This document shows positions 1 to 64,000 of a stretch of 64,000 nucleotides of DNA, in pieces. The position numbers and the translations under genes are program-made. The DNA comes from Panopea generosa (Eukaryota; Mollusca; Bivalvia; Adapedonta; Hiatellidae), in assembly GCA_029582155.1 (NCBI GenBank), contig CM055909.1, positions 15,286,616 through 15,350,615 of the forward strand, given 5' to 3'. How positions within the stretch are numbered: position 1 is the first letter of the stretch; each line of letters starts with the position of its first letter. The notes beneath the pieces were generated by a model. The model was not told the DNA's origin. It was given only the letters and a program-made list of their open reading frames with translations, and did no database searches.

Positions 1-274
1 GTTACTCTAACAATGTTAGGTGCTTCAAATTATGTAAATACAACTTAAATCTAATAATTCTAAATACCAGGAATGACTTACAATGTTTGGTGCTTCATAT
101 TATGTAAATACAACTTCCATCTAATAATTCTAAATACCAGGAATGACTTACAATGTTGGGTGCTTCATATTATACAAATACAACTTCCGTCTAATAATTC
201 TAAATACCAGGAATGACTTACAATGTTGGGTGCTTCATATTATACTAATACAACTTCCATCTAATAATTCTAAA
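1..274. repeat. 70-bp tandem repeat, about 3.9 copies, cut by the window edge
   Basis: Units at 61-130, 131-200 and 201-270 are near identical and run from TAAATACCAGGAATGACTTA to CTAATAATTC. The first unit (1-60) is partial and more diverged. A degenerate piece of the unit (ACCGGGAATTACTTACAATT) recurs at about 471-490, just before the first recognised exon. The array probably continues left of the window. No coding potential is seen, because 70 is not a multiple of three and stops occur in every frame. Confidence 0.9.
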
Positions 275-552
275 AATACAGTTAACCCTTTACTTCATAA
301 CCTCTCTTAAGCAGCCACTCAATGGAAAGAGCAAACCGACCCCTTAAGACTGGTGACTGCTTAATGCAGGTTGATTACAACTAAAATTTTAAAAATAGTA
401 AATAGAAAATGTGTCTGTTTAAGACAAGTGGTTGCTTAATAGAGGTGACCACTAACACAGGTTTGACTGTACCGGGAATTACTTACAATTGAAACTTATT
501 CAATATTTCATTTGTATATTATTACAGGTATTGTATTTTTTATATTGTATAG
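275..552. other. Intron or upstream sequence, no feature seen
   Basis: This stretch has stops in all frames and no recognised repeat. Its last 22 bases (531-552) form a T-rich tract ending in TATAG, a plausible splice acceptor for the exon that follows. An alternative acceptor, ATTACAG, ends at 527. Confidence 0.4.
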
Positions 553-667
553 ATGCTCCTCGAACAAGACATGTTGCAAAACAGGCTGCTGTTATGATGA
601 TGATGGTGATGACAGATATACATATGGTTACAGACTGTCCATATGGAACATGTGGTATTTCTGGTAG
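553..667 (+). CDS. Exon A of the PPPY membrane-protein gene: short Cys-containing ectodomain segment
   Basis: The open frame reads from APRTRHVAKQAAV through a run of methionines (ATG repeats at 595-612) to TDCPYGTCGISG. Acceptor TTGTATAG at 545-552 follows a T-rich tract. The best-looking donor, G|GTAGGT at 663/664, would leave phase 1, but the next exon needs phase 2. The alternative donor AG|GTTATT at 667/668 gives the right phase and an Arg at the junction. No ATG-started signal peptide is encoded here: the open frame upstream begins only at a TTG (489). The 3' half of this exon and its donor are the template of the 70-bp array that follows, so any of several copies could be the spliced one. 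Confidence 0.5.
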
Positions 668-3600
668 GTTATTTAATTCATTCTGATATACAGATGGTTA
701 CATACTGTCCATATGGAACATCTGGTATTTCTGGTAGGTTATTTAATTAATTCTGATATACATATGGTTACAGACTGTCCATATGGAACATGTGGTATTT
801 CTGGTAGGTTATATAATTCATTCTGATATACAGATGGTTACAGACTGTCCATATGGAACATGTGGTATATCTGGTAGGTTATTTACTTCATTCTGATATA
901 CAGATGGTTACATACTGTCCATATGGAACATGTGGTATTTCTGGTAGGTTATTTAATTTATTCTGATATACATATGGTTACAGACTGTCCATATGGAACA
1001 TCTGGTAATTCTGGTAGGTTATTTACTTCATTCTGATATACATATGGTTACAGACTGTCCATATGGAACATGTGGTATTTCTGGTAGGTTGTTTAATTCA
1101 TTCTGATATACAGATGGTTACAGACTGTCCATATTGAACATATGGTATATCTGGTAGGTTGTTAAATTCATTCTGATATACAGATGGTTACAGACTGTCC
1201 ATATGGAACATGTGGTATATCTGGTAGGTTATTTTATTTATTCTGATATACAGATGGTTACAGACTGTCCAAATGGAACATGTGGTATTTCTGGTAGGTT
1301 ATTTAATTCATTCTGATATACAAATGGTTACAGACTGTCCATATGGAACATGTGGTGTTTCTGGTAGGTTATTTACTTTGTTCTGATATTCAGATGGTTA
1401 CAGACTGTCCATATGGAACATGTGGTGTTTGTGGTAGATTATTAACTTCAGTCTGATATATATATGGTTACAGACGGTCCATATGGAACATGTGGTATTT
1501 CTGGTAAGTTATTTCTTCATTCTGATATACAGATGGTTACATACTGTCCATATGGAACATGTGGTGTTTCTGGTAGTTTATTTACTTCAATCTGATATAC
1601 ATATGGTTACAAACTGTCCATATGGAGCATGTGATATATTTGGTAGGTTATTTACTTCATTCTGATATACGTATGGTTACAGACTGTCCGTATTAAACAT
1701 GTGGTATATCTGGTAGGTTATTTACTTCATTCTAATATACAGATGGTTACAGACTGTCCATATGGAACATGTGGTATATCTTGTAGGTTATTTACTTCAT
1801 TCTGATATACAGATGGTTACATACTGTCCATATGGATCATGTTTTATTTCTGGTGGGTTATTTACTTCATTCTGATATACAGATGGTTAACTTTTGTCCA
1901 TATGGGACATGTGGTATATCTGGTAGGTTATTTATCATTCTGATATACATATGATTACATACTGTCCATAAGATACATGTGGTATATCTGGTAGGTCATT
2001 TACTTCATTCTGATATACAGATGGTTACAGACTGTCCATATGGAACATGTGGTATATTTGGGAGGTTATTTACTTCATTCTGATATACAGATGGTTATAG
2101 ACTGTTCACATGGAACATGCGGTATTTCTGGTAGGTTATTTACTGCATTCTGATATACAGATGGCTACAGACTGTCTGTATCGAACATGTGGTATTTCTG
2201 GTAGGTTATTTACTTCCATTTGATATACAGATGGTTACAGACTGTTCATATGGAACATTTGGTTTTTCTGGCAGGTTATTTACCATTCTGATATACTTAT
2301 GGTTACAGACTGTCCATATGGAACATGTGGTATTTCTGGTAGGTTATTTAACATTCTGATATACATATGGTTACAGGCTGTCCATATGGAACATGTATAA
2401 GTGAGTCTCAGGAAAGGTATTGTTGAATTAAAACTAATTTCAGAATATTTTTTTCACAGAATGTTTCATAATAATGTAAAAAAAAAAAAGAAACTTAATA
2501 AATATTCATGAAGTTCAGCATAGTTTAATTACTTTAAAGAACAATATTCTTTGTTGCAAAATATATAAAAACATGAAATGTCAATGGTAATATCACATGC
2601 CCCAGAAATGGTCTGTAAAAATAACTATGTGTTTTATAAGTGGGGATTTAAAGACAAAAAAAGTGTGAAATTGAAATGTTATGACAAAAGTACAGACCAA
2701 ACAAGAAATCTCAAACAGACTTTGTCAAACAGATTCATGGTCTGACCTTGACCTTGACATGCCATGTCATATTGATCATTTGAGAAAAAAAAGAATAAAA
2801 TCCATCTATGTGTGAAAAGGTTACAGAGCTGACATGAAATCTCATACTGATGGACAGATGAACAAATGATTTCTTTATGCTTCGCCAAGGTGAGCATAAA
2901 AGACATTTAAAATTGTTGAAGTATTGCTTTAAATCTCATTTTACAGAAGTATAACTTTATCTTGAAAATAGCTGCATTTAGGTTTCGTTTTACAAATACA
3001 TTTATTACTTGTGCAGGTTCGTGGTTTTATTTGTCCTTATGTCCTGCTTTGGTGGGTGTGGTTATTACAAACAACGCCAGCGAGTCCTTAGAAATCAACA
3101 CGGCCTCGGCAATGGTTTTTTGCCTGTGCTTCAAGTAACATCCCATCATCATCCTATCAGTTCAAGAATTGTTACGCTTGGAACATCAATGCTACCACCG
3201 CCGGCGACTTTCCGATATTCTTCAAACCTTGGAGCATCAGTCCTGCCACCACCTGGTCCAGCAAGTTTCCAATATTCAGCAAACCTTGACACAGATGTTT
3301 CATCTTTGCCGCCGCCGTATTCAGAGGTAAAGTAAAGCATTTGCACTTAGAGACACAATGCAAAGTAATTTGAATAACAAAATGGCCATTAAATCTCTCA
3401 CCTGTGGCAAAAAAATCTTTCAAATTAAGTTATTTTAGGTTATGTCCTTCTGCAAGTAACTAACAAACTATCTCATAAAGTTTTGGGTGTGAGCAGGACT
3501 TGAACCTACAACATTAGCTGCGGAAGATAAGGGATCTTGAGATGGGTGCCTGAGACCACTTAGCGACAGGGGACACTGCCACTTATTATGCTCCCCCAAA

Positions 3601-6600
3601 GTGGGGGAAGCATATAGTCGCCGCTTCATCCGTGCGTACGTGTGTCCGTCCGTGCGTTCCCATGTTGTTGTCCGGGCTATTTCTCTACAACTCCATGTTG
3701 GAATTTTATGAAACTTGCTAGGATGCATCATTACCAAGTGCAGATGTGCATACTGTCTTTGTGTTCTGGTTCGATGATTTTTCAAGGAGTTATGGCCCTT
3801 TGATTCTATTTGTGACCAAATTCTTGTCTGCGCTATTTCTCTACAACCCCATGTTGGAATTTTATGAAACTTGGTAGGATGCATCATTACCAAGTGCAGA
3901 TGCGCATATTGACTAAGTGTTCCGGTTTGGTGATTTTTTTTTATGGAGTTATAGCCCTTTGATTGAGTCTGTGACCCAATTATTGTCCGCGCTATTTCTC
4001 TACAACCCCATGTTGGAATTTTGTGAAACATGCTAAGATGCATCATTACCAAGTGCAGATGCGCATATTGTCTTTGTGTTCCGATTTGATGATTTTTTAT
4101 GGAGTTATGGCCCTTTGATTCTATTTGTGACCAAATTCTTGTCTGCTCTATTTCTCTACAACCTCATGTTGGAATTTTATAAAACTTGCTAAATATTGTC
4201 TTTGTGTACTGGTTCAATGTTTTTTCATGGAGTTATGGCCCTTTCATTCTATCTGTGACCAAAGTATTGTCCACGCTATTTCTCTACAACCCAATGTTGG
4301 AATTTTATGAAACATGCTAGGATGCATCATGACCAAGTGCAGATGCGCATATTGTCTAAGTGTTCTGGTTTGGTAATTTTTTTACGGAGTTACGGCCCTT
4401 TGATTGAATCTGTGACCAAATTATTGCCGTTGTTATTTCTCTACAACCCCATGTTGGAATTTTGTGAAACTTTCTAGGATGCATCATTACCTGCTATGCA
4501 GTTTGGTATTTTTCAACCAAGTAGCCGGTACAGAGTCAAACACTCACTTGGGGAGCATCCATCGGTTCCACCGATATTTGCTTGTTTAATAATATTTCAT
4601 AGTTTGAGATCTGACTGTCTAGACTTACAGCCAATTAGATTTGGCATAATAGTATATAGTAAATAGCTTTGTCCAGTAAGAACTGGGCCAGGGTATTTTC
4701 CATAAATGACTCCCACCAAAAGGGTTCATATTGTGAAATTTCATAAAATACTATGACCACCTGTAAGTGTATACAGCATTCAAAACATTGTACAATGTAT
4801 ATACCGGTAGGTCAGGGTCCAGGTGTACAAAGGTCAGTGCTCAGTGTATTTCTATTTTGTAAGATATATATTTATCAAAACCTTACATATTTCTCCCTTC
4901 CCTCCACCTGCCTACATTCATCAATAACTTAAGACTGATACTCAAGTCTTACACAGTGTTTTCTTCAGCTCCAATTTTTCGGGGGTCATTGATGACACAT
5001 TGACTTAAAATCTGGGGGTCATTTTCAAAATCAGGGGGTCATCAGTTGACTAGTTTTAAACTTAATCAACTTGAATAAATGGTGGTAAAAAAACCATTAT
5101 TTACTGAAACAGTTTTAATTCTTGTTTCACACAAATTTCTCAATCAAAGCTGCAATTTAAGTTAAAAACTTCAAAACAATTTAACTTCAAACAAATGTTA
5201 CTTCTGGCAACAAGTTACAACAACTAGAAACTAGTTGTTTTTATGATCATGGCCACAGGGCCATGAACTTTTCAAATGTCATGGCCTCAGCTTGATCACC
5301 ATGGCCCAAACTATAATGAAAAACCTAAATTATTTCAACATTTTATAATTCAGCTGAGCTTCATGTTTACCATTACTAAGCATTATACTCTTTGGAAAAC
5401 AAAACTTTGTTGTTTTCTTTTTCCCAAAACCATTTCTCTTCTGGCTCATAGCCAGACTCATTTTAGAGTAATGTTACCTTGATATAAAAACATTTTAGTG
5501 GCTACTTAACAATAATTAATAAAAATTAGTCATTTTTCAAAATGAATATAATTTTCTAAAAGTTTATTTTCTTTTTTCCATAACCTTTTTAACATCCATT
5601 AAAGAAACATAAACGGCGCCGGGAAAACCGCTGGACAAACATAGACTGGCCTATGTTTAAACTGGTATTTAAATGTCGCGCATGACCGTCTTGATACCTT
5701 ATAGAAAACAAAATAAAATGGTTTTCAGATAGAGTATCGTCCGTACATTTCAAACAAGTTTCACAATTTCAACATTTCATCTTTATATACAAACAACCTA
5801 AAACTGGGTATATATCTGTGCTATTGTTGCAGCATACGTTTGTTTTCACAGATGTTATCTTCAAACTATAATATTGCTTCACGGAAAATTATGTATGTGA
5901 TTATAATCGTCTATGCAATTGCATCAATATAGCGTTAATAGCCAATTTAAGCATTTACGTAACTAAGTACAGCCACGTGACTGGGGTTTCCCTGAATCAG
6001 ACCACGTGATCTGCCAAAACAGCTTGCATTTTAAAAATAACTCTGAAACCAGCTTGCTGAAACAAATATGCGTAATTAGAATTTCTGTATTTTTAAGGTT
6101 CTGTCATAGTGGACGCACTGAACAAACTTGATTGCGTCAAATGAGATTTAATTGCGTCAAAAACACAAGAAACGCGCTCTTTAGAAAACACAGCTTACAT
6201 TTTGCAAAACCCAGTAAACATACAATTATGGGTAATAAATGTGATCCTTTCTTTAAATAATTGTTAAAACTGCTTGTTTCTGCAAAAAATAAATATAGTT
6301 ATTTGCTTGTCTAATAAAAATTACTTGAACCTTACATTTTTGACTTTTCGAGTCTGAGCCTAAATCTCAGGCTCAAAATATTGATGAATTTAGGTCCAGG
6401 ACTTGGTGGAAGGGAATAGCGAATATTTCTTGAATTATACAGTATATATATATATATTTGCAGCAACTATCTTGGTACTTCATAAAAAGTCATGTATTTT
6501 ACATTTTGAAATAAAAAATTCTCCTGGTTTATTTATAGTCCTTAATTGTCATAAAACTGGCCTCAATGATAGTAGCTGGGCCTGTTAAGCTAAGTTCGTA

Positions 6601-9600
6601 GCACACCTAACTATCAATCCAAGGGTTGCGACTTTGAATCCTCGCCTGGCCAGTCTCTGTGATGATTAATATACAACATTAACTGATAATTGTCTCACTT
6701 TAATCAGTGGTGAGAGATGAATGACATTATGATGCAATGTCGTATATTCTTCATCATGAAGACTGGCCAGGTGGAGATTCGAACTTACAACCCCGGGATT
6801 GCTAGCCAGATGCACTACTGACTTGACTAATTGGGCTCTGCATCAAATTTAGTAGAAGTATGTGCAGACCATTCATTGACTGTAGTTATGACAACTCTGG
6901 TACCATATTTTCCAGAGCAATTCAGTTTAAATCCAAACTAATCATGGGTCGTATCCCAACCAACCAGGGGTCATATTCACAAATCTTTCTTAAGAATATT
7001 ATTAGACTCAAGAATGAATTTAATTAAAAAAAACATGCTTAGAGATCTTTTTTTTGCGGCCAAAATTTGCAAGCATGTAGTGACACCTAATACTTAGTCA
7101 AATAAATTCGCACAATTATTCCGACTGTCATGGTAAACTAGATATCTAAGGTTGAAATTCGGATTTTCAAGCTCATTACTAAGAATATTCTTAAGAATGG
7201 TTGGTGAATATGGCCCCAGGTGCACATATGGGGGTTTAATGCCATATTCAACAAATTTCTTGTTATATATTAAGGCACATCCAGTTTTATTGGTGGATGA
7301 AGACCTGAGAATGAGTCTGAGTAGCACCACTGTCCTTCCGCAAGTAACGGGCAAACTTTGTCACATAAGTTTTTGGAGCGAGTAAGACTTGAACCAATGA
7401 CTAGACTGGGTCGCATAAATTGACAACACTCTCAATTTCAAATAAACATTAGTAATACTATACACGTGTATGTAGGTGATGGACAACCCCAGCATGTTTC
7501 CTTCTAACATCAAATCAGATATATCACGCCATACTGATCAGCCATGCATTACGGTCAACATACAGCCAGGTAAGTAACTGTTGTAATTTACCATATACAG
7601 TCAGATCACTATCTGTTGTAGTTTACTATATACAGCCAGGTCATTAATTGTTGTAATTTATAATATACAGCCAGGTCAGTAACTGTTGTTATTTACCATA
7701 TACAGCAAGGTCATTAACTGTTGTAGTTTATGATATACAGCCATGTCAGTAACTGTTGTAATTTGCCATATACAGCCAGGTCAGAAACTGTGGTAATTTA
7801 TAATATACAGCCAGGTCATTAACTGTTGTAATTTATGATATACAGCCAGGTCAGTAACTGATGTAATTTACAGTATATAGCTAGGTCAGTAACTGTGGTA
7901 ATTTATAATATACAGCCAGGTCAGTAACTGTTGTAATTTATAATATACAGCCAGGTCAGTAACTGATGTAATTTACAATATATAGCTTGGTCAGTAGCTG
8001 TGGTAATTTATAATATACAGCCAGGTCATTAACTGCTGTAATTTATAATATACAGCCAGGCCATTAACTTGTAATTTATGATATACAGCCAGGTCAGTAA
8101 CTTAGTTTAAACATATTTTATTGCTGTGTTAATTTACAATATACAGTCAGGTCATTAACTGTTGTAATTTATAATATACAGCCAGGTCAGTTACTGTTGT
8201 AATTTATAATATACAGCCAGGTCAGTAACTGTTGTAATTTACCATATACAGCCAGGTCAGTAACTGTTGTAATTTATAATATACAGCCAGGTCAGTTACT
8301 TTGGTAATTTATTATATACAGCCAGGTCAGTAACTATAGTAATTTACCATATACTGCCAGGTCAGTAACTGTTGTAATTTACCATATACAGCTATGTCAG
8401 TAACTGTTGTAGTTTACCATATACAGCCAGGTCAGTAACTGTGGTAATTTATTATTTACAGCCAGGTCAATAACTAATGTAATTTATTATATACAGCAAG
8501 GTAGGTAACTGTGGTAATTTATAATATACAGCCAGGTCAGTAACTGTTGTAATTTATTATTTACAGCCAGGTCAATAACTAATGTAATTTATTATATACA
8601 GCAAGGTAGGTAACTGTGGTAATTTATAATATACAGCCAGGTCAGTAACTGTAGTAATTTACCATATACAGTCAGGTCAGTAAATGTGGTAATTTACAAT
8701 ATAATCAGGTCAGTAACTGTGGTAATTTACCATATACAGCCAGGTCAGTAACTGTTGTTATTTACAATATTCAGCCATGTCAGTAACTGTGGTAATTTAT
8801 AATATACAGCCAGGTCAGTAACTGGTAATTTACCATATACAGTCAGGTCAGTAACTGTGTAATTTACAATATACAGCCAGGCCAGTAACTGTGTAATTTA
8901 CAATATACAGCCAGGCCAGTAACTGTGGTAATTTACAATATACAACCATGTCTGTAACTGTTGTAATTTATAATATTAGCCAGGTCAGTAACTGTTGTAA
9001 CTTACAATTTAATTACAATATATTTAATCAAATTTACATCTAATTCTAAAAAGAAACCATCTGTTGAATTATAATTTGGTTTTCATGTAAGATAGTTATA
9101 TTCTTGCAAATTTGTGGATACATTTCAGAGATGAAAATGTAGCTTGAAATTGCTTTTAAGTGGAGTACATGAACATGTTTATTGTTACAAAAATATGTAT
9201 CTGCACAAATAATTTTTGCTTCCTGTAAGATATTTTTATGAAAATTAGACTGGAGTTAGTTTCAGTAGCGTTCATAAGTTTACAAACTTCTTAGTAAAAA
9301 ATTTGAAATCAGGAAATTCCTTTAGTGCTTCAATTCCATCATTTTATGAACTTTCGCTAGCCTTGTAAATAGTATTCTTTTTAAAATTTGTAAAAATATA
9401 CTGAGAAAATGAAACATTCCTAGGTGTCACAATTTGTATAAAATCCTTAAGACATACGAAGATTAGTGAATTGGGCCAGTGGTTCCCAACATTAAAAGGA
9501 TGTTTGGGATTGCTTTTGTTAAATCCGGTTAACGTCCCTGTTATGCCAATACATGTACATGTACAGTAGTTTTGTATAATCAAAAGTAGAAAACATTTCT

Positions 9601-11371
9601 GCTTACTAATTTAACTTCCTTTTTGATATTAAGGTAAGGCATAATTCCCAACAATGTGAAAAGGAGGTTTGACAATTGGTGTTAAAAGTTTCTGCTTAGT
9701 AACTTGAGTTATTTTTTTGTTTTATCTTCACAAACTTCTCATTTATTCCAACAATGATTTCTTAGCGAATAAAATCGCTTAGAATTTTCAAAATAAATTT
9801 CTCATTTTACAAAGAATTTCATGACCGCCAGCAGATGTTGACCTACTTCCTCAGCCATTGAAATTGCTTCAGAAAGAAGAAAGTAGATCATCATCTGGGC
9901 CGGTTACATAACTTCTGACCTATACTTTGTGCCTGCTCCAAGATCATTACATGTATAACTGGATACAAAATGATAACCTCTTAAAGAGGAAATTCAACAC
10001 TCAACAATCAATCTGCTGTTCAAAGGTTTAAGTCAGACTTAGGCTTACAGTGTATTAAACCAAAACTTGGCAAATTGCATTCTAACAATAGGGTTATTCA
10101 TCGAGAACAAGCTGTTGCAGCCATGTGCAGAATGGTACATACATGCTGTACCCATTCATATCTTTTTAAACGTGAAGCTATGCCAGAGTTTGCATTTGTA
10201 CCACTTACTGTTAAACACATACTGATTGACTGTGTGGACTTTGCACCAGTGCAAGAAAAGTACTACAGGATCGATAGTATGAAACAGTTATTTGACAACA
10301 TTGATGTTACATAATTACATCTTCGGTTTTTTTAAATGAGGTTAACCTCTTTTTAATAGTTGGTGATCATTTTGCAAAAACTTAACAATTAAGCAACCCA
10401 GAGGGAGCGACCGTTAATTTTAACTAAATGAACACTAACTGGCTTAGTGTTCAATGTCATTTGACTGACAGTTTGACGTCATTTGACTGACAGTTTGATG
10501 TCATTTGACTGACTCTGGGTGGAGCTATGATGAAAGCTGAAACGATTGATGTTTTAAAGTTGATGTTTGCTAAGGCTGTTTCTAAGTGAAGCTTGCATGG
10601 CTTTGTAGTTTGTACATGACTTGATCAAAATTGCATCAAGGGCCGAGTCTGTGCAATACCATAAACATGTGCGCAGCGAGAACAAACTTAATTAAATTAT
10701 TTTGTAGGCTGTTTTTAACATATAAGAGCAACACAATTTTGAAAATTGAAGAGATTCCACTGGTTGTCAAATGAGGTTAAACACTAAAATAATTTTGAGT
10801 AGAAACCTGGTTGACAGGTTAATTATTAAAATTATCAAATGTTTATTTAATGTATACTTCATTAATTCCTTCATTTATTTATTTGTAAATAGTTTTGATA
10901 TATTTTTAACCATATTTATTTAATAAATTATTTTCATCACCACATTCATTAGTCTTTGTGTGCACAAAATAACCTATATATGTGTTGATGTGCCATAAAA
11001 CAGCATTGATTCATCCATTCATTTAAACTTCAGTAATTTCAATTATAAAATGGCCCTATTTGTGTATTTGGAAAATTCAATTATTGTGTTTATTCCATAA
11101 TTCTTTAATACAAGGAAAGACGTCCATATAACAAGTTCAATTGATTTCAGTTATACTAGAATTAACCTTTTAATTAGACATTATTGATGTATTTTGTCTA
11201 GGTGGACATTCCATTTATTCTAACCAAATTGGTGACCTATCAACAAATCAGATGCCCAGTCCACCACCTTACTCGGAAGCAACCAATCAAAACACAGCAG
11301 TCACCCAGGAGAATGAAGTTCAAAATTCAACAACCAGTCAAGAAATCCATAATCGTTTGCATGCTAAATAA
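553..11371 (+). CDS. Spliced gene for a small single-pass membrane protein with two PPPY motifs (5' end outside window)
   Basis: I see four exons: about 553-667, 3017-3326, 7476-7569 and 11202-11371. The last three join without ambiguity: exon 3017-3326 ends after a full codon, exon 7476-7569 starts on a codon and ends one base into the next, and exon 11202-11371 supplies the other two bases and stops at TAA. Together they encode about 190 residues. These are a hydrophobic segment of about 17 residues (FVVLFVLMSCFGGCGYY), a basic stop-transfer (KQRQR), and a proline-rich tail with PPPYSE twice. The first exon encodes a Cys-containing segment (TDCPYGTCGISG). The layout of Cys-rich ectodomain, one membrane span and PPxY tail resembles the small cysteine/tyrosine-rich (CYYR1-like) or shisa-like proteins common in molluscs. 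PPxY motifs usually bind WW domains such as those of NEDD4-type ligases. The family name is an inference. A signal-peptide exon is expected upstream. Confidence 0.72.
605..2396 (+). repeat. 70-bp minisatellite copying exon A and its splice donor, about 25 copies
   Basis: The unit reads TTCTGATATACAGATGGTTA CAGACTGTCC ATATGGAACA TGTGGTATTT CTGGTAGGTT ATTTAATTCA. It therefore contains the end of exon A (DCPYGTCGISG), its donor GTAGGT and the first intron bases. Each unit also has TTACAG, a weak acceptor, about 30 bases before the donor. Period 70 is clear from CTGGTAGGTT at 661, 731 and 801. Later copies carry point changes and small deletions. The last copy (ending about 2396) finishes in ATAA|GTGAGT, a stronger donor than the others. 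Since 70 is not a multiple of three, the array cannot be one extended coding exon. Confidence 0.9.
2401..3016 (+). other. Intron sequence after the 70-bp array
   Basis: This AT-rich sequence has no recognised repeat and no further exon that I can support. It ends in CTTGTGCAG at 3008-3016, the acceptor of exon B. Confidence 0.5.
3017..3326 (+). CDS. Exon B: membrane span, basic stop-transfer, proline-rich repeats and first PPPYSE
   Basis: Acceptor TGCAG ends at 3016 and donor GAG|GTAAAG lies at 3326/3327. The exon has 310 bases: one base completing a split codon, then 103 codons. It encodes FVVLFVLMSCFGGCGYY, then KQRQRVLRN, then a tail in which a motif of about 20 residues recurs three times with a LPPP core (SMLPPPATFRYSSNL, SVLPPPGPASFQYSANL, SSLPPPYSE). 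The last copy forms a PPxY motif. The next reading frame stops early (TAA after CFK), so the chosen frame is the only one compatible with the downstream exons. The hydrophobic stretch is short for a membrane helix, so part of the span may be encoded by another exon. Confidence 0.78.
3425..3575 (-). mobile_element. SINE fragment, tRNA-headed family with GTTTAACCCCAT tail
   Basis: Read on the - strand this is GTCTCAGGC ... CTTATCTTCCGC ... GTAGGTTCAAGTCCTGCTC (box-B like), then ACTTTATGAGATAG and GTTACTTGCAGAAGG. The same body occurs at 7226-7410, 23405-23640 and, on the + strand, 61957-62205. This copy lies in the intron after exon B and is 3' truncated. Confidence 0.65.
3592..4575 (+). repeat. 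Hairpin-headed dispersed repeat (TATGCTCCCCC family), full-length copy
   Basis: It opens with a hairpin, TATGCTCCCCCAAAGTGGGG then GAAGCATA, followed by a GTCCGTCCGTGCG-rich stretch. About six internal units of roughly 155 bases follow (CTATTTCTCTACAACCCCAT ... GGAGTTATGGCCCTTTGATT). It ends AACACTCACTTGGGGAGCATCCATCGGTTCCACCGATATT. A second copy lies at 54906-56025 and a bare head at 36051-36130. Open frames inside it (for example - strand 3468-4052) only reflect the internal periodicity. Confidence 0.85.
4576..6565 (+). other. Large intron segment, no gene seen
   Basis: Mostly unique AT-rich sequence. At 4980-5050 the phrase GGGGGTCAT occurs several times. At 5243-5310 CATGGCC/GGCCATG palindromes cluster. 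No exon can be supported and no coding frame is longer than about 70 residues. Confidence 0.4.
6566..6846. mobile_element. Two tRNA-headed SINE copies facing tail to tail (inverted pair)
   Basis: The left copy (about 6566-6700, +) has a tRNA-like head (AGCTAAGTTCGTAGCACACC ... GACTTTGAATCC) followed by CGCCTGGCCAGTCTCTGTGA. The right copy (about 6720-6846) is the reverse complement of the same sequence (TCACTCATGAAGACTGGCC-like body, then GGAGATTCGAACTTACAACC). Related copies lie at 13424-13686 (+), 34915-35110 (-) and 60086-60355 (-). The pair could fold into a long stem in the pre-mRNA. Confidence 0.65.
6965..7219. mobile_element. Short inverted-repeat element (MITE) of about 250 bp
   Basis: The left end reads AGGGGTCATATTCACAAATC then TTTCTTAAGAAT. 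The right end reads ATTCTTAAGAATGGTTGGTG then AATATGGCCCCAGG, its reverse complement with a few differences. No coding capacity. It lies in the third visible intron, directly before a SINE. Confidence 0.65.
7226..7410 (-). mobile_element. SINE, GTTTAACCCCAT-tail family, reverse orientation
   Basis: The + strand shows GGGGGTTTAATGCCATATTC, CCAGTTTTATTGGTGGATGA, AGACCTGAGAATGAGTCTGA, CGCAAGTAACGGGCAAACTT and GAGCGAGTAAGACTTGAACC. This is the reverse complement of the body at 61957-62205. It ends about 65 bases before the next exon. Confidence 0.7.
7476..7569 (+). CDS. Exon C of the PPPY membrane-protein gene
   Basis: Acceptor GTATGTAG ends at 7475 and the strong donor CAG|GTAAGT lies at 7569/7570. 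The 94 bases begin on a codon, matching the end of exon B, and encode VMDNPSMFPSNIKSDISR then HTDQPCITVNIQPG, with one base left over (phase 1). That base is completed by GT at the start of exon D. The exon has no recognised domain and belongs to the cytoplasmic tail. Its last bases and donor (ACAGCCAG|GT) seed the 35-bp array that follows. Confidence 0.72.
7556..9000 (+). repeat. 35-bp minisatellite copying the end of exon C and its splice donor, about 41 copies
   Basis: The unit is ATACAGCCAGGTCAGTAACT then GTTGTAATTTATAAT. The first copy is the true exon end plus donor (ACAGCCAG|GTAAGTAACT at 7562-7579); most later copies read CAG|GTCAGT, a weakened but still GT-bearing donor. A few units have deletions or a short insertion (about 8101-8125). 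This is the second array in this gene that starts precisely across an exon/intron boundary. Confidence 0.92.
9001..10040 (+). other. Intron sequence, no feature seen
   Basis: AT-rich and without recognised repeat. The end of this interval (about 9835-9930) may be an eroded part of the LINE relic that follows, but no frame can be followed with confidence. Confidence 0.35.
10050..10317 (+). pseudogene. LINE (non-LTR retrotransposon) C-terminal relic in the last intron
   Basis: The frame at 10075-10314 contains HREQAVAAMCRMVHTCCTHS then YLFKREAMPEF, PLTVKHILIDCVDF and YYRIDSMKQLFDNI. This matches the C-terminal end of jockey-type LINE polyproteins after the RNase H domain, where 'RxxHTxxTHSYL' is followed by 'PLTVxHILxxCxxF'. 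The spacing between the two cysteine-containing parts is shorter than I expect for the family, and nothing upstream remains open, so this is a 5'-truncated dead copy. A TGTTGATGTGCCATAAAAC tail at about 10983-11001 may be its 3' end. Confidence 0.7.
11202..11371 (+). CDS. Exon D: C-terminal exon with second PPPYSE motif and stop
   Basis: Acceptor TTTTGTCTAG ends at 11201. The first two bases complete the Gly codon split with exon C. The exon encodes GHSIYSNQIGDLSTNQ, then MPSPPPYSEAT, then a Gln/Asn/Thr-rich end and HNRLHAK before TAA at 11369-11371. The PPPYSE here matches that at the end of exon B, so two WW-domain ligands lie about 55 residues apart in the tail. The frame agreement across three introns is strong evidence that the exons are real. 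Confidence 0.8.
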
Positions 11372-11508
11372 AATATGTTTGTTTTGTCAACTTTTGAATT
11401 TGTTTGTGTATTTCTATGCTATACAGTGTATAATCGTATACTGAAATGAAAAAGAATTGCATATCTATGTTTATATGTTAGTTGTATTAAATTGGTATAT
11501 GAATTTCA

Positions 11509-11514
11509 AATAAA
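11509..11514 (+). promoter_or_regulatory. Polyadenylation signal AATAAA
   Basis: AATAAA lies 138 bases after the stop codon of the PPPY gene and is followed within 30 bases by a T-rich stretch. A weaker overlap (AAATAAAATA) occurs at the stop codon itself. Cleavage probably falls between 11525 and 11545, just before the hAT-like insertion at 11600. Confidence 0.55.
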
Positions 11515-11599
11515 AAACAAAAAATTTTTTATTTCATAGTATAATTATTGGTGTGTATAATCTCAGAACTTCATTAAAAGAATTCCAAAGCATTACTAC

Positions 11600-12585
11600 C
11601 AGGCCTTCTAAAATTGCCGGTTTTTCGGTTTTTGGACCGATTTCTGAAGTTCAAAACCGGTTTTCGTTTCAAAGTTTAATAAAAAATCGGTCCAAATATT
11701 TTCAAAGTTCAATAAAAAATCGGTCCAGATATTTTCTATCGGTCGTATAAAATCTCGTAAATTGCTCTTATCATGCCATACTGACCTGTGAAATACGCCT
11801 TGCGGCAATATCATTTGACCCAATTATCCGTTTCTTTTGTCACCTGCTGTGCGAAATGATGTCAATTTCGACCAAACCATTGACGGTATTAGGGGAGTTT
11901 ATCGGAAGAGTATATCGCTATGAAGCACGCCTCCGATGTGTGATCAGCGACCCATAGCGTTCTGTCTGTTCATCAAAAGACTGTGTTTGCGTCCGTAATT
12001 TCTTTGATATACCGCTTACCAAAGCTGGGACGGTCGGACCGAATATTGTTTGCGTCATTAAAATATTTGATAAAACGTGCAGCGTTACTTGTTTGTTTCA
12101 TTTTTTTAAAAAAACAATTTAATTATAAAATTGATGACATTAATTAATGGAAGTGATAAAACCCGGACCGATTTTGTTTTGATGTGGGACAGGTTCTGAA
12201 TTATTTATTTTGGTGGTTGAACCGTTACATTGGTTTCCACGGTGATTATTTCACGCAGCTTCCGGAACTTGCATCACTTCCGGTTCGATCGATCATTTTT
12301 AATATAATGAAAATTATTCAGTAACCTGGAAACATAATGTCAGTCATTAAAATGTACACATTGTGGTAAAGTATGTTATAAATAATACACAAATAAACTT
12401 GAAATCGTTCCTTATTAATAAATAAACGCAGAAAATACATGATGCTGCTGACATGTTGGATGGGGTATGCATACATGTAAAGGCATAATGTAAGGCAATT
12501 TAAGTGATTTTTTTTTAAATAAGTGCGATTCTTACGGTAGTAAAAAACCTGGACCGATTTGCATTTTGGAATTTTAGAAGGCCTG
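11600..12585. mobile_element. Non-autonomous hAT-like element with 8-bp target duplication
   Basis: The ends are CAGGCCTTCTAAAATT and its reverse complement AATTTTAGAAGGCCTG. The element is flanked on both sides by ATTACTAC (11592-11599 and 12586-12593), a perfect 8-bp target-site duplication. Ends of the form CAGG...CCTG with an 8-bp duplication are typical of the hAT superfamily. The motif ATCGGTCC recurs near both ends, in both orientations, with two copies of AATAAAAAATCGGTCC at 11680-11725. No transposase frame is present. The intact duplication suggests a relatively recent insertion. Confidence 0.88.
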
Positions 12586-12778
12586 ATTACTACTACAGGA
12601 CTGCCGAAGTTACAACAATATCACTAAAATTGATTTCATATGTAAACTAGAGGTCTTGTTTGATGCAACTAATTAAAAAATATATCACAAAAAGTACCTA
12701 TGTGTTTCATTTTCGTTTCAGTATATAACGTTTGGAACATTTATTTGTTGAGTAATTTTGTTATTTGGCATTCAATTT

Positions 12779-13380
12779 AGCTCACCTGAACCAAAGACTG
12801 GGGTAAGAAACTACTGGCTCAATTTTAAAATAATTTCACAGAAATGTTCCTTGGGTGACTCTCTACCAAGTTTGTTCAAGCCATCTTGATTTGTCAGAAA
12901 ACATGGCAGCCAGGGGGTGGGGTTAGATTTATATCAAATTACTTCCCTTGTTTTATAGCATAAATGTCTGTATATAGCAATTATTATAAGAAGAGGTAAT
13001 AAACTCTTGAAATAAACTTTTTTTTGCTATTATTATACAATATTAAATAAACTTTTTTTTGCAATTATTATACCAGATATAAGTTTTAAAAGATAATTCA
13101 TCAAAAAAAGATGAATGATACAGTTATAATCAATGATTGAAATATTATAATATTATTCATATATCATGAACCATTTTAAAATATGTGTTTTTCTGAATAT
13201 AAAAGTTTTTATGGTTCAGACAGGGATGGTTTACTGCTTCATAATAAAGTAATACCATATTTTTAGCTAGTTTCATCACAGCAAGAAGTCTTCTTGAGAT
13301 TTTCAGTGTCAAAGTGTACTTGAAATCTTTGAGGAGGAGTTTAATTGTTTTTGGAGGAGAGTGCACTGCAACAAAATTAT
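12779..13380 (+). repeat. AGCTCACC-family dispersed repeat, internally deleted copy
   Basis: The head TAGCTCACCTGAACCAAAG (12777-12796) is followed directly by AAACTACTGGCTCAATTTTA and the body shared with 56292-58240 and 60527-61808: GCCATCTTGATTTGTCAGAA, GGTTCAGACAGGGATGGTTT, then TTTGGAGGAGAGTGCACTGC. Much of the usual left part is missing and the right end is lost in a TTATTATATTATTAC stretch. Confidence 0.8.
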
Positions 13381-13423
13381 TTTATTATATTATTACAAAA
13401 TTAAAAGAGATAAAGAAGGAAGC

Positions 13424-13686
13424 CAGGCCTGATTAGCTCAGTCGGTTACACGTCTGACTATCAATCCAGGGGTCGTGAGTGGCAACAGTCTCCTTGATGA
13501 TTGATATTTGACATTGTGTCTCATAATCATTCGTCTTTCACCACTGATTCTAGTGGGAAACTTATCAGTTACTTGCAGAGATGGGGCGTGCTTCAGTACT
13601 GGTTAATCCCAGGAAACAGTGGTTAGGTTAACTGATCGTCTGTTAGCCCTCGATGGCATAAAAATGACGCTAAATATTCAATCAAT
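13424..13686 (+). mobile_element. tRNA-headed SINE, GATTAGCTCAGTCGGT family
   Basis: The head GCCTGATTAGCTCAGTCGGT then TACACGTCTGACTATCAATC resembles a tRNA D-arm and anticodon arm. The body has CAGTCTCCTTGATGATTGAT, CACCACTGATTCTAGTGGGA, AACAGTGGTTAGGTTAACTG and the 3' end CGATGGCATAAAAATGACGC. Reverse copies lie at 34915-35110 and 60086-60355. The head lacks a full acceptor stem, so this is not a functional tRNA gene. Confidence 0.75.
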
Positions 13687-13689
13687 GTA

Positions 13690-14585
13690 GAGCCAATCGC
13701 AGATGTTACCTTGTGACCATACAATATGTAGAAGTTTATTAGAGCCAATATAATATTTCATAATAATATAATACAGTTCAAAATTCAAGATTGCTATTAA
13801 AATAAAACAATATGAATTTAGTAGAAATGTCAACGATGAAAACAAACAACAGACGAAATATTCCGCATGACAATTGAGATGTGAAGAGATGCTGTCGACG
13901 TAACTGTTTATTTATTTAAAAGGGTGTGGATTTTCTAATACTGTTTTGATGAATTTATTCAGAATGAGGTATAGAATAAAAAGTTTATTTTACAGTGTTT
14001 GGTATAATGTGGAAATTTATTGTACATGATTGTACGTGTTGTGGTGAAAGTCAAATTGGCTTCTAATCCAATTTATACTGTAAGATAACCTTATAATATT
14101 AATTCATTTTCATTAAATAGTTAACAGTTGATATTGCTTTGCTTTCCGCTTGTGTTAGTTATTAATACATTACTGGTTTTTAAAATATTATTGATATTGT
14201 TTGATTTTGTGTCTTTCTAATTTATTATGATCCGTTGTGGTTTGTTTTTCAAGTTCTATTTGTCTATAAATATTCTTTGTATGCGATAAATTGTGGTATT
14301 GACTTATTAATTTAGCATCCATGTGTACAAATTTTTGTTTTGGAACAATTAAACATCAAAAACATTGTATGCTCATAGCAAATCCCTGGACGATTGAAGT
14401 TAGGGCAAATTAAGGGGTTTGGAGGTATTTAAGGTCTCACTAAACAGTTGAATTTTGATTTTTTTTTTCTATATAAAATAAGGTCTAGGATTTCCATGGT
14501 GAAAATAGAATTCTGCATAGAATTTTTTTGTTAAGTGTTTTTTTTTCATAGCAGGAATTTAAACCCACATAAAAATGCACAATAA
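13690..14585. other. AT-rich sequence, nothing recognised
   Basis: No open frame of note, no tandem or inverted repeat large enough to report. Confidence 0.4.
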
Positions 14586-14589
14586 CTAG

Positions 14590-14775
14590 TAGGTTGTTCC
14601 CTGGATCTCTAAAAGTAATGCATATTGTTCCTCAGATCTCCATAAGTATTTGGCAAAATTCCCTAAAAGTATTTTGTCCATGTTCCCCAGATCTCTAAAA
14701 GTATTTCCACTGTTCCCTAGATCTCCAAATGTTTTAAACATAGTTCCCTGAAAGTACCAAATAGTGTTCCCGTAA
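14590..14775. repeat. Degenerate tandem repeat of about 30 bp (TTCCCTAGATCTC type), left block
   Basis: The phrase GTTCCCTAGATCTCCAAA and variants recurs about six times (TTCCCTGGATCTCTAAAAGT, TTCCTCAGATCTCCATAAGT, TTCCCCAGATCTCTAAAAGT). A related block with the same phrase lies at 16375-16495. The two may be parts of one element separated by about 1.6 kb of other sequence. Confidence 0.65.
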
Positions 14776-15179
14776 GTAAAACGTCAACTGTAGTCTTCTC
14801 TATTATTATTTGCACAAGATCATAATAAACCAAACAAATCCATGCACTGTCTTCTTTTCCTTGTCCTTTCTGCAGGCAGATCCGGCTCACCCTGAGACAA
14901 CATCTCTTGTCTCTGTGTGTTCAACATCTTGACAAGGGCTGGGTATGTATGTAGGCCTAATCCTCATCATTAAGTTCAATGAAGTCGTGTCTGACTTCAC
15001 TAGAGAGGACATATAAGATATTTTCAGGTGAAATGCCCAAATTTGACCCCCTTCTACAGCCCTTTGAGATTCAGAAGACCCCAATAGAAACAAATCTTTA
15101 TGTAAAATATCTAAGGTCTATGGCTTGAACTTTCACAGAAAATGTGTGTTTTTTTTAAAGTTTCCTTAAAAATATGTTT

Positions 15180-15412
15180 GTAAGCCCTGTGGCAGGGGGC
15201 ATTTGTGGATCAATCATGCTAGTTCAAGAACGTGTCTGAGATGTTGTGGTTATATAAATGCTGTGCAAGTTTGGTTAAGATTTGTTGAAAAATTAGTTGG
15301 GGGGTGAGGGGATGCTATCGCGTCCAGAAGAAAAATGTTAACGGACGGACAACTGACAATTTACCACAACATATTTAGCCCTGCTGGCCTTTGGCAAGTA
15401 GAGTCAAAGAAG
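15180..15412 (-). repeat. Dispersed repeat with CTTGCCAAAGGCCAGCAGGGC head, reverse orientation
   Basis: On the - strand it starts TTGCCAAAGGCCAGCAGGGC, a short hairpin, then TAAATATGTTGTGG and TTGTCCGTCCGTTAAC, and continues toward 15180. Related heads occur at 19432-19500 and 63451-63520. The interval 14776-15179 before it holds no recognised feature. Confidence 0.6.
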
Positions 15413-16370
15413 AGATCAAGGGATGGACAGTCCTAACGATCAGAAATCGATGACGATAACCACTGCACTATTCTGCCTGTTAGTATTAAAACTGTAAATT
15501 AATATTTATTCGGAATTGCCATTCAAAATGTATTTCGGGTACATACGATTATGGAATGAAGTTGGGCAGAGACCCAGACTAACACGTTGCCAGAATCCTT
15601 CAAAGCTGTCAAAAGCTGTTTCAAGCAGTCAACATCTCATTTTAAAAGTAAATTATGATCAACTATAGAAATTATACATAAAATCAGTGACTTAATGACA
15701 GAGACTGGCAGGCTAATAGCAATATAATGTACACGGCACTTTTATTATTTCTATAATAACTCTTCGAATCATTATCTGAATTAAATAATTTTGGTACCAA
15801 AGTAAAGGTGATAAAAAATATGACTAATTCCAATTATCAATTATTTAATATTTTTCTTCTGAATTTAAATTGAGACGGATTGAAAACCAAATATGCTGAA
15901 ATTTTCACGATAAACTATAATCTTGATTTAACAAATACATGTACGTTTAAATAACACACAATAAAAATAGAAATGTTATGTAGAAAGATGAAGAGGTAAA
16001 TTTTCCACCGGTGGGGAAAGTTTTATATCGATATTTAAAGTCGTTTTTCTTACTTTAAAAATGGCCCGGCTAAAAAAGAGAAAAATAATGATCACACAAA
16101 AATAACTGTTAGCGTAAAAATTCTTTATTTCTTTAAATTTAAAATAGAAAAATTACACTCCCAAGTTTACAATCAAGCACTTTCTTTTGATACCATAGTA
16201 ACAAAAATATGCTTGTTGATTTAGGAGAAGTTGTGTTTCCATGCTTTAGAAAACGCCAAATGTGCCACCTGAAATTTAGACAAAATTTTGCCAGCAGTTG
16301 CCTATCTCTGTTTATATGCATCTGATAAATTTGATCAAATGAGGTACTTTTTCCATTTTTTTCTTTAACG
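15413..16370. other. AT-rich sequence, nothing recognised
   Basis: No coding frame beyond about 60 residues (a - strand frame at 16139-16321 has no recognisable content) and no clear repeats. Confidence 0.4.
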
Positions 16371-16374
16371 ACAA

Positions 16375-16495
16375 TATCCCTAGATCTCTAAAATTATGCC
16401 TTTGATCCCTGGATCTATGAAAGTAATGGCCAATGTTCCCCAGATCTTTGAAATTAAATGGCCATGTTTTCCAGATCTCCAAAACCCCCGGGAGG
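16375..16495. repeat. Degenerate TTCCCTAGATCTC repeat, right block
   Basis: ATCCCTAGATCTCTAAAATT, ATCCCTGGATCTATGAAAGT, TTCCCCAGATCTTTGAAATT and TTTCCAGATCTCCAAAA match the block at 14590-14775 in sequence and orientation. Confidence 0.6.
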
Positions 16496-17735
16496 ACCTC
16501 AGTGATGTCTTATTGCAGTATATTCCAAGTTCGCTCTACATGTACAAAAACAACAAATTAACATACAATTTAAATAAATACATCAACAAATGAATATGCA
16601 GGATGAACCTAGAACCTTGATACCTGCAGAACTGCAGAGTTTCAGCAAATTTTATCATATAACTAAAATTGTCACTTCCTACGACATGCATGAGCTACAT
16701 TGCTCCTATTCTTGTCATCACTCATGGCTCCCTGGAACCACATGGGTTGGTAATTTAACCACAATAGTGAACGTGACAGTAAATAATAAAAATGGACATG
16801 ACACCCATTAGGAGGATTCCTACCCCTCTCCAGAGATTGGCAGTGATTCTATTCTTAGCGGGAACCACACGGGTTGTCTCTGCATAGAGATAAACCAGCT
16901 ATGCTATCAAGGACCATGTATAACTCATATATTTTTGCAAAAAAAGCTACAGCGTATTTTGCTGAGTTGAAATGTTCGTGGTACGGAGCCGTGTAATGTA
17001 CAAAGATATGCTGTTGCACTTTTTGTTAAGTCAATCTTTTGTCAAAGTTATATGCCTATACTGTCAGTATAGTCAATAACACGTTTGGATAAGGCAAAAA
17101 ACGACAACAAATTTTCATTTTGAAGCGGATAGTTTATGTTAAAGGACCAGGTTCACATGCCCCCAATATTGGTCTTAAATAAAAAAATTTCAGCAAAACT
17201 TCGTGTTTGTTCCAAATATACTTTGTTCTTTTAAAATATGGATATTTTATCTTTTAATGGTATGTTTTTTTTCTTATCATAGAATGACTCCAAGGACGGT
17301 TAAATTAGGGAAATAGTTTAATTTTCCCCATTTTTGTCTGATTTTTGGCTTTTAAATAATATTTTGACGATGAAGGCATTCTTTCCACACAAAGATATTT
17401 ATTATGATCATTGTCTGGTTTATTCCAAGTATTATGTGTAAATATTGTTGTGTGGTAAGAGTGCCATCACAGATAAAAACATGCTATGTTTACCTAAAAT
17501 GGCTCAAAATGTAGAACAAATGCATTTTAGCTGTAGTACACTTTGATGATATTGTATAAAGCGAAAAGTGTAAAACTGAAAAAAAAATTATATTTTTTTT
17601 AAAAGAATTAAGTATAAATAAAATAAAAAAACATCACATTTTACTTTAAAAAAAATGGGATTTAATTTTATTGAATTTTCAGGGCCATTTTGGGGGTGGG
17701 GGATGGTTCGTGAATCTTGTCCTTTATTTTACTTC
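16496..17735. other. No gene or repeat recognised
   Basis: Short frames only. At 16800-16920 a SINE-like phrase (GGAACCACACGGGTTGTCTC then TGCATAGAGATAAACC) may be an old repeat fragment. The 17150-17735 part is AT-rich with poly-A and poly-T runs. Confidence 0.35.
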
Positions 17736-18855
17736 AATTATGAAACAAGTTATTACAACTTACAAATTATACAAATCCCGCTTGAAGTCTTCCTGTCTAG
17801 AATCAGTACTAAGTATATGCAGTAAATATGCCTTACTCAAGGACACCACATATAGCCATGGCAAGTTGTCTTCCTGTCTAGAACCAGTACTTAGTATATG
17901 CAGTAAATATGCCTAACTCAAGGACACCACATATAGCCATGGCAAGTTGCCTTCCTGTCTAGAACCAGTACTAAGTATATGCAGTAAATATGCCTAACTC
18001 AAGGACACCACATATAGCCATGGCAAGTTGTCTTCCTGTCTAGAACCAGTACTAAGTATATGCAGTAAATATGCCTAACTCAAGGACACCACATATAGCC
18101 ATGGCAAGTTGTCTTCCTGTCTAGAACCAGTACTAAGTATATGCAGTAAATATGCCTAACTCAAGGGCACCACATATAGCCATGGCAAGTTGTCTTCCTG
18201 TCTATAACCAGTACTAAGTATATGCAGTAAATATGCCTAACTCAAGGACACCACATATAGCCATGGCAAGTTGTCTTCCAGTCTAGAACCAGTACTAAGT
18301 ATATGCAGTAAATATGCCTAACTCAAGGACACCACATATAGCCATGGCAAGTTGTCTTCCTGTCTAGAACGAGTACTAAGTATATGCAGTAAATATGCCT
18401 AACTCGAGGACACCACATATAGCCATGGCAAGTTGTCTTCCTGTCTGGAACCAGTATTAAGTATATGCAGTAAATATGCCTAACTCAAGGAAACCACATA
18501 TAGCCATGGCAAGTTGTCTTCCTGTCTAGAACCAGTACTAAGTATATGCAGTAAATATGCCTAACTCAAGGACACCACATATAGCCATGGCAAGTTGTCT
18601 TCCTGTCTAGAACCAGTACTAAGTATATGCAGTAAATATGCCTAACTCAAGGACACCACATATAGCCATGGCAAGTTGTCTTCCTGTCTAGAACCAGTAC
18701 TAAGTATATGCAGTAAATATGCCTAACTCAAGGACACCACATATAGCCATGGCAAGTTGTCTTCCTGTCTAGAACCAGTACTAAGTATATGCAGTAAATG
18801 TGCCAAACTCAAGGACACTACATATAGCCATGGCAGACGATCAAACAAGTTCCCA
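17736..18855 (-). mobile_element. Reverse-oriented tRNA-SINE whose body has been amplified into an array
   Basis: The left flank of the array (GAAACAAGTTATTACAACTT then ACAAATTATACAAATCCCGC) is the reverse complement of the 3' part of the SINE at 21236-21445. The right flank (CATGGCAGACGATCAAAC) is the reverse complement of its box-B region. The array at 17786-18835 therefore sits inside one SINE copy, replacing the single body segment seen in the other copies at 19235-19405, 21236-21445 and 23643-23850. Confidence 0.8.
17786..18835. repeat. 81-bp minisatellite derived from a SINE body, about 13 copies
   Basis: The unit runs GTCTTCCTGTCTAGAACCAG, TACTAAGTATATGCAGTAAA, TATGCCTAACTCAAGGACAC, CACATATAGCCATGGCAAGT, T. 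Copies are nearly identical (a few single-base differences), so the amplification is young or kept homogeneous. The unit aligns with the reverse complement of the SINE body at 23705-23790, sharing CAAGGACA, CACATATAGCC and AGAAC. Confidence 0.93.
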
Positions 18856-19234
18856 TGTTCACTTTAGTGTTCTTTTAATAATGAACATTATGACCACTCA
18901 GTTTTGATAATGCTTACTTAGATAAAGTGATCATTATATTCTCACTGTTTCAACCTTCATAAAATAAAGTAATTACAGCCTTATACACATCCTAATGGGT
19001 CAACCGACGCAGTAATATTTTTAGAAAACTGCAATCTCATAACAATATTCAATGAACCAATGAAATTAAACCGATCTTAATAAATGAAGAAATTTGTAAT
19101 CAAACACTTAAATAATCTCTTATAATTGTAAAAAACATTCAGACAAGTGGTACCAGATATTGCTATGAATCAAACCTCCAAAAATAATGACATGATAGTA
19201 TTTCAAGTAACCTTTAAACTTATTCATACTTCGA

Positions 19235-19405
19235 TTGTGAAACAAAGTCTTACAACAAACACAAATCACACGCTCGGTGTCTTCCTTGATTGAATCAATA
19301 CTAAGTATATACAGATAAGAGATGCCACACATAACCATGGCAGAGGATCAAACCTATGGCCCCTCTGTCCTACGTATGATGCTCTACCGCTAGAGTATGC
19401 ACTCC
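19235..19405 (-). mobile_element. tRNA-headed SINE, same family as the one carrying the 81-bp array
   Basis: On the - strand it begins GGAGTGCATACTCTAGCGGT then AGAGCATCATACGTAGGACA (box A region), has GGTTTGATCCTCTGCC (box B), then ATGGTTATGTGTGGCATCTC, TATACTTAGTATTGATTC and AAGGAAGACACC. It has a single body unit, unlike the amplified copy 400 bases to its left. Confidence 0.75.
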
Positions 19406-19424
19406 AAAATATTAATTTAAGGAC

Positions 19425-19600
19425 ACTTAATGGCTAGCAGGGCTTTTGTCTCAGTAAATTGTCTGTCGTCTGTCTGTTAACCTTTTTCTTGTAGACCTGA
19501 TACAACCTTCATTTTTCATTATATCTTAATTAAACTTGCAAAACAGTTATATAACCACAAGATCTCGGACAAGTTCTTGAACCAGTCCGATTTGACCATG
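19425..19600 (+). repeat. Dispersed repeat fragment with TGTCTGTCGTCTGTCTG head
   Basis: TGGCTAGCAGGGCTTTTGTC then TCAGTAAATTGTCTGTCGTC and TGTCTGTTAACC form the head seen in reverse at 15355-15412. It continues ACCTGATACAACCTTCATTT before becoming unrecognisable. Confidence 0.5.
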
Positions 19601-21230
19601 AGAATAGATATTTCTTCACTTCTTTTTTGAAAGTTATGCTTGTTTTTAATTTCCATAACAGTATTGGGTAATTGCTTTCAGTCCAGCATGCCATTATAAA
19701 AGAAAGTTGATGTTGTAAAACTATTAACACATGGCACAATAAAATTAAAAGTTCTTCCTCTTGTTGCATGATGATGCAAATTAGACCACTTTGAAAATTT
19801 TCTAGTTTAAAATTTTCTGACATGAATTGTTAAAAATCTTATGAACTTGATTCGATCTTAATTGTCTATTTTTACTTTAAATGTTAAGTATTCCATTTAA
19901 TATGAGCATTATGGTATATGGTTTATTCTGAACTGATAAAACAACTACAATGAATTAAAACGGAGTTGTTTACATTATTAAGTTAAACTTCTTCGAGCAA
20001 CGACTGAAGCAACATTAATTGACAGGATAATTTTTCTTCCGCGTTTTTCCTCCAATACCTGATATTAAGCATGTGATACAGCAGGAGACCAGCTCAACAA
20101 ATTTTTCACAGTATCTCATTGGCTAGGACGTTGACATATGGCGCCAAATCGATTGCTGCTGAAAGGTAACACAACACAGTCTGTTTTATCGATATGAGGA
20201 TACGTGACTGCGTGACAATATAATGTACTAAACACACTATTAGCTGGCTCTTTAATAAAACGTGTATTCCTGGGATTTAAGATACTTCATTTTTGAATGA
20301 CAACCACGTGTGTACTCCGAAACTGAATCGTATTTAATCGAAGGTAAACATTATTTTTTTAAATGTGAAAGTATAACTCTATTGTAATTGTTTGATCTTT
20401 AAATACATTTTCAAATGTATCGTCCTTGGTGCAATTGTTTGCTTATGGATCAATAGCAGGCTATCGAATAGCTAATAGACTAACACTACACAGTCTACAT
20501 TGTACATCAATATGGCTATGGGGAATATACGCGGTATTTGAGGGCTGGTTTAAGGTTTACGGACTGCAAGAGTATAAAGCACCGACCAGCATATTCACGA
20601 ACCAGACCCATAATCCCATCTACCTTGAGATTCTCCTTAACTCCAATGTTTCTTCATTTCCATTTAGCATTTTACTTGTTATCCTTAACAATTGACATAA
20701 TACTGGGACAGGCATGCAGATATAAATTCAACATACACGTCTCAAATATCGGGTGGCACCTTTTGTATATGTTTTATATTTCATTAATTGTGGTACCAAA
20801 TTAAATCTGGTAAACTGTTGACTATTTTCATTTACCAATTATTCAATATTTATATAAGATTAATTTGGGTGTTGTTTGTTCCATCTACATGTATAACGGT
20901 TTGTCTGCTTTGGTTTTGTGTTTAAAAACAATTGTGGTTTCAGCATTGATTTCGGTATGATTATGGTGCAAGCTGATTAACTAGGTGTGATAATCCAATA
21001 TACAGGAAGTAAAATGACAATTATGCATAGGTGAGAATGTACCTGGGCTGTATACCAACCAAAAAATAACATGTATAGAAATGCTCATTAAGTCAAGTAA
21101 TACAGTCCTGGTCATCATTGAAAAGAAACAAGTTGAAAAATATTAAATTTTATTTATTTATTTTTATAAAATAATTAATTTTTTTTTATGCAAAACAACC
21201 ATAATCAATCATCATCAATAGCATCATCAA
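19601..21230. other. No gene recognised
   Basis: Two overlapping + strand frames at 20426-20804 (about 89 residues) have no recognisable domain and weak coding character. A CCAAT-like and GGCGCC-rich stretch at 20105-20170 could be promoter-like, but no transcript can be inferred. Confidence 0.35.
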
Positions 21231-21235
21231 ACATG

Positions 21236-21445
21236 TGGAGCGTGTAGTCAAGTGGTAGAGCATCAAACCCAGGACTGAAGGGTTGCGGGTTTGATCCTCC
21301 ACCATGACTGTGGTAGCCTTGAGGAAGACTCTTTTTCCAGGTATGCTTAGTACTGGTTCTACCTAGGGAGACCCTGAGCGTGATTTGTTTAAGTTGTAAC
21401 AACTTGTTTCACAATCAAAGTAAAACTAAGTTTTATCATCATTAT
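21236..21445 (+). mobile_element. tRNA-headed SINE, complete-looking copy
   Basis: Box A: GTGTAGTCAAGTGGTAGAGC. Box B: GGGTTTGATCC. The body reads GACTGTGGTAGCCTTGAGGA, AGACTCTTTTTCCAGGTATG, CTTAGTACTGGTTCTACCTA then GAGCGTGATTTGTTTAAGTT and ACAACTTGTTTCACAATCAA. It ends in a TCATCATTATCATCATCATC microsatellite (21428-21460), a common SINE tail form. Confidence 0.82.
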
Positions 21446-22119
21446 CATCATCATCATCATTGTTCAAAGGGACAATTGAGTGCTATCAGATTCCACAGAA
21501 ACTGATACTTGGAGACGTAGGCTGTGGCAAACCCTTTATATCCAATACTATATCATAATGTATTCAGAGGACAAAATGTTGTAGACAAAACCACTTCGCG
21601 ACCTCTATACAAAATACTTTGGAGACAAACCACCGTAATTTGATGGATGCAAGCCAGCCAATCTGTGTCCACTGGTAAGTCACTGGTTCAAGTAAATTTA
21701 GAGGAATCGAGAATTTTGAGCTTGAGATGTTTAGTGAAATCACCCCCTGCTATTATAATGAAGACTGTATAGGTGTAATCCCACTATTGAATTTTGTTCT
21801 TTATTCTATGGTAGAATAAAAAAAAGTTTGCATGCTTGTTGTACATGGAGAGACCCAAATAAAAGAAGTGAAACTTATATTTTATTGAATGTCTACCTCT
21901 GCATTACCAATATTAATACAACTGTTGCTGTATTTGAACTTAGTGCTCTAAATTAAAAAAAATGTACACTTTTTTTTTTCAATAATCCCAATATGAACAC
22001 ATTAAATAGAAAATATTGGATAACTGTAGATCTAGTCAAGAAAGGTAGGTCTATGTTTTGGCAGGGCTCTTGTTTGCCCATTTTTGGGGTAGTTATTCTG
22101 CCACATTCCCAATGGCAAA

Positions 22120-22792
22120 TACCGTATATTCCCTAATTAACGCCCCAGGGGGCGTTACATTTTTCAAGGTGGGGGCGTTTATAAAAGATAAAAAAAAGCA
22201 AATTTAACAACAGTTAAAAATACAATAAAACCAATAAAACCATGGAAAAAAAACCTTAAATCTGGTTTAAATCCCCGAAAAAGTGGTTCAGAATTATTTT
22301 AGAGTGAATGAAATAATCAACATAAGATGAAAAAAAGCTGAAAATCTGTATGAAATTACTAGTATGCGTACTGGAATATCCGAATTTATGGTCATTGTAC
22401 TCTTCACTTTAAATCACTTGGACGCTTGCTTTTATCAACGTGGAACAATGAGCGTACACAGACTTAACGCATTTTCCGACATTTTGGAATGTTTTAATCA
22501 GCAGACGGCATTTTTACTAGTATTAAACAGCAAATATGGGGAAGTATTTATTCAACCAAAAGTGGTTAAGTGGTCACCCTAGATATAAACAATGGGTTAA
22601 AGAGTCCAAAGGTAATAAACACTTCGCTAATTGTTGACTGCGTAACAAAATAATCGATAAGGAAAAGATGGGCGAATACGCACTCAAATCGCATATACGT
22701 TTTGTTTTTTAATTTTTCAGAAAAATAGGTGGGGGGGGGGGGGGGGGGGGGCGTTTATTAGAGTGGGGGCGTTTATAAGGGAATATACGGTA
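22120..22792. mobile_element. Inverted-repeat DNA element with ACCGTATATTCCCT termini
   Basis: The left end TACCGTATATTCCCTAATTA then ACGCCCC matches the reverse complement of the right end GGGGGCGTTTATAAGGGAAT then ATACGGTA. GGGGGCGTTTAT occurs internally at both ends as a subterminal repeat. A long G run (about 22732-22751) lies near the right end. TA flanks the termini, which would suit a TA-targeting element, but no longer target duplication is visible. A + strand frame at 22364-22582 (72 residues) lies inside and is not recognisable as a transposase. Confidence 0.75.
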
Positions 22793-22799
22793 GTATCTT

Positions 22800-23400
22800 T
22801 TTTTTCCAATCCAAAGTAAAAAAAATCTCAATTTCGAAATGCAATGAAATTTTTGGAGAATTTTTAATATTATGATTTTTTATGTAGTTTTCTACAAGGA
22901 CATCACACTTTCTATATCTTAAATATACATTACACATATATATTGTTATGTATATTGAATATTTGCTATGTATCTTCCCAATTTCTTAAAACGTAACACT
23001 AATTTTCACAAAATCAGTGGCTCCTACCCCATTCCCAAAAGTGCGAGCAAGAGCCCAGTTTGGGTACAGGTAAATGCTATGGAGCACGGACGTAACACAA
23101 TTTTGCCTACGATCATTTTATTGGCATTTAATTTTGTTGTCAAAGCTCCCCACGAAAATCAACAATAATAATCACAAAGTAGTACGAGAGACATGTTTTT
23201 AGTTTGATCAAATCTATATTTCAGGGCACTACGGTGATAACCAGACTGCTTTTTTGAGAGTCATTGTTTCTAGCTGCCAACAACACCTGTACGACCATGA
23301 TTGTCATGGTATCAGAGACAGAATGGATATCTTGTCTGGATAAAAGGTCAGTGCTTTATTTACCACTGCTTAGAAGGACTTACTGTGCTATTACGTTGTT
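22800..23400. other. No gene recognised
   Basis: AT-rich, with short frames only. Confidence 0.4.
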
Positions 23401-23404
23401 TTTT

Positions 23405-23640
23405 TGTTTATTTGAATGGGGTTTAACGCCATTTCAACACATTTCACATTTAGTATATATGGCGTATCGAGTTTTATTGGTGGAGGAAGACCTAAGAATA
23501 TTTGAGTAGTCACTGTCTCTTTCTGCAAGTTACTGGAAAACTTTCTCACATAAAAATTTTCTGGAGCAAGCAGGACTCAAACCTACAACCTTGGTGGTGA
23601 GAGGTTAGTGATCTTGAGACGACATCTAAGCTCACTCGTC
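23405..23640 (-). mobile_element. SINE, GTTTAACCCCAT-tail family, reverse orientation
   Basis: The + strand reads TGAATGGGGTTTAACGCCAT, TTTATTGGTGGAGGAAGACC, TGCAAGTTACTGGAAAACTT and GCAAGCAGGACTCAAACCTA then CAACCTTGGTGGTGAGAGGT. It abuts an opposite-orientation SINE of another family at 23643. Confidence 0.8.
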
Positions 23641-23642
23641 CA

Positions 23643-23850
23643 AAGAGGACCCCTGGTCCAGTGGTAGAGCATTGTGTCCAAGATCGGAGGGTCATTGGCC
23701 CAATCCTTGCCAAGGCTATATGTGGATGTCCTTGAGCAAGACACTTTATTTGCATGTTTAGAACTAGTTCTACCAAGGAAGACTTCGAGATTTATTTGTC
23801 TAACTTGTAAGAACTTGTTTCTCAATTGAGGTAAAATAAATAGGTTTAAA
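23643..23850 (+). mobile_element. tRNA-headed SINE, same family as 21236-21445
   Basis: Box A: CCCTGGTCCAGTGGTAGAGC. Box B region: GGGTCATTGGCCCAATCC. The body contains TATATGTGGATGTCCTTGAG, CAAGACACTTTATTTGCATG, TTTAGAACTAGTTCTACCAA and GGAAGACTTCGAG, then AACTTGTTTCTCAATTGAG. This copy shows most clearly the segment that became the 81-bp minisatellite at 17786-18835. Confidence 0.82.
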
Positions 23851-23884
23851 ACAACCATATTTATTATGATCGTAAATGTTGCCA

Positions 23885-24420
23885 TCTCATTTAAGTGTTT
23901 GTGTACGGTTTAGTGGAAGCTGTTCATAAGTTACATGGATGGATCTTGGCATAAGTATACTCTGTGACATCTGTTACAAAGGGGGTAGAAACTTTAAACT
24001 CCTCATATTAAAATAGAAGGGTGAAAAGATCACATTTACCTTTAAACTCTGTGTTTAAGTTCTAGTTTACACGTAGAGTGAACCTGGAATCTTCCTTCCT
24101 GTTGGCATCGAATAACCTATAATGTTTTGGTATGCTGTAAAACTCAATTCATTCATTCATTCATTCAAAATTTTGAATAATTCTGATCTGTTCCCTTTAA
24201 ACTATGTGTTTAAGTTTTGGTGCAAGCTGGAGTGTGCCTTACTTGCAGTTATATGGATAAAACTTGGCATAAGTGTGCATGTAATGTATTCGGATCCTAG
24301 TCACATGGCATGGGTGAAAAGATCATATTTTACTATTAAACTCTGCATTACAGTTGTGATGTACTGTGTATGCTTACATTATGTGTATGTAACTTTTTGC
24401 ATTGGGTAATTATAAATAAT
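23885..24420. repeat. Dispersed repeat with an internal partial duplication and ATTC microsatellite
   Basis: Two related parts (about 23960-24100 and 24190-24330) share TTTAAACTCTGTGTTTAAGT, TGGCATAAGT and GGGTGAAAAGATCA. Between them, TTGGTATGCTGTAAAACTCA is followed by ATTCATTCATTCATTCATTC (24150-24170), the kind of tail seen on LINE or SINE 3' ends. Confidence 0.5.
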
Positions 24421-24500
24421 TTGCTAGATTATCATCCAAATTTTTCTTAAAAACGGGAAGGGGGTGGGGGGAGGATTTTATTTTTAAATTTTTTGATGTT
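24420..24500. mobile_element. Isolated left end of the GCTAGATTATCATCC inverted-repeat family
   Basis: TTTGCTAGATTATCATCCAA followed by a G-rich stretch and AGGATTTTATTTTT matches the left end at 60466-60525. No matching right end is seen nearby, so this is a truncated copy. Confidence 0.55.
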
Positions 24501-24805
24501 TTATAAAAAATTGAAAAAAAATGGTTAAAATACATCTCATTATCATTAATAAATGAAATCTGAATGGCTTAATATGTCAAATGCACCAAAACATGACAAA
24601 ATCGACATGTAAATTGGAGGAAATCCCCATTCTAAATATAGACAACACTTAAATACTATTAGACAACCATCACATCATCATTCAGACTCTTTCTAAAATG
24701 AAACCATTTTTACTACATGTAAACCTATAATTATAACTGATCAAATTGGAATCTTGTTTAATACATCACAAAATATGTTGCAATTTTAAGCAGGAAATCT
24801 ATTTT

Positions 24806-25410
24806 AGTCTAACTTAGGAGCAAAGCCTACGTTCTAACTTAGGAGCATAGCCTGAGTTCTAACTTAGGAGCATAGCCTGAGTTCTAACTTAGGAGCATAG
24901 CCTACGTTCTAACTTAGGAGCATAGCCTAAGTTCTAACTTAGGAGCATAGCCTACGTTCTAACTTAGGAGCATAGCCTGAGTTCTAACTTAGGAGCATAG
25001 CCTGAGTTCTAACTTAGGAGCATAGCCTATGTTCTAACTTAGGAGCATAGCCTACATTCTAACTTAGGAGCATAGCCTAAGTTCTAACTTAGGAGCATAG
25101 CCTACGTTCTAACTTAGGAGCATAGCCTACGTTTTAACTTAGGAGCATAGCCTATGTTCTAACTTAGGAGCATAGCCTACGTTGTAACTTAGGAGCATAG
25201 CCTACGTTCTAACTTAGGAGCATAGCCTGAGTTCTAACTTAGGAGCATAGCCTACGTTGTTACTTAGGAGCATAGCCTACGTTGTAACTTAGGAGCATAG
25301 CATACGTTGTAACTTAGGAGCATAGCCTGAGTTCTAACTTAGGAGCATAGCCTACATTGTAACTTAGGAGCATAGCCTGAGTTCTAACTTAGGAGCATAA
25401 CCTAAGTAAG
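24806..25410. repeat. 25-bp minisatellite, about 24 copies
   Basis: The unit is AACTTAGGAGCATAGCCTAC then GTTCT. Two main variants alternate irregularly: CCTACGTTCT and CCTGAGTTCT, with rarer CCTAAG, CCTATG and CCTACATT forms. The first unit carries GCAAAGCC. Not a multiple of three; no coding sense. Confidence 0.93.
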
Positions 25411-25907
25411 AAATTCCCTTTTGGCAATGCAGATTCAATGAGCATATACAGGCATGACATATTAGGATTTAGAGTTACTTGACCAAACAAAAAAAGGTTG
25501 GTAGGTAGGCAATTTTTTTCTTTTCCAATTTTTTTGTTCTAATTTTTGTTTCATGGAGAAAATGTCATAATAATGATTTATTATAAGCACTTTTTTCCTG
25601 TTCTATGAAATATAATTATGATATAATAATAATAATAATTATAAAATCTTTACTTATAGAAGTTTTGATACATTATAAATGACATTATACTATTGAATTC
25701 AAGGTACACATCATATTTTCAACATGGCCTTCTGCAACAACATTTTAAACGTTACGATATAATATTAACAAATTAAAATGTGTACGTGTACAACTTTACT
25801 TGTGACAAACATTTATATATGTGTACATTTATACTATTTTATTCAAACAATAACAAAAATCATTTATTAGGTGATTGTAGAAGGTAATTTCTATATTGAA
25901 ATTTAAT
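25411..25907. other. AT-rich sequence, nothing recognised
   Basis: Contains an (ATA/AAT)n stretch at 25620-25645. No frame or repeat of note. Confidence 0.4.
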
Positions 25908-27452
25908 AAAGCCTCATTAAACTTCCGAAATGCACACTTTTTCGAAGATAACAAAAATGGTTGTAATTAAATGTGTTTATAGTATTGCTAAAACCATTCC
26001 TGTAGACCCCTTCGTGATTGTTTTTGAAAAAAGCGAGAAAATAAATAACTTTGATCGAAATGTGTATGTCTTAGACGAGTGGTCCTAACCAAGCTTTTAA
26101 CTTTTGTTTACATTATTGTTATTCCATACTTTCCGACTGTACCTCCGCCAGTGTTCGGAAGTTCACAAATGAATACTGCAATGATAGTGTGCGGACAAGA
26201 TCGTTAGATAAGGGGTTCATGAAAGGGATTATATTGGCAAGTAACACAAATACACTGTTAGTCCAGACTTTTCCTGTATGCAGTGTGCACAAGATAATGC
26301 TTATGTATTGATGTATAACCTTTATTTACTTGAAAGTTATCAATTAACAGTAATTGAATATTGGCCAAAACTTTAATACGTCCCACAATAAAGTATTGCA
26401 CAATGTTTACATTGAACTCCGTAAACTTCCCGAACAAATCCTCGAAACGAGATCTGGAACGACTCTTCACGATGTTATCCGATGATTGATCGGAAACCCG
26501 AAAGCGGTTTGTTGAAAATGGCAAATGTAAATAAAAACAAAAATGTGGCTTCAGAAACCCGATGTTTGTAATAAAGAGGTTATATAATTAGACACTTTAG
26601 ACGCGTATTTCTCTAAGTTATAAGTGTATCTTTATGCTGGGTGTCTGTATTTAGGACAGGGAATTGACGGTAATATGCCAATATAATCCCTTTTACAAGG
26701 TAAGAAAAGTTATGGCTTCACTAATATTATGTATTGTTTTTGGCTTTCTTTTTTTTTTTTAAAATATTTTGATGTCTGCAATAAAACTGTATCAAACGTA
26801 GTATGCATTATATAATTTATACGCACTGAAAAACAATGAGTACGGAATACTAGTTTGATCTAGTAACACTTGCTCACAATCCTCCCTTGCAGATGCATGT
26901 GATACTGTGGCACACGCTATTACGTATCACAGTCAATATTGAGAGGCTATCAAGAGTGGTTTGTTTAGTACAGTTATTAAAAAAGTAATTATAATATATT
27001 TAATAAGAACTATTCATCGCTTACGTGTTATAAATCAGCTTGTGGCTTCCAGTTCATTAACACACTCAGGGGAATAAAGAGGGGATGTTCTTGTAAATTA
27101 TCTTACTGCAAGTGGTTATCTATTTTTTTAACCACATCCCCTACAGTTCCCCTACAGTTCCCCATACTATGTTTCCCTCTGAAGTGAATTGATCATTATA
27201 TTACTGACCAATGCATTTCTGAGCAAGTTTCTTAACTAAACGTTTTATTTCGAAGGTGTTTATCGGAAAGAGACGAACATTAATCTGTAAACATCACCCA
27301 TTCTTAATTATGCACTAATATTGTGCTTTATATTTATTTTTTCATTTGCAAAGTCTGTCAGTGATCAACTAAACATGTATTTTATCATTTGGAAGAGTAT
27401 AACTGACTTAAATTAAACTGTAAATGCTGTTTCGGAAGTTTAATGAGCCTTT
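25908..27452. mobile_element. Inverted-repeat element with GCTCATTAAACTTCCGAAA termini
   Basis: The left end is AAAGCCTCATTAAACTTCCG then AAA (25908-25930). The right end, TTTCGGAAGTTTAATGAGCC then TTT (27430-27452), is its reverse complement with one change. A third TTCGGAAGTT occurs at 26154-26163. Target duplication is unclear. No recognisable transposase frame. It abuts the LINE relic at 27457 and may have inserted into it. Confidence 0.65.
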
Positions 27453-27454
27453 AA

Positions 27455-27769
27455 ATAAGTGAATATTTGAAATATGTCTCATAGATACCGTTATAGCATT
27501 CCGTATTAGTGTGCTGTTATGACTAAAGCTATTTCTAAAATAATTGGATCAAGCCTTTTGAGAAACAAGATCTTTTCTATCAATAGATCGTAAATTATAT
27601 GATGTATTACTTGAAAATGTCAAAACGTTTGATATATAGGTTGGTGCTATATTATTAATAGCTTTAAATACTATAACAGCAGTGTGGTAATAACGTCTTT
27701 TGGAAAACGGAAGCCATTGCAATTCACTGAACATTTTTGAGAATTTGTTTTCAATGGCTTTTAATATTT
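27455..27769 (-). pseudogene. LINE reverse-transcriptase C-terminal relic (left part, interrupted by a TIR element)
   Basis: On the - strand the frame at 27734-27549 reads MFSELQWLPFSKRRYYHTAV then IVFKAINNIAPTYISNVLTF and YNLRS. This is the end of the RT polyprotein of many non-LTR elements (typical form: W-L-P-hydrophilic-R-x-x-Y-H, then V-x-K-A-L-N-x-x-A-P-x-Y). After a TGA at 27549 the same frame continues NYFRNSFSHNS, matching the conserved 'NSFSYxGAxLWN' region but degenerate. Upstream of the Met the frame continues IENKFSK and is then cut by the element that begins at 27770. The missing upstream part resumes at 31126. Confidence 0.8.
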
Positions 27770-30700
27770 GGGTAGTTCTCAGTTATTCAGCAAATTTCCA
27801 GACACAATGATGGATTTATTAAATTATAACTTAGAGTAAATATTTTGGTGTTAAAATGTAGTTTAAACATTCCTCTGTATGATTTTAATAATAAAAAGAT
27901 AGTTTGTGACAAGAAAATCATGTAAATCAAAATTTATGTATGGTAACCTCAAGGTTTTGGACGTTACATTTTATTTATTGACAATAGTTTATGCATTTAA
28001 TGGGTGATTTCAATACAATAACTTATGATTATTAGATAAGACTGGAGAATACCTATGAAATAATAATTATAGAAAAAATCAAATATAACCAGAACAAAAG
28101 TAATTATATATATTTTGTAGTTGTGGATGTTACTAAAAATTTATATGATAAAAGTTCAGCGTGTGTTATCTATATCCGAACAAACTGAATTAGTACTCAA
28201 AACTTTCAATTAGAGAACATATCCTTGTGATTTTTCATATTAACTTCAAACTGACATACATATATCAGAATAGTTTGTCACAATTCATATGGACGTTACT
28301 CTTTGACAATTGACAATATGCAAATATTTAACGTCCACAACTTAAAAATAACGTCCACAACATACACAAATTACAAGATTACTTCTGTATTGTTTTATAA
28401 TTGTTGTTATATTGTTGTTAATAGTGTACATCTCATCACACTTGGCCATGTGTTATAACACATATACATATATACATATTTAAACTTGTACTTTAGTGGT
28501 TTGAACTCGTTTCACTGCTAACTACTGAACAACTACTAGTAATATTAAAGGGTAATATTAGTAATATTGAAATAAATAAATTATGTTGTTTTACTTTTAG
28601 TATTTATCTACATGTGCTAATTGTATTATAAGAAGGATTTCCCAACATCTGTGTACTAGGCTGCTAGTAGTATATACTATAAATAAAGTTTATGAGCCCC
28701 ACCAACCAACTAGTATAGAAAATCACTTAAAGCGTCTATCTGCTCACTGTATTATTACAGTGCTTTCCAAAACTTTGTGAACTAGACTAGCAGCACTTAG
28801 TATATCTCCAGTATATAAATGAGACCCCCAACCAGAAAAGGTATTGACAAAGTATACAAGTCTCTTCTGACAAATGGCAATTAAAATTTATTGGAAGAAT
28901 AATCAACTATATCCATATATGTCAGTGAATAATATTTCAAAGTTTTTTCTTCTTTTGATCCCTAAAGAATCTTTTGTTGCTATTAAAATGGCATCTTCAC
29001 AACTTCCTGAGACATCTCAAAGGTCTGAAAATACACAAATGAAAGTTTTTATATTATTATTAAGTATTTTATACAGTCAAAAAGTTTATTTGTACACATA
29101 TAACAAAGTTATAGCGCTATAAAAGTAAATAATTAGTATATTAATCCTACTGGGAGAGAGTAAGAAGGCAATTTACTTTTATTTTATCTAAACTGATATT
29201 AAATTGTATTAGCACTGTTCTTACCTTTGAATACATAGAAGAATCTCTTAAGTCCACTCGTAGCCAAATCTGGAGAGGAGATAACACTCACAATATCCTC
29301 AAAGATCACTGTGCCTGGTCTCCTAGAGCTGCCAAAGATCTCCACACTCGAGGAAATGGTTTTAATTAACAAACCCATGGCCATTGATCAACCTGGACAT
29401 AAAAAAATGTTTCTTGATAAATTTGTAGTTATTTTTTGTCTGTATTTATTTAAATTAAATGATAAAGCAACATAATTATGGGCATGAGATTTTCTTAAAG
29501 TAATTAAGAGAACAAAATTAGTATCATTTGTAGTTATTGTTTTTAATATATATATATTTTATATCATTAATACTGGTACTAAGCATTATTATTTATAATT
29601 AAATTTTTAAAAATTAAACTGTTAGCATGAGAATAACATTCTAAAGGATATTTTGTAAACTTAGATCAATTAATTAGTAATTTATGTTTCAGACTTTAAC
29701 ACATAATTGTTTGTTCCAAAATTCTTGTGTCAAATGTAACATCCATAACAAAGAAAACATCCATGAATTGATAATATTTCTTATTTATCGGGAGTACTGG
29801 CAAACTCATACTTAGGTCAACTCAATTTCTACCAAAAAAGGATAATTAATTGTTAATCTTCTTGTCTCTCATATTATTTCAATTAGAGATAATATAAAAT
29901 CAGTTTTGGATGTTACACATTCAAGTAGAAACAAATGTCAATGTCACATCCACAACATTACCTAACGTCCGCAAACGTAACGTCCAAAACACGACGAAGG
30001 AGATATTTGGTGACAGAATAGACAAACTAGAATTGTTGTGTTCATTTACAGAGAAAATGGTATGATATCAAATACTGGGGTATACATCATGGTTATTAAT
30101 TACATTAAAGCGTAGGACATTTGGTATAGACAAGTTGACCATGTTAAATAGTAACATCCAAAACACGATAAAATGTCAAGGTATAACGTCCATATACTCA
30201 TTTGATTTACAGACATAACACGGACCGCTAGCTGCGTCAATACGGCAATTTCCGTCTTTTCTTTCGATTAACATCCATTTTTTATTGTTTGCAATCATCA
30301 CAATAGTACATTGATTCACTTTAGATGTTTTATCAATAGAGTGATGAAATGTTCTGGACGTTACTCTGACTTTTTGATTGACCGACAACACTTACCTCTA
30401 TATTCTCCCTGCTGGTGGTAGAGTTGTGTACACACAAACTGATGACGCGTTTTTGGACACGTTTATTTATCCATTGAGGGGTGTTAGATGTGATACGATC
30501 ATAAAATTGATAATTTACGACAATTCGTTTTGGACGTTACAAATTGACCGACATTTATACATTGAGGAAAGTTCGGTGATATTTTTTTATTGTAAAATCC
30601 TGTATATCACTCTACTTTACAAGGTAACTTTAAACAAACAACCTAACACCCCCACATGCAAATGATGTTGTCCATGCTTGTATTGTCTAAAAATAGATGC

Positions 30701-31125
30701 CAGAGTTTCATACAAAAATTGACCGACACCGTAACGTCTATACGCAGAATTTAATTTCTATTAAAATCAACTTTTTATCGGCATTTTAGTCTTTTAGAGA
30801 TGCTTATATTTTAATTTTATTTATGGTTTTACAGTTACCATAAATAATGACTTTATAATCCAGTGGAAAGTAACAATACAACTTTATTGTATATACTGAT
30901 GGTAAAATGTCCCAAAATGGACCCTGTCAAAACTGGCATTTTTCAATTTAAAAATGTTGTAATTTTTTTCTTTCTGACCATATCTCCATAAAACTATCTT
31001 TACTATTCATTCAGATCATATCTAAAAGTATTAACACAACAAACATGTCAAATAAGCTTTATTTTTATTACAAATTATAATCAAAGTTCCATGGTACTGA
31101 ATTGCTGAATAACTGAGAACTACCC
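27770..31125. mobile_element. 3.36-kb TIR element inserted in a LINE relic, rich in GTAACGTCC motifs
   Basis: Perfect 24-bp terminal inverted repeats (27770-27793 and 31102-31125) begin GGGTAGTTCTCAGTTATTCA. The flanks ATTT at 27766-27769 and 31126-31129 look like a 4-bp target duplication, and the interrupted LINE frame reads on across it. Internally, GGACGTTAC / GTAACGTCC or one-base variants (ATCC for GTCC) recur at least a dozen times, in both orientations: about 27959, 28124, 28291, 28329, 28350, 29736, 29908, 29963, 29976, 30152, 30184, 30355, 30533 and 30731. GACCGACA phrases also recur at 30380, 30548 and 30720. The longest frames (about 95 and 71 residues at 30378-30665 + and 30176-30391 -) are unrecognised. 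It is probably non-autonomous; the superfamily is not clear to me. Confidence 0.85.
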
Positions 31126-31160
31126 ATTTAGTATTATTCTCGCTGCCCTTTTTGGAGATT
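31126..31160 (-). pseudogene. LINE relic, right part beyond the inserted TIR element
   Basis: On the - strand CTCCAAAAAGGGCAGCGAGA then ATAATACTAAAT gives, with one base missing in the A/G run, the residues LQK and RAARIILN. These form the conserved 'LQxRAARI' segment that lies about 15-20 residues before the ELxWLP block at 27734. The two parts together show where the TIR element at 27770-31125 inserted. Confidence 0.65.
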
Positions 31161-31745
31161 TATATTTTTTTTATGTTTGCTTTTTTTCACCAAACAATAC
31201 AACAATAATCAAATGTTGGCAATGTGTTGGCATTGTAAAACAATACTTTCATTTCACATGTTAAATAATATGCTATTCTTTTAAGAAGGGCTATTTTTTA
31301 GTTTAATTTGGCACATATTTTAGTAAGCTGAGTTTTCCATGATAGGGTAGTAGTGTCTATCTAAACACCTAATCATTTCTTAGTGGTATTCAATAAATCA
31401 ATAAAGAACAAAACAAATATAATTGTCTTGACACATTAACATAGATTTGTCCAGCAGTTTTTCATACTTTTATATTAATAATAAATTATTATAGTTATTT
31501 TATTTTTTTTTAATTTTTCAAGATGAAAAAAAATCAATGGGGTCGGAACTCAATTTTAGGGCCGAAAGTGTAACCCTAAACACAGGTATTTTATTGTCTG
31601 GCCTTAATGTGTATTACATCGAACATAACAACTTTCAGTTTGGTATTTTATTCAATTTGGAGCACAAAACTGTTATTTGGTATTTATATTAACTGTTGTA
31701 GATCAGAGTAAAAAAATAAACATAAGAAACACATTGTTTTATAGT
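31161..31745. other. AT-rich sequence, nothing recognised
   Basis: No coding frame or repeat of note before the 36-bp array. Confidence 0.4.
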
Positions 31746-31751
31746 TTGAAC

Positions 31752-34440
31752 ATGCCCTGTTCCATTGTCTCATATATCTACTATGGTATCACCCTGATCG
31801 ATTGTCTCTTATATCTACTATGGTACATGCCTTGCTCCATTGCCTCATATCTACTATGGTACCTGCCCTGCTCCATTGTCTCATATCTACTATGGAACCT
31901 GCCCTACTCCATTGTCTCATATCTACTATGGAACCTGCCCAGTTCCATTGTCTCTTATCTGCTATAGTACCTGCCCTGCTCCATTGCCTTTTATCTGCTA
32001 TGGTACCTGCCCTGCTCCATTGCCTCATATCTACTATGGTACCTGCCCTGCTCCATTGTCTCATATCTACTATGGTACCTGCCCTGCTCCATTGCCTCAT
32101 ATCTACTATGGTACCTGTCCTGCTCCATTGTCTCATATCTACTATGGAACCCGCCCTGCTCCATTGTCTCATATCTGCTATGGAACCTGCCCAGTTCCAT
32201 TGTCTCATATCTGCTATAGTACCTGCCCTGTTTCATTGCCTCTTATTTACTATGGTACCTGCCCTGCTCCATTGCCTCATATCTACTATGGTACCTGCCC
32301 TGCTCCATTGTCTCGTATCTACTATGGTACCTGCCCTGCTCCATTGTCTCGTATCTACTATGGTACCTGCCCTGCTCAGTGTTCGCATAGCCACTATGGT
32401 ACCTGCCCTGCATCATTGTCTCATATCTACTATGGAACCTGCCCTGCTCCATTTATCATATCTACTATTGTACCTGCCCTGCTCAATTGTCTCATATCTA
32501 CTATGGTACCTGCCCTGCTCTATTGTCCCATATCTACTATGGTACGTGCCTTGCTCCATTGCCTCATATCTGTTTCGGAGCCTGCCATACTCAATTGACT
32601 AATATCTTATATGGTACCTGCCCTGTACCATTGTCTCTATCTACTATGGTACCTGCCCTGCTCCATTGTCTCATATCTACTAAAGTGCCTGCCATGTACC
32701 TGCCCTGCTCCATTGTCTGATATCTACTATGGTACCTGCCCTTCTCCATTTACTCATATCTGCTATGGTACCTGCCATGCTCCATTGACTCATATCTAGT
32801 ATGGTACCTGCCCTGCTCTTTTGACTCATATCTACTATGGTACCTGCCATGCTCCATTGACTCATATCTACTATGGTGCCTGTCCTGCTCCATTGTCTCA
32901 TATCTGCTTTGGTACCTGCCCTGCTCCATTATCTTATATCTACTATGGTACCTGCTCTGCTCCATTGTCACATATGTGCTATGGTATCTGCCCTGCTCCA
33001 TTGTCTCATATCTACTATGGTACCTGCCCTGCTCCATTGACTCATATCTACTATGGTACCTTCCATGCTCCATTGACTCATATATACTATGGTGCCTGTC
33101 CTGCTCCATTGTCTCATATCTGCTTTGGTACCTGCCCTGCTCCATTATCTCATATCTACTATGGTACCTGTCATGCTCCATTGTCCCATATCTACTATGG
33201 TACCTGCCTTTTGCCATTGTCTCATATCTACTATTGTACCTGCCCTGCTCCATTGTTTGATATCTACTATGGTACCTGCCATTCTCATTTGACTCATATC
33301 TGCTATGGTACCTGCCATGCTCCATTGACTCATATCTACTATGGTACCTGCCATGCTCCATTGACTCATATCTACTATGGTGCTAACCCTGTTCCATTGT
33401 CTCATATCTACTATGTTACCTGCCATGCTCCATTGACTCATATCTGCAATGGTACCTGCTCTGCTCCATTGTCTCATATCTACTTTGGTATCTGCACTGC
33501 TCCATTGTCTCATATCTACTATGGTGCATGTTATGCTCCATTGTCTCATATCTACTATGGTACCTGCCATGCTCCATTGACTCATATCTGCTATGGTACC
33601 TGCTCTGCTCCATTGTCTCATATCTACTTTGGTACCGGACATGCTCGATTGACTCATATCTGCTATGGTACCTGCTCTGCTCCATTGACTCATATCTGCT
33701 ATGGTGCCTGCCCTGCTCCATTATCTCATATCTATTATGGTACCTGCCATGCTCAATTGTCTCATATCTACTATGGTACATGCCATGCTCCATTAACTCA
33801 TATCTGCTATGGTACCTGCTCTGCTCCATTGACTCATATTTGCTTTGGAACCTGCACTGCTCCATTGTCTCATATCTACTATGGTACCTGCCCTGCTCCA
33901 TTGTCACATATGTGCTATGGTACCTGCCATGCTCCATTGTCTCATATCCACTATGGTACCTGCCCTGCTCCATTGACTCATATCTACTATGGTACCTGCC
34001 ATGCTCCATTGACTCATATCTACTATGGTGCCAGTCCTGCTCCATTGTCTCGTATCTGCTATGGTAACTGCTCTGCTCCATTGTCTCATATCTACTATGG
34101 TACCTGCCCAGCTCCATTGTCTCATATCTACTATGGTACCTGTCATGCCCCATTGACTCATATCTGCTATGGTACCTGCTCGGCTCCATTGTCTCATATC
34201 TACTATGGTACCTGCCATGCTCCATTGACTCATATCCACTATGGTACCTGCCCTGCTCAATTGACTCATATCTACTATGGTACCTGCCATGCTCCATTGA
34301 CTCATATCTACTTTGGTGCCTGTCCTGCTCCATTGTCTCATATATGCTATGGTACCTGCCCTGCTCCATTGTCTCATATCTACTATGGTACTTGCCCTGC
34401 TCCATTGTCTCATATCTACTATGGTACCTGCCATTCCCAT
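31752..34440. repeat. 36-bp minisatellite, about 75 copies, open in several frames
   Basis: The unit is CATATCTACTATGGTACCTG then CCCTGCTCCATTGTCT. The period of 36 is a multiple of three, so long frames stay open on both strands. On the + strand there are up to 542 residues of HIYYGTCPAPLS; on the - strand up to 329 residues of METMEQGRYHSRY-type repeats. There is no consistent start, splice structure or flanking coding sequence, so I treat it as non-coding. From about 32730 on, units of the form CATGCTCCATTGACT alternate with CCTGCTCCATTGTCT, suggesting a higher-order repeat of two or more units in the right half. Confidence 0.9.
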
Positions 34441-34912
34441 TTTTTTTAAATTTTAAATTTTCATGCTGCGAAGAATTGTGGAGAGACCTGAAGTGTTATC
34501 CCTGGCCATCGTTTGTCTATTCGTCTGCACACACAAATCAATATTTAATTGTCTAGAGATTTTGAATGTTTGAGAAACAGCTGAAACAAAATTATGTGGC
34601 TTAAAAAAATGCCTAAAATATCTGTTAGCCACACAAATAATAAGCTGGGCGCATACAAGCCTAATAAACGTCCATGTGACTGAGATAAAAAATTACTTTC
34701 CTATAAATAACCTCTTGAATAGTCCATGTATTTAAAAATGATTCAAATTAATGTGTCCAGTAATTATAAAATACATTCAAGCTCGATATTTGTCCCCATT
34801 GGTCAAGTTAAACAAGAGTTATGGCCCCTTTTCATATTAATTTTTTGTAAAATAATGATTTCCTATCTATGACTTCTGAAAGAGTCTGTGTATTTAATAA
34901 TAATTATTTTGT
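34441..34912. other. No gene recognised; one short dispersed-repeat phrase
   Basis: GTCAAGTTAAACAAGAGTTA then TGGCCCC (34802-34828) resembles the 'AGTTATGGCCCTTT' phrase of dispersed repeats elsewhere in the window. Otherwise unremarkable. Confidence 0.35.
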
Positions 34913-34914
34913 GT

Positions 34915-35110
34915 GTTTGTTTGATTGAATATTAAGAGTAAATTTTATGCCATCAAGGGCTAACAGATGATCAGGTAACCTAACCACTCTTTCCTTGGAT
35001 TCGGGAAGGTTAGCCAGTACTTGAGCACAACCATCTCTGAAAATAATTGATAACTTTCCCACTTTAAGCTGCAGTGAGAGATGAATGACCGTGAGACACA
35101 ATGTCGTATA
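34915..35110 (-). mobile_element. SINE, GATTAGCTCAGTCGGT family, reverse orientation, head missing
   Basis: The + strand reads TTTTATGCCATCAAGGGCTA, ACAGATGATCAGGTAACCTA, ACCACTC, then CAGTACTTGAGCACA, ATAACTTTCCCACTT and GAGACACAATGTCGTATATA. This is the reverse complement of the body at 13500-13686. The tRNA-like head is replaced by a T-run at 35125. Confidence 0.72.
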
Positions 35111-35247
35111 TATAATTATGCATTGTTTTTTTTTTTTGAAAAAAGGGAATGGGCTCACACCTTTTTTAGCTGGAAAAAATCATGCGCGATGTGCAGAATT
35201 TGGGGAATTTTTTTTACATACAACAGTAGAAAAGGTTTATGGTTTAA

Positions 35248-35722
35248 AGCAACACATCCACGTTTAAACTTTTTTAAAAAGTTTTTCACTCGAGTTGTGA
35301 GCACATTTCCCATACATAAATATATGGTCAGTGAGCTGTATATGTGCTAACAAACACTATCCAGAACGCTTTAGAATTATAAAAAAAGATGTCCAAATTA
35401 TAAAGCGTGACAAACGCTTTATAAATTATTTTTAAATTGCCGAGGATTCTAACTTGGCTTCAAATTCAATTATGCGAGTCGTATTAAAAAACTTCACGTT
35501 TTAGTGCGTAGTGTACTTTACCAGCCTTGAAAGTCATTTTGACAATTTTTTTTTACTCGGGTTTTATAAATTGTTAGTCACGCATTATAATTTGGGCATC
35601 ATTTTGTTCCGGATTGTGTTTATGTGCTCATATACAGCTAATTGATCATATGTTTGTATGGGAAATGTGCTCATAACTCAATTAATTTTTTTTTTTAAAA
35701 GTTCAAACGTGGATGTGTTGCT
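35248..35722. mobile_element. TTAA-flanked MITE with inverted repeats of about 75 bp (piggyBac-like target)
   Basis: The left end begins AGCAACACATCCACGTTTAA then ACTTTTTTAAAAAG and GTGAGCACATTTCCCATAC. The right end is the reverse complement (GTATGGGAAATGTGCTCATA ... GTTCAAACGTGGATGTGTTG then CT). Both ends are bordered by TTAA (35244-35247 and 35723-35726), the target duplicated by piggyBac-type transposases. The two arms differ by a handful of changes. No coding frame. Confidence 0.85.
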
Positions 35723-35726
35723 TTAA

Positions 35727-36050
35727 TAAAATACTGGTCATATATTGACAAATTTCTTCCTCCATTTAAAACTTCAATATATAAAAACACAAAAATCATA
35801 AGTTTATTATCATATTTTATTTTTGTCTCGACACATTACCCTGTATCAAGGGACTATAGAAGAATCTCTTATTCCTTATCTATATACACTTCTCATCGTC
35901 ACTATAATAATTTGATTCTTCATAGCAATTAACATTGCACAAGTTAAAAAGATTGGTCACACATCAATTGTCGCTCTTTTATTTTGGAAGGTTTGTCCGG
36001 AATATAAAGACATAATTCTGAAATTTATTAGATCTAACAACCGGTATTAT
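35727..36050. other. AT-rich sequence, nothing recognised
   Basis: No open frame or repeat of note. Confidence 0.35.
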
Positions 36051-36130
36051 TATGCTCCCCCAAAGGGGGAGGCATAAAGTCGCTGCTTCGTCCGTGCGTG
36101 CGTGCGTCCATCCATCCGGGCAGACAAATG
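36051..36130 (+). repeat. Head of the TATGCTCCCCC hairpin repeat family, truncated
   Basis: TATGCTCCCCCAAAGGGGGA then GGCATAAAGTCGCTGCTTCG and TCCGTGCGTGCGTGCG match the starts at 3592 and 54906 (the latter copy lacks its head). None of the 155-bp internal units follows, so only the hairpin and the simple-sequence part are present. Confidence 0.75.
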
Positions 36131-37081
36131 GGTATTAAAGTGTTTAGGGTTTAGGGTTAGTAATTTTTATGGACAGTTGAAAAGCTGCTGAAAAAACGTT
36201 AAGTTGCTGTTCTAGACACTTAAAAAACAGCCCTTAGGTGGCTTTTTTTCTCTTACGTGGCTACAATTTAGCCACACAAGTAATACGATTGACGCAAAGA
36301 AGCCACTTAAATACCCATTTGTGAGAACTTCCGTCCGTCCGTCCATACTTCTGCATATGCATTTGTGTGAATTTTCACTTGTGGGCTTCAACAAGTGTGA
36401 AATGTACAAATGGGCTTCATGGTTTTGTCCATAAGTGTGGGCTGACATTGTCCATGTAAATTGTGCATTAAGTGATACTTCATACTTATTTACCAAAGTA
36501 ATAAGGTAAAATATCATTTTGTCATAAATACTTCTTGTCAGCATCCAAATGGCAGAAAATGCAAAAAACAACAACAAAATAATCGAAATTGCTTAAAAAT
36601 ATTACTATACATGAAAATACTTTCTGCATTAAAACCTGAAATTACTATATTGAAACAAGGAGTCTATGATAAAGTCCCAGAAAAAGATATTGTTTTCACC
36701 TACCAGGAAATGGTACTTTCCGCAATATTTCTGACATGTTAAAATCTCCCTTTTCTCACTTTATAGTATAAGAATACAACCCCCCCCCCCCCCCCCCCCC
36801 CCCATATGCCGGAATGATATAAATTATGAGAAAAGATAATTTAACTATTAATTCTATTTTAAGAAACAATGACCTTAGCTACCTTCACCAGACCCCTATC
36901 AAAAACACTATAAGGGGTTTTATTCATGCGTAAGGTTTCATGCCCCAGTACCTATAATGTTTTATTCAAAAGTTATCGAAGAACAATCGATCACTAACTT
37001 CTTCATTTATAATGAGACAACTCTAGTATTTCAAAAGTGGGTGTTACGTGATGCTATACACTCTTCATGCTAGTTTGTCAA
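36131..37081. other. No gene recognised; poly-C tract at 36781-36802
   Basis: A - strand frame of 121 residues at 36212-36577 has no recognisable domain. GTTTAGGGTTTAGGGTTAG at 36147-36166 is only about two telomere-like units. The 22-base C run may be a length-variable site. Confidence 0.4.
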
Positions 37082-37468
37082 TCACCGAAAAACCTTTTTT
37101 TTCAACACATCTTTCTTTCTTTTGAAGATAAAGCCACCTTTAGCCTTACTTAACCTAATTGCCTTTGCATGAAAGTCTGGCTTTGGTCTTGTTTTATTTT
37201 TGAAATATATCTTGAACAATTGCTGTATTTCAATTTCTTCTGTTTCTGTCCACGTTACTTTGGTCTGTTTTGCATTCTTCCTCGTAGTTTTTTTCTTTTC
37301 TGCAACTGGCTCATCGACAGTCAAACAGTTCAGTTTCATTTAACGTTCCCTCCAAATTATCCGGATCATAACTTTCTTCAGGTAACTGATCTGGAATGTC
37401 TAGATACTGTAGAATCTCATGACTACCATTGCCAGAATCCTGTCTCTCATTGGCAGACAGAACTATGT
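37082..37468 (-). pseudogene. Last exon: basic SANT-like C-terminus of the recombinase-like gene
   Basis: Acceptor TTATTTTTCAG ends at 37469. In phase 1 it reads DIVLSANERQDSGNGSHEIL, QYLDIPDQLPEESYDPDNLE and GTLNETELFDCR, then TGA at 37313-37311. A second frame (from about 37339) reads MKLNCLTVDEPVAEKKKTTR then KNAKQTKVTWTETEEIEIQQ, LFKIYFKNKTRPKPDFHAKA and KGGFIFKRKKDVLKKKVFR, stop. The latter is the characteristic end of the family. The switch between frames shows a frameshift between about 37311 and 37339. Confidence 0.75.
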
Positions 37469-37758
37469 CTGAAAAATAATTGATTTTGTAAGTTTTAATT
37501 CTTAAGTCAATGGTATTATACCTTATACTGCTAATTGTCCATATTTATAGAGGATAACATGTTTAGCCTATGGGCATTCTTCCACATGGTCCTCTGGTTA
37601 GTACATGTATATATGGGAAGCCTGATACCAACTTCATGTAATGCCTAACGTGCGAGGCATATCAAAGCGGGATTATGGCCCCTTTTGTTGTTGTGATCAC
37701 AGTCCAATTATTACCCTGCAGATGCCAGTAACAGTGCAGTGAATTGCCTATTGCTCAC

Positions 37759-37871
37759 CTGTGAACTGTATATCCTTCAACTTTTTATTGTGGAATTCCC
37801 CCAATCTGTCGTGATCTTGAAGAAGGAGAATTTTGGCGATTAGTGTTCGCTCAGGTACATCACTTGTTGCT
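37759..37871 (-). pseudogene. Exon after the lost catalytic core of the recombinase-like gene
   Basis: Acceptor AAATCTTTCAG ends at 37872 and donor ACAG|GTGAGC lies at 37759/37758. The exon reads ATSDVPERTLIAKILLLQDH then DRLGEFHNKKLKDIQFT without interruption. In relatives this segment follows the tyrosine-containing end of the recombinase core. It enters in phase 2 and leaves in phase 1. The preceding exon (donor 38356) leaves phase 2 in its GEVQAV frame, so the two could splice directly even though about 130-150 residues of core should lie between them. Confidence 0.72.
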
Positions 37872-38355
37872 CTGAAAGATTTAGAATTCATTTTACTGCA
37901 TTATCATACTGACAGATTGCAAAACAAGCCAAGAAACAAGAATTGTATTTAGTTTAATGCCCGTTTTTAAGGATCACAGTTATAACAGACATGAAACCTT
38001 AGAAATATTCACATTGAAATTCATTTTCAACTTGCAGTTTGTGCGGCTTCAATTAAATCTTAATTCGACCACTCGACCATCATACCATAAATTATACCAA
38101 ACAGGAAAATATATGAAAATCAGACAAGCATTTATAACTTAAAGTCGTGTTTACACACGTGTCAACACCAAAGGCGCAGTGTTGCAATGGAGATACCTAA
38201 CCGTGTGGTATAAGCTGACAGTCTATAGCTAATCTATGTCTAATCATGGCTTTCTCATGTTTCCGGGCTTATGGTTGACGCATGTGTAAACACCACTTAA
38301 AACAATGCTCTTATGTAGAGTAATTAATAAACACAACAGCAGCCTACTTGCTTAC
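37872..38355 (-). other. Intron where the recombinase core should be; none found
   Basis: I read this 484-bp stretch on the - strand in all frames. It contains stops throughout and no sequence resembling the family core or an Arg...His-x-x-Arg...Tyr constellation. It contains ordinary intron-like sequence with GTAAGC and CTTTCAG ends. Confidence 0.6.
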
Positions 38356-38722
38356 CTGACTGCCTGAACTTCACCTGTTGTAAATGATTAGCATTGCTTC
38401 AACAGCTTCAGAGACTGTTCGGTAGTTTTCAAAATCAGTTGACGTTAAATCAAGTTCAGCCAATGTTCTCTGAAGATACATGTACAATTCTTTTATGTCT
38501 TCTGGATGAGGCAGGTGTACTTCTTGGTCAAATTTTCTCTGTTCAAGGATGACTCATGCTAGTTTGGTAATACGGGTTCCCCAAAAAATCTGCATCATTT
38601 TCAAGAAGTCTTCAGCCTCTTTCCTTTCTGCTTTGTTTCCACTGGTCAAAGCATGTCCTATCTTTCCATCCATTAACCTTTTTAAGTCAAACCCTAACTT
38701 TATTGCATTGCTGGGTTTAAGC

Positions 38723-38760
38723 AGGTCCTCCTCGTCGTCCAAGGTCCTCCTCGTCATCCA
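38723..38760 (-). other. 19-bp tandem duplication disrupting the DEED motif of the pseudogene
   Basis: On the + strand AGGTCCTCCTCGTCGTCCA (38723-38741) is followed at once by AGGTCCTCCTCGTCATCCA (38742-38760), differing at one base. On the - strand this turns NMDDEEDLL into MDDEEDL followed by a second, frame-shifted LDDEEDLL. Nineteen bases is not a multiple of three, so the reading frame is broken. Confidence 0.8.
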
Positions 38761-39039
38761 TGTTACTTACACTTGTGACTAGAGTAGCTTGACAAACTGT
38801 ATTGAAGTGTTCAGTTTTTAGGTTACTGGACATACATGGATCTGGTAGGGGTTTTAAATTCCGAAGATTTAAAAGCACATGTGCAACCAATCTCATAATT
38901 GCGGATGTATAAGCACCCCTTTTAATTTTTCCCTACATTTTTATGCATCCACAGATTCCCAAGATTAATTGTTAAGGATTCTCTGTAGCGAGCTGTCCAA
39001 CATTGTCCATTTTCGATTTGGTGAACACTTCATTCACAG

Positions 39040-42000
39040 TGAGTTGCCAACTCCTGTTCATCAGGTTCAGGTCCTGTGTTGTTGGATGCAGGCGACTTGG
39101 CACGAGTTGCCAACTCCTGTTCATCAGGTTCAGGTCCTGTGTTGTTGGATGCAGGCAACTTGGCACGAGTTGCCAACTCCTGTTCATCAGGTTCAGGTCC
39201 TGTGTTGTTGGATGCAGGCGACTTGGTGCGAGTTGCCAACTCCTGTTCATCAGGTTCAGGTCCTGTGTTGTTGGATGCAGGCGACTTGGCGCGAGTTGCT
39301 GCCTCCTGTTCATCAGGTTCAGGCCCTGTGTTGTTGGATGCAGGCGACTTGTCGCGAGTTGCCGACTGCTGTTCATCAGGTTCAGGTCCTGTGTTGTGGG
39401 ATGCAGGCGACTTGGCGCGAGTTGCCGACTGCTGTTCATCAGGTTCAGGTCCTGTGTTGTTGGATGCAGGCGACTTGCCGCCTCCTGTCCATCAGGTTCA
39501 GGTCCTGTGTTGTGGGATGCAGGCGACTTAGCGCTAGTTGCCGCCTCCTGTCCATCAGGTTCAGGTCCTGTGTTGTTGGATGCAGGCGACTTGGCGCGAG
39601 TTGCAAACTCCTGTTCATCAGGTTCAGGTCCTTTGTTGTTGGATGCAGGCGACTTGGCGCGAGTCGCGACTCCTGTTCATCAGGTTCAGGTCCTGTGTTG
39701 TGGGATGCAGGTGACTTGGCGCGAGTTGCCGCCTCCTGTTCATCAGGTTCAGGTTCTGTGTTGTTGGATGCAGGAGACTTGGGGTGAGTTGCCGACTCCT
39801 GTCCATCAGGTTCAGGTCCTGTGTTGTGGGATGCAGGAGACTTGGCGTGAGTTGCCGACTCCTGTTCATCAGGTTCAGGTCCTGTGTTGTGGGATGCAGG
39901 TGACTTGGCGCGAGTTGCCGACTCCTGTCCATCAGGTTCAGGTCCTGAGTTGTGGGATGCAGGCAACTTGGCGCGAGTTGCCGCCTCCTGTCCATCAGGT
40001 TCAAGTCCTGTGTTGTGGGATGCAGGCGACTTGGCGCGAGTTGCAGACTCCTGTCCATCAGGTTCAGGTCCTGTGTTGTGGGATGCAGGCGACTTGGCGC
40101 AAGTTGCAGACTCCTGTCCATCAGGTTCAGGTCCTGTGTTGTGGGATGCAGGCGACTTGGCGCGAGTTGCCGACTCCTGTTCATCAGGTTCAGGTCCTGT
40201 GTTGTTGGATGCAGGCGACTTGGCGCGAGTAGCCTCCTGTTCATCAGGTTCAGGTCCTGTGTTGTGGGATGCAGGCAACTTGGTGCGAGTTGCCTACTCC
40301 TGTTCATCAGGTTCAAGTCCTGTGTTGCGGGATGCAGGCGACTTGACGCGAGTAGCTGACTCCTGTTCATCAGGTTCAGGTCCTGTGTTGTGGGATGCAG
40401 GGGATTTGCACGAGTTGCCGACTCCTGTTCATCAGGTTCAGGTCCTGTGTTGTTGGATGCAGGCAACTTGGCGCAAGTTGCCGACTCCTGTCCATTAGGT
40501 TCAGGTCCTGTGTTGTTGGATGCAGGCGACTTGGCGTGAGTTTCCGACTCCTGTCCATCAGGTTCAGGTCCTGTGTTGTTGGATGCAGGCGACTTGGCGC
40601 GAGTAGCTGACTCCTGTTCATCAGGTTCAGGTCCTGTGTTGTAGGATGCAGGCGACTTGGCGTGAGTTGCCGCCTCCTGTTTATCAGGTTCAGGTCCTGT
40701 GTTGTTGGATGCAGGCGACTTGGCGTGAGTAGCTGACTCCTGTTCATCAGGTTCAGGTCCTGTGTTGTAGGATGCAGGCGACTTGGGGCGAGTAGCTGAC
40801 TCCTGTTCATCAGGTTCAGGTCCTGTGTTGTGGGATGCAGGCGACTTGGCATGAGTAGCTGACTCCTGTTCATCAGGTTCAGGTCCTGTGTTGTAGGATG
40901 CAGGCGACTTGGTGCGAGTAGCTGACTCCTGTTCATCAGGTTCAGGTCCTGTGTTGTTGGATGCAGGCGACTTTGTGCGAGTTGCCGCCACCTGTCCATC
41001 AGGTTCAGGTCCTGTGTTGTGGGATGCAGGCGACTTGGCGCGAATTGCCAACTCCTGTTCATCAGGTTCAGGTCCTGTGTTGTTGGATGCAGGCGACTTG
41101 GTGTGAGTTGCAAACTCCTGTCCATCAGGTTCAGGTCCTGTGTTGTGAGATGCAGGCGACTTGGCGTGAGTAGCTGACTCCTGTTCATCAGGTTCAGGTC
41201 TTGTGTTGTAGGATGCAGGCGACTTGGCGCGAGTAGCTGACTCCTGTTCATCAGGTTCAGGTCCTGTGTTGTTGGATGCAGGCGACTTGGCGTGAGTTTC
41301 CGACTCCTGTCCATCAGGTTCAGGTCATGTGTTGTTGGATGCAGGGGACTTGGCGCGAGTTGCCGACTCCTGTCCATCAGGTTCAGGTCCTGTGTTGTGG
41401 GATGCAGGGGACTTGGCACGAGTTGCCGACTCCTGTCTATCAGGTTCAGGTCCTGTGTTGTGGGATGCAGGGGACTATGCGCGAGTTGCCGACTCCTGTT
41501 CATCAGGTTCAGGTCCTGTGTTGTGGGATGCAGGCGAGTTGGCGTGAGTTGCCACGTCCTGTTCATCAGGTTCAGGTCCTGTGTTGTGGGATGCAGGGGA
41601 CTTGGCGCGAGTTGCCGACTCCTGTTTATCAGGTTCAGGTCCTGTGTTGTGGGATGCAGGGGACTTGGCGCGAGTTGCCGCCTCCTGTTTATCAGGTTCA
41701 GGTCCTGTGTTGTTGGATGCAGGCGACTTGGCACGAGTTGCCGCCTCCTGTTCATCAGGTTCAAGTCCTGTGTTGTGGGATGCAGGCGACTTGGCGCGAG
41801 TTGCCGCCTCCTGTCCATCAGGTTCAGGTCCTGTTTTGTTGGATGCAGGCGACTTGGCGCGAGTTGCCGCCTCCTGTTCATCAGTTTCAGGTCCTGTGTT
41901 GTGGGATGCAGGAGACTTGGCGCGAGTTGCTGCCTCCTGTTCATCAGGTTCAGGTCCTGTGTTGTGGGATGCAGGCGACTTTGCGCGAGTTGCCGCCTCC

Positions 42001-45000
42001 TGTTCATCAGGTTTAGGTCCTGTGTTGTTGGATGCAGGCGACTTGGCGCAAGTAGCCGACTCCTGTTCATCAGGTTTAGGTCCTGTGTTGTGGGATGCAG
42101 GGGACTTGGCGCAAGTTGCCGACTCCTGTTCATTCATCAGGTTCAGGTCCTGTGTTGTTGGATGCAGGCGACTTGGCGCGAGTAGCTGACTCCTGTTCAT
42201 CATGTTCAGGTCCTGTGTTGTTGGATGCAGGCGACTTGGCGCGAGTTGCCGCCTCCTGTTCATCAGGTTCAGGTCCTGTGTTGTGGGATGCAGGCGACTT
42301 GGCGCGAGTTGCCGCCTCCTGTTCATCAATTTCAGGTCCTGTGTTGTGGGATGCAGGAGACTTGGCGCGAGTTGCCGCCTCCTGTCCATCAGGTTCAGGT
42401 CCTATTTTGTTGGATGAGGGCGACTTGGCACGAGTTGCCGACTCCTGTTCATCAGGTTCAGGTCCTGTTTTGTGGGATTCAGGCGACTTGGCGCGAGTTG
42501 CCGCCTCCTGTTCATCAGGTTCAGGTCCTGTGTTGTTGGATGCAGGCGACTTGGCGCGAGTAGCTGACTCCTGTTCATCATGTTCAGGTCCTGTGTTGTT
42601 GGATGCAGGCGACTTGGCGCGAGTTGCCGCCTCCTGTTCATCAGGTTCAGGTCCTGTGTTGTGGGATGCAGGCGACTTGGCGCGAGTTGCCGCCTCCTGT
42701 TCATCAGTTTCAGGTCCTGTGTTGTGGGATGCAGGAGACTTGGCGCGAGTTGCCGCCTCCTGTCCATCAGGTTCAGGTCCTATTTTGTTGGATGAGGGCG
42801 ACTTGGCACGAGTTGCCGACTCCCGTTCATCAGGTTCAGGTCCTGTTTTGTGGGATGCAGGGGACTTGGCGCAAGTTGCCGACTCCTGTTCATCAGGTTC
42901 AGGTCCTGTGTTGTGGGATGCAGGAGACTTGGCGCGAGTTGCCGACTCCTGTTCATCAGTTTCAGTTCCTATTTTGTTGGATGAGGGCGACTTGGCACGA
43001 GTTGCCGACTACTGTTCATCAGGTTCAGGTCCTGTTTTGTGGGATGCAGGCGACTTGGCGCGAGTTGCCGCCTCCTGTTCATCAGTTTCAGGTCCTGTGT
43101 TGTGGGATGCAGGAGACTTGGCGCGAGTTGCTGTCTCCTGTTCATCAGGTTCAGGTCCTGTGTTGTTGGATGCAGGCGACTTTGCGCGAGTTGCCGCCTC
43201 CTGTTCATCAGGTTTAGGTCCTGTGTTGTTGGATGCAGGCGACTTGGCGCAAGTATCCGACTCCTGTTCATCAGGTTTAGGTCCCGTGTTGTGGGATGCA
43301 GGGGACTTGGCGCAAGTTGCCGACTCCTGTTCATCAGGTTCAGGTCCTGTGTTGTTGGATGCAGGCGACTTGGCGCGAGTAGCTGACTCCTGTTCATCAT
43401 GTTTAGGTCCTGTGTTGTTGGATGCAGGCGACTTGGTGCGAGTTGCCGCCTCCTGTTCATCAGGTTCAGGTCCTGTGTTGTGGGATGCAGGCGACTTGGC
43501 ACGAGTTGCTGCCACCTGTCCATCAGGTTCAGGTCCTGTGTTGTGGGATGCAGGCTACTTGGCGCGAGTTGCCGACTCCTGTTCATCAGGTTCAGGTCCT
43601 GTGTTGTTGGATGCAGGCGACTTGGCGCGAGTAGCTGACTCCTGTTCATCATGTTCAGGTCCTGTGTTGTTGGATGCAGGCGACTTGGCGCGAGTAGCTG
43701 ACTCCTGTTCATCATGTTCAGGTCCTGTGTTGTTGGATGCAGGCGACTTGGCGCGAGTTGCCGCCTCCTGTTCATCAGGTTCAGGTCCTTTGTTGTTGGA
43801 TGCAGGCGACTTGGCGCGAGTAGCCGCCTCCTGTTCATCAGGTTCAGGTCCTTTGTTGTTGGATGCAGGCAACTTGGCGCGAGTAGCCGACTCCTGTTCA
43901 TCAGGTTCAGGTCCTGTGTTGTTGGATGCAGGGGACTTGGTGCGAGTTGCCGACTCCTGTCCATCAAGTTCAGGTCCTGTGTTGTTGGATGCAGGGGACT
44001 TGGCGCGAGTTGCCGACTCCTGTTTATCAGGTTCAGGTCCTGTGTTGTGGGATGCAGGGGACTATGCGCGAGTTGCCGCCTCCTGTTTATCAGGTTCAGG
44101 TCCTGTGTTGTTGGATGCAGGCGACTTGGCGTGAGCTGCCGACTCCTGTTCATCAGGTTCAGGTCCTGTGTTGTGGGATGCAGGCCACTTGGCGTGAGCT
44201 GCCAACTCCTGTTCAACAGGTTCAGGTCCTGTGTTGTTGGATGCAGGCGACTTGGCGTGAGCTGCCAACTCCTGTTCAACAGGTTCAGGTCCTGTGTAGT
44301 GGATGCAGGCGACTTGGCGTGAGCTGCCAACTCCTGTTCATCAGGTTCAGGTCCTGTGTTGTTGGATGCAGGTGACTTGGCGGAGTTGCTGACTTCTGTT
44401 CATCAGGTTCAGGTCCTGTGTTGTTGGATGCAGGCGACTTGGCGTGAGCTGCCGACTCCTGTTCATCAGGTTAAGGTCCTGTGTTGTTGGATGCAGGCGA
44501 CTTGGCGTGAGCTGCCCACTCCTGTTCAACAGGTTCAGGTCCTGTGTTGTTGGATGCAGGCGACTTTGCGTGAGTTGCCAACTCCTGTTCATCAGGTTCA
44601 GGTCCTGTGTTGTTGGATGCAGGCGACTTGGTGGAGTTGCTGCCTCCTGTTCATCAGGTTCAGGTCCTATGTTGTTGGATGCAGGCGACTTGGCGAGAGT
44701 TGCCGACTCCTGTTCATCAAGTTCAGGTCCTGTGTTGTGGGATGCAGGCGACTTGGCGTGAGTTGCCAACTCCTGTCCATCAGGTTCAGGTCATGTGTTG
44801 TTGGATGCAGGCGACTTGGTGCGAGTTGCTGACTCCTGTTCATCAGTTTCAGGTCCTGTGTTGTTGGATGCAGGCGACTTGGCAGAGTTGCTGACTCCTG
44901 TTCATCAGGTTCAGGTCCTGTGTTGTTGGATGCAGGCGACTTGGTGCGAGTTGCTGCCTCCTGTTCATCAGTTTCAGGTCCTGTGTTGTTGGATGCAGGC

Positions 45001-45595
45001 GACTTGGCAGAGTTGCTGACTCCTGTTCATCAGGTTCAGGTCCTGTGTTGTTGGATGCAGGCGACTTTGCGCGAGTTGCCGACTCCTGTTCATAAGGTTC
45101 AGGTCCTGTGTTGTGGGATGCAGGCGACTTGGCGCGAGATGCCGACTCCTGGTCATAAGGTTCAGGTCCTGTGTTGTTGGATGCAGGCGACTTGGCGTGA
45201 GTTGCCGACTCCTGTCCATCAGGTTCAGGTCCTGTGTTGTTGGATGCAGGTGACTTGGCGCGAGTTGCCAACTCCCGTTCATCAGGTTCAGGTTCTGTGT
45301 TGTTGGATGCAGGCGACTTTGCGCGAGTTGCCGCCACCTGTCCATCAGGTTCAGGTCCTGTGTTGTGGGATGCAGGCGACTTGGCGCGAATTGCCAACTC
45401 CTGTTCATCAGGTTCAGGTCCTGTGTTGTTGGATGCAGGCGACTTGGCGTGAGTTGCAAACTCCTGTCTATCAGGTTCAGGTCCTGTGTTGTTGGATGCA
45501 GGCGACTTGGCGCGAGTTGCCACCTCCTGTTCATCAGGTTCAGGTCCTGTGTTGTGGGTTGCAGGCGACTTGGTAGAAATTGCCGACTCCTGTTT
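39040..45595. repeat. 63-bp minisatellite (21 codons), about 104 copies, inside the pseudogene exon
   Basis: The unit on the + strand is GCGAGTTGCCGACTCCTGTT, CATCAGGTTCAGGTCCTGTG, TTGTTGGATGCAGGCGACTT, GGC. In the frame that enters from the exon acceptor at 45603 (- strand) it reads ATRAKSPASNNTG then PEPDEQES. Five of six frames stay open for long stretches (up to 679 residues on + at 42095-44134 and 585 on - at 40376-42133) because 63 is divisible by three. A few units are 1-7 bases short or long (for example at 39475, 42131, 44297, 44380, 44633 and 44883), so no single frame spans the array. Position-specific variants (GTTGCCGCCTCC, GTAGCTGACTCC, CATCATGTTCAGG) recur in blocks, including a near-identical block of about 378 bp repeated at 42200 and 42578. 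Confidence 0.93.
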
Positions 45596-45619
45596 ATATA
45601 TTTCTAAAATAAAAAGCAT

Positions 45620-46440
45620 TTAAAACTTACATTTCAGATATACCCTTATTAACAAGTGCTTGCACTTGAGGGGGCTTTGTCCCCACCGACACTATGAGTA
45701 AAATTATCTGCTATAATGTTAGAATAACTCTGTTGTTGAAAGGAAATTTGACTTACACAGGCAACTGTTGGCAACTAGGCCTTGATGCAAAGGTACCTTC
45801 ATACCATATATCTAAGGTTTCTGTCAATAAATAAAGGCAGAATGGGCAAAGGTTGAACAAAAATGCTTTAAGCATCAGTAACCTTGACCTTGACCCCAAA
45901 GACCTTGAACCCCACAAATGTGTAGGGCCTAATGAAAGATACCTTAATACTGAATATATAAGGTATCGCTCAATAAATAAAGGCGCTATAAGCAAAAGTT
46001 GAAATAATCATTTTTATCATCTGTGACCTTCACCCCAGTGACCTTGATCCCACCCACGTGGGGGGCTCCATGCAAGGTACCTACATGTCAAATATAAGGT
46101 ATCGGCAGATAAATAAAGGCGCTTCATATAAGCAAAAGTTGAAAAATCTATTTTTAGCATTAGCAACTTGACCCCACTCCACAGATAGGGTTCCATGCAA
46201 AGTACATACACACCAAATATCTAAGGTATCAGTCAATATATAAAAGGTTATCGGCAAAAGTTGAAAAAATTATTTTTAGCATCAATGACCTTGAACCCCA
46301 CCCACATGTAGGCCTCCATGCTAGGTACCTACATACCAAATATCTTTGAAAGCGGTCAAGAAATGAAGGTGCTATGAGAAACAGTAAGAAAGTGTGACGG
46401 AATGACGGATGGACGGAGGGTAAACCTAAGTCCCATTCCT
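45620..46440 (-). repeat. Dispersed repeat with internal units of about 145 bp, in an intron of the pseudogene
   Basis: Four to five diverged units share CAATAAATAAAGGCGCTATA, AGCAAAAGTTGAAATAATCA, TTTTTAGCATCAATGACCTT, GACCCCACCCAC and CATGCAAGGTACCTACATAC. It ends GACGGAATGACGGATGGACG then GAGGGTAAACC, a simple-sequence end like those of other repeats here. The frames at 45753-46570 on the - strand are products of this periodicity. Confidence 0.72.
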
Positions 46441-46770
46441 CCTGTTGAAACCATTGGGGGAGTAATAAACAGGATTCTTGGCAGCCATAAAAAACATAAA
46501 CAAAAACTGAGTTCAAAAGCTTGTATGCCCCAAGCTGCCAACTTTTTCTTTTCTCTTGCTTTGCTGCCAACTTTTTCTACATAAATCCTGGGCCTTGAAA
46601 GTGGTGTATGAATGAAGATCAAAAGCATAATTAATAAGAATAGAGAGATGCTCTTGTTTCTGATGAAGTTTTTAACTTGACTGTACTGTGTTTGGGTGTT
46701 AACATAATATGTTCAATGTATATGATTAAAATTATAGTAGCTGAAAATACGGAAATATGATGGTACTTAC

Positions 46771-46839
46771 CCCATAACCATTCAACATCTGAAAGGAAGC
46801 AATTCAGCATGGTCATTTGTCTCTTTTTTGTCAGTGTAC
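46771..46839 (-). pseudogene. Exon of the recombinase-like pseudogene upstream of the repeat exon
   Basis: Acceptor GTGTTTGTAG ends at 46840 and donor TGGG|GTAAGT lies at 46771/46770. In phase 1 it reads TLTKKRQMTMLNCFLSDVEW then LW and leaves phase 1, which joins the acidic frame of the repeat exon at 45603 (EIYKQESAIS). The alternative frame (YTDKKETNDHAELLPFRC) fits the phase of exon 49701-49655 but meets a stop, so one of the two junctions has been damaged. Confidence 0.5.
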
Positions 46840-46934
46840 CTACAAACACGACAGTTGCTAATTAAAGTAAAATGTTTAATAGCCAACACAATGAAGATTG
46901 AAAATATCAGTTCAGGTCTCCTTGTAGACCTAAA

Positions 46935-47245
46935 TAAAATGTTGTTGTATGGTGTTTAGCGTCGTTTTCAACAATTTTTCAGTCATATCGCGACAGTGTC
47001 TGCTTGAGACAGTATTCTGAGCGCTGTCACACTGGAGTATCATGCCGCAGACACATGGTATGATACCCCACCCAGTCACATTATACTGACTCTTCCCGCA
47101 GACCTAGAACACTCCTCCAAATGCTGAGCGTCAAGCGAGGAAGCTTCTAGTACCATTTTTAAAGTCTTTGGTATGACCCAGTCGAGGATCGAACCCACGA
47201 CCTTCTGCATGCGAGGCAGACGCTCTACCACTTGAAATAAATGGT
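46935..47245 (-). mobile_element. tRNA-headed SINE, CGAGGAAGCTTCTAG family, reverse orientation
   Basis: On the - strand the head is AAGTGGTAGAGCGTCTGCCT then CGCATGCAGAAGG and GTGGGTTCGATCCTCGACTG, with good box A and box B. The body follows with CTAGAAGCTTCCTCGC, AGGTCTGCGGGAAGAGTCAG and TGTGACTGGGTGGGGTATC. A second copy lies at 59690-59905 in the same orientation. Confidence 0.8.
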
Positions 47246-47307
47246 TATATAAAGGCTTCCATTTAGTGTAATCTGTCATAAATTAAAAGAGTAAAATGAA
47301 GGCTTAC

Positions 47308-47374
47308 TTTGCTGAATTATTAACTTTATCTGCTCTTTCCTTTCACACAGCCAACAGCGTCCAATTCAAAATTA
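47308..47374 (-). pseudogene. Possible third exon, internally frameshifted
   Basis: Acceptor GACAATAG ends at 47375 and donor CAGCAAA|GTAAGC lies at 47308/47307. Entering in the phase left by the preceding exon gives NFELDAVGCVKGKSR and then a stop. A shifted frame reads CWLCERKEQIKLIIQQ and leaves the phase needed by the next exon. A frameshift inside the exon would explain both. The exon call is tentative. Confidence 0.35.
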
Positions 47375-48197
47375 CTATTGTCAATCTCAATATGTTATCT
47401 CAATTTAAATAGACACAAAAAACTTGCAACGAATGTTGCATTATTTGGATTGAGGACATACTTCTCAAAAAGAAGCAAACTTATGGTCAATTGTTGAAGA
47501 AATGCAATTTAAGTCCAAGAAAATTTGGAAATTTTTTATTGAAAATGGTGCAATATGTAAATAACATTTATTGAAAATGGTGCAATCTGTAACAGTCTGG
47601 ACCAAAAATATAGGTTTGGAGTGAAAATTAAAGGTTATTTCAGGTTTTTCAGAAAATATAAAGGTTTTAAAGGATTTCCCCCAAAATAAAGGTTTTAAAG
47701 GTTTCACTAGAAGGTTTGCCAGTTTTTGTTTCAGTCACAATTTTTGTTGTGCTTAAAAGAAAAAAATACCTGATAATCACTTCTGAAGTATAATTTGTAA
47801 ATCTAGCAACCAAGCTCTGAAACATCACTTAACTTGTGAGCTGCCACACACCAATCTTGAAAAATATGTCCTTCTGGTTATAAGTTTTGACACAGGTCAC
47901 TGCCTCTCAATCACATAATTAACTTATAAACAGGCTTGAGACTTCATTTTTTCATATTTCTTTAAAAAAATTAGGCTTAAATCATAGCCCAGTCATTTCT
48001 ATTGGTAAGGACATTGACAGATTTTTTAAACAATCCAGCAAACGAAAATTTTAAAGTATGATTGAGGGGCGTGATCATCTACCGTGATATAAGGAAAATT
48101 AAGGATCTAAAAGCCTGAAATCTGGACCTGGCTTGCAATTAAGACCTATATAAATTTACTATCTGCTGTGGTTTTAGTGCTGGGAAACAGTATCCTA

Positions 48198-49004
48198 TAG
48201 GGCTGTCACGATATACCGGCATATTGCAATACAGATCAAAGCAATATCGTACCGCGATACGGAAGCCTCGTACCGTTTTTTTTTCAATATTTTCTGCAGT
48301 TTCATTATTCTTATGTTTGTTTATATTTTGTCCTGCTATTCCGTATTTTGCTGGTGTCATTGATTAAAAACGAAGTGAATAATGTTCCTCATTTTAATCG
48401 AGTTAACTCCGAGTCTGAGGGACCCCCACCCGGAGTCCTATAAATAAGACCTGACATAACTTTTTTCAGATTTTGATGTCCATCAGTTATGTCAGTTGTA
48501 AAGTAAAATTGAAATATTAACTGACAAAATAATGGATGTTGAAGGTAAAATGAGCATGTACAGCTGTACATGTCTAATATTATTTACTACCTGACCCAGA
48601 GTTAACTCAATTAAAATGCGGAACATTATTCTGTTTTTATAGCGGTATACAATGGAACCACGTGTTTTTCGTAAACAACAATGGCTGATGATTATGATAA
48701 AATACTTAATGAAAATGCCAAAAGTGAAGTTTGGAATCACTTTTGGCTTAAACAAGATAAGAATGCAAAGGTGGTACTTGAATTCTTATTTTTAATTACT
48801 AGTATTATAGTTGAATAAATATTTTTTTAAAAAAGAAGTTAAAAATTGTTCGAAACTGTAACATACTGAATGTTGCAATAATATCGTGATACGTATCGCA
48901 ATACGCTGCAAGTGTATTGTAATATATCGTGATACGTATCGCAATACGCTGCAAGTGTATTGTAATATATCGTGATATGCTCAAGGCGTATCGTGACAGC
49001 CCTG
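48198..49004. mobile_element. hAT-like inverted-repeat element with AGGGCTGTCACGATA termini
   Basis: The left end TAGGGCTGTCACGATATACC and the right end GCGTATCGTGACAGCCCTG are inverted repeats. CAGGGCTGTCACGATA is a terminus I associate with hAT elements. The flanks GTATCCTA (48190-48197) and GTATCAAG (49005-49012) share five of eight bases, an eroded 8-bp duplication. Near the right end a 43-bp unit (TATCGTGATACGTATCGCAA then TACGCTGCAAGTGTATTGTAATA) is present twice. It contains a second inverted-repeat element at 48376-48637. Confidence 0.72.
48376..48637. mobile_element. Fold-back element nested in the hAT-like element
   Basis: The left arm GTGAATAATGTTCCTCATTT then TAATCGAGTTAACTCCGAGT and the right arm ACCCAGAGTTAACTCAATTA then AAATGCGGAACATTATTCTG are reverse complements with a few changes over about 40 bases. 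The spacer is about 180 bases, with no coding content. The arms differ at roughly one position in eight, so it is older than the 27770-31125 element. Confidence 0.7.
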
Positions 49005-49139
49005 GTATCAAGCCATAGTCAAAATAACAAGTAAATAAAACTTTCAATCAAGGCCATGACTGAGTTAAATTGGATTACAAAACTGGCAGTGTGATTTTCT
49101 GGTGAACAAAAAAATCAAACATTCACCTTTTTCATTTCT

Positions 49140-49595
49140 TGTCCTGGCAACTGACCAAATTTTTGTCAAAATTTAACAAAAACAAGGATGTGTTCAATAA
49201 AGATGTGTTCAGTGAAGATTGACTCAAAAAGTGGCCTCTAGAGTGTTTACAAGGTTTATCTATGATTTGACCTAGTGACCTAGTTTTTGACCACACAAGA
49301 CCCAGTTTCAAACAAAACTTAGAAATCAACAAGGTAAACATTATGACCAAGTTTGATGAACATCAGACTAAAAATGTGGCCTCATGCCCATTTTTTTACC
49401 TTTGAACTCTGTGTGTGACCTTGACCTTTGCACTACAGACATGGATCTTGTAACTGAAACACTGTCTCGTCATAGTGAACACTTGTACTTAGTTATTTCA
49501 AAATCCATTAATGCATGGCAAAGTTATGGAGCGGACACGAATTTGATACAGACTAATGAACACAAACACACAGACGGACAGTGGTAACACTATAA
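49140..49595 (+). repeat. Dispersed repeat of the GACCTAGTGACC type
   Basis: Contains GGCCTCTAGAGTGTTTACAA, TTTGACCTAGTGACCTAGTT, ATTATGACCAAGTTTGATGA, GTGTGTGACCTTGACCTTTG and the end CACAGACGGACAGTGG. This is a repeat type I know from bivalve genomes, and it lies in the first introns of the pseudogene. Confidence 0.7.
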
Positions 49596-49654
49596 GCCCT
49601 TGCCATTTCATGGTGGTGGCATGAAAAACATACAGTATATATAAATGTACTTAC

Positions 49655-49701
49655 TCTGCATCATCTGACTTCACAAAGCACAGCACATTACTGTTATTCA
49701 A
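49655..49701 (-). pseudogene. Second exon of the recombinase-like pseudogene
   Basis: Acceptor GTTTAACAG ends at 49702 and donor GCAGA|GTAAGT lies at 49655/49654. The 47 bases read LNNSNVLCFVKSDDA with two bases left over (phase 2). Both splice sites are strong, and the frame is the only open one that agrees with the previous exon. Confidence 0.5.
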
Positions 49702-50351
49702 CTGTTAAACAACCTTTGTTGGCCACATCGGACACCCTCGTAGTTTTGCCCATACAAACGTGTCCCAAACTACTGTGCTCTAGAAAATGTAAACTGTACC
49801 TTAAATTCTGCACTATAAATAAGAAAAACATTTTCTCAAAACAAAGTCATGCACTTGAGACACACTTATCCTAAAAGCATTACTTTTGGTTATAAAAAAG
49901 TTGAAAGCAGCCATATACCTTTAGGCAAAACAAAGGCATCAGGACAGCCTATTAAAAACACAGTGGTAATTATACACACATTTCCTGCTTATCATGTGCA
50001 ACTAAACTTATAACTGTACTTTTGACAGTAAGAAATTTGTCAAGAGATAGTGAGGCACTGCCTACAATTATTTGTGTATAAAGACACCCTATTGTTTATT
50101 GATTTATTATTTTGTAAATAATGATCCATGTAAAACAAGCTTGTACAAGTGAACGGAAAGTGGAGCTAATAAGTCCTGTCACCAGACATTATCTTTGATA
50201 GTATTGAAATAAATTGACCGTAAACGCAAACTTAACCATGTTAATCAACGTACGCGGCCGCCCAGGTGGTAATGGCAATAGCTCTGCTGGTTCTCCTAAA
50301 AGTGGAGCTAAAAATACACATCACACTGTAACAAGCAATTGTAATACTTAC

Positions 50352-50402
50352 AGACTGACTGGCACCTCTTTTGTCAGGCCTTCTTCGTTTTCTTCCCATT
50401 TT
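50352..50402 (-). pseudogene. First visible exon of the recombinase-like pseudogene (candidate start Met)
   Basis: Acceptor ATTTTATAG ends at 50403 (- strand) and donor TCT|GTAAGT lies at 50352/50351. It encodes MGRKRRRPDKRGASQS from an ATG at 50399, a very basic stretch that could be a nuclear localisation signal. The exon ends on a full codon, matching the next exon. Bases AAA precede the ATG, so a 5' untranslated exon upstream is likely. Confidence 0.55.
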
Positions 50403-51165
50403 CTATAAAATATCAAAACTAATTTAAGAAGTAGCATTACTAGTGAAGAATCACAAAGCAGTTCATAGTCGTCTACTGGTTACACTGTGTTATCACCTTG
50501 TATTTGTGAGCTGCAACATGTGAACCTTGAAAAACACAGTTTCTCTGATTTAACACTAGAAATGCCCACAGGCAGAATGTTGAGCCTGCATCCACAGGAT
50601 GAATTCTGACTTAAAACCTGGCCACACAGTACAGTGCGGTGATTTTTTTTTTAGTTTTTCGTAACTACCAGTGTTTTTCACAAGCCATTTAAGTCAACGG
50701 GCCTGATGCTCCTTAATTCCAGAATTCCCGCGTCAAGCCGCGTATTCGTATGCTAATTATTTTGGTACTGATTAAAAATGTAAGGCGCATTCCTATTGGT
50801 TGATTACACACTATCACCAAATCAATTCCCTTTAGAACCCTTTAAAAAAATGCGTCCAAAAAATCATGATCAAATTGCGTGGATATTTCGCAGTTCCTGT
50901 GCCAGGTATACCACAATCGGGAAGCCTTGGTATTCACAAACCCCAGGAATTGTCAATTTTGTTCCTTTTAATATTAAATGAATCTATGTTAGGGCATTTT
51001 GTTGTATTCATAGAGCAACTCAATCATTTTATTTCAACTCTGAGGGGACACTACAGTAAATTTTGGCTAGGCGAAGTGCCTGTATTTGGCAGTAAAAAAA
51101 AATCAAAAAAAATCACTAAGTCATAAAGAAAGAGTGAACAGATAATGTATAAAAACCACTGATAC
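50403..51165. other. No gene recognised; one partial inverted-repeat end
   Basis: GCGGTGATTTTTTTTTTAGT then TTTTCGTAACTACCAGTG (50637-50675) resembles the outer arms of the element at 53145-53965. A + strand frame at 50866-51126 (86 residues) has no recognisable content. Confidence 0.35.
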
Positions 51166-51623
51166 ACCCTTCTGGAGAGGTATTTGTGGGGTTATTTACA
51201 TGTACATCTATAACTTGTAGGTAAATTGGCTTCTTATGGGTTGCACCCCAAATAATACTGAATGTATCTGAGATTCTACCAGATTCTACCTATTTCTTTA
51301 TTGCATTTTTAATGTCGAAGACATTCATTTTAATCTGACGTTGCCAACTGCTCCGTCGGGCAATGTCGGATGGTAGAGTAGAATCTTTCAGACTTTGAAA
51401 TTTACAAAGAAATGATCGTATCCCGGGGTATTGAAAATACGTGACAATTAGAAATATTAAAATCTGAAATACGTGAAATTAACTTCTAGCACAATGTGAG
51501 AAACATGACTGGTATTGTTTTTGAATAAAAAAGCACCTATCTGAAATGTTATTTTCTTGTAAATTGCAATAATAAAACAGCATATACAGGTAAGTAACTA
51601 AGTGTTTCAAATTCGGACAAGGG

Positions 51624-51800
51624 GAGCGGTGGTGTAGGGGTTCAGGTGGCAGCCTCTCAACCCAGAGGTTGCGGGTTCGAACCCCATTGGGGTCACAACC
51701 GTAACTTTTCATTTGACACCAGTACTGGTTTTTCCAGGAAGCAACCTCGAAAGTCACTGCTATAAGCTTTCTTCACAATCAAGCTAAAATAAATTAGTAT
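51624..51800 (+). mobile_element. tRNA-headed SINE with a well-preserved tRNA-like head
   Basis: The head reads GGGGAGCGGTGGTGTAGGGG, TTCAGGTGGCAGCCTCTCAA, CCCAGAGGTTGCGGGTTCGA then ACCCCATTGGGGTC. Box B GGTTCGAACCC is perfect, and CCTCT...AGAGG can form an anticodon stem. The body has CACCAGTACTGGTTTTTCCA and CTTTCTTCACAATCAAGCTA, related in its tail to the 21236-21445 family. The acceptor stem does not pair properly, so I do not call a tRNA gene. Confidence 0.78.
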
Positions 51801-53140
51801 AAACTTAATTCGGACATATTTAGGATATTAGAATCTAGTTGTTTTGTTTCTTCTTCCCTTTTCACTGTAATTGAAAAATATGCAAGTTTACATTTTTTAT
51901 GTGTTTACTTCTTCAATAAAATAGGGTATTACTTATGTTAGAAATTTCAATAGGGTGTGCCCTGTGTTTAATTTTTTTTAAAGTTTTTAAAGTGTAGGGC
52001 ACAGGCGCTCGAGAACACAGATTTTACGGCCTTGTCCGGCTTTATGTATTGGCGGAACTTACGGTCTTTATGAATATGATCCAAACTTTTTAAAAATTAC
52101 ACATGTGAATAATTTTTAAAAGTTTAGATAAGGGAAAGTTTGGATACAGTATACAGTACAGTGTTCCCGCGTCTTGCGAAGATATCGGATACAATTGCCA
52201 ATTGCAAAGGTCACATGAGGCATGGACGTAAAATAAATTTCATCGAAAGGCGAAAAAGACGTATTTGTAATGAAAATCGCCATTTTGCACAAAAGTACAT
52301 TGTTTTGAGTGTTTGTTAAAATAAAATGCAGTAAATAAGCTATTTGGAATTCTTTTAAATCATATTCATGCAGCAGAATGGTGTGGTTTTTAAGATAGTT
52401 TTTCCAAATACCTTTTTGACGCTGATTTTTTTCAAATTGTATACTTCTATTTGCACATACGCTGTTTTTGAATTTTTCGTTTTTTTGTGTCTCCCAAAAA
52501 GTTGGTATCTTGCAGGTATGTCCTTTTTGACTGAGACCAACGATATACAGTTAAAATCAATAAAAACACCACTACTGGCTGCAGCCGGGACTTTAACCCC
52601 TCGATAGTTTCGGCTGCAACTACTGTGACCAGTAGAGAATTCCACAGTCACAGTGCTCGGGAAGAATGAACCTTGGTGATACAGTCATGGAGGGTGGCAC
52701 AATGTATTTCCAGGCATGACTTCGAGTGCTGGTATTGGTTGGAAGGACATTAGGGTTGGGCTGTCACTATAGTGATCACGTGGTGGCGATCCTGAACATC
52801 ATTCGAAACCATGAAAATTGCGTATACAATTTAACACCAGAAACTGCATTTTAGAGCGAATAATAATGAAGCCAAAAAACAACTGGGGGCAAAAAGGTAC
52901 TATAAAATAGGCGAAACATTTTGTACTTTGTGGGCGAAAAATAAAAATTTCATAAAATTTTCAAATCGCACATTATAATAGCAAATTGTAGGAATATGGC
53001 TCTTTTGCATGTAATACTGTCTTAGAATTTGATAAACTCATAGTGGGATTACAATGACTAACATGTCATATATTATGTAATGGTCATATATTATAACATG
53101 ATAATGTCAACCATATACAGAGAAGTGTTCTAGGCTACAA
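51801..53140. other. No gene recognised
   Basis: Overlapping frames at 52355-52651 (-) and 52368-52607 (+) have no recognised domains. A promoter-like GC patch is absent. Confidence 0.35.
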
Positions 53141-53144
53141 TTAT

Positions 53145-53965
53145 AGCAGTTGTGTGATATCAATATTTTTATTTTTCGCACTGTATTTTCCCACGCTGAA
53201 AGGCACAGGGATACAGCTCATTGATTGATCATAAACTAGTGTTGGACAACCTAAAAACACGAAACAAGTGTCAAAAATAAGTTTTGAGACCAAAACCCAT
53301 TCACTGTCAGGGGTCACACTGGCTTTCAATTTCTTTGAGCCACTGCTTTTTGTCAAACGCTTAAAATGGCAAAATTGTGCGTGTCGAGCCTTTCTACAGC
53401 AGTTATAATTTTTATCTCAGATTAGGCTTTGCCGGTTTTTAAAAACTGTGTGTAAATTTAAAGAATAAAGTGCCTTCTATAAATAGTATTAACTTCAAAG
53501 AATAATTTGCATACAAACAATATTTCATTATGCACATTAAGGGAGATTAGAGTCAATTCCAGGGAGGTTTGGCCACATGACTTGCAATCTCTAATTATAT
53601 GCTGTTTAATACTGTGATTCATCTTATTCATGAACATTTACTAATAATTAGAAATTATATAATACAAATACAGTCATACATGATATGAAAAACAATGCAC
53701 TTCCCATGTCAAGGAAATATGTAACAAACATGTTTTGTCGATATTTACTGGATATGTTTATTAGATAATAAAAGGGAAACAAGTCTCACACAGAGACGTC
53801 TAAATTTATGTATACAGTGAATGGGGTTTGGTCTCAAAACTGATTTTTGACACTGGTTTTGTGTTTTAGGTTGTCCAACACTAGCTTTATGACCAATCAA
53901 TGAGCGGTACCCCTGTTGGCAAAGGTAGTTACGAAAATTTAAAAAATCACTGGTGCTGTGTTGGG
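53145..53965. mobile_element. Inverted-repeat element with long arms (about 100 bp well matched)
   Basis: The left arm AGCTCATTGATTGATCATAA, ACTAGTGTTGGACAACCTAA, AAACACGAAACAAGTGTCAA, GTTTTGAGACCAAAACCCAT then TCACTGTC (53213-53310) is mirrored at about 53815-53910 (ACAGTGAATGGGGTTTGGTC ... GGTTGTCCAACACTAG ... CCAATCAATGAGCGG). Weaker matching extends outward another 50 bases. The centre is AT-rich with no frame. Confidence 0.75.
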
Positions 53966-54226
53966 ACAATGCTTAGTCCAACTTATTGTAATCGAAGTCC
54001 AGATATTGTGTTACTTTGGCCATATGTCAATACTGGGGATTCTGACTAAGCATAAAAATGTCTCAGAATCAACTGAGAACGTCAAATTATTTTGACTATG
54101 ACAATGCCTCACCTGCCCCACACAGTTCACCGTCTTATTGAGCATTAGTTGTCTATTAAAATGTCCTTACAAAAAAGCCTGATGAAAAATATGTGCGTCT
54201 TCCAAAACTAGTTTGCATATTGTCCA

Positions 54227-54466
54227 CTAGGTGATACTTTTAATTTCAAATAAAAATCCATTATCAAACTTGATGCAATTACTTTCACATAAAAAATTAT
54301 GAACAAAACGTCTGTGTCTTCTTGTTAAAATATATGGCATTTTGCATGGCTTCAGCTGTTCTCCACATGGTTTTGGATATGGGTAGCGTATCTGAAATAT
54401 TCCATATCCGAGTTCCAGATAACATAAAACTATAGACAACAGTAAAATATTCATAAATTGTTTCAA
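54227..54466 (-). CDS. Candidate small secreted peptide, 79 residues (weak)
   Basis: An ATG-started frame on the - strand reads MKQFMNILLLSIVLCYLELG then YGIFQIRYPYPKPC and so on. The first 20 or so residues look like a signal peptide (hydrophobic core, small residue before the likely cleavage at GYG). The mature part has four cysteines (PKPC, KPCK, LCES, NCIK) and an RRHRR dibasic site, as in processed peptides. The evidence is only this composition. It lies in repeat-rich DNA with no promoter or splice evidence and could be a chance frame. I do not recognise a family. Confidence 0.2.
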   Translation of the reverse strand: MKQFMNILLLSIVLCYLELGYGIFQIRYPYPKPCGEQLKPCKMPYILTRRHRRFVHNFLCESNCIKFDNGFLFEIKSIT

Positions 54467-54905
54467 ACAGAAGCAGCTATTACATCTAGAAAAAAAATAT
54501 GTTACTGTGAACTATCGACGACACAATTTTCCAACGCTGACAAAAGAATAAAAATTCGAAGTTTGTCTTCTCACTTGTGGGGTGAAAAATGGCGGAAAAC
54601 AATTTGCGAGAAAACACGTGCGCATAAATATCACGCATCTTAGCAATCGGGAAGCCTCAGCCATCTACAGACAGGTGTGCTTAGAACCGGATTGTTATAT
54701 TTTAATATTGGCCGTTTTCCGTAGCATGTCCGACGCGGTCGTAAAACTTGTGGGGTGAAAATCCAAACTTTTACTTGTGGGATGAAATGAACAGAACTTC
54801 ACTTTCAGATCAATATTTTGTCGGCTGCAAGCCATAAGTCACAAAAATCCCCATAAGTATGCCCTGTACTGGCAAATAACCCCACAACAGCCTCTCCAGA
54901 AGAGC

Positions 54906-56025
54906 AGATGGATGTCCGTCCTTGTGTCACCAAATTCATGTCCGGGCTATTTTTCTACAACCTCTGGTTAGAATTTTATGAAACATGCTACGATGCATCA
55001 CTACCAAGTGGAGATGTGCATAATATCTTTTCGTTCTAGTTCGGTGATTTTTCACAGAGTTATGGCCCTTTGATTATGTTTGTGACCAAATTCTTGTCCG
55101 GGCTATTTCTCTACAACCCAATGTTGGAATTTTATGAAACTTGCTAGGATGCATCACTTTTAAGTGAAGATTGCATAATTTATTTGTGTTCTGGTTCAAT
55201 GATTTTTCACGGAGTTATTGCCCTTTAATTGAGTCTGTGACCAAATTCTTGTTTGGGCTATTTATCTACAACCTCAGGTTGTAATTTTATGAAACTTGCT
55301 AGGATGCATCATTACCAAGTGCAGATGTGCATATTGTCTTTATGTTTCAGTGCAATGAGTTTTCATGGAGTTATGGCCCTTTGATTTTGTCTGTGACCAA
55401 ATTCTTGTCCGCGTTATTTCTCTACAACCCCAAGTTGGAATTTTATGAAACTTGCTAGAATGCATCACTACCAAGTGGAGATGCGCATATTGTCTTTGTG
55501 TTCTGGTTCGATGATTTTTTATGGAGTTATGGCCCTTTCATTGAGGCTGTGACCAAAATATTGTCCGTGCTATTTCTCTACAACCTCAGGTTGGAATTTT
55601 ATGAAATTTGCTATGTTTGTGTTCCAGTTCATTGATTTTTCACGGAGTTGTGGCCCTTTCATTCTGTCTGTGACCAAACTTTTCTCTGCTCTATTTCTCT
55701 ACAACCTCTGGTTCGAATTTTATGAAACTTGCTGGGATGCATGATTACCAAGTGGAGATGTGCATATTGTCTTCATGACGCTATTGCGCTACAACCTCTG
55801 GTTTTAATATTGTAAATCTAGCTAGGATATGCACATATTGTCAATTTGTTCCTGTTCAACGATTTGCGAATGAGTTCTGTCAAGTGCAGAGTCACATATT
55901 GTTCCTGCTATGTAGTTTGGTATTTTTTTAACCAAGTAACCATCAGTACTAAGGGAATATGGTACAGAGTCAAACACTCACTTGGGGAGCATCCATCGGT
56001 TCCACCGATATTTTCTTGTTTTGCT
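54906..56025 (+). repeat. TATGCTCCCCC-family dispersed repeat, copy lacking its hairpin head
   Basis: It starts at the GTCCGTCCTTGTGTCACC part and carries about six units of roughly 155 bp (CTATTTCTCTACAACCCAAT ... AGTTATGGCCCTTTGATT). It ends GAGTCAAACACTCACTTGGG then GAGCATCCATCGGTTCCACC, identical to the end of the copy at 3592-4575. It abuts the right arm of the inverted repeat ending at 54902. Confidence 0.85.
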
Positions 56026-56291
56026 TTATATTATCAGTGATGTAGCTTCCTATAGGCATATGTCTGCACTTTTTTTCTGAGAAATAAAAAAAAAAAAAAT
56101 GCCAAAATAATCCGACCCCTAGGAAGGCTTCTTCATTTTCCCTTTATTCAAGTGAACAAACATTAAAACATAACATTTAATATCAATTTATTTGGTTATA
56201 AAACAATGAAATCAATGTTAATATATTACGGATAACCAGGCCCCTAAAAAACATAATTTTCACCAAAACGCACAGTATAGCCGATTGTTTT

Positions 56292-58240
56292 TAGCTCACC
56301 TGAGCCAAAGGCTCATAGGTGAGCTTTTGTGATTGCCTGGTGTCTATCATCTGTCGTCCATCGTCTGTCGTCTGTCATCCGTCGTTAATTTTTAACTTCT
56401 AACAACTACTCCTCTGCAACCACCAGGCCAATTATGATATTACTTTACAGAAATGTTCCTTGGGTGACACTCTACCAAGTTTAAGTCATCTTGATTCATC
56501 AAAAAACATGGCCACCATGGGGCTGGGCAAGTTTAATTAGTAAAAACTTAAAAAATCTTCTTTTCAGAAACTACTGGCTCGATTTTAAAATAATTTCAAA
56601 GAAATGTTCTTTTGGTGACACTCTACCAAGTTTGTTCAAGCCATCTTGATTCGTCAAAAAACATGGCGGCCAGTGGGTGGGGTTGGTTTACTATCCTTTT
56701 ACTTCATATATACCCCTTTGGACACCTAACATTGAAAGCATTAATTCACAACATATCAGCAATGGGTGAATTATGTTTAAGCCATCTTGATTTGTCAAAA
56801 AACATGGCGGCCAGAGGGTGGGGTTAGTTTACTATATAAGCTATCATAAACACTTAAAAAATCTTCTTGTCAGAAATTACTGGCTCGATTTTTAAATAAT
56901 TTCACAGAAATGTTCTTTTGGTAACCCTCTACCAAGTTTGTTCAAGCCATCTTGATTCGTCAAAAAACATGGCGGCCAGTGGGTGGGGTTGGTTTACTAT
57001 CCTTTTACTTCATATAGACCCCTTTGGACACCTAACATTGAAAGCATTAATTCACAACATATCAGCAATGGGTGAATTATGTTTATATTAACTGACAGAG
57101 TGGAAAACAGTGCAGGAAGTGTTCAGATTGCTTGTTACGAGCAATCTGAACTCTTCCTGTACTGTTTTCAATGGCCTTCAGTGATTGTTGCTGGAAAAGG
57201 CATATCTATGGAGTGAAGGGCTATATAAGCTATAGTAAAATCTTAAAAAATCTTCTTGTCAGAAACTACTGGCTCGATTATGAAATAACTTCACAGAAAT
57301 GTTCTTTGGGTGACTCTCTACAAAGTTTGTTCAAGCCATCTTGATTTGTCAAAAAAAATGGCAGCCAGGGGGTGGGCTTAGTTTTATGTCAAATTACTTC
57401 CCTTGTTTTATAGCATAAATGTCTGTATATAGCAGTTATTATAAAATGAGGTAATAAACTCTTTAAATAAACTTTTTCTTTGCTATAATTATACAATATT
57501 ATACCAGACATAAGTTTTAAAAGATAATCCATCATAAAAAGATGAATGATACAATCATAATCAATGATTGAAATATTAAAATATTATTCATACACCATGA
57601 ACCATTTTAAAATAGGTGTTTTTCTGAATATAAACGTCAGAGTATTTATGGTTCAGACAGGGATGGTTTACTGCTTCGTAATAAAGCAATGCCATATTTT
57701 TAGCTAGTTTCATCACAGCAAGAAGTCTGCTTGAGATTTTCAGTGTCAAAGTTTACTTGAAATCTTGGAGGAGGAGCCTAATTGTTTTTGGAGGAGAGTG
57801 CACTGTGACAAAATTCTTTCAAGTGATAGACTTTGGGAAGGCTTGTGTTTGAAACTCATAGGAATATCTATTGTGCAGGAGCTGGGGATTGTTTCATGCA
57901 CAGTAGTTAAGTCTGATGTTTTAGTTTGAAACCGTTCTCAAACATAACAGGTTAATTTTGTGCTGGAACTGGATTTTTATCTTAGTTCGAAGATTTAGCA
58001 GCTATAGTAAAAACTTCAAAAGCCTTCTTGTCAGAATCTACTGACCTGATTTTGATGTAATTTCAATGACATTTACCATGGGTGAACCTCTACCAAGTTT
58101 GAACTCTTCTACTCATGTTACATCTTCAAAACAAATCAAAATTCTAACTACTTGCCCATCTCGTCTTTCTGGAATTTTGAGTGTACATGTATTATATAAT
58201 CTACTTAGGTTGATAGATGCCTCATGATGACTGAGCTAAC
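56292..58240 (+). repeat. AGCTCACC-family dispersed repeat, long copy with internal duplications
   Basis: It opens with the hairpin AGCTCACCTGAGCCAAAGGC then TCATAGGTGAGCT and a GTCGTCCATCGTCTGTCGTC run. The body GAAACTACTGGCTCGATTTT ... GCCATCTTGATTCGTCAAAA ... CATGGCGGCCAGTGGGTGGG is present three to four times (56565, 56875, 57265 and a partial at 56450). Then come the shared right part GTTCAGACAGGGATGGTTTA and CTACTGACCTGATTTTGATG. The usual end (seen at 61771-61808) is replaced by CTCATGATGACTGAGCTAAC. Confidence 0.85.
57101..57170. other. Near-perfect 70-base hairpin inside the AGCTCACC repeat
   Basis: TGGAAAACAGTGCAGGAAGT then GTTCAGATTGCT is mirrored, after a loop of about 7 bases, by AGCAATCTGAACTCTTCCTG then TACTGTTTTCA. 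The stem has about 31 pairs with three mismatches. It is absent from the two other copies of this repeat, so it is a separate insertion. Confidence 0.8.
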
Positions 58241-58429
58241 TAGGCCCAGCAATATTTGGTGTGTAAAATACAGGTCAAGTTTTGGAAAAAAATATTGTTG
58301 TTTTTTAACTCTTTATGTTTTTGTAATGGGGTTGAATGCCAGTTTAACAGTTTGAAACAATGGAAGATAGAGATGTTGACTAATAAAATGTTTTAAACAT
58401 ACATTTATCATTGTTTTGTTTCTCCCTCC

Positions 58430-58460
58430 GCCCCCCCCCCCCCCCCCCCCCCCCCCCCCC
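58430..58460. repeat. Poly-C tract of about 29 bases
   Basis: CCTCCGCCCCCCCCC begins a C run interrupted once near its start. The poly-proline and poly-glycine frames over it are artefacts. Confidence 0.9.
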
Positions 58461-58499
58461 TTCCATCTGCACCCCATTTTCACCATTAATTTCCCACTA

Positions 58500-59340
58500 T
58501 AGAAGAGACCTGCCCCCATTCCCTCAAAACCAAAAAATAACAACTAATAACTATAAAAATAAAAATTACTACATGGTAACAAACAATAGCTCAAATGGCG
58601 TACATGTTTAAAACAATTACGATTTTCTACAGAAGTTGTTTGTCCTACCTATCCTTAAATAGCTGATACAATTCAATACAGTTATTTTAAGAATACAAAA
58701 GCAGCCTTAAACATGTGACACTTTGTCCATATTGGAAAACCTATTGTGTCATTGCTACTCTAAACTGTCGAATTGCTACTGTATTGCTCAATTTCATTGA
58801 ACGTTAGCGATAATCTTGACGCAAAAAACGTCCATGAGGGGGTTCCTGAGACAGTCTGAGTGAAGTTTAATCAACAAATAGTTCTGAGATAAAGAAAATC
58901 AATTTTGTGGAATCTGTTTGGACTAATTATTACACCTTTCTGTAGACTCAAAGGATACTGTCAGCGTTGTCAATAATAATTGTCTACAAAATACAAGATG
59001 GTATTATGGTTTAAGTGTATACTGGTGACTTTTGCTGGCTCGGTTGTCAAACTGTGACATTGTTGTTCCTAACCAAAACACTTTAACTTAAACATGCCTC
59101 ATGTATATTGCTGATATTTTTTCGATCTTAGCAGTAAAATTGCACATTTGTGTCAAACATTATGGGCCGTCATTAAAAAATAAATTGTTTGCCGTGCTCC
59201 TATCTACTCGCACAATATTGCAGCTACCCAAACTTTTTTATGACTTTCAAAGCATTTAATTTTATTTTTTTTATAACTTCTGTCCATATTTCTTTAAAAT
59301 GACTGTGAAATCAAAATTAAGCACAAAAAAAAGAAATAGC
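58500..59340. other. No gene recognised
   Basis: AT-rich unique sequence, short frames only. Confidence 0.4.
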
Positions 59341-59344
59341 TACC

Positions 59345-59580
59345 TACCTAACCACACGAAAAATACTGGGTTGGAGCACAGCAAACAAATATTTTTGTAA
59401 GGATGGCCATATAGTATGAATACACTGTTACTGCAGCAATACATCTCTGTGGAATGTTTGCCCATTTTTGGACTAAGGCTTGGCACAACTTTTGTAGTGT
59501 ACACTCGACGTCCAAACTCATCCCAGATATTTTCAATTTCTTGCAAGAAAACAACATAATTTTCATGGACTGGCCACACT
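59345..59580 (-). pseudogene. Tc1-like transposase C-terminal relic
   Basis: One - strand frame reads ENYVVFLQEIENIWDEFGRR then VYTT. The adjacent frame reads LQKLCQALVQKWANIPQRCI. Joined, these follow the C-terminal pattern of Tc1-type DDE transposases (IExxWDxLGRR, then a linker, then LxxALxxEWxxIPQ). A frameshift separates the parts, and no inverted repeats or upstream catalytic region are visible. Confidence 0.72.
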
Positions 59581-59689
59581 GTCCCCAGATATGACTCCAA
59601 TTGATACCGCAGTGTAATTGCTATAAATGAGCCCCATGATTAAGGCATTCAAATTTGTTCAAATAAACAGCTCAGTGTTTATATTCTGC

Positions 59690-59905
59690 CACCCTGGATT
59701 ATCATGCAGCAGACGCATGGTATGATACCTCACACAGTCACATTATACTGACACCAGGCTGACCAGACCTAGAACCATTATCTAAATGCCAAGTGCCTGG
59801 CGAGGAAGCTTCTAGGAGTATTTTTCAAGTCTTTTGTATGACCCAGCCAAGGAGCAAACCTACAACCTTCTGCATGAGAGACAGATGCTCTACCAAAAAT
59901 TTAGA
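59690..59905 (-). mobile_element. tRNA-headed SINE, CGAGGAAGCTTCTAG family, reverse orientation
   Basis: The + strand reads TATCATGCAGCAGACGCATG-like sequence, CACACAGTCACATTATACTG, GGCGAGGAAGCTTCTAGGAG, TTTTGTATGACCCAGCCAAG then CCTTCTGCATGAGAGACAGA and TGCTCTACCA. It aligns along its length with 46990-47240. The box B region is mutated (GGAGCAAACCTACAACC). Confidence 0.78.
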
Positions 59906-60085
59906 CCACCAATGTGACGTTGAAAGATGCACATTAAATATATTGTAAATAATCCTTTAACATACATGTTTTGTAAAAATTTTTTTATACATTTCAAGAG
60001 TTGCATAAAAAGTATAGTGTATAAGAAGTACCATTTTTCAAGTCTTTGGTATAACCTGGCCAGGGATGGTTTTGATTAATTGATT

Positions 60086-60355
60086 GAATATTTAGCTTTA
60101 TTTTTATGCCATCGAGGGCTAACAGACGATCAGTTAACCTAACCACTGTTTACTGGGATTAACCAGTACTTGAGCACACCCCATCTCCGCAAGTAACTGA
60201 TAGCTTTCCCACTTGAATCAGTGGTGAGAGACGAATGATAATGAGACACAATGTCGTATATCAATCATCATGGAGACTGTTGCCGGGCGGGGGATGGAAC
60301 CCATGACCTACCATTAGAGACGGATGCTTTGCCACTAGACATCACTGCGGTGCAC
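60086..60355 (-). mobile_element. SINE, GATTAGCTCAGTCGGT family, reverse orientation, near complete
   Basis: The + strand reads TTTATGCCATCGAGGGCTAA, CAGACGATCAGTTAACCTAA, CCACTGTTTACTGGGATTAA, CTTGAGCACACCCCATCTCC, CACTTGAATCAGTGGTGAGA, GACACAATGTCGTATATCAA then GATGGAACCCATGACC and GATGCTTTGCCACTAGAC. It carries the tRNA-derived head at its right end. Confidence 0.8.
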
Positions 60356-60465
60356 TGCCTTAGTGGAGGTGTTGCATATTTAATTTCCCTGATAAACAAA
60401 CTCGGTGATAAAGAGGAACAGTGTAACTGAATTATAATGAATTGTATTAGGCCATTATAAATTAA

Positions 60466-61910
60466 TTGCTAGATTATCATCCAAATTTATTTTAAAATTG
60501 GGGAGGGTGGAAGGATTTTATTTTTAGCTCACCTGAGCGGAAGGCTCACAGGTGAGCTTTGGTGATCGCCTGGTGTCAGTCGTCTGTCGTCTGGTGTCCA
60601 TTGTTAAGGGGGCGGGGCAAGTTTAATTAGTAAAAACTTAAAAAATCTTCTTGTCAGAAACTACTGGCTCAATTTTAAAATAATTTCACAGAAATGTTCC
60701 TTGGGTGACCCTCTACAAAGTTTGTTCAAGCCATCTTGATTTGTCAAAAAAACATGGCAGCAAGGGGATGGGGTTAGTTTACTATATAAGCTATAGTAAA
60801 AACTTAAAAAATCTTGTCAGAAACTACTGGCTCGATTTTAAAATAATTTCACAGAAATGTTCCTTGGGTGACTCTCTACCAAGTTTGTACAAGCCATCTT
60901 AATTCGTCAAAAAACATGGCAGCCAGGGGGTGGGGTTAGTTTTATGTCAAATAACTTCCCTTATTTTATAGCATAAATGTCTGTATATAGCAGTTATTAT
61001 AAGAAGAGGTAATAAACTCTTTAAATAAACTTTTTTTTTGCTATTATTATACAATATTATACCAGATCTAAGTTTTAAAAGATAATTCATCACAAAAAGA
61101 TGAATGATACAATTATAATCAATGATTGAAATATTATTCATATATCATGAACCATTTTAAATTATGTGTTTTTCTGAATAAAAAAGTCAGAGTTTTTATG
61201 GTTCAGACAAGGATGGTTTACTGCTTCATAATAAAGCAAAACCATATTTTTAGCTTGTTTCTTCACAGCAAGAAGTCTGCTTGAGATTTTCAGTGCCATC
61301 TTGGAGGAGGAGCTTAATTGTTTTTGGGGGACAGTGCACTGCGACAAAGATTCTTTTAAGCGATAGGCTTTGGGAAGGCTTGTGTTTTAAACTCATAGGA
61401 ATATATTGTGCTGGAACTCTGGATTGTTTCATGCACAATAGTTTAGTCTGATGCTTTGGTTTGAAACCATTCTCAAACTTAACAGGTTAGTTTTGTGCTG
61501 GAACTGGATTTTTATCTTAGTTCGAAGACTTAGCATCTATAGTAAAAACTTCAAAAAGTCTTCTTGTCAGAATCTACTGACCTGATTTTGATGTAATTCA
61601 CTGACATTTACCATGGGTGAAACTCTACCAAGTTTGAACTCTTCTACGCATATGTTACATCTTCAAAATAAAACAAAATTCTAACTACTTGCTAGCCCAT
61701 CTTGTCTTTCTGGAATTTTGAGTGTACATGTAATATATAATCTACTTAAGTTGGGTGACTCAAGGTCAGTTAGGTGAGCGATATAGGGCCATCTTGGCCC
61801 TCTTGTTTCTTTTCATTTTTAAATTTATTTATTTTTTTTTTATTTATGAAAATAACAAGGGTCGGGGCGGAATGAAAATTAGTGGGCGGATGAGGATGAT
61901 AATCTAGCAA
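60466..61910. mobile_element. Inverted-repeat element (GCTAGATTATCATCC termini) with a nested repeat
   Basis: The left end TTGCTAGATTATCATCC (60466-60482) and right end GGATGATAATCTAGCAA (61894-61910) are perfect inverted repeats. The flanks TAAATTAA (60458-60465) and TAAATTTA (61911-61918) match at seven of eight bases, an 8-bp target duplication. G-rich sequences (GGGGAGGGTGG and GGGTCGGGGCGG) lie inside both ends. Nearly all of the interior is an AGCTCACC-family repeat (60527-61808), so the original element was only about 160 bases. Confidence 0.82.
60527..61808 (+). repeat. AGCTCACC-family dispersed repeat, complete copy
   Basis: It starts AGCTCACCTGAGCGGAAGGC then TCACAGGTGAGCTTT (hairpin), followed by CGTCTGTCGTCTGGTGTCC and two copies of the CTACTGGCTC...GCCATCTTGATT unit. 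It ends CAGTTAGGTGAGCGATATAG then GGCCATCTTGGCCCTCTTG, which is itself a small hairpin. This copy defines both ends of the family. Confidence 0.87.
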
Positions 61911-61956
61911 TAAATTTATTTTGGCCTTATTTGAACATTTTTATTTGTTCTGGAAG

Positions 61957-62205
61957 GGTCTTCTGTGGCCAAGTGGTCTAAGATGCCATCTCAGATCACT
62001 TAACTCTCCTGCTAAGGTTGTAGATTTGAGTCTCCCTCGCTCACTCCAAAAACTTAATGTGAGAAAGTTTGCCAGTTACTTGTGGAAGGACGTTGGTTCT
62101 ACTCAGATTCATTCTAAGGTCTTCCTCCATCAGTGAAACTGGATATGCCATATATAGCCTGAAATGTTTTGAAAATGGTGTTAAACCCCATTAAAAAAAA
62201 TCTTG
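61957..62205 (+). mobile_element. tRNA-headed SINE, GTTTAACCCCAT-tail family, complete copy
   Basis: Head: TCTGTGGCCAAGTGGTCTAA then GATGCC (box A) and GGTTGTAGATTTGAGTCTCC (box B). Body: GAGAAAGTTTGCCAGTTACT, TGTGGAAGGACGTTGGTTCT, AAGGTCTTCCTCCATCAGTG then ATGGTGTTAAACCCCATT. This copy gives the orientation for the reverse copies at 3425, 7226 and 23405. Confidence 0.82.
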
Positions 62206-63445
62206 CAGAGTACCACCATTAGAAATAAGAATTGCTTCCCTGGGGTAGTTGCATAGTGGCGGTTATAATAATCCTTGTTTCTTCTTATCTAAAAATGCAT
62301 TTTCCTCATTTTAATGCTCATATTTTTTATTTGAAAGGCATTATTGATGTATTTTGAAAGCATTGTTTTGTTTGAATTGTGAATTTAGAAAAAGAAATTG
62401 CTGCTTGGAAATTGGGGAATGAATACAGTCATGGTTTCTGACATCTACTTTCACTTTGTCTATGCGCCGAAAACAAAACAAAAATCTCTTCGTTCCCAAC
62501 CATGACCCCTACTTTTCTTGTCAACTTTTGGTAGTGTAGAGAGTGACAACTTGTAAAATGAATGCAAGTATAGAATAAAGAACAAAAATGAATGATTACA
62601 GCTACAAACAAGTACAATTGATGGTTATGGTGAGAGAAATATGGTCACACCGAACCTCTAGTTAAATACACATATTCATTGATTATTAAAATTATTTCTG
62701 TCAAAATGAATCAATTTGAGCAGTCACAAGCCTTCATCAATGAATATTACATAAAGTCTATTTATACAAAGTGAGGGTAATGAACCACGGCAAGTGATGG
62801 CTTTATAACATTAAATGGACTCCTTTCTGCCAACTACATTGATTCAGTCTAAAGAAAATTGGTACCTCCTGATGAAATTGGAACAATAAAGCAAAAATAG
62901 TTGGCTATCCTTTTAGTAGTTTCTTAACTTTTCAATTAAGAATATTTAAGGGGCTATTATTTTGTGTGAAGGGCCATTATTATACATCTGCGGAAATAAA
63001 GGGGTATGATTTTGCAAACTGCATATAAATAATGTTTCAGGGCCTGTCATCATCTTATTTTCATCATCTTGAGTATTTCTAACTGTTGAGACTTGAGTTC
63101 TCCAAAGAGGATTTGATATTCACAGTCACTTAATTAACAGCAGCTGCAGGTGCTTTTTGCAATATCTCATGTTTTTAATAATGTGACCATGACCCCCCCC
63201 CAATTAATAATTTATTGAACTGAATGATATTGGTTGTTTATGTCATTCGCTGTTTTATTTTACTTCTGTCAGTGACATTTATAATGTAATTAAGTCAGTG
63301 CCACTGGTTATTTACATGTCTGGTAATATAACACCCATTATCTCACATATAATGTTCTGGGCCAGACTTTTTGTTTCCCCTCCCGTGACCCAGGTAGTTT
63401 TAGTATGGGTAGGAAGGTAGGTAAAAAAATTATTTTTTTTTTTCA
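62206..63445. other. No gene recognised
   Basis: AT-rich, short frames only. No repeat family from the rest of the window recurs here. Confidence 0.4.
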
Positions 63446-63450
63446 TTTTT

Positions 63451-64000
63451 ACCTCTGCTGGCCAAAGGCCAGAAGTGTGTTGTCTGTCGTCTGTCGCCTG
63501 TCGTCTGTTAGCAGCACTTTCCCTGAAACCACTAAACCAATTAAATTGAAACTTCACATGCATGTTTCTGTTGCATAGGAAACTATACAGATTTTCAAAA
63601 TGTTTATGTAGTAATGATGACCAATTATAGTTTTGTTAGATTTTTTTCAAATGGTGTCGCTAGGGTTAAAAATGACACCGCCCCGAGGGTTCAATTAGGG
63701 GACACATTTCAATATAATATATATATATATGTATATATATATATATTTTTTTTTTAAATGGAAATGATTTTGCCTATATCTTCACAAAAGCATTGTTAGG
63801 TGAAGGAGTTTCAGATTTGTAAAAATGACTGGGTTCCTATGTCTTAAGGGGTCAGGACGGGCCCCAAAAGGGTACAAGTTGGGAATTACTAAAATCGTTT
63901 TCTTAAGAACCGGTATGTCAGATTTGCACATATTTTATATAAATTATCCTTATGTGTAGGGGTTTGATTGCAGATATGAATTTAAGGGCTAAAATTTATA
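63451..64000 (+). repeat. Dispersed repeat with CTGCTGGCCAAAGGCCAG hairpin head, running off the window
   Basis: ACCTCTGCTGGCCAAAGGCC then AGAAGTGTGTTGTCTGTCGT and CTGTCGCCTGTCGTCTG form the head. Then ACTAAACCAATTAAATTGAA and ACTTCACATGCATG follow, with later phrases (GGGGTCAGGACGGGCCCCAA) that look repetitive. An AT microsatellite (63713-63758) interrupts it. Confidence 0.65.

Follow-up and report, generated by a model that had tools for sequence, protein, structure and literature searches.

Minisatellite arrays spanning two splice donors of a VOPP1/WBP1-like gene in the clam Panopea generosa and their likeness to the mirages of amphioxus

The DNA analyzed here—in the following the window—is a stretch of 64,000 nucleotides from Panopea generosa and belongs to an assembly of 1.47 Gb. 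The plus strand of the window carries the 3′ part of a VOPP1/WBP1-like gene, of which four exons are visible (Table 1). The exon junctions used are all of the GT–AG type, and the reading frame is continuous across them. The spliced product, P0001, features a match to the Pfam family WBP-1 with an E-value of 5.7e-5, which lies below the cut-off. P0001 has 52 homologues; those with names are mostly molluscan, with a few from other invertebrates. The 14 homologues that were aligned (12 with mollusc names and two nameless) share 36 to 48% identity with P0001. Six other frames of the window gave no useful match in Pfam, and an Rfam scan of the window gave no match at the gathering score. Two of the four visible exons, A and C, have donors that are spanned by tandem arrays.

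Table 1. Exons of the VOPP1/WBP1-like gene and the two donor-spanning arrays, in positions of the window (the slash marks the exon end)
Feature	Position	Strand	Repeat	Description
Exon A	553..663	+		Begins at a predicted acceptor; GT of the donor at 664
Array 1	615..2396	+	26 units of 70 bp, the final one partial	Unit 1 combines the terminal 49 bp of exon A with the donor and the intron start
Exon B	3017..3326	+		Donor without array
Exon C	7476..7569	+		Donor CAGCCAG/GTAAGT, GT at 7570
Array 2	7557..9011	+	42 full units of 35 bp	First unit: exon C end and donor
Exon D	11202..11371	+		Includes the stop codon

Array 1 carries the real donor sequence of exon A, CTGGTAGGT, in 17 of 25 units—the real donor counted—and retains the GT in 23 of 25. 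Since the real donor sequence is present in most units, strength alone does not mark out the first copy. The array shows a weak polarity: the divergence of the exonic part from the exon copy grows with distance (Spearman 0.40, p 0.046), and the intronic part behaves similarly (Spearman 0.34, p 0.10). The exonic bases of the array encode a stretch ending in W-N-M-W-Y-F-W, in which N, W, Y, F and W are invariant in 15 aligned proteins. Because the bases shared by exon and array encode these invariant residues, exon A must predate array 1. Upstream of exon A, at 7–274, lies a further array of period 70 with 3.8 copies. The alignment of its reverse strand with the array 2 unit outscores 996 of 1000 shuffles; this is one of eight comparisons and perhaps chance.

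The first unit of array 2 covers the final 10 bp of exon C (13 bp under a looser alignment) and contains the donor CAGGTAAGT (CAG/GTAAGT). The sequence-only reading had given about 41 copies, mostly reading CAG/GTCAGT, in an array that starts exactly on the donor. The array and its 35-bp period are real, with a slightly higher count. The exact form CAGGTCAGT (CAG/GTCAGT) is found in 20 of the 42 units, and the GT is retained in 37. Neither array starts at its donor: array 2 begins 10 bp before the end of exon C and array 1 49 bp before that of exon A. Of the 40 other scorable units of array 2, not one equals the first unit in donor strength, as judged by donor weights that were not fitted. One unit, near 8105–8140, is badly degraded. 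The most similar units sit three apart, giving a higher-order period of 105 bp. At 8448–8659, a three-unit block is duplicated exactly or nearly so (units 27–29 and 30–32), and this near-identity is a sign of a recent multi-unit duplication. In the same alignment of 15 proteins, exon C ends in a variable stretch, which sets no age order for array 2 and exon C. Arrays that predate their exons, which the sequence-only reading had named as counting against its view, are thus contradicted at array 1.

Neighboring units diverge by about 10% and 16% in arrays 1 and 2. The units of the two arrays have no detectable kinship, as their alignment score is reached by 115 of 1000 shuffles on the same strand and by 446 of 1000 on the opposite strand. 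A common origin of the two arrays was therefore rejected, as was the idea that array 1 began as a doubled 35-bp unit, where the alignment is likewise no better than shuffles. As the sequence-only reading held, the periods differ (70 and 35 bp), and the two donors were probably amplified independently. Reading past the first donor leads at once to a stop codon in both arrays. Splicing at a later donor would run into this stop immediately, so selection should keep splicing at the first copy. The window also harbors repeats of other kinds. An array of about 104 copies of a 63-bp unit occupies 39041–45594; 63 is a multiple of three, and long frames are open on both strands. Related 156-bp repeats lie at 3668–4319 and 54925–55733, and a similar 155-bp unit occurs at an arbitrary locus (L024), a likeness at three places that points to a dispersed repeat family.

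A search for arrays over donors, akin to the one that the sequence-only reading had proposed, was carried out with a donor word in the genome of the animal itself. The pattern consisted of CAGGTAAGT three times at gaps of 15 to 45 bases, and the same pattern read backwards served as control; 572 matches were found, against 244 for the backward pattern. The first listed places of the donor-word matches, from C1 to 84.65 Mb on C3 (286 Mb), correspond to 15 separate arrays by our reading. The 5′ edge was reached in 14 of them, all but L045/L037. Eight of these 14 edges fall on the donor of an exon and begin within that exon (L031, L035, L036, L039, L041, L042, L043 and L044/L033), a figure that comes from a sample preselected by the donor word, in which only the 5′ edge was read. 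Exons, for donor and control arrays alike, were called by unblinded visual inspection. Five of the eight exons have homology support, two of it strong and three weak. The exon at L044/L033 belongs to an SNF2-type helicase (E 5e-18), which we take to be BTAF1/Mot1. The exon at L043 is neurobeachin/LRBA-like (E 6e-9) and is older than its array because it is conserved up to the exon end. The weak matches are NDEL1-like (E 0.011), TMC-like (E 0.08) and one of E 0.07 that is presumably C-type-lectin-like. The other three are called from an open frame and splice signals only: the L036 and L039 exon pieces had no homology match, and the L042 exon is too short for a homology test. In Pfam, none of nine exon pieces gave a match at the curated cut-off, the best being a weak vWA match at L038 (E 0.003).

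Among the remaining edges, the array at L030 sits on the acceptor of an opposite-strand exon, which is ACSM-like (E 5e-9), and the array at L038 begins 64 bp past a donor. L029, L032, L034 and L040 have no recognizable exon at the 5′ edge, L034 having a long open frame of uncertain nature. At the end of L041, on the reverse strand, a 34-bp unit contains a pyrimidine tract, CAG and CAG/GTAAGT, and each copy resembles an acceptor, a tiny exon and a donor. The backward-word places listed correspond to 23 arrays by our reading (20 with three look-alike pairs merged) and extend from C1 to 59.3 Mb on C11 (935 Mb). Fourteen of the 23, mostly shorter ones, were examined with both edges read, and 26 of the 28 edges were seen. 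A single array among these 14, L050, sits on an exon boundary, the acceptor of a SPATA17-like exon (E 6e-7). In the acceptor arrays L050 and L030, the units end in TTTGCAG, after which the exon begins with its first bases.

Whether donors are hit more often than chance predicts can be judged in several ways. The single donor word occurs 16,114 times against 12,171 times backwards (ratio 1.32), which reduces the triple-match ratio of 2.34 to a 1.77-fold excess, with matches clumped within arrays. Counted as distinct arrays per Mb, the corrected excess over the control is 1.61-fold (P 0.104), rising to 1.85-fold with the look-alike control arrays merged (P 0.054) and to 2.27-fold in the matched span of 286 Mb, where 15 donor-word arrays stand against five control arrays (P 0.078). 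The eight donors against six others among the 14 edges amount to 1.75- to 3.1-fold over the word-count share, with P between 0.03 and 0.22 depending on the assumed background; a cruder estimate assuming 4,000 to 12,000 real donors gives P between 0.003 and 0.41. These estimates all point one way but share data and are not independent.

Arrays are dense in this genome: an arbitrary 180 kb sample contains 40 of them, which take up 20% of the bases. Founder units cover about 1.4% of sites in arbitrary sequence and 0.63% for periods of 24 to 54 with at least three copies. At the measured array densities, the chance that two of three donors are overlapped in one given four-exon gene is about 1e-4 to 6e-4. 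Across the genome—assuming 7 introns and 25,000 to 40,000 genes—about 20 to 166 genes with at least two donor arrays are expected by chance, so a two-array gene is unremarkable once many windows are read. The recurrence of donor arrays is thus most likely mostly or wholly at the rate of chance placement, and a twofold bias towards donors is possible. The word search bore out the recurrence, at eight of 14 word-chosen edges, but not a clear excess beyond chance (p 0.05–0.10). An excess of 1.6- to 2.3-fold does not establish the assertion that two donor arrays in one gene are unlikely to be chance.

The position of the donor within the unit is not fixed. The exonic overlap ranges from 6 to 49 bp and its share of the unit from 0.14 to 0.85, which fits a uniform distribution (KS p 0.47, 10 cases), with the reservation that the choice of word itself demands at least three exonic bases and that the L042 value is unsure. 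Were the start of an array determined by the donor, the distance between them would be fixed, and the variation in distance argues against this.

Minisatellites of this kind, the mirages, were reportedly first described by Canestro in 2002. In amphioxus, mirages span exon–intron boundaries in the Adh3 and globin genes (PMC3087553) and are also found in PGBD5 and troponin C (PMC3902484). As in arrays 1 and 2, the unit of the amphioxus mirages spans the boundary, and AG/GT signals are present in many but not all units, comparable with the GT retained here by 23 of 25 units in array 1 and by 37 of 42 in array 2. Both 5′ and 3′ boundaries are affected in amphioxus, and the same is true of the clam genome with its acceptor arrays, the present gene having arrays at donors only. 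In amphioxus, the exon-side copy is expressed and the mRNA is normally spliced, whereas in the clam gene this is predicted from sequence alone. Lengths of amphioxus mirages differ between haplotypes or tissues; the clam arrays are known from one assembly. Compared with the amphioxus mirages, which include those of the globin genes BflGb6 and BflGb9, the present case differs by its occurrence in a mollusc, by its tens of units (BflGb6: 6 and 3) and by having two arrays in one gene.

In human genes within segmental duplications, variable minisatellites with a mean unit of 30 bp lie at exon–intron boundaries; that study (PMC2812944) describes about four units on average, located in exons or turned into new introns, with alternative transcripts seen. 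In the clam, by contrast, 26 and 42 copies occupy introns that were already present. The AGGT model (PMC4974935) explains intron gain by a tandem genomic duplication that contains splice-site-like sequence. Unlike in that model, the clam gene gains no new intron; the boundary of an intron already present is copied and makes that intron longer. Passages on intronic minisatellites of C. elegans and of earthworm metallothionein genes note no boundary-spanning arrays (PMC4039745, PMC12783039). A literature search, mostly of listings and largely outside subscription papers, returned no boundary-spanning case from a bivalve or another mollusc.

Arrays 1 and 2 are probably minisatellites of the mirage type that arose from random founding duplications and are tolerated since the first copy still splices. 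A 35-bp tandem duplication would by chance have spanned the final bases of exon C together with the donor and the intron start. The exon-side copy would have kept the frame and the donor, leaving splicing at the first copy and the protein unchanged, and further copies would have fallen into the intron and multiplied there as an ordinary minisatellite. A separate event of the same kind, with a 70-bp unit, would have taken place at exon A. Selection would keep the exon-side copy intact; the first donor is predicted to be the one used, and the extra copies are presumably neutral. Placement of the arrays appears random within about a factor of two. In a genome so rich in minisatellites, founding units would meet donors and acceptors by chance, which makes boundary arrays common. 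The sequence-only reading instead tied the birth of arrays to exon ends or 5′ splice sites, for example by R-loops or replication slippage; breaks at exon ends would be another such route. We regard such a tie as unlikely. In its favor stand the two arrays in one gene, the eight donor edges and the corrected excess of 1.6- to 2.3-fold (1.77-fold by matches). Against it, this excess reaches only p 0.05–0.10, the sample was chosen by the donor word, the donor offset is not fixed and acceptors are overlapped as well. R-loops in particular were rejected: GGG runs amount to 1.7 per kb in array 1 and 0 per kb in array 2, compared with 7.6 per kb in the window, and the G-over-C skew of +0.21 in array 1 is the sole point in favor, the skew of array 2 being only +0.05.

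It is also improbable that array 2 came first and that exon C later came to end in its first unit by way of one of the array donors. In favor of that order, exon C and the array have just 10 bp in common, and the exon end varies among the 14 homologues; on the other side, GTAAGT occurs in the first unit only, the others having mostly GTCAGT, and the exon is clearly older at array 1 and in the neurobeachin-like case. A function of the arrays in splicing or expression, for instance as decoy donors or U1-binding clusters, is very improbable: despite the many retained donors (17 of 25 real donor sequences in array 1, 37 of 42 GT in array 2), all 40 scored donors of array 2 fall below the real one by the unfitted weights, neighboring units differ by the margins given above, and later donors lead to an immediate stop. 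In a further, tentative and rather doubtful reading, arrays that span splice sites might have about double the rate of origin or survival of arrays elsewhere, because the exonic unit, held constant by selection, acts as a permanent master copy that reseeds the array.

With these arrays, a minisatellite of the amphioxus mirage type is now found in a mollusc, at conserved genes and with tens of units. The comparison of a tandem donor word with the same word read backwards provides a counting method that is free of annotation. Mirage arrays can mislead gene prediction. In addition, they place many ready splice sites beside exons, on which alternative splicing and the formation of new introns could draw. 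If the master-copy reading were true, mirages would form a general class of exon-anchored minisatellites wherever animal genomes are rich in arrays, and would keep spare splice sites in constant supply.
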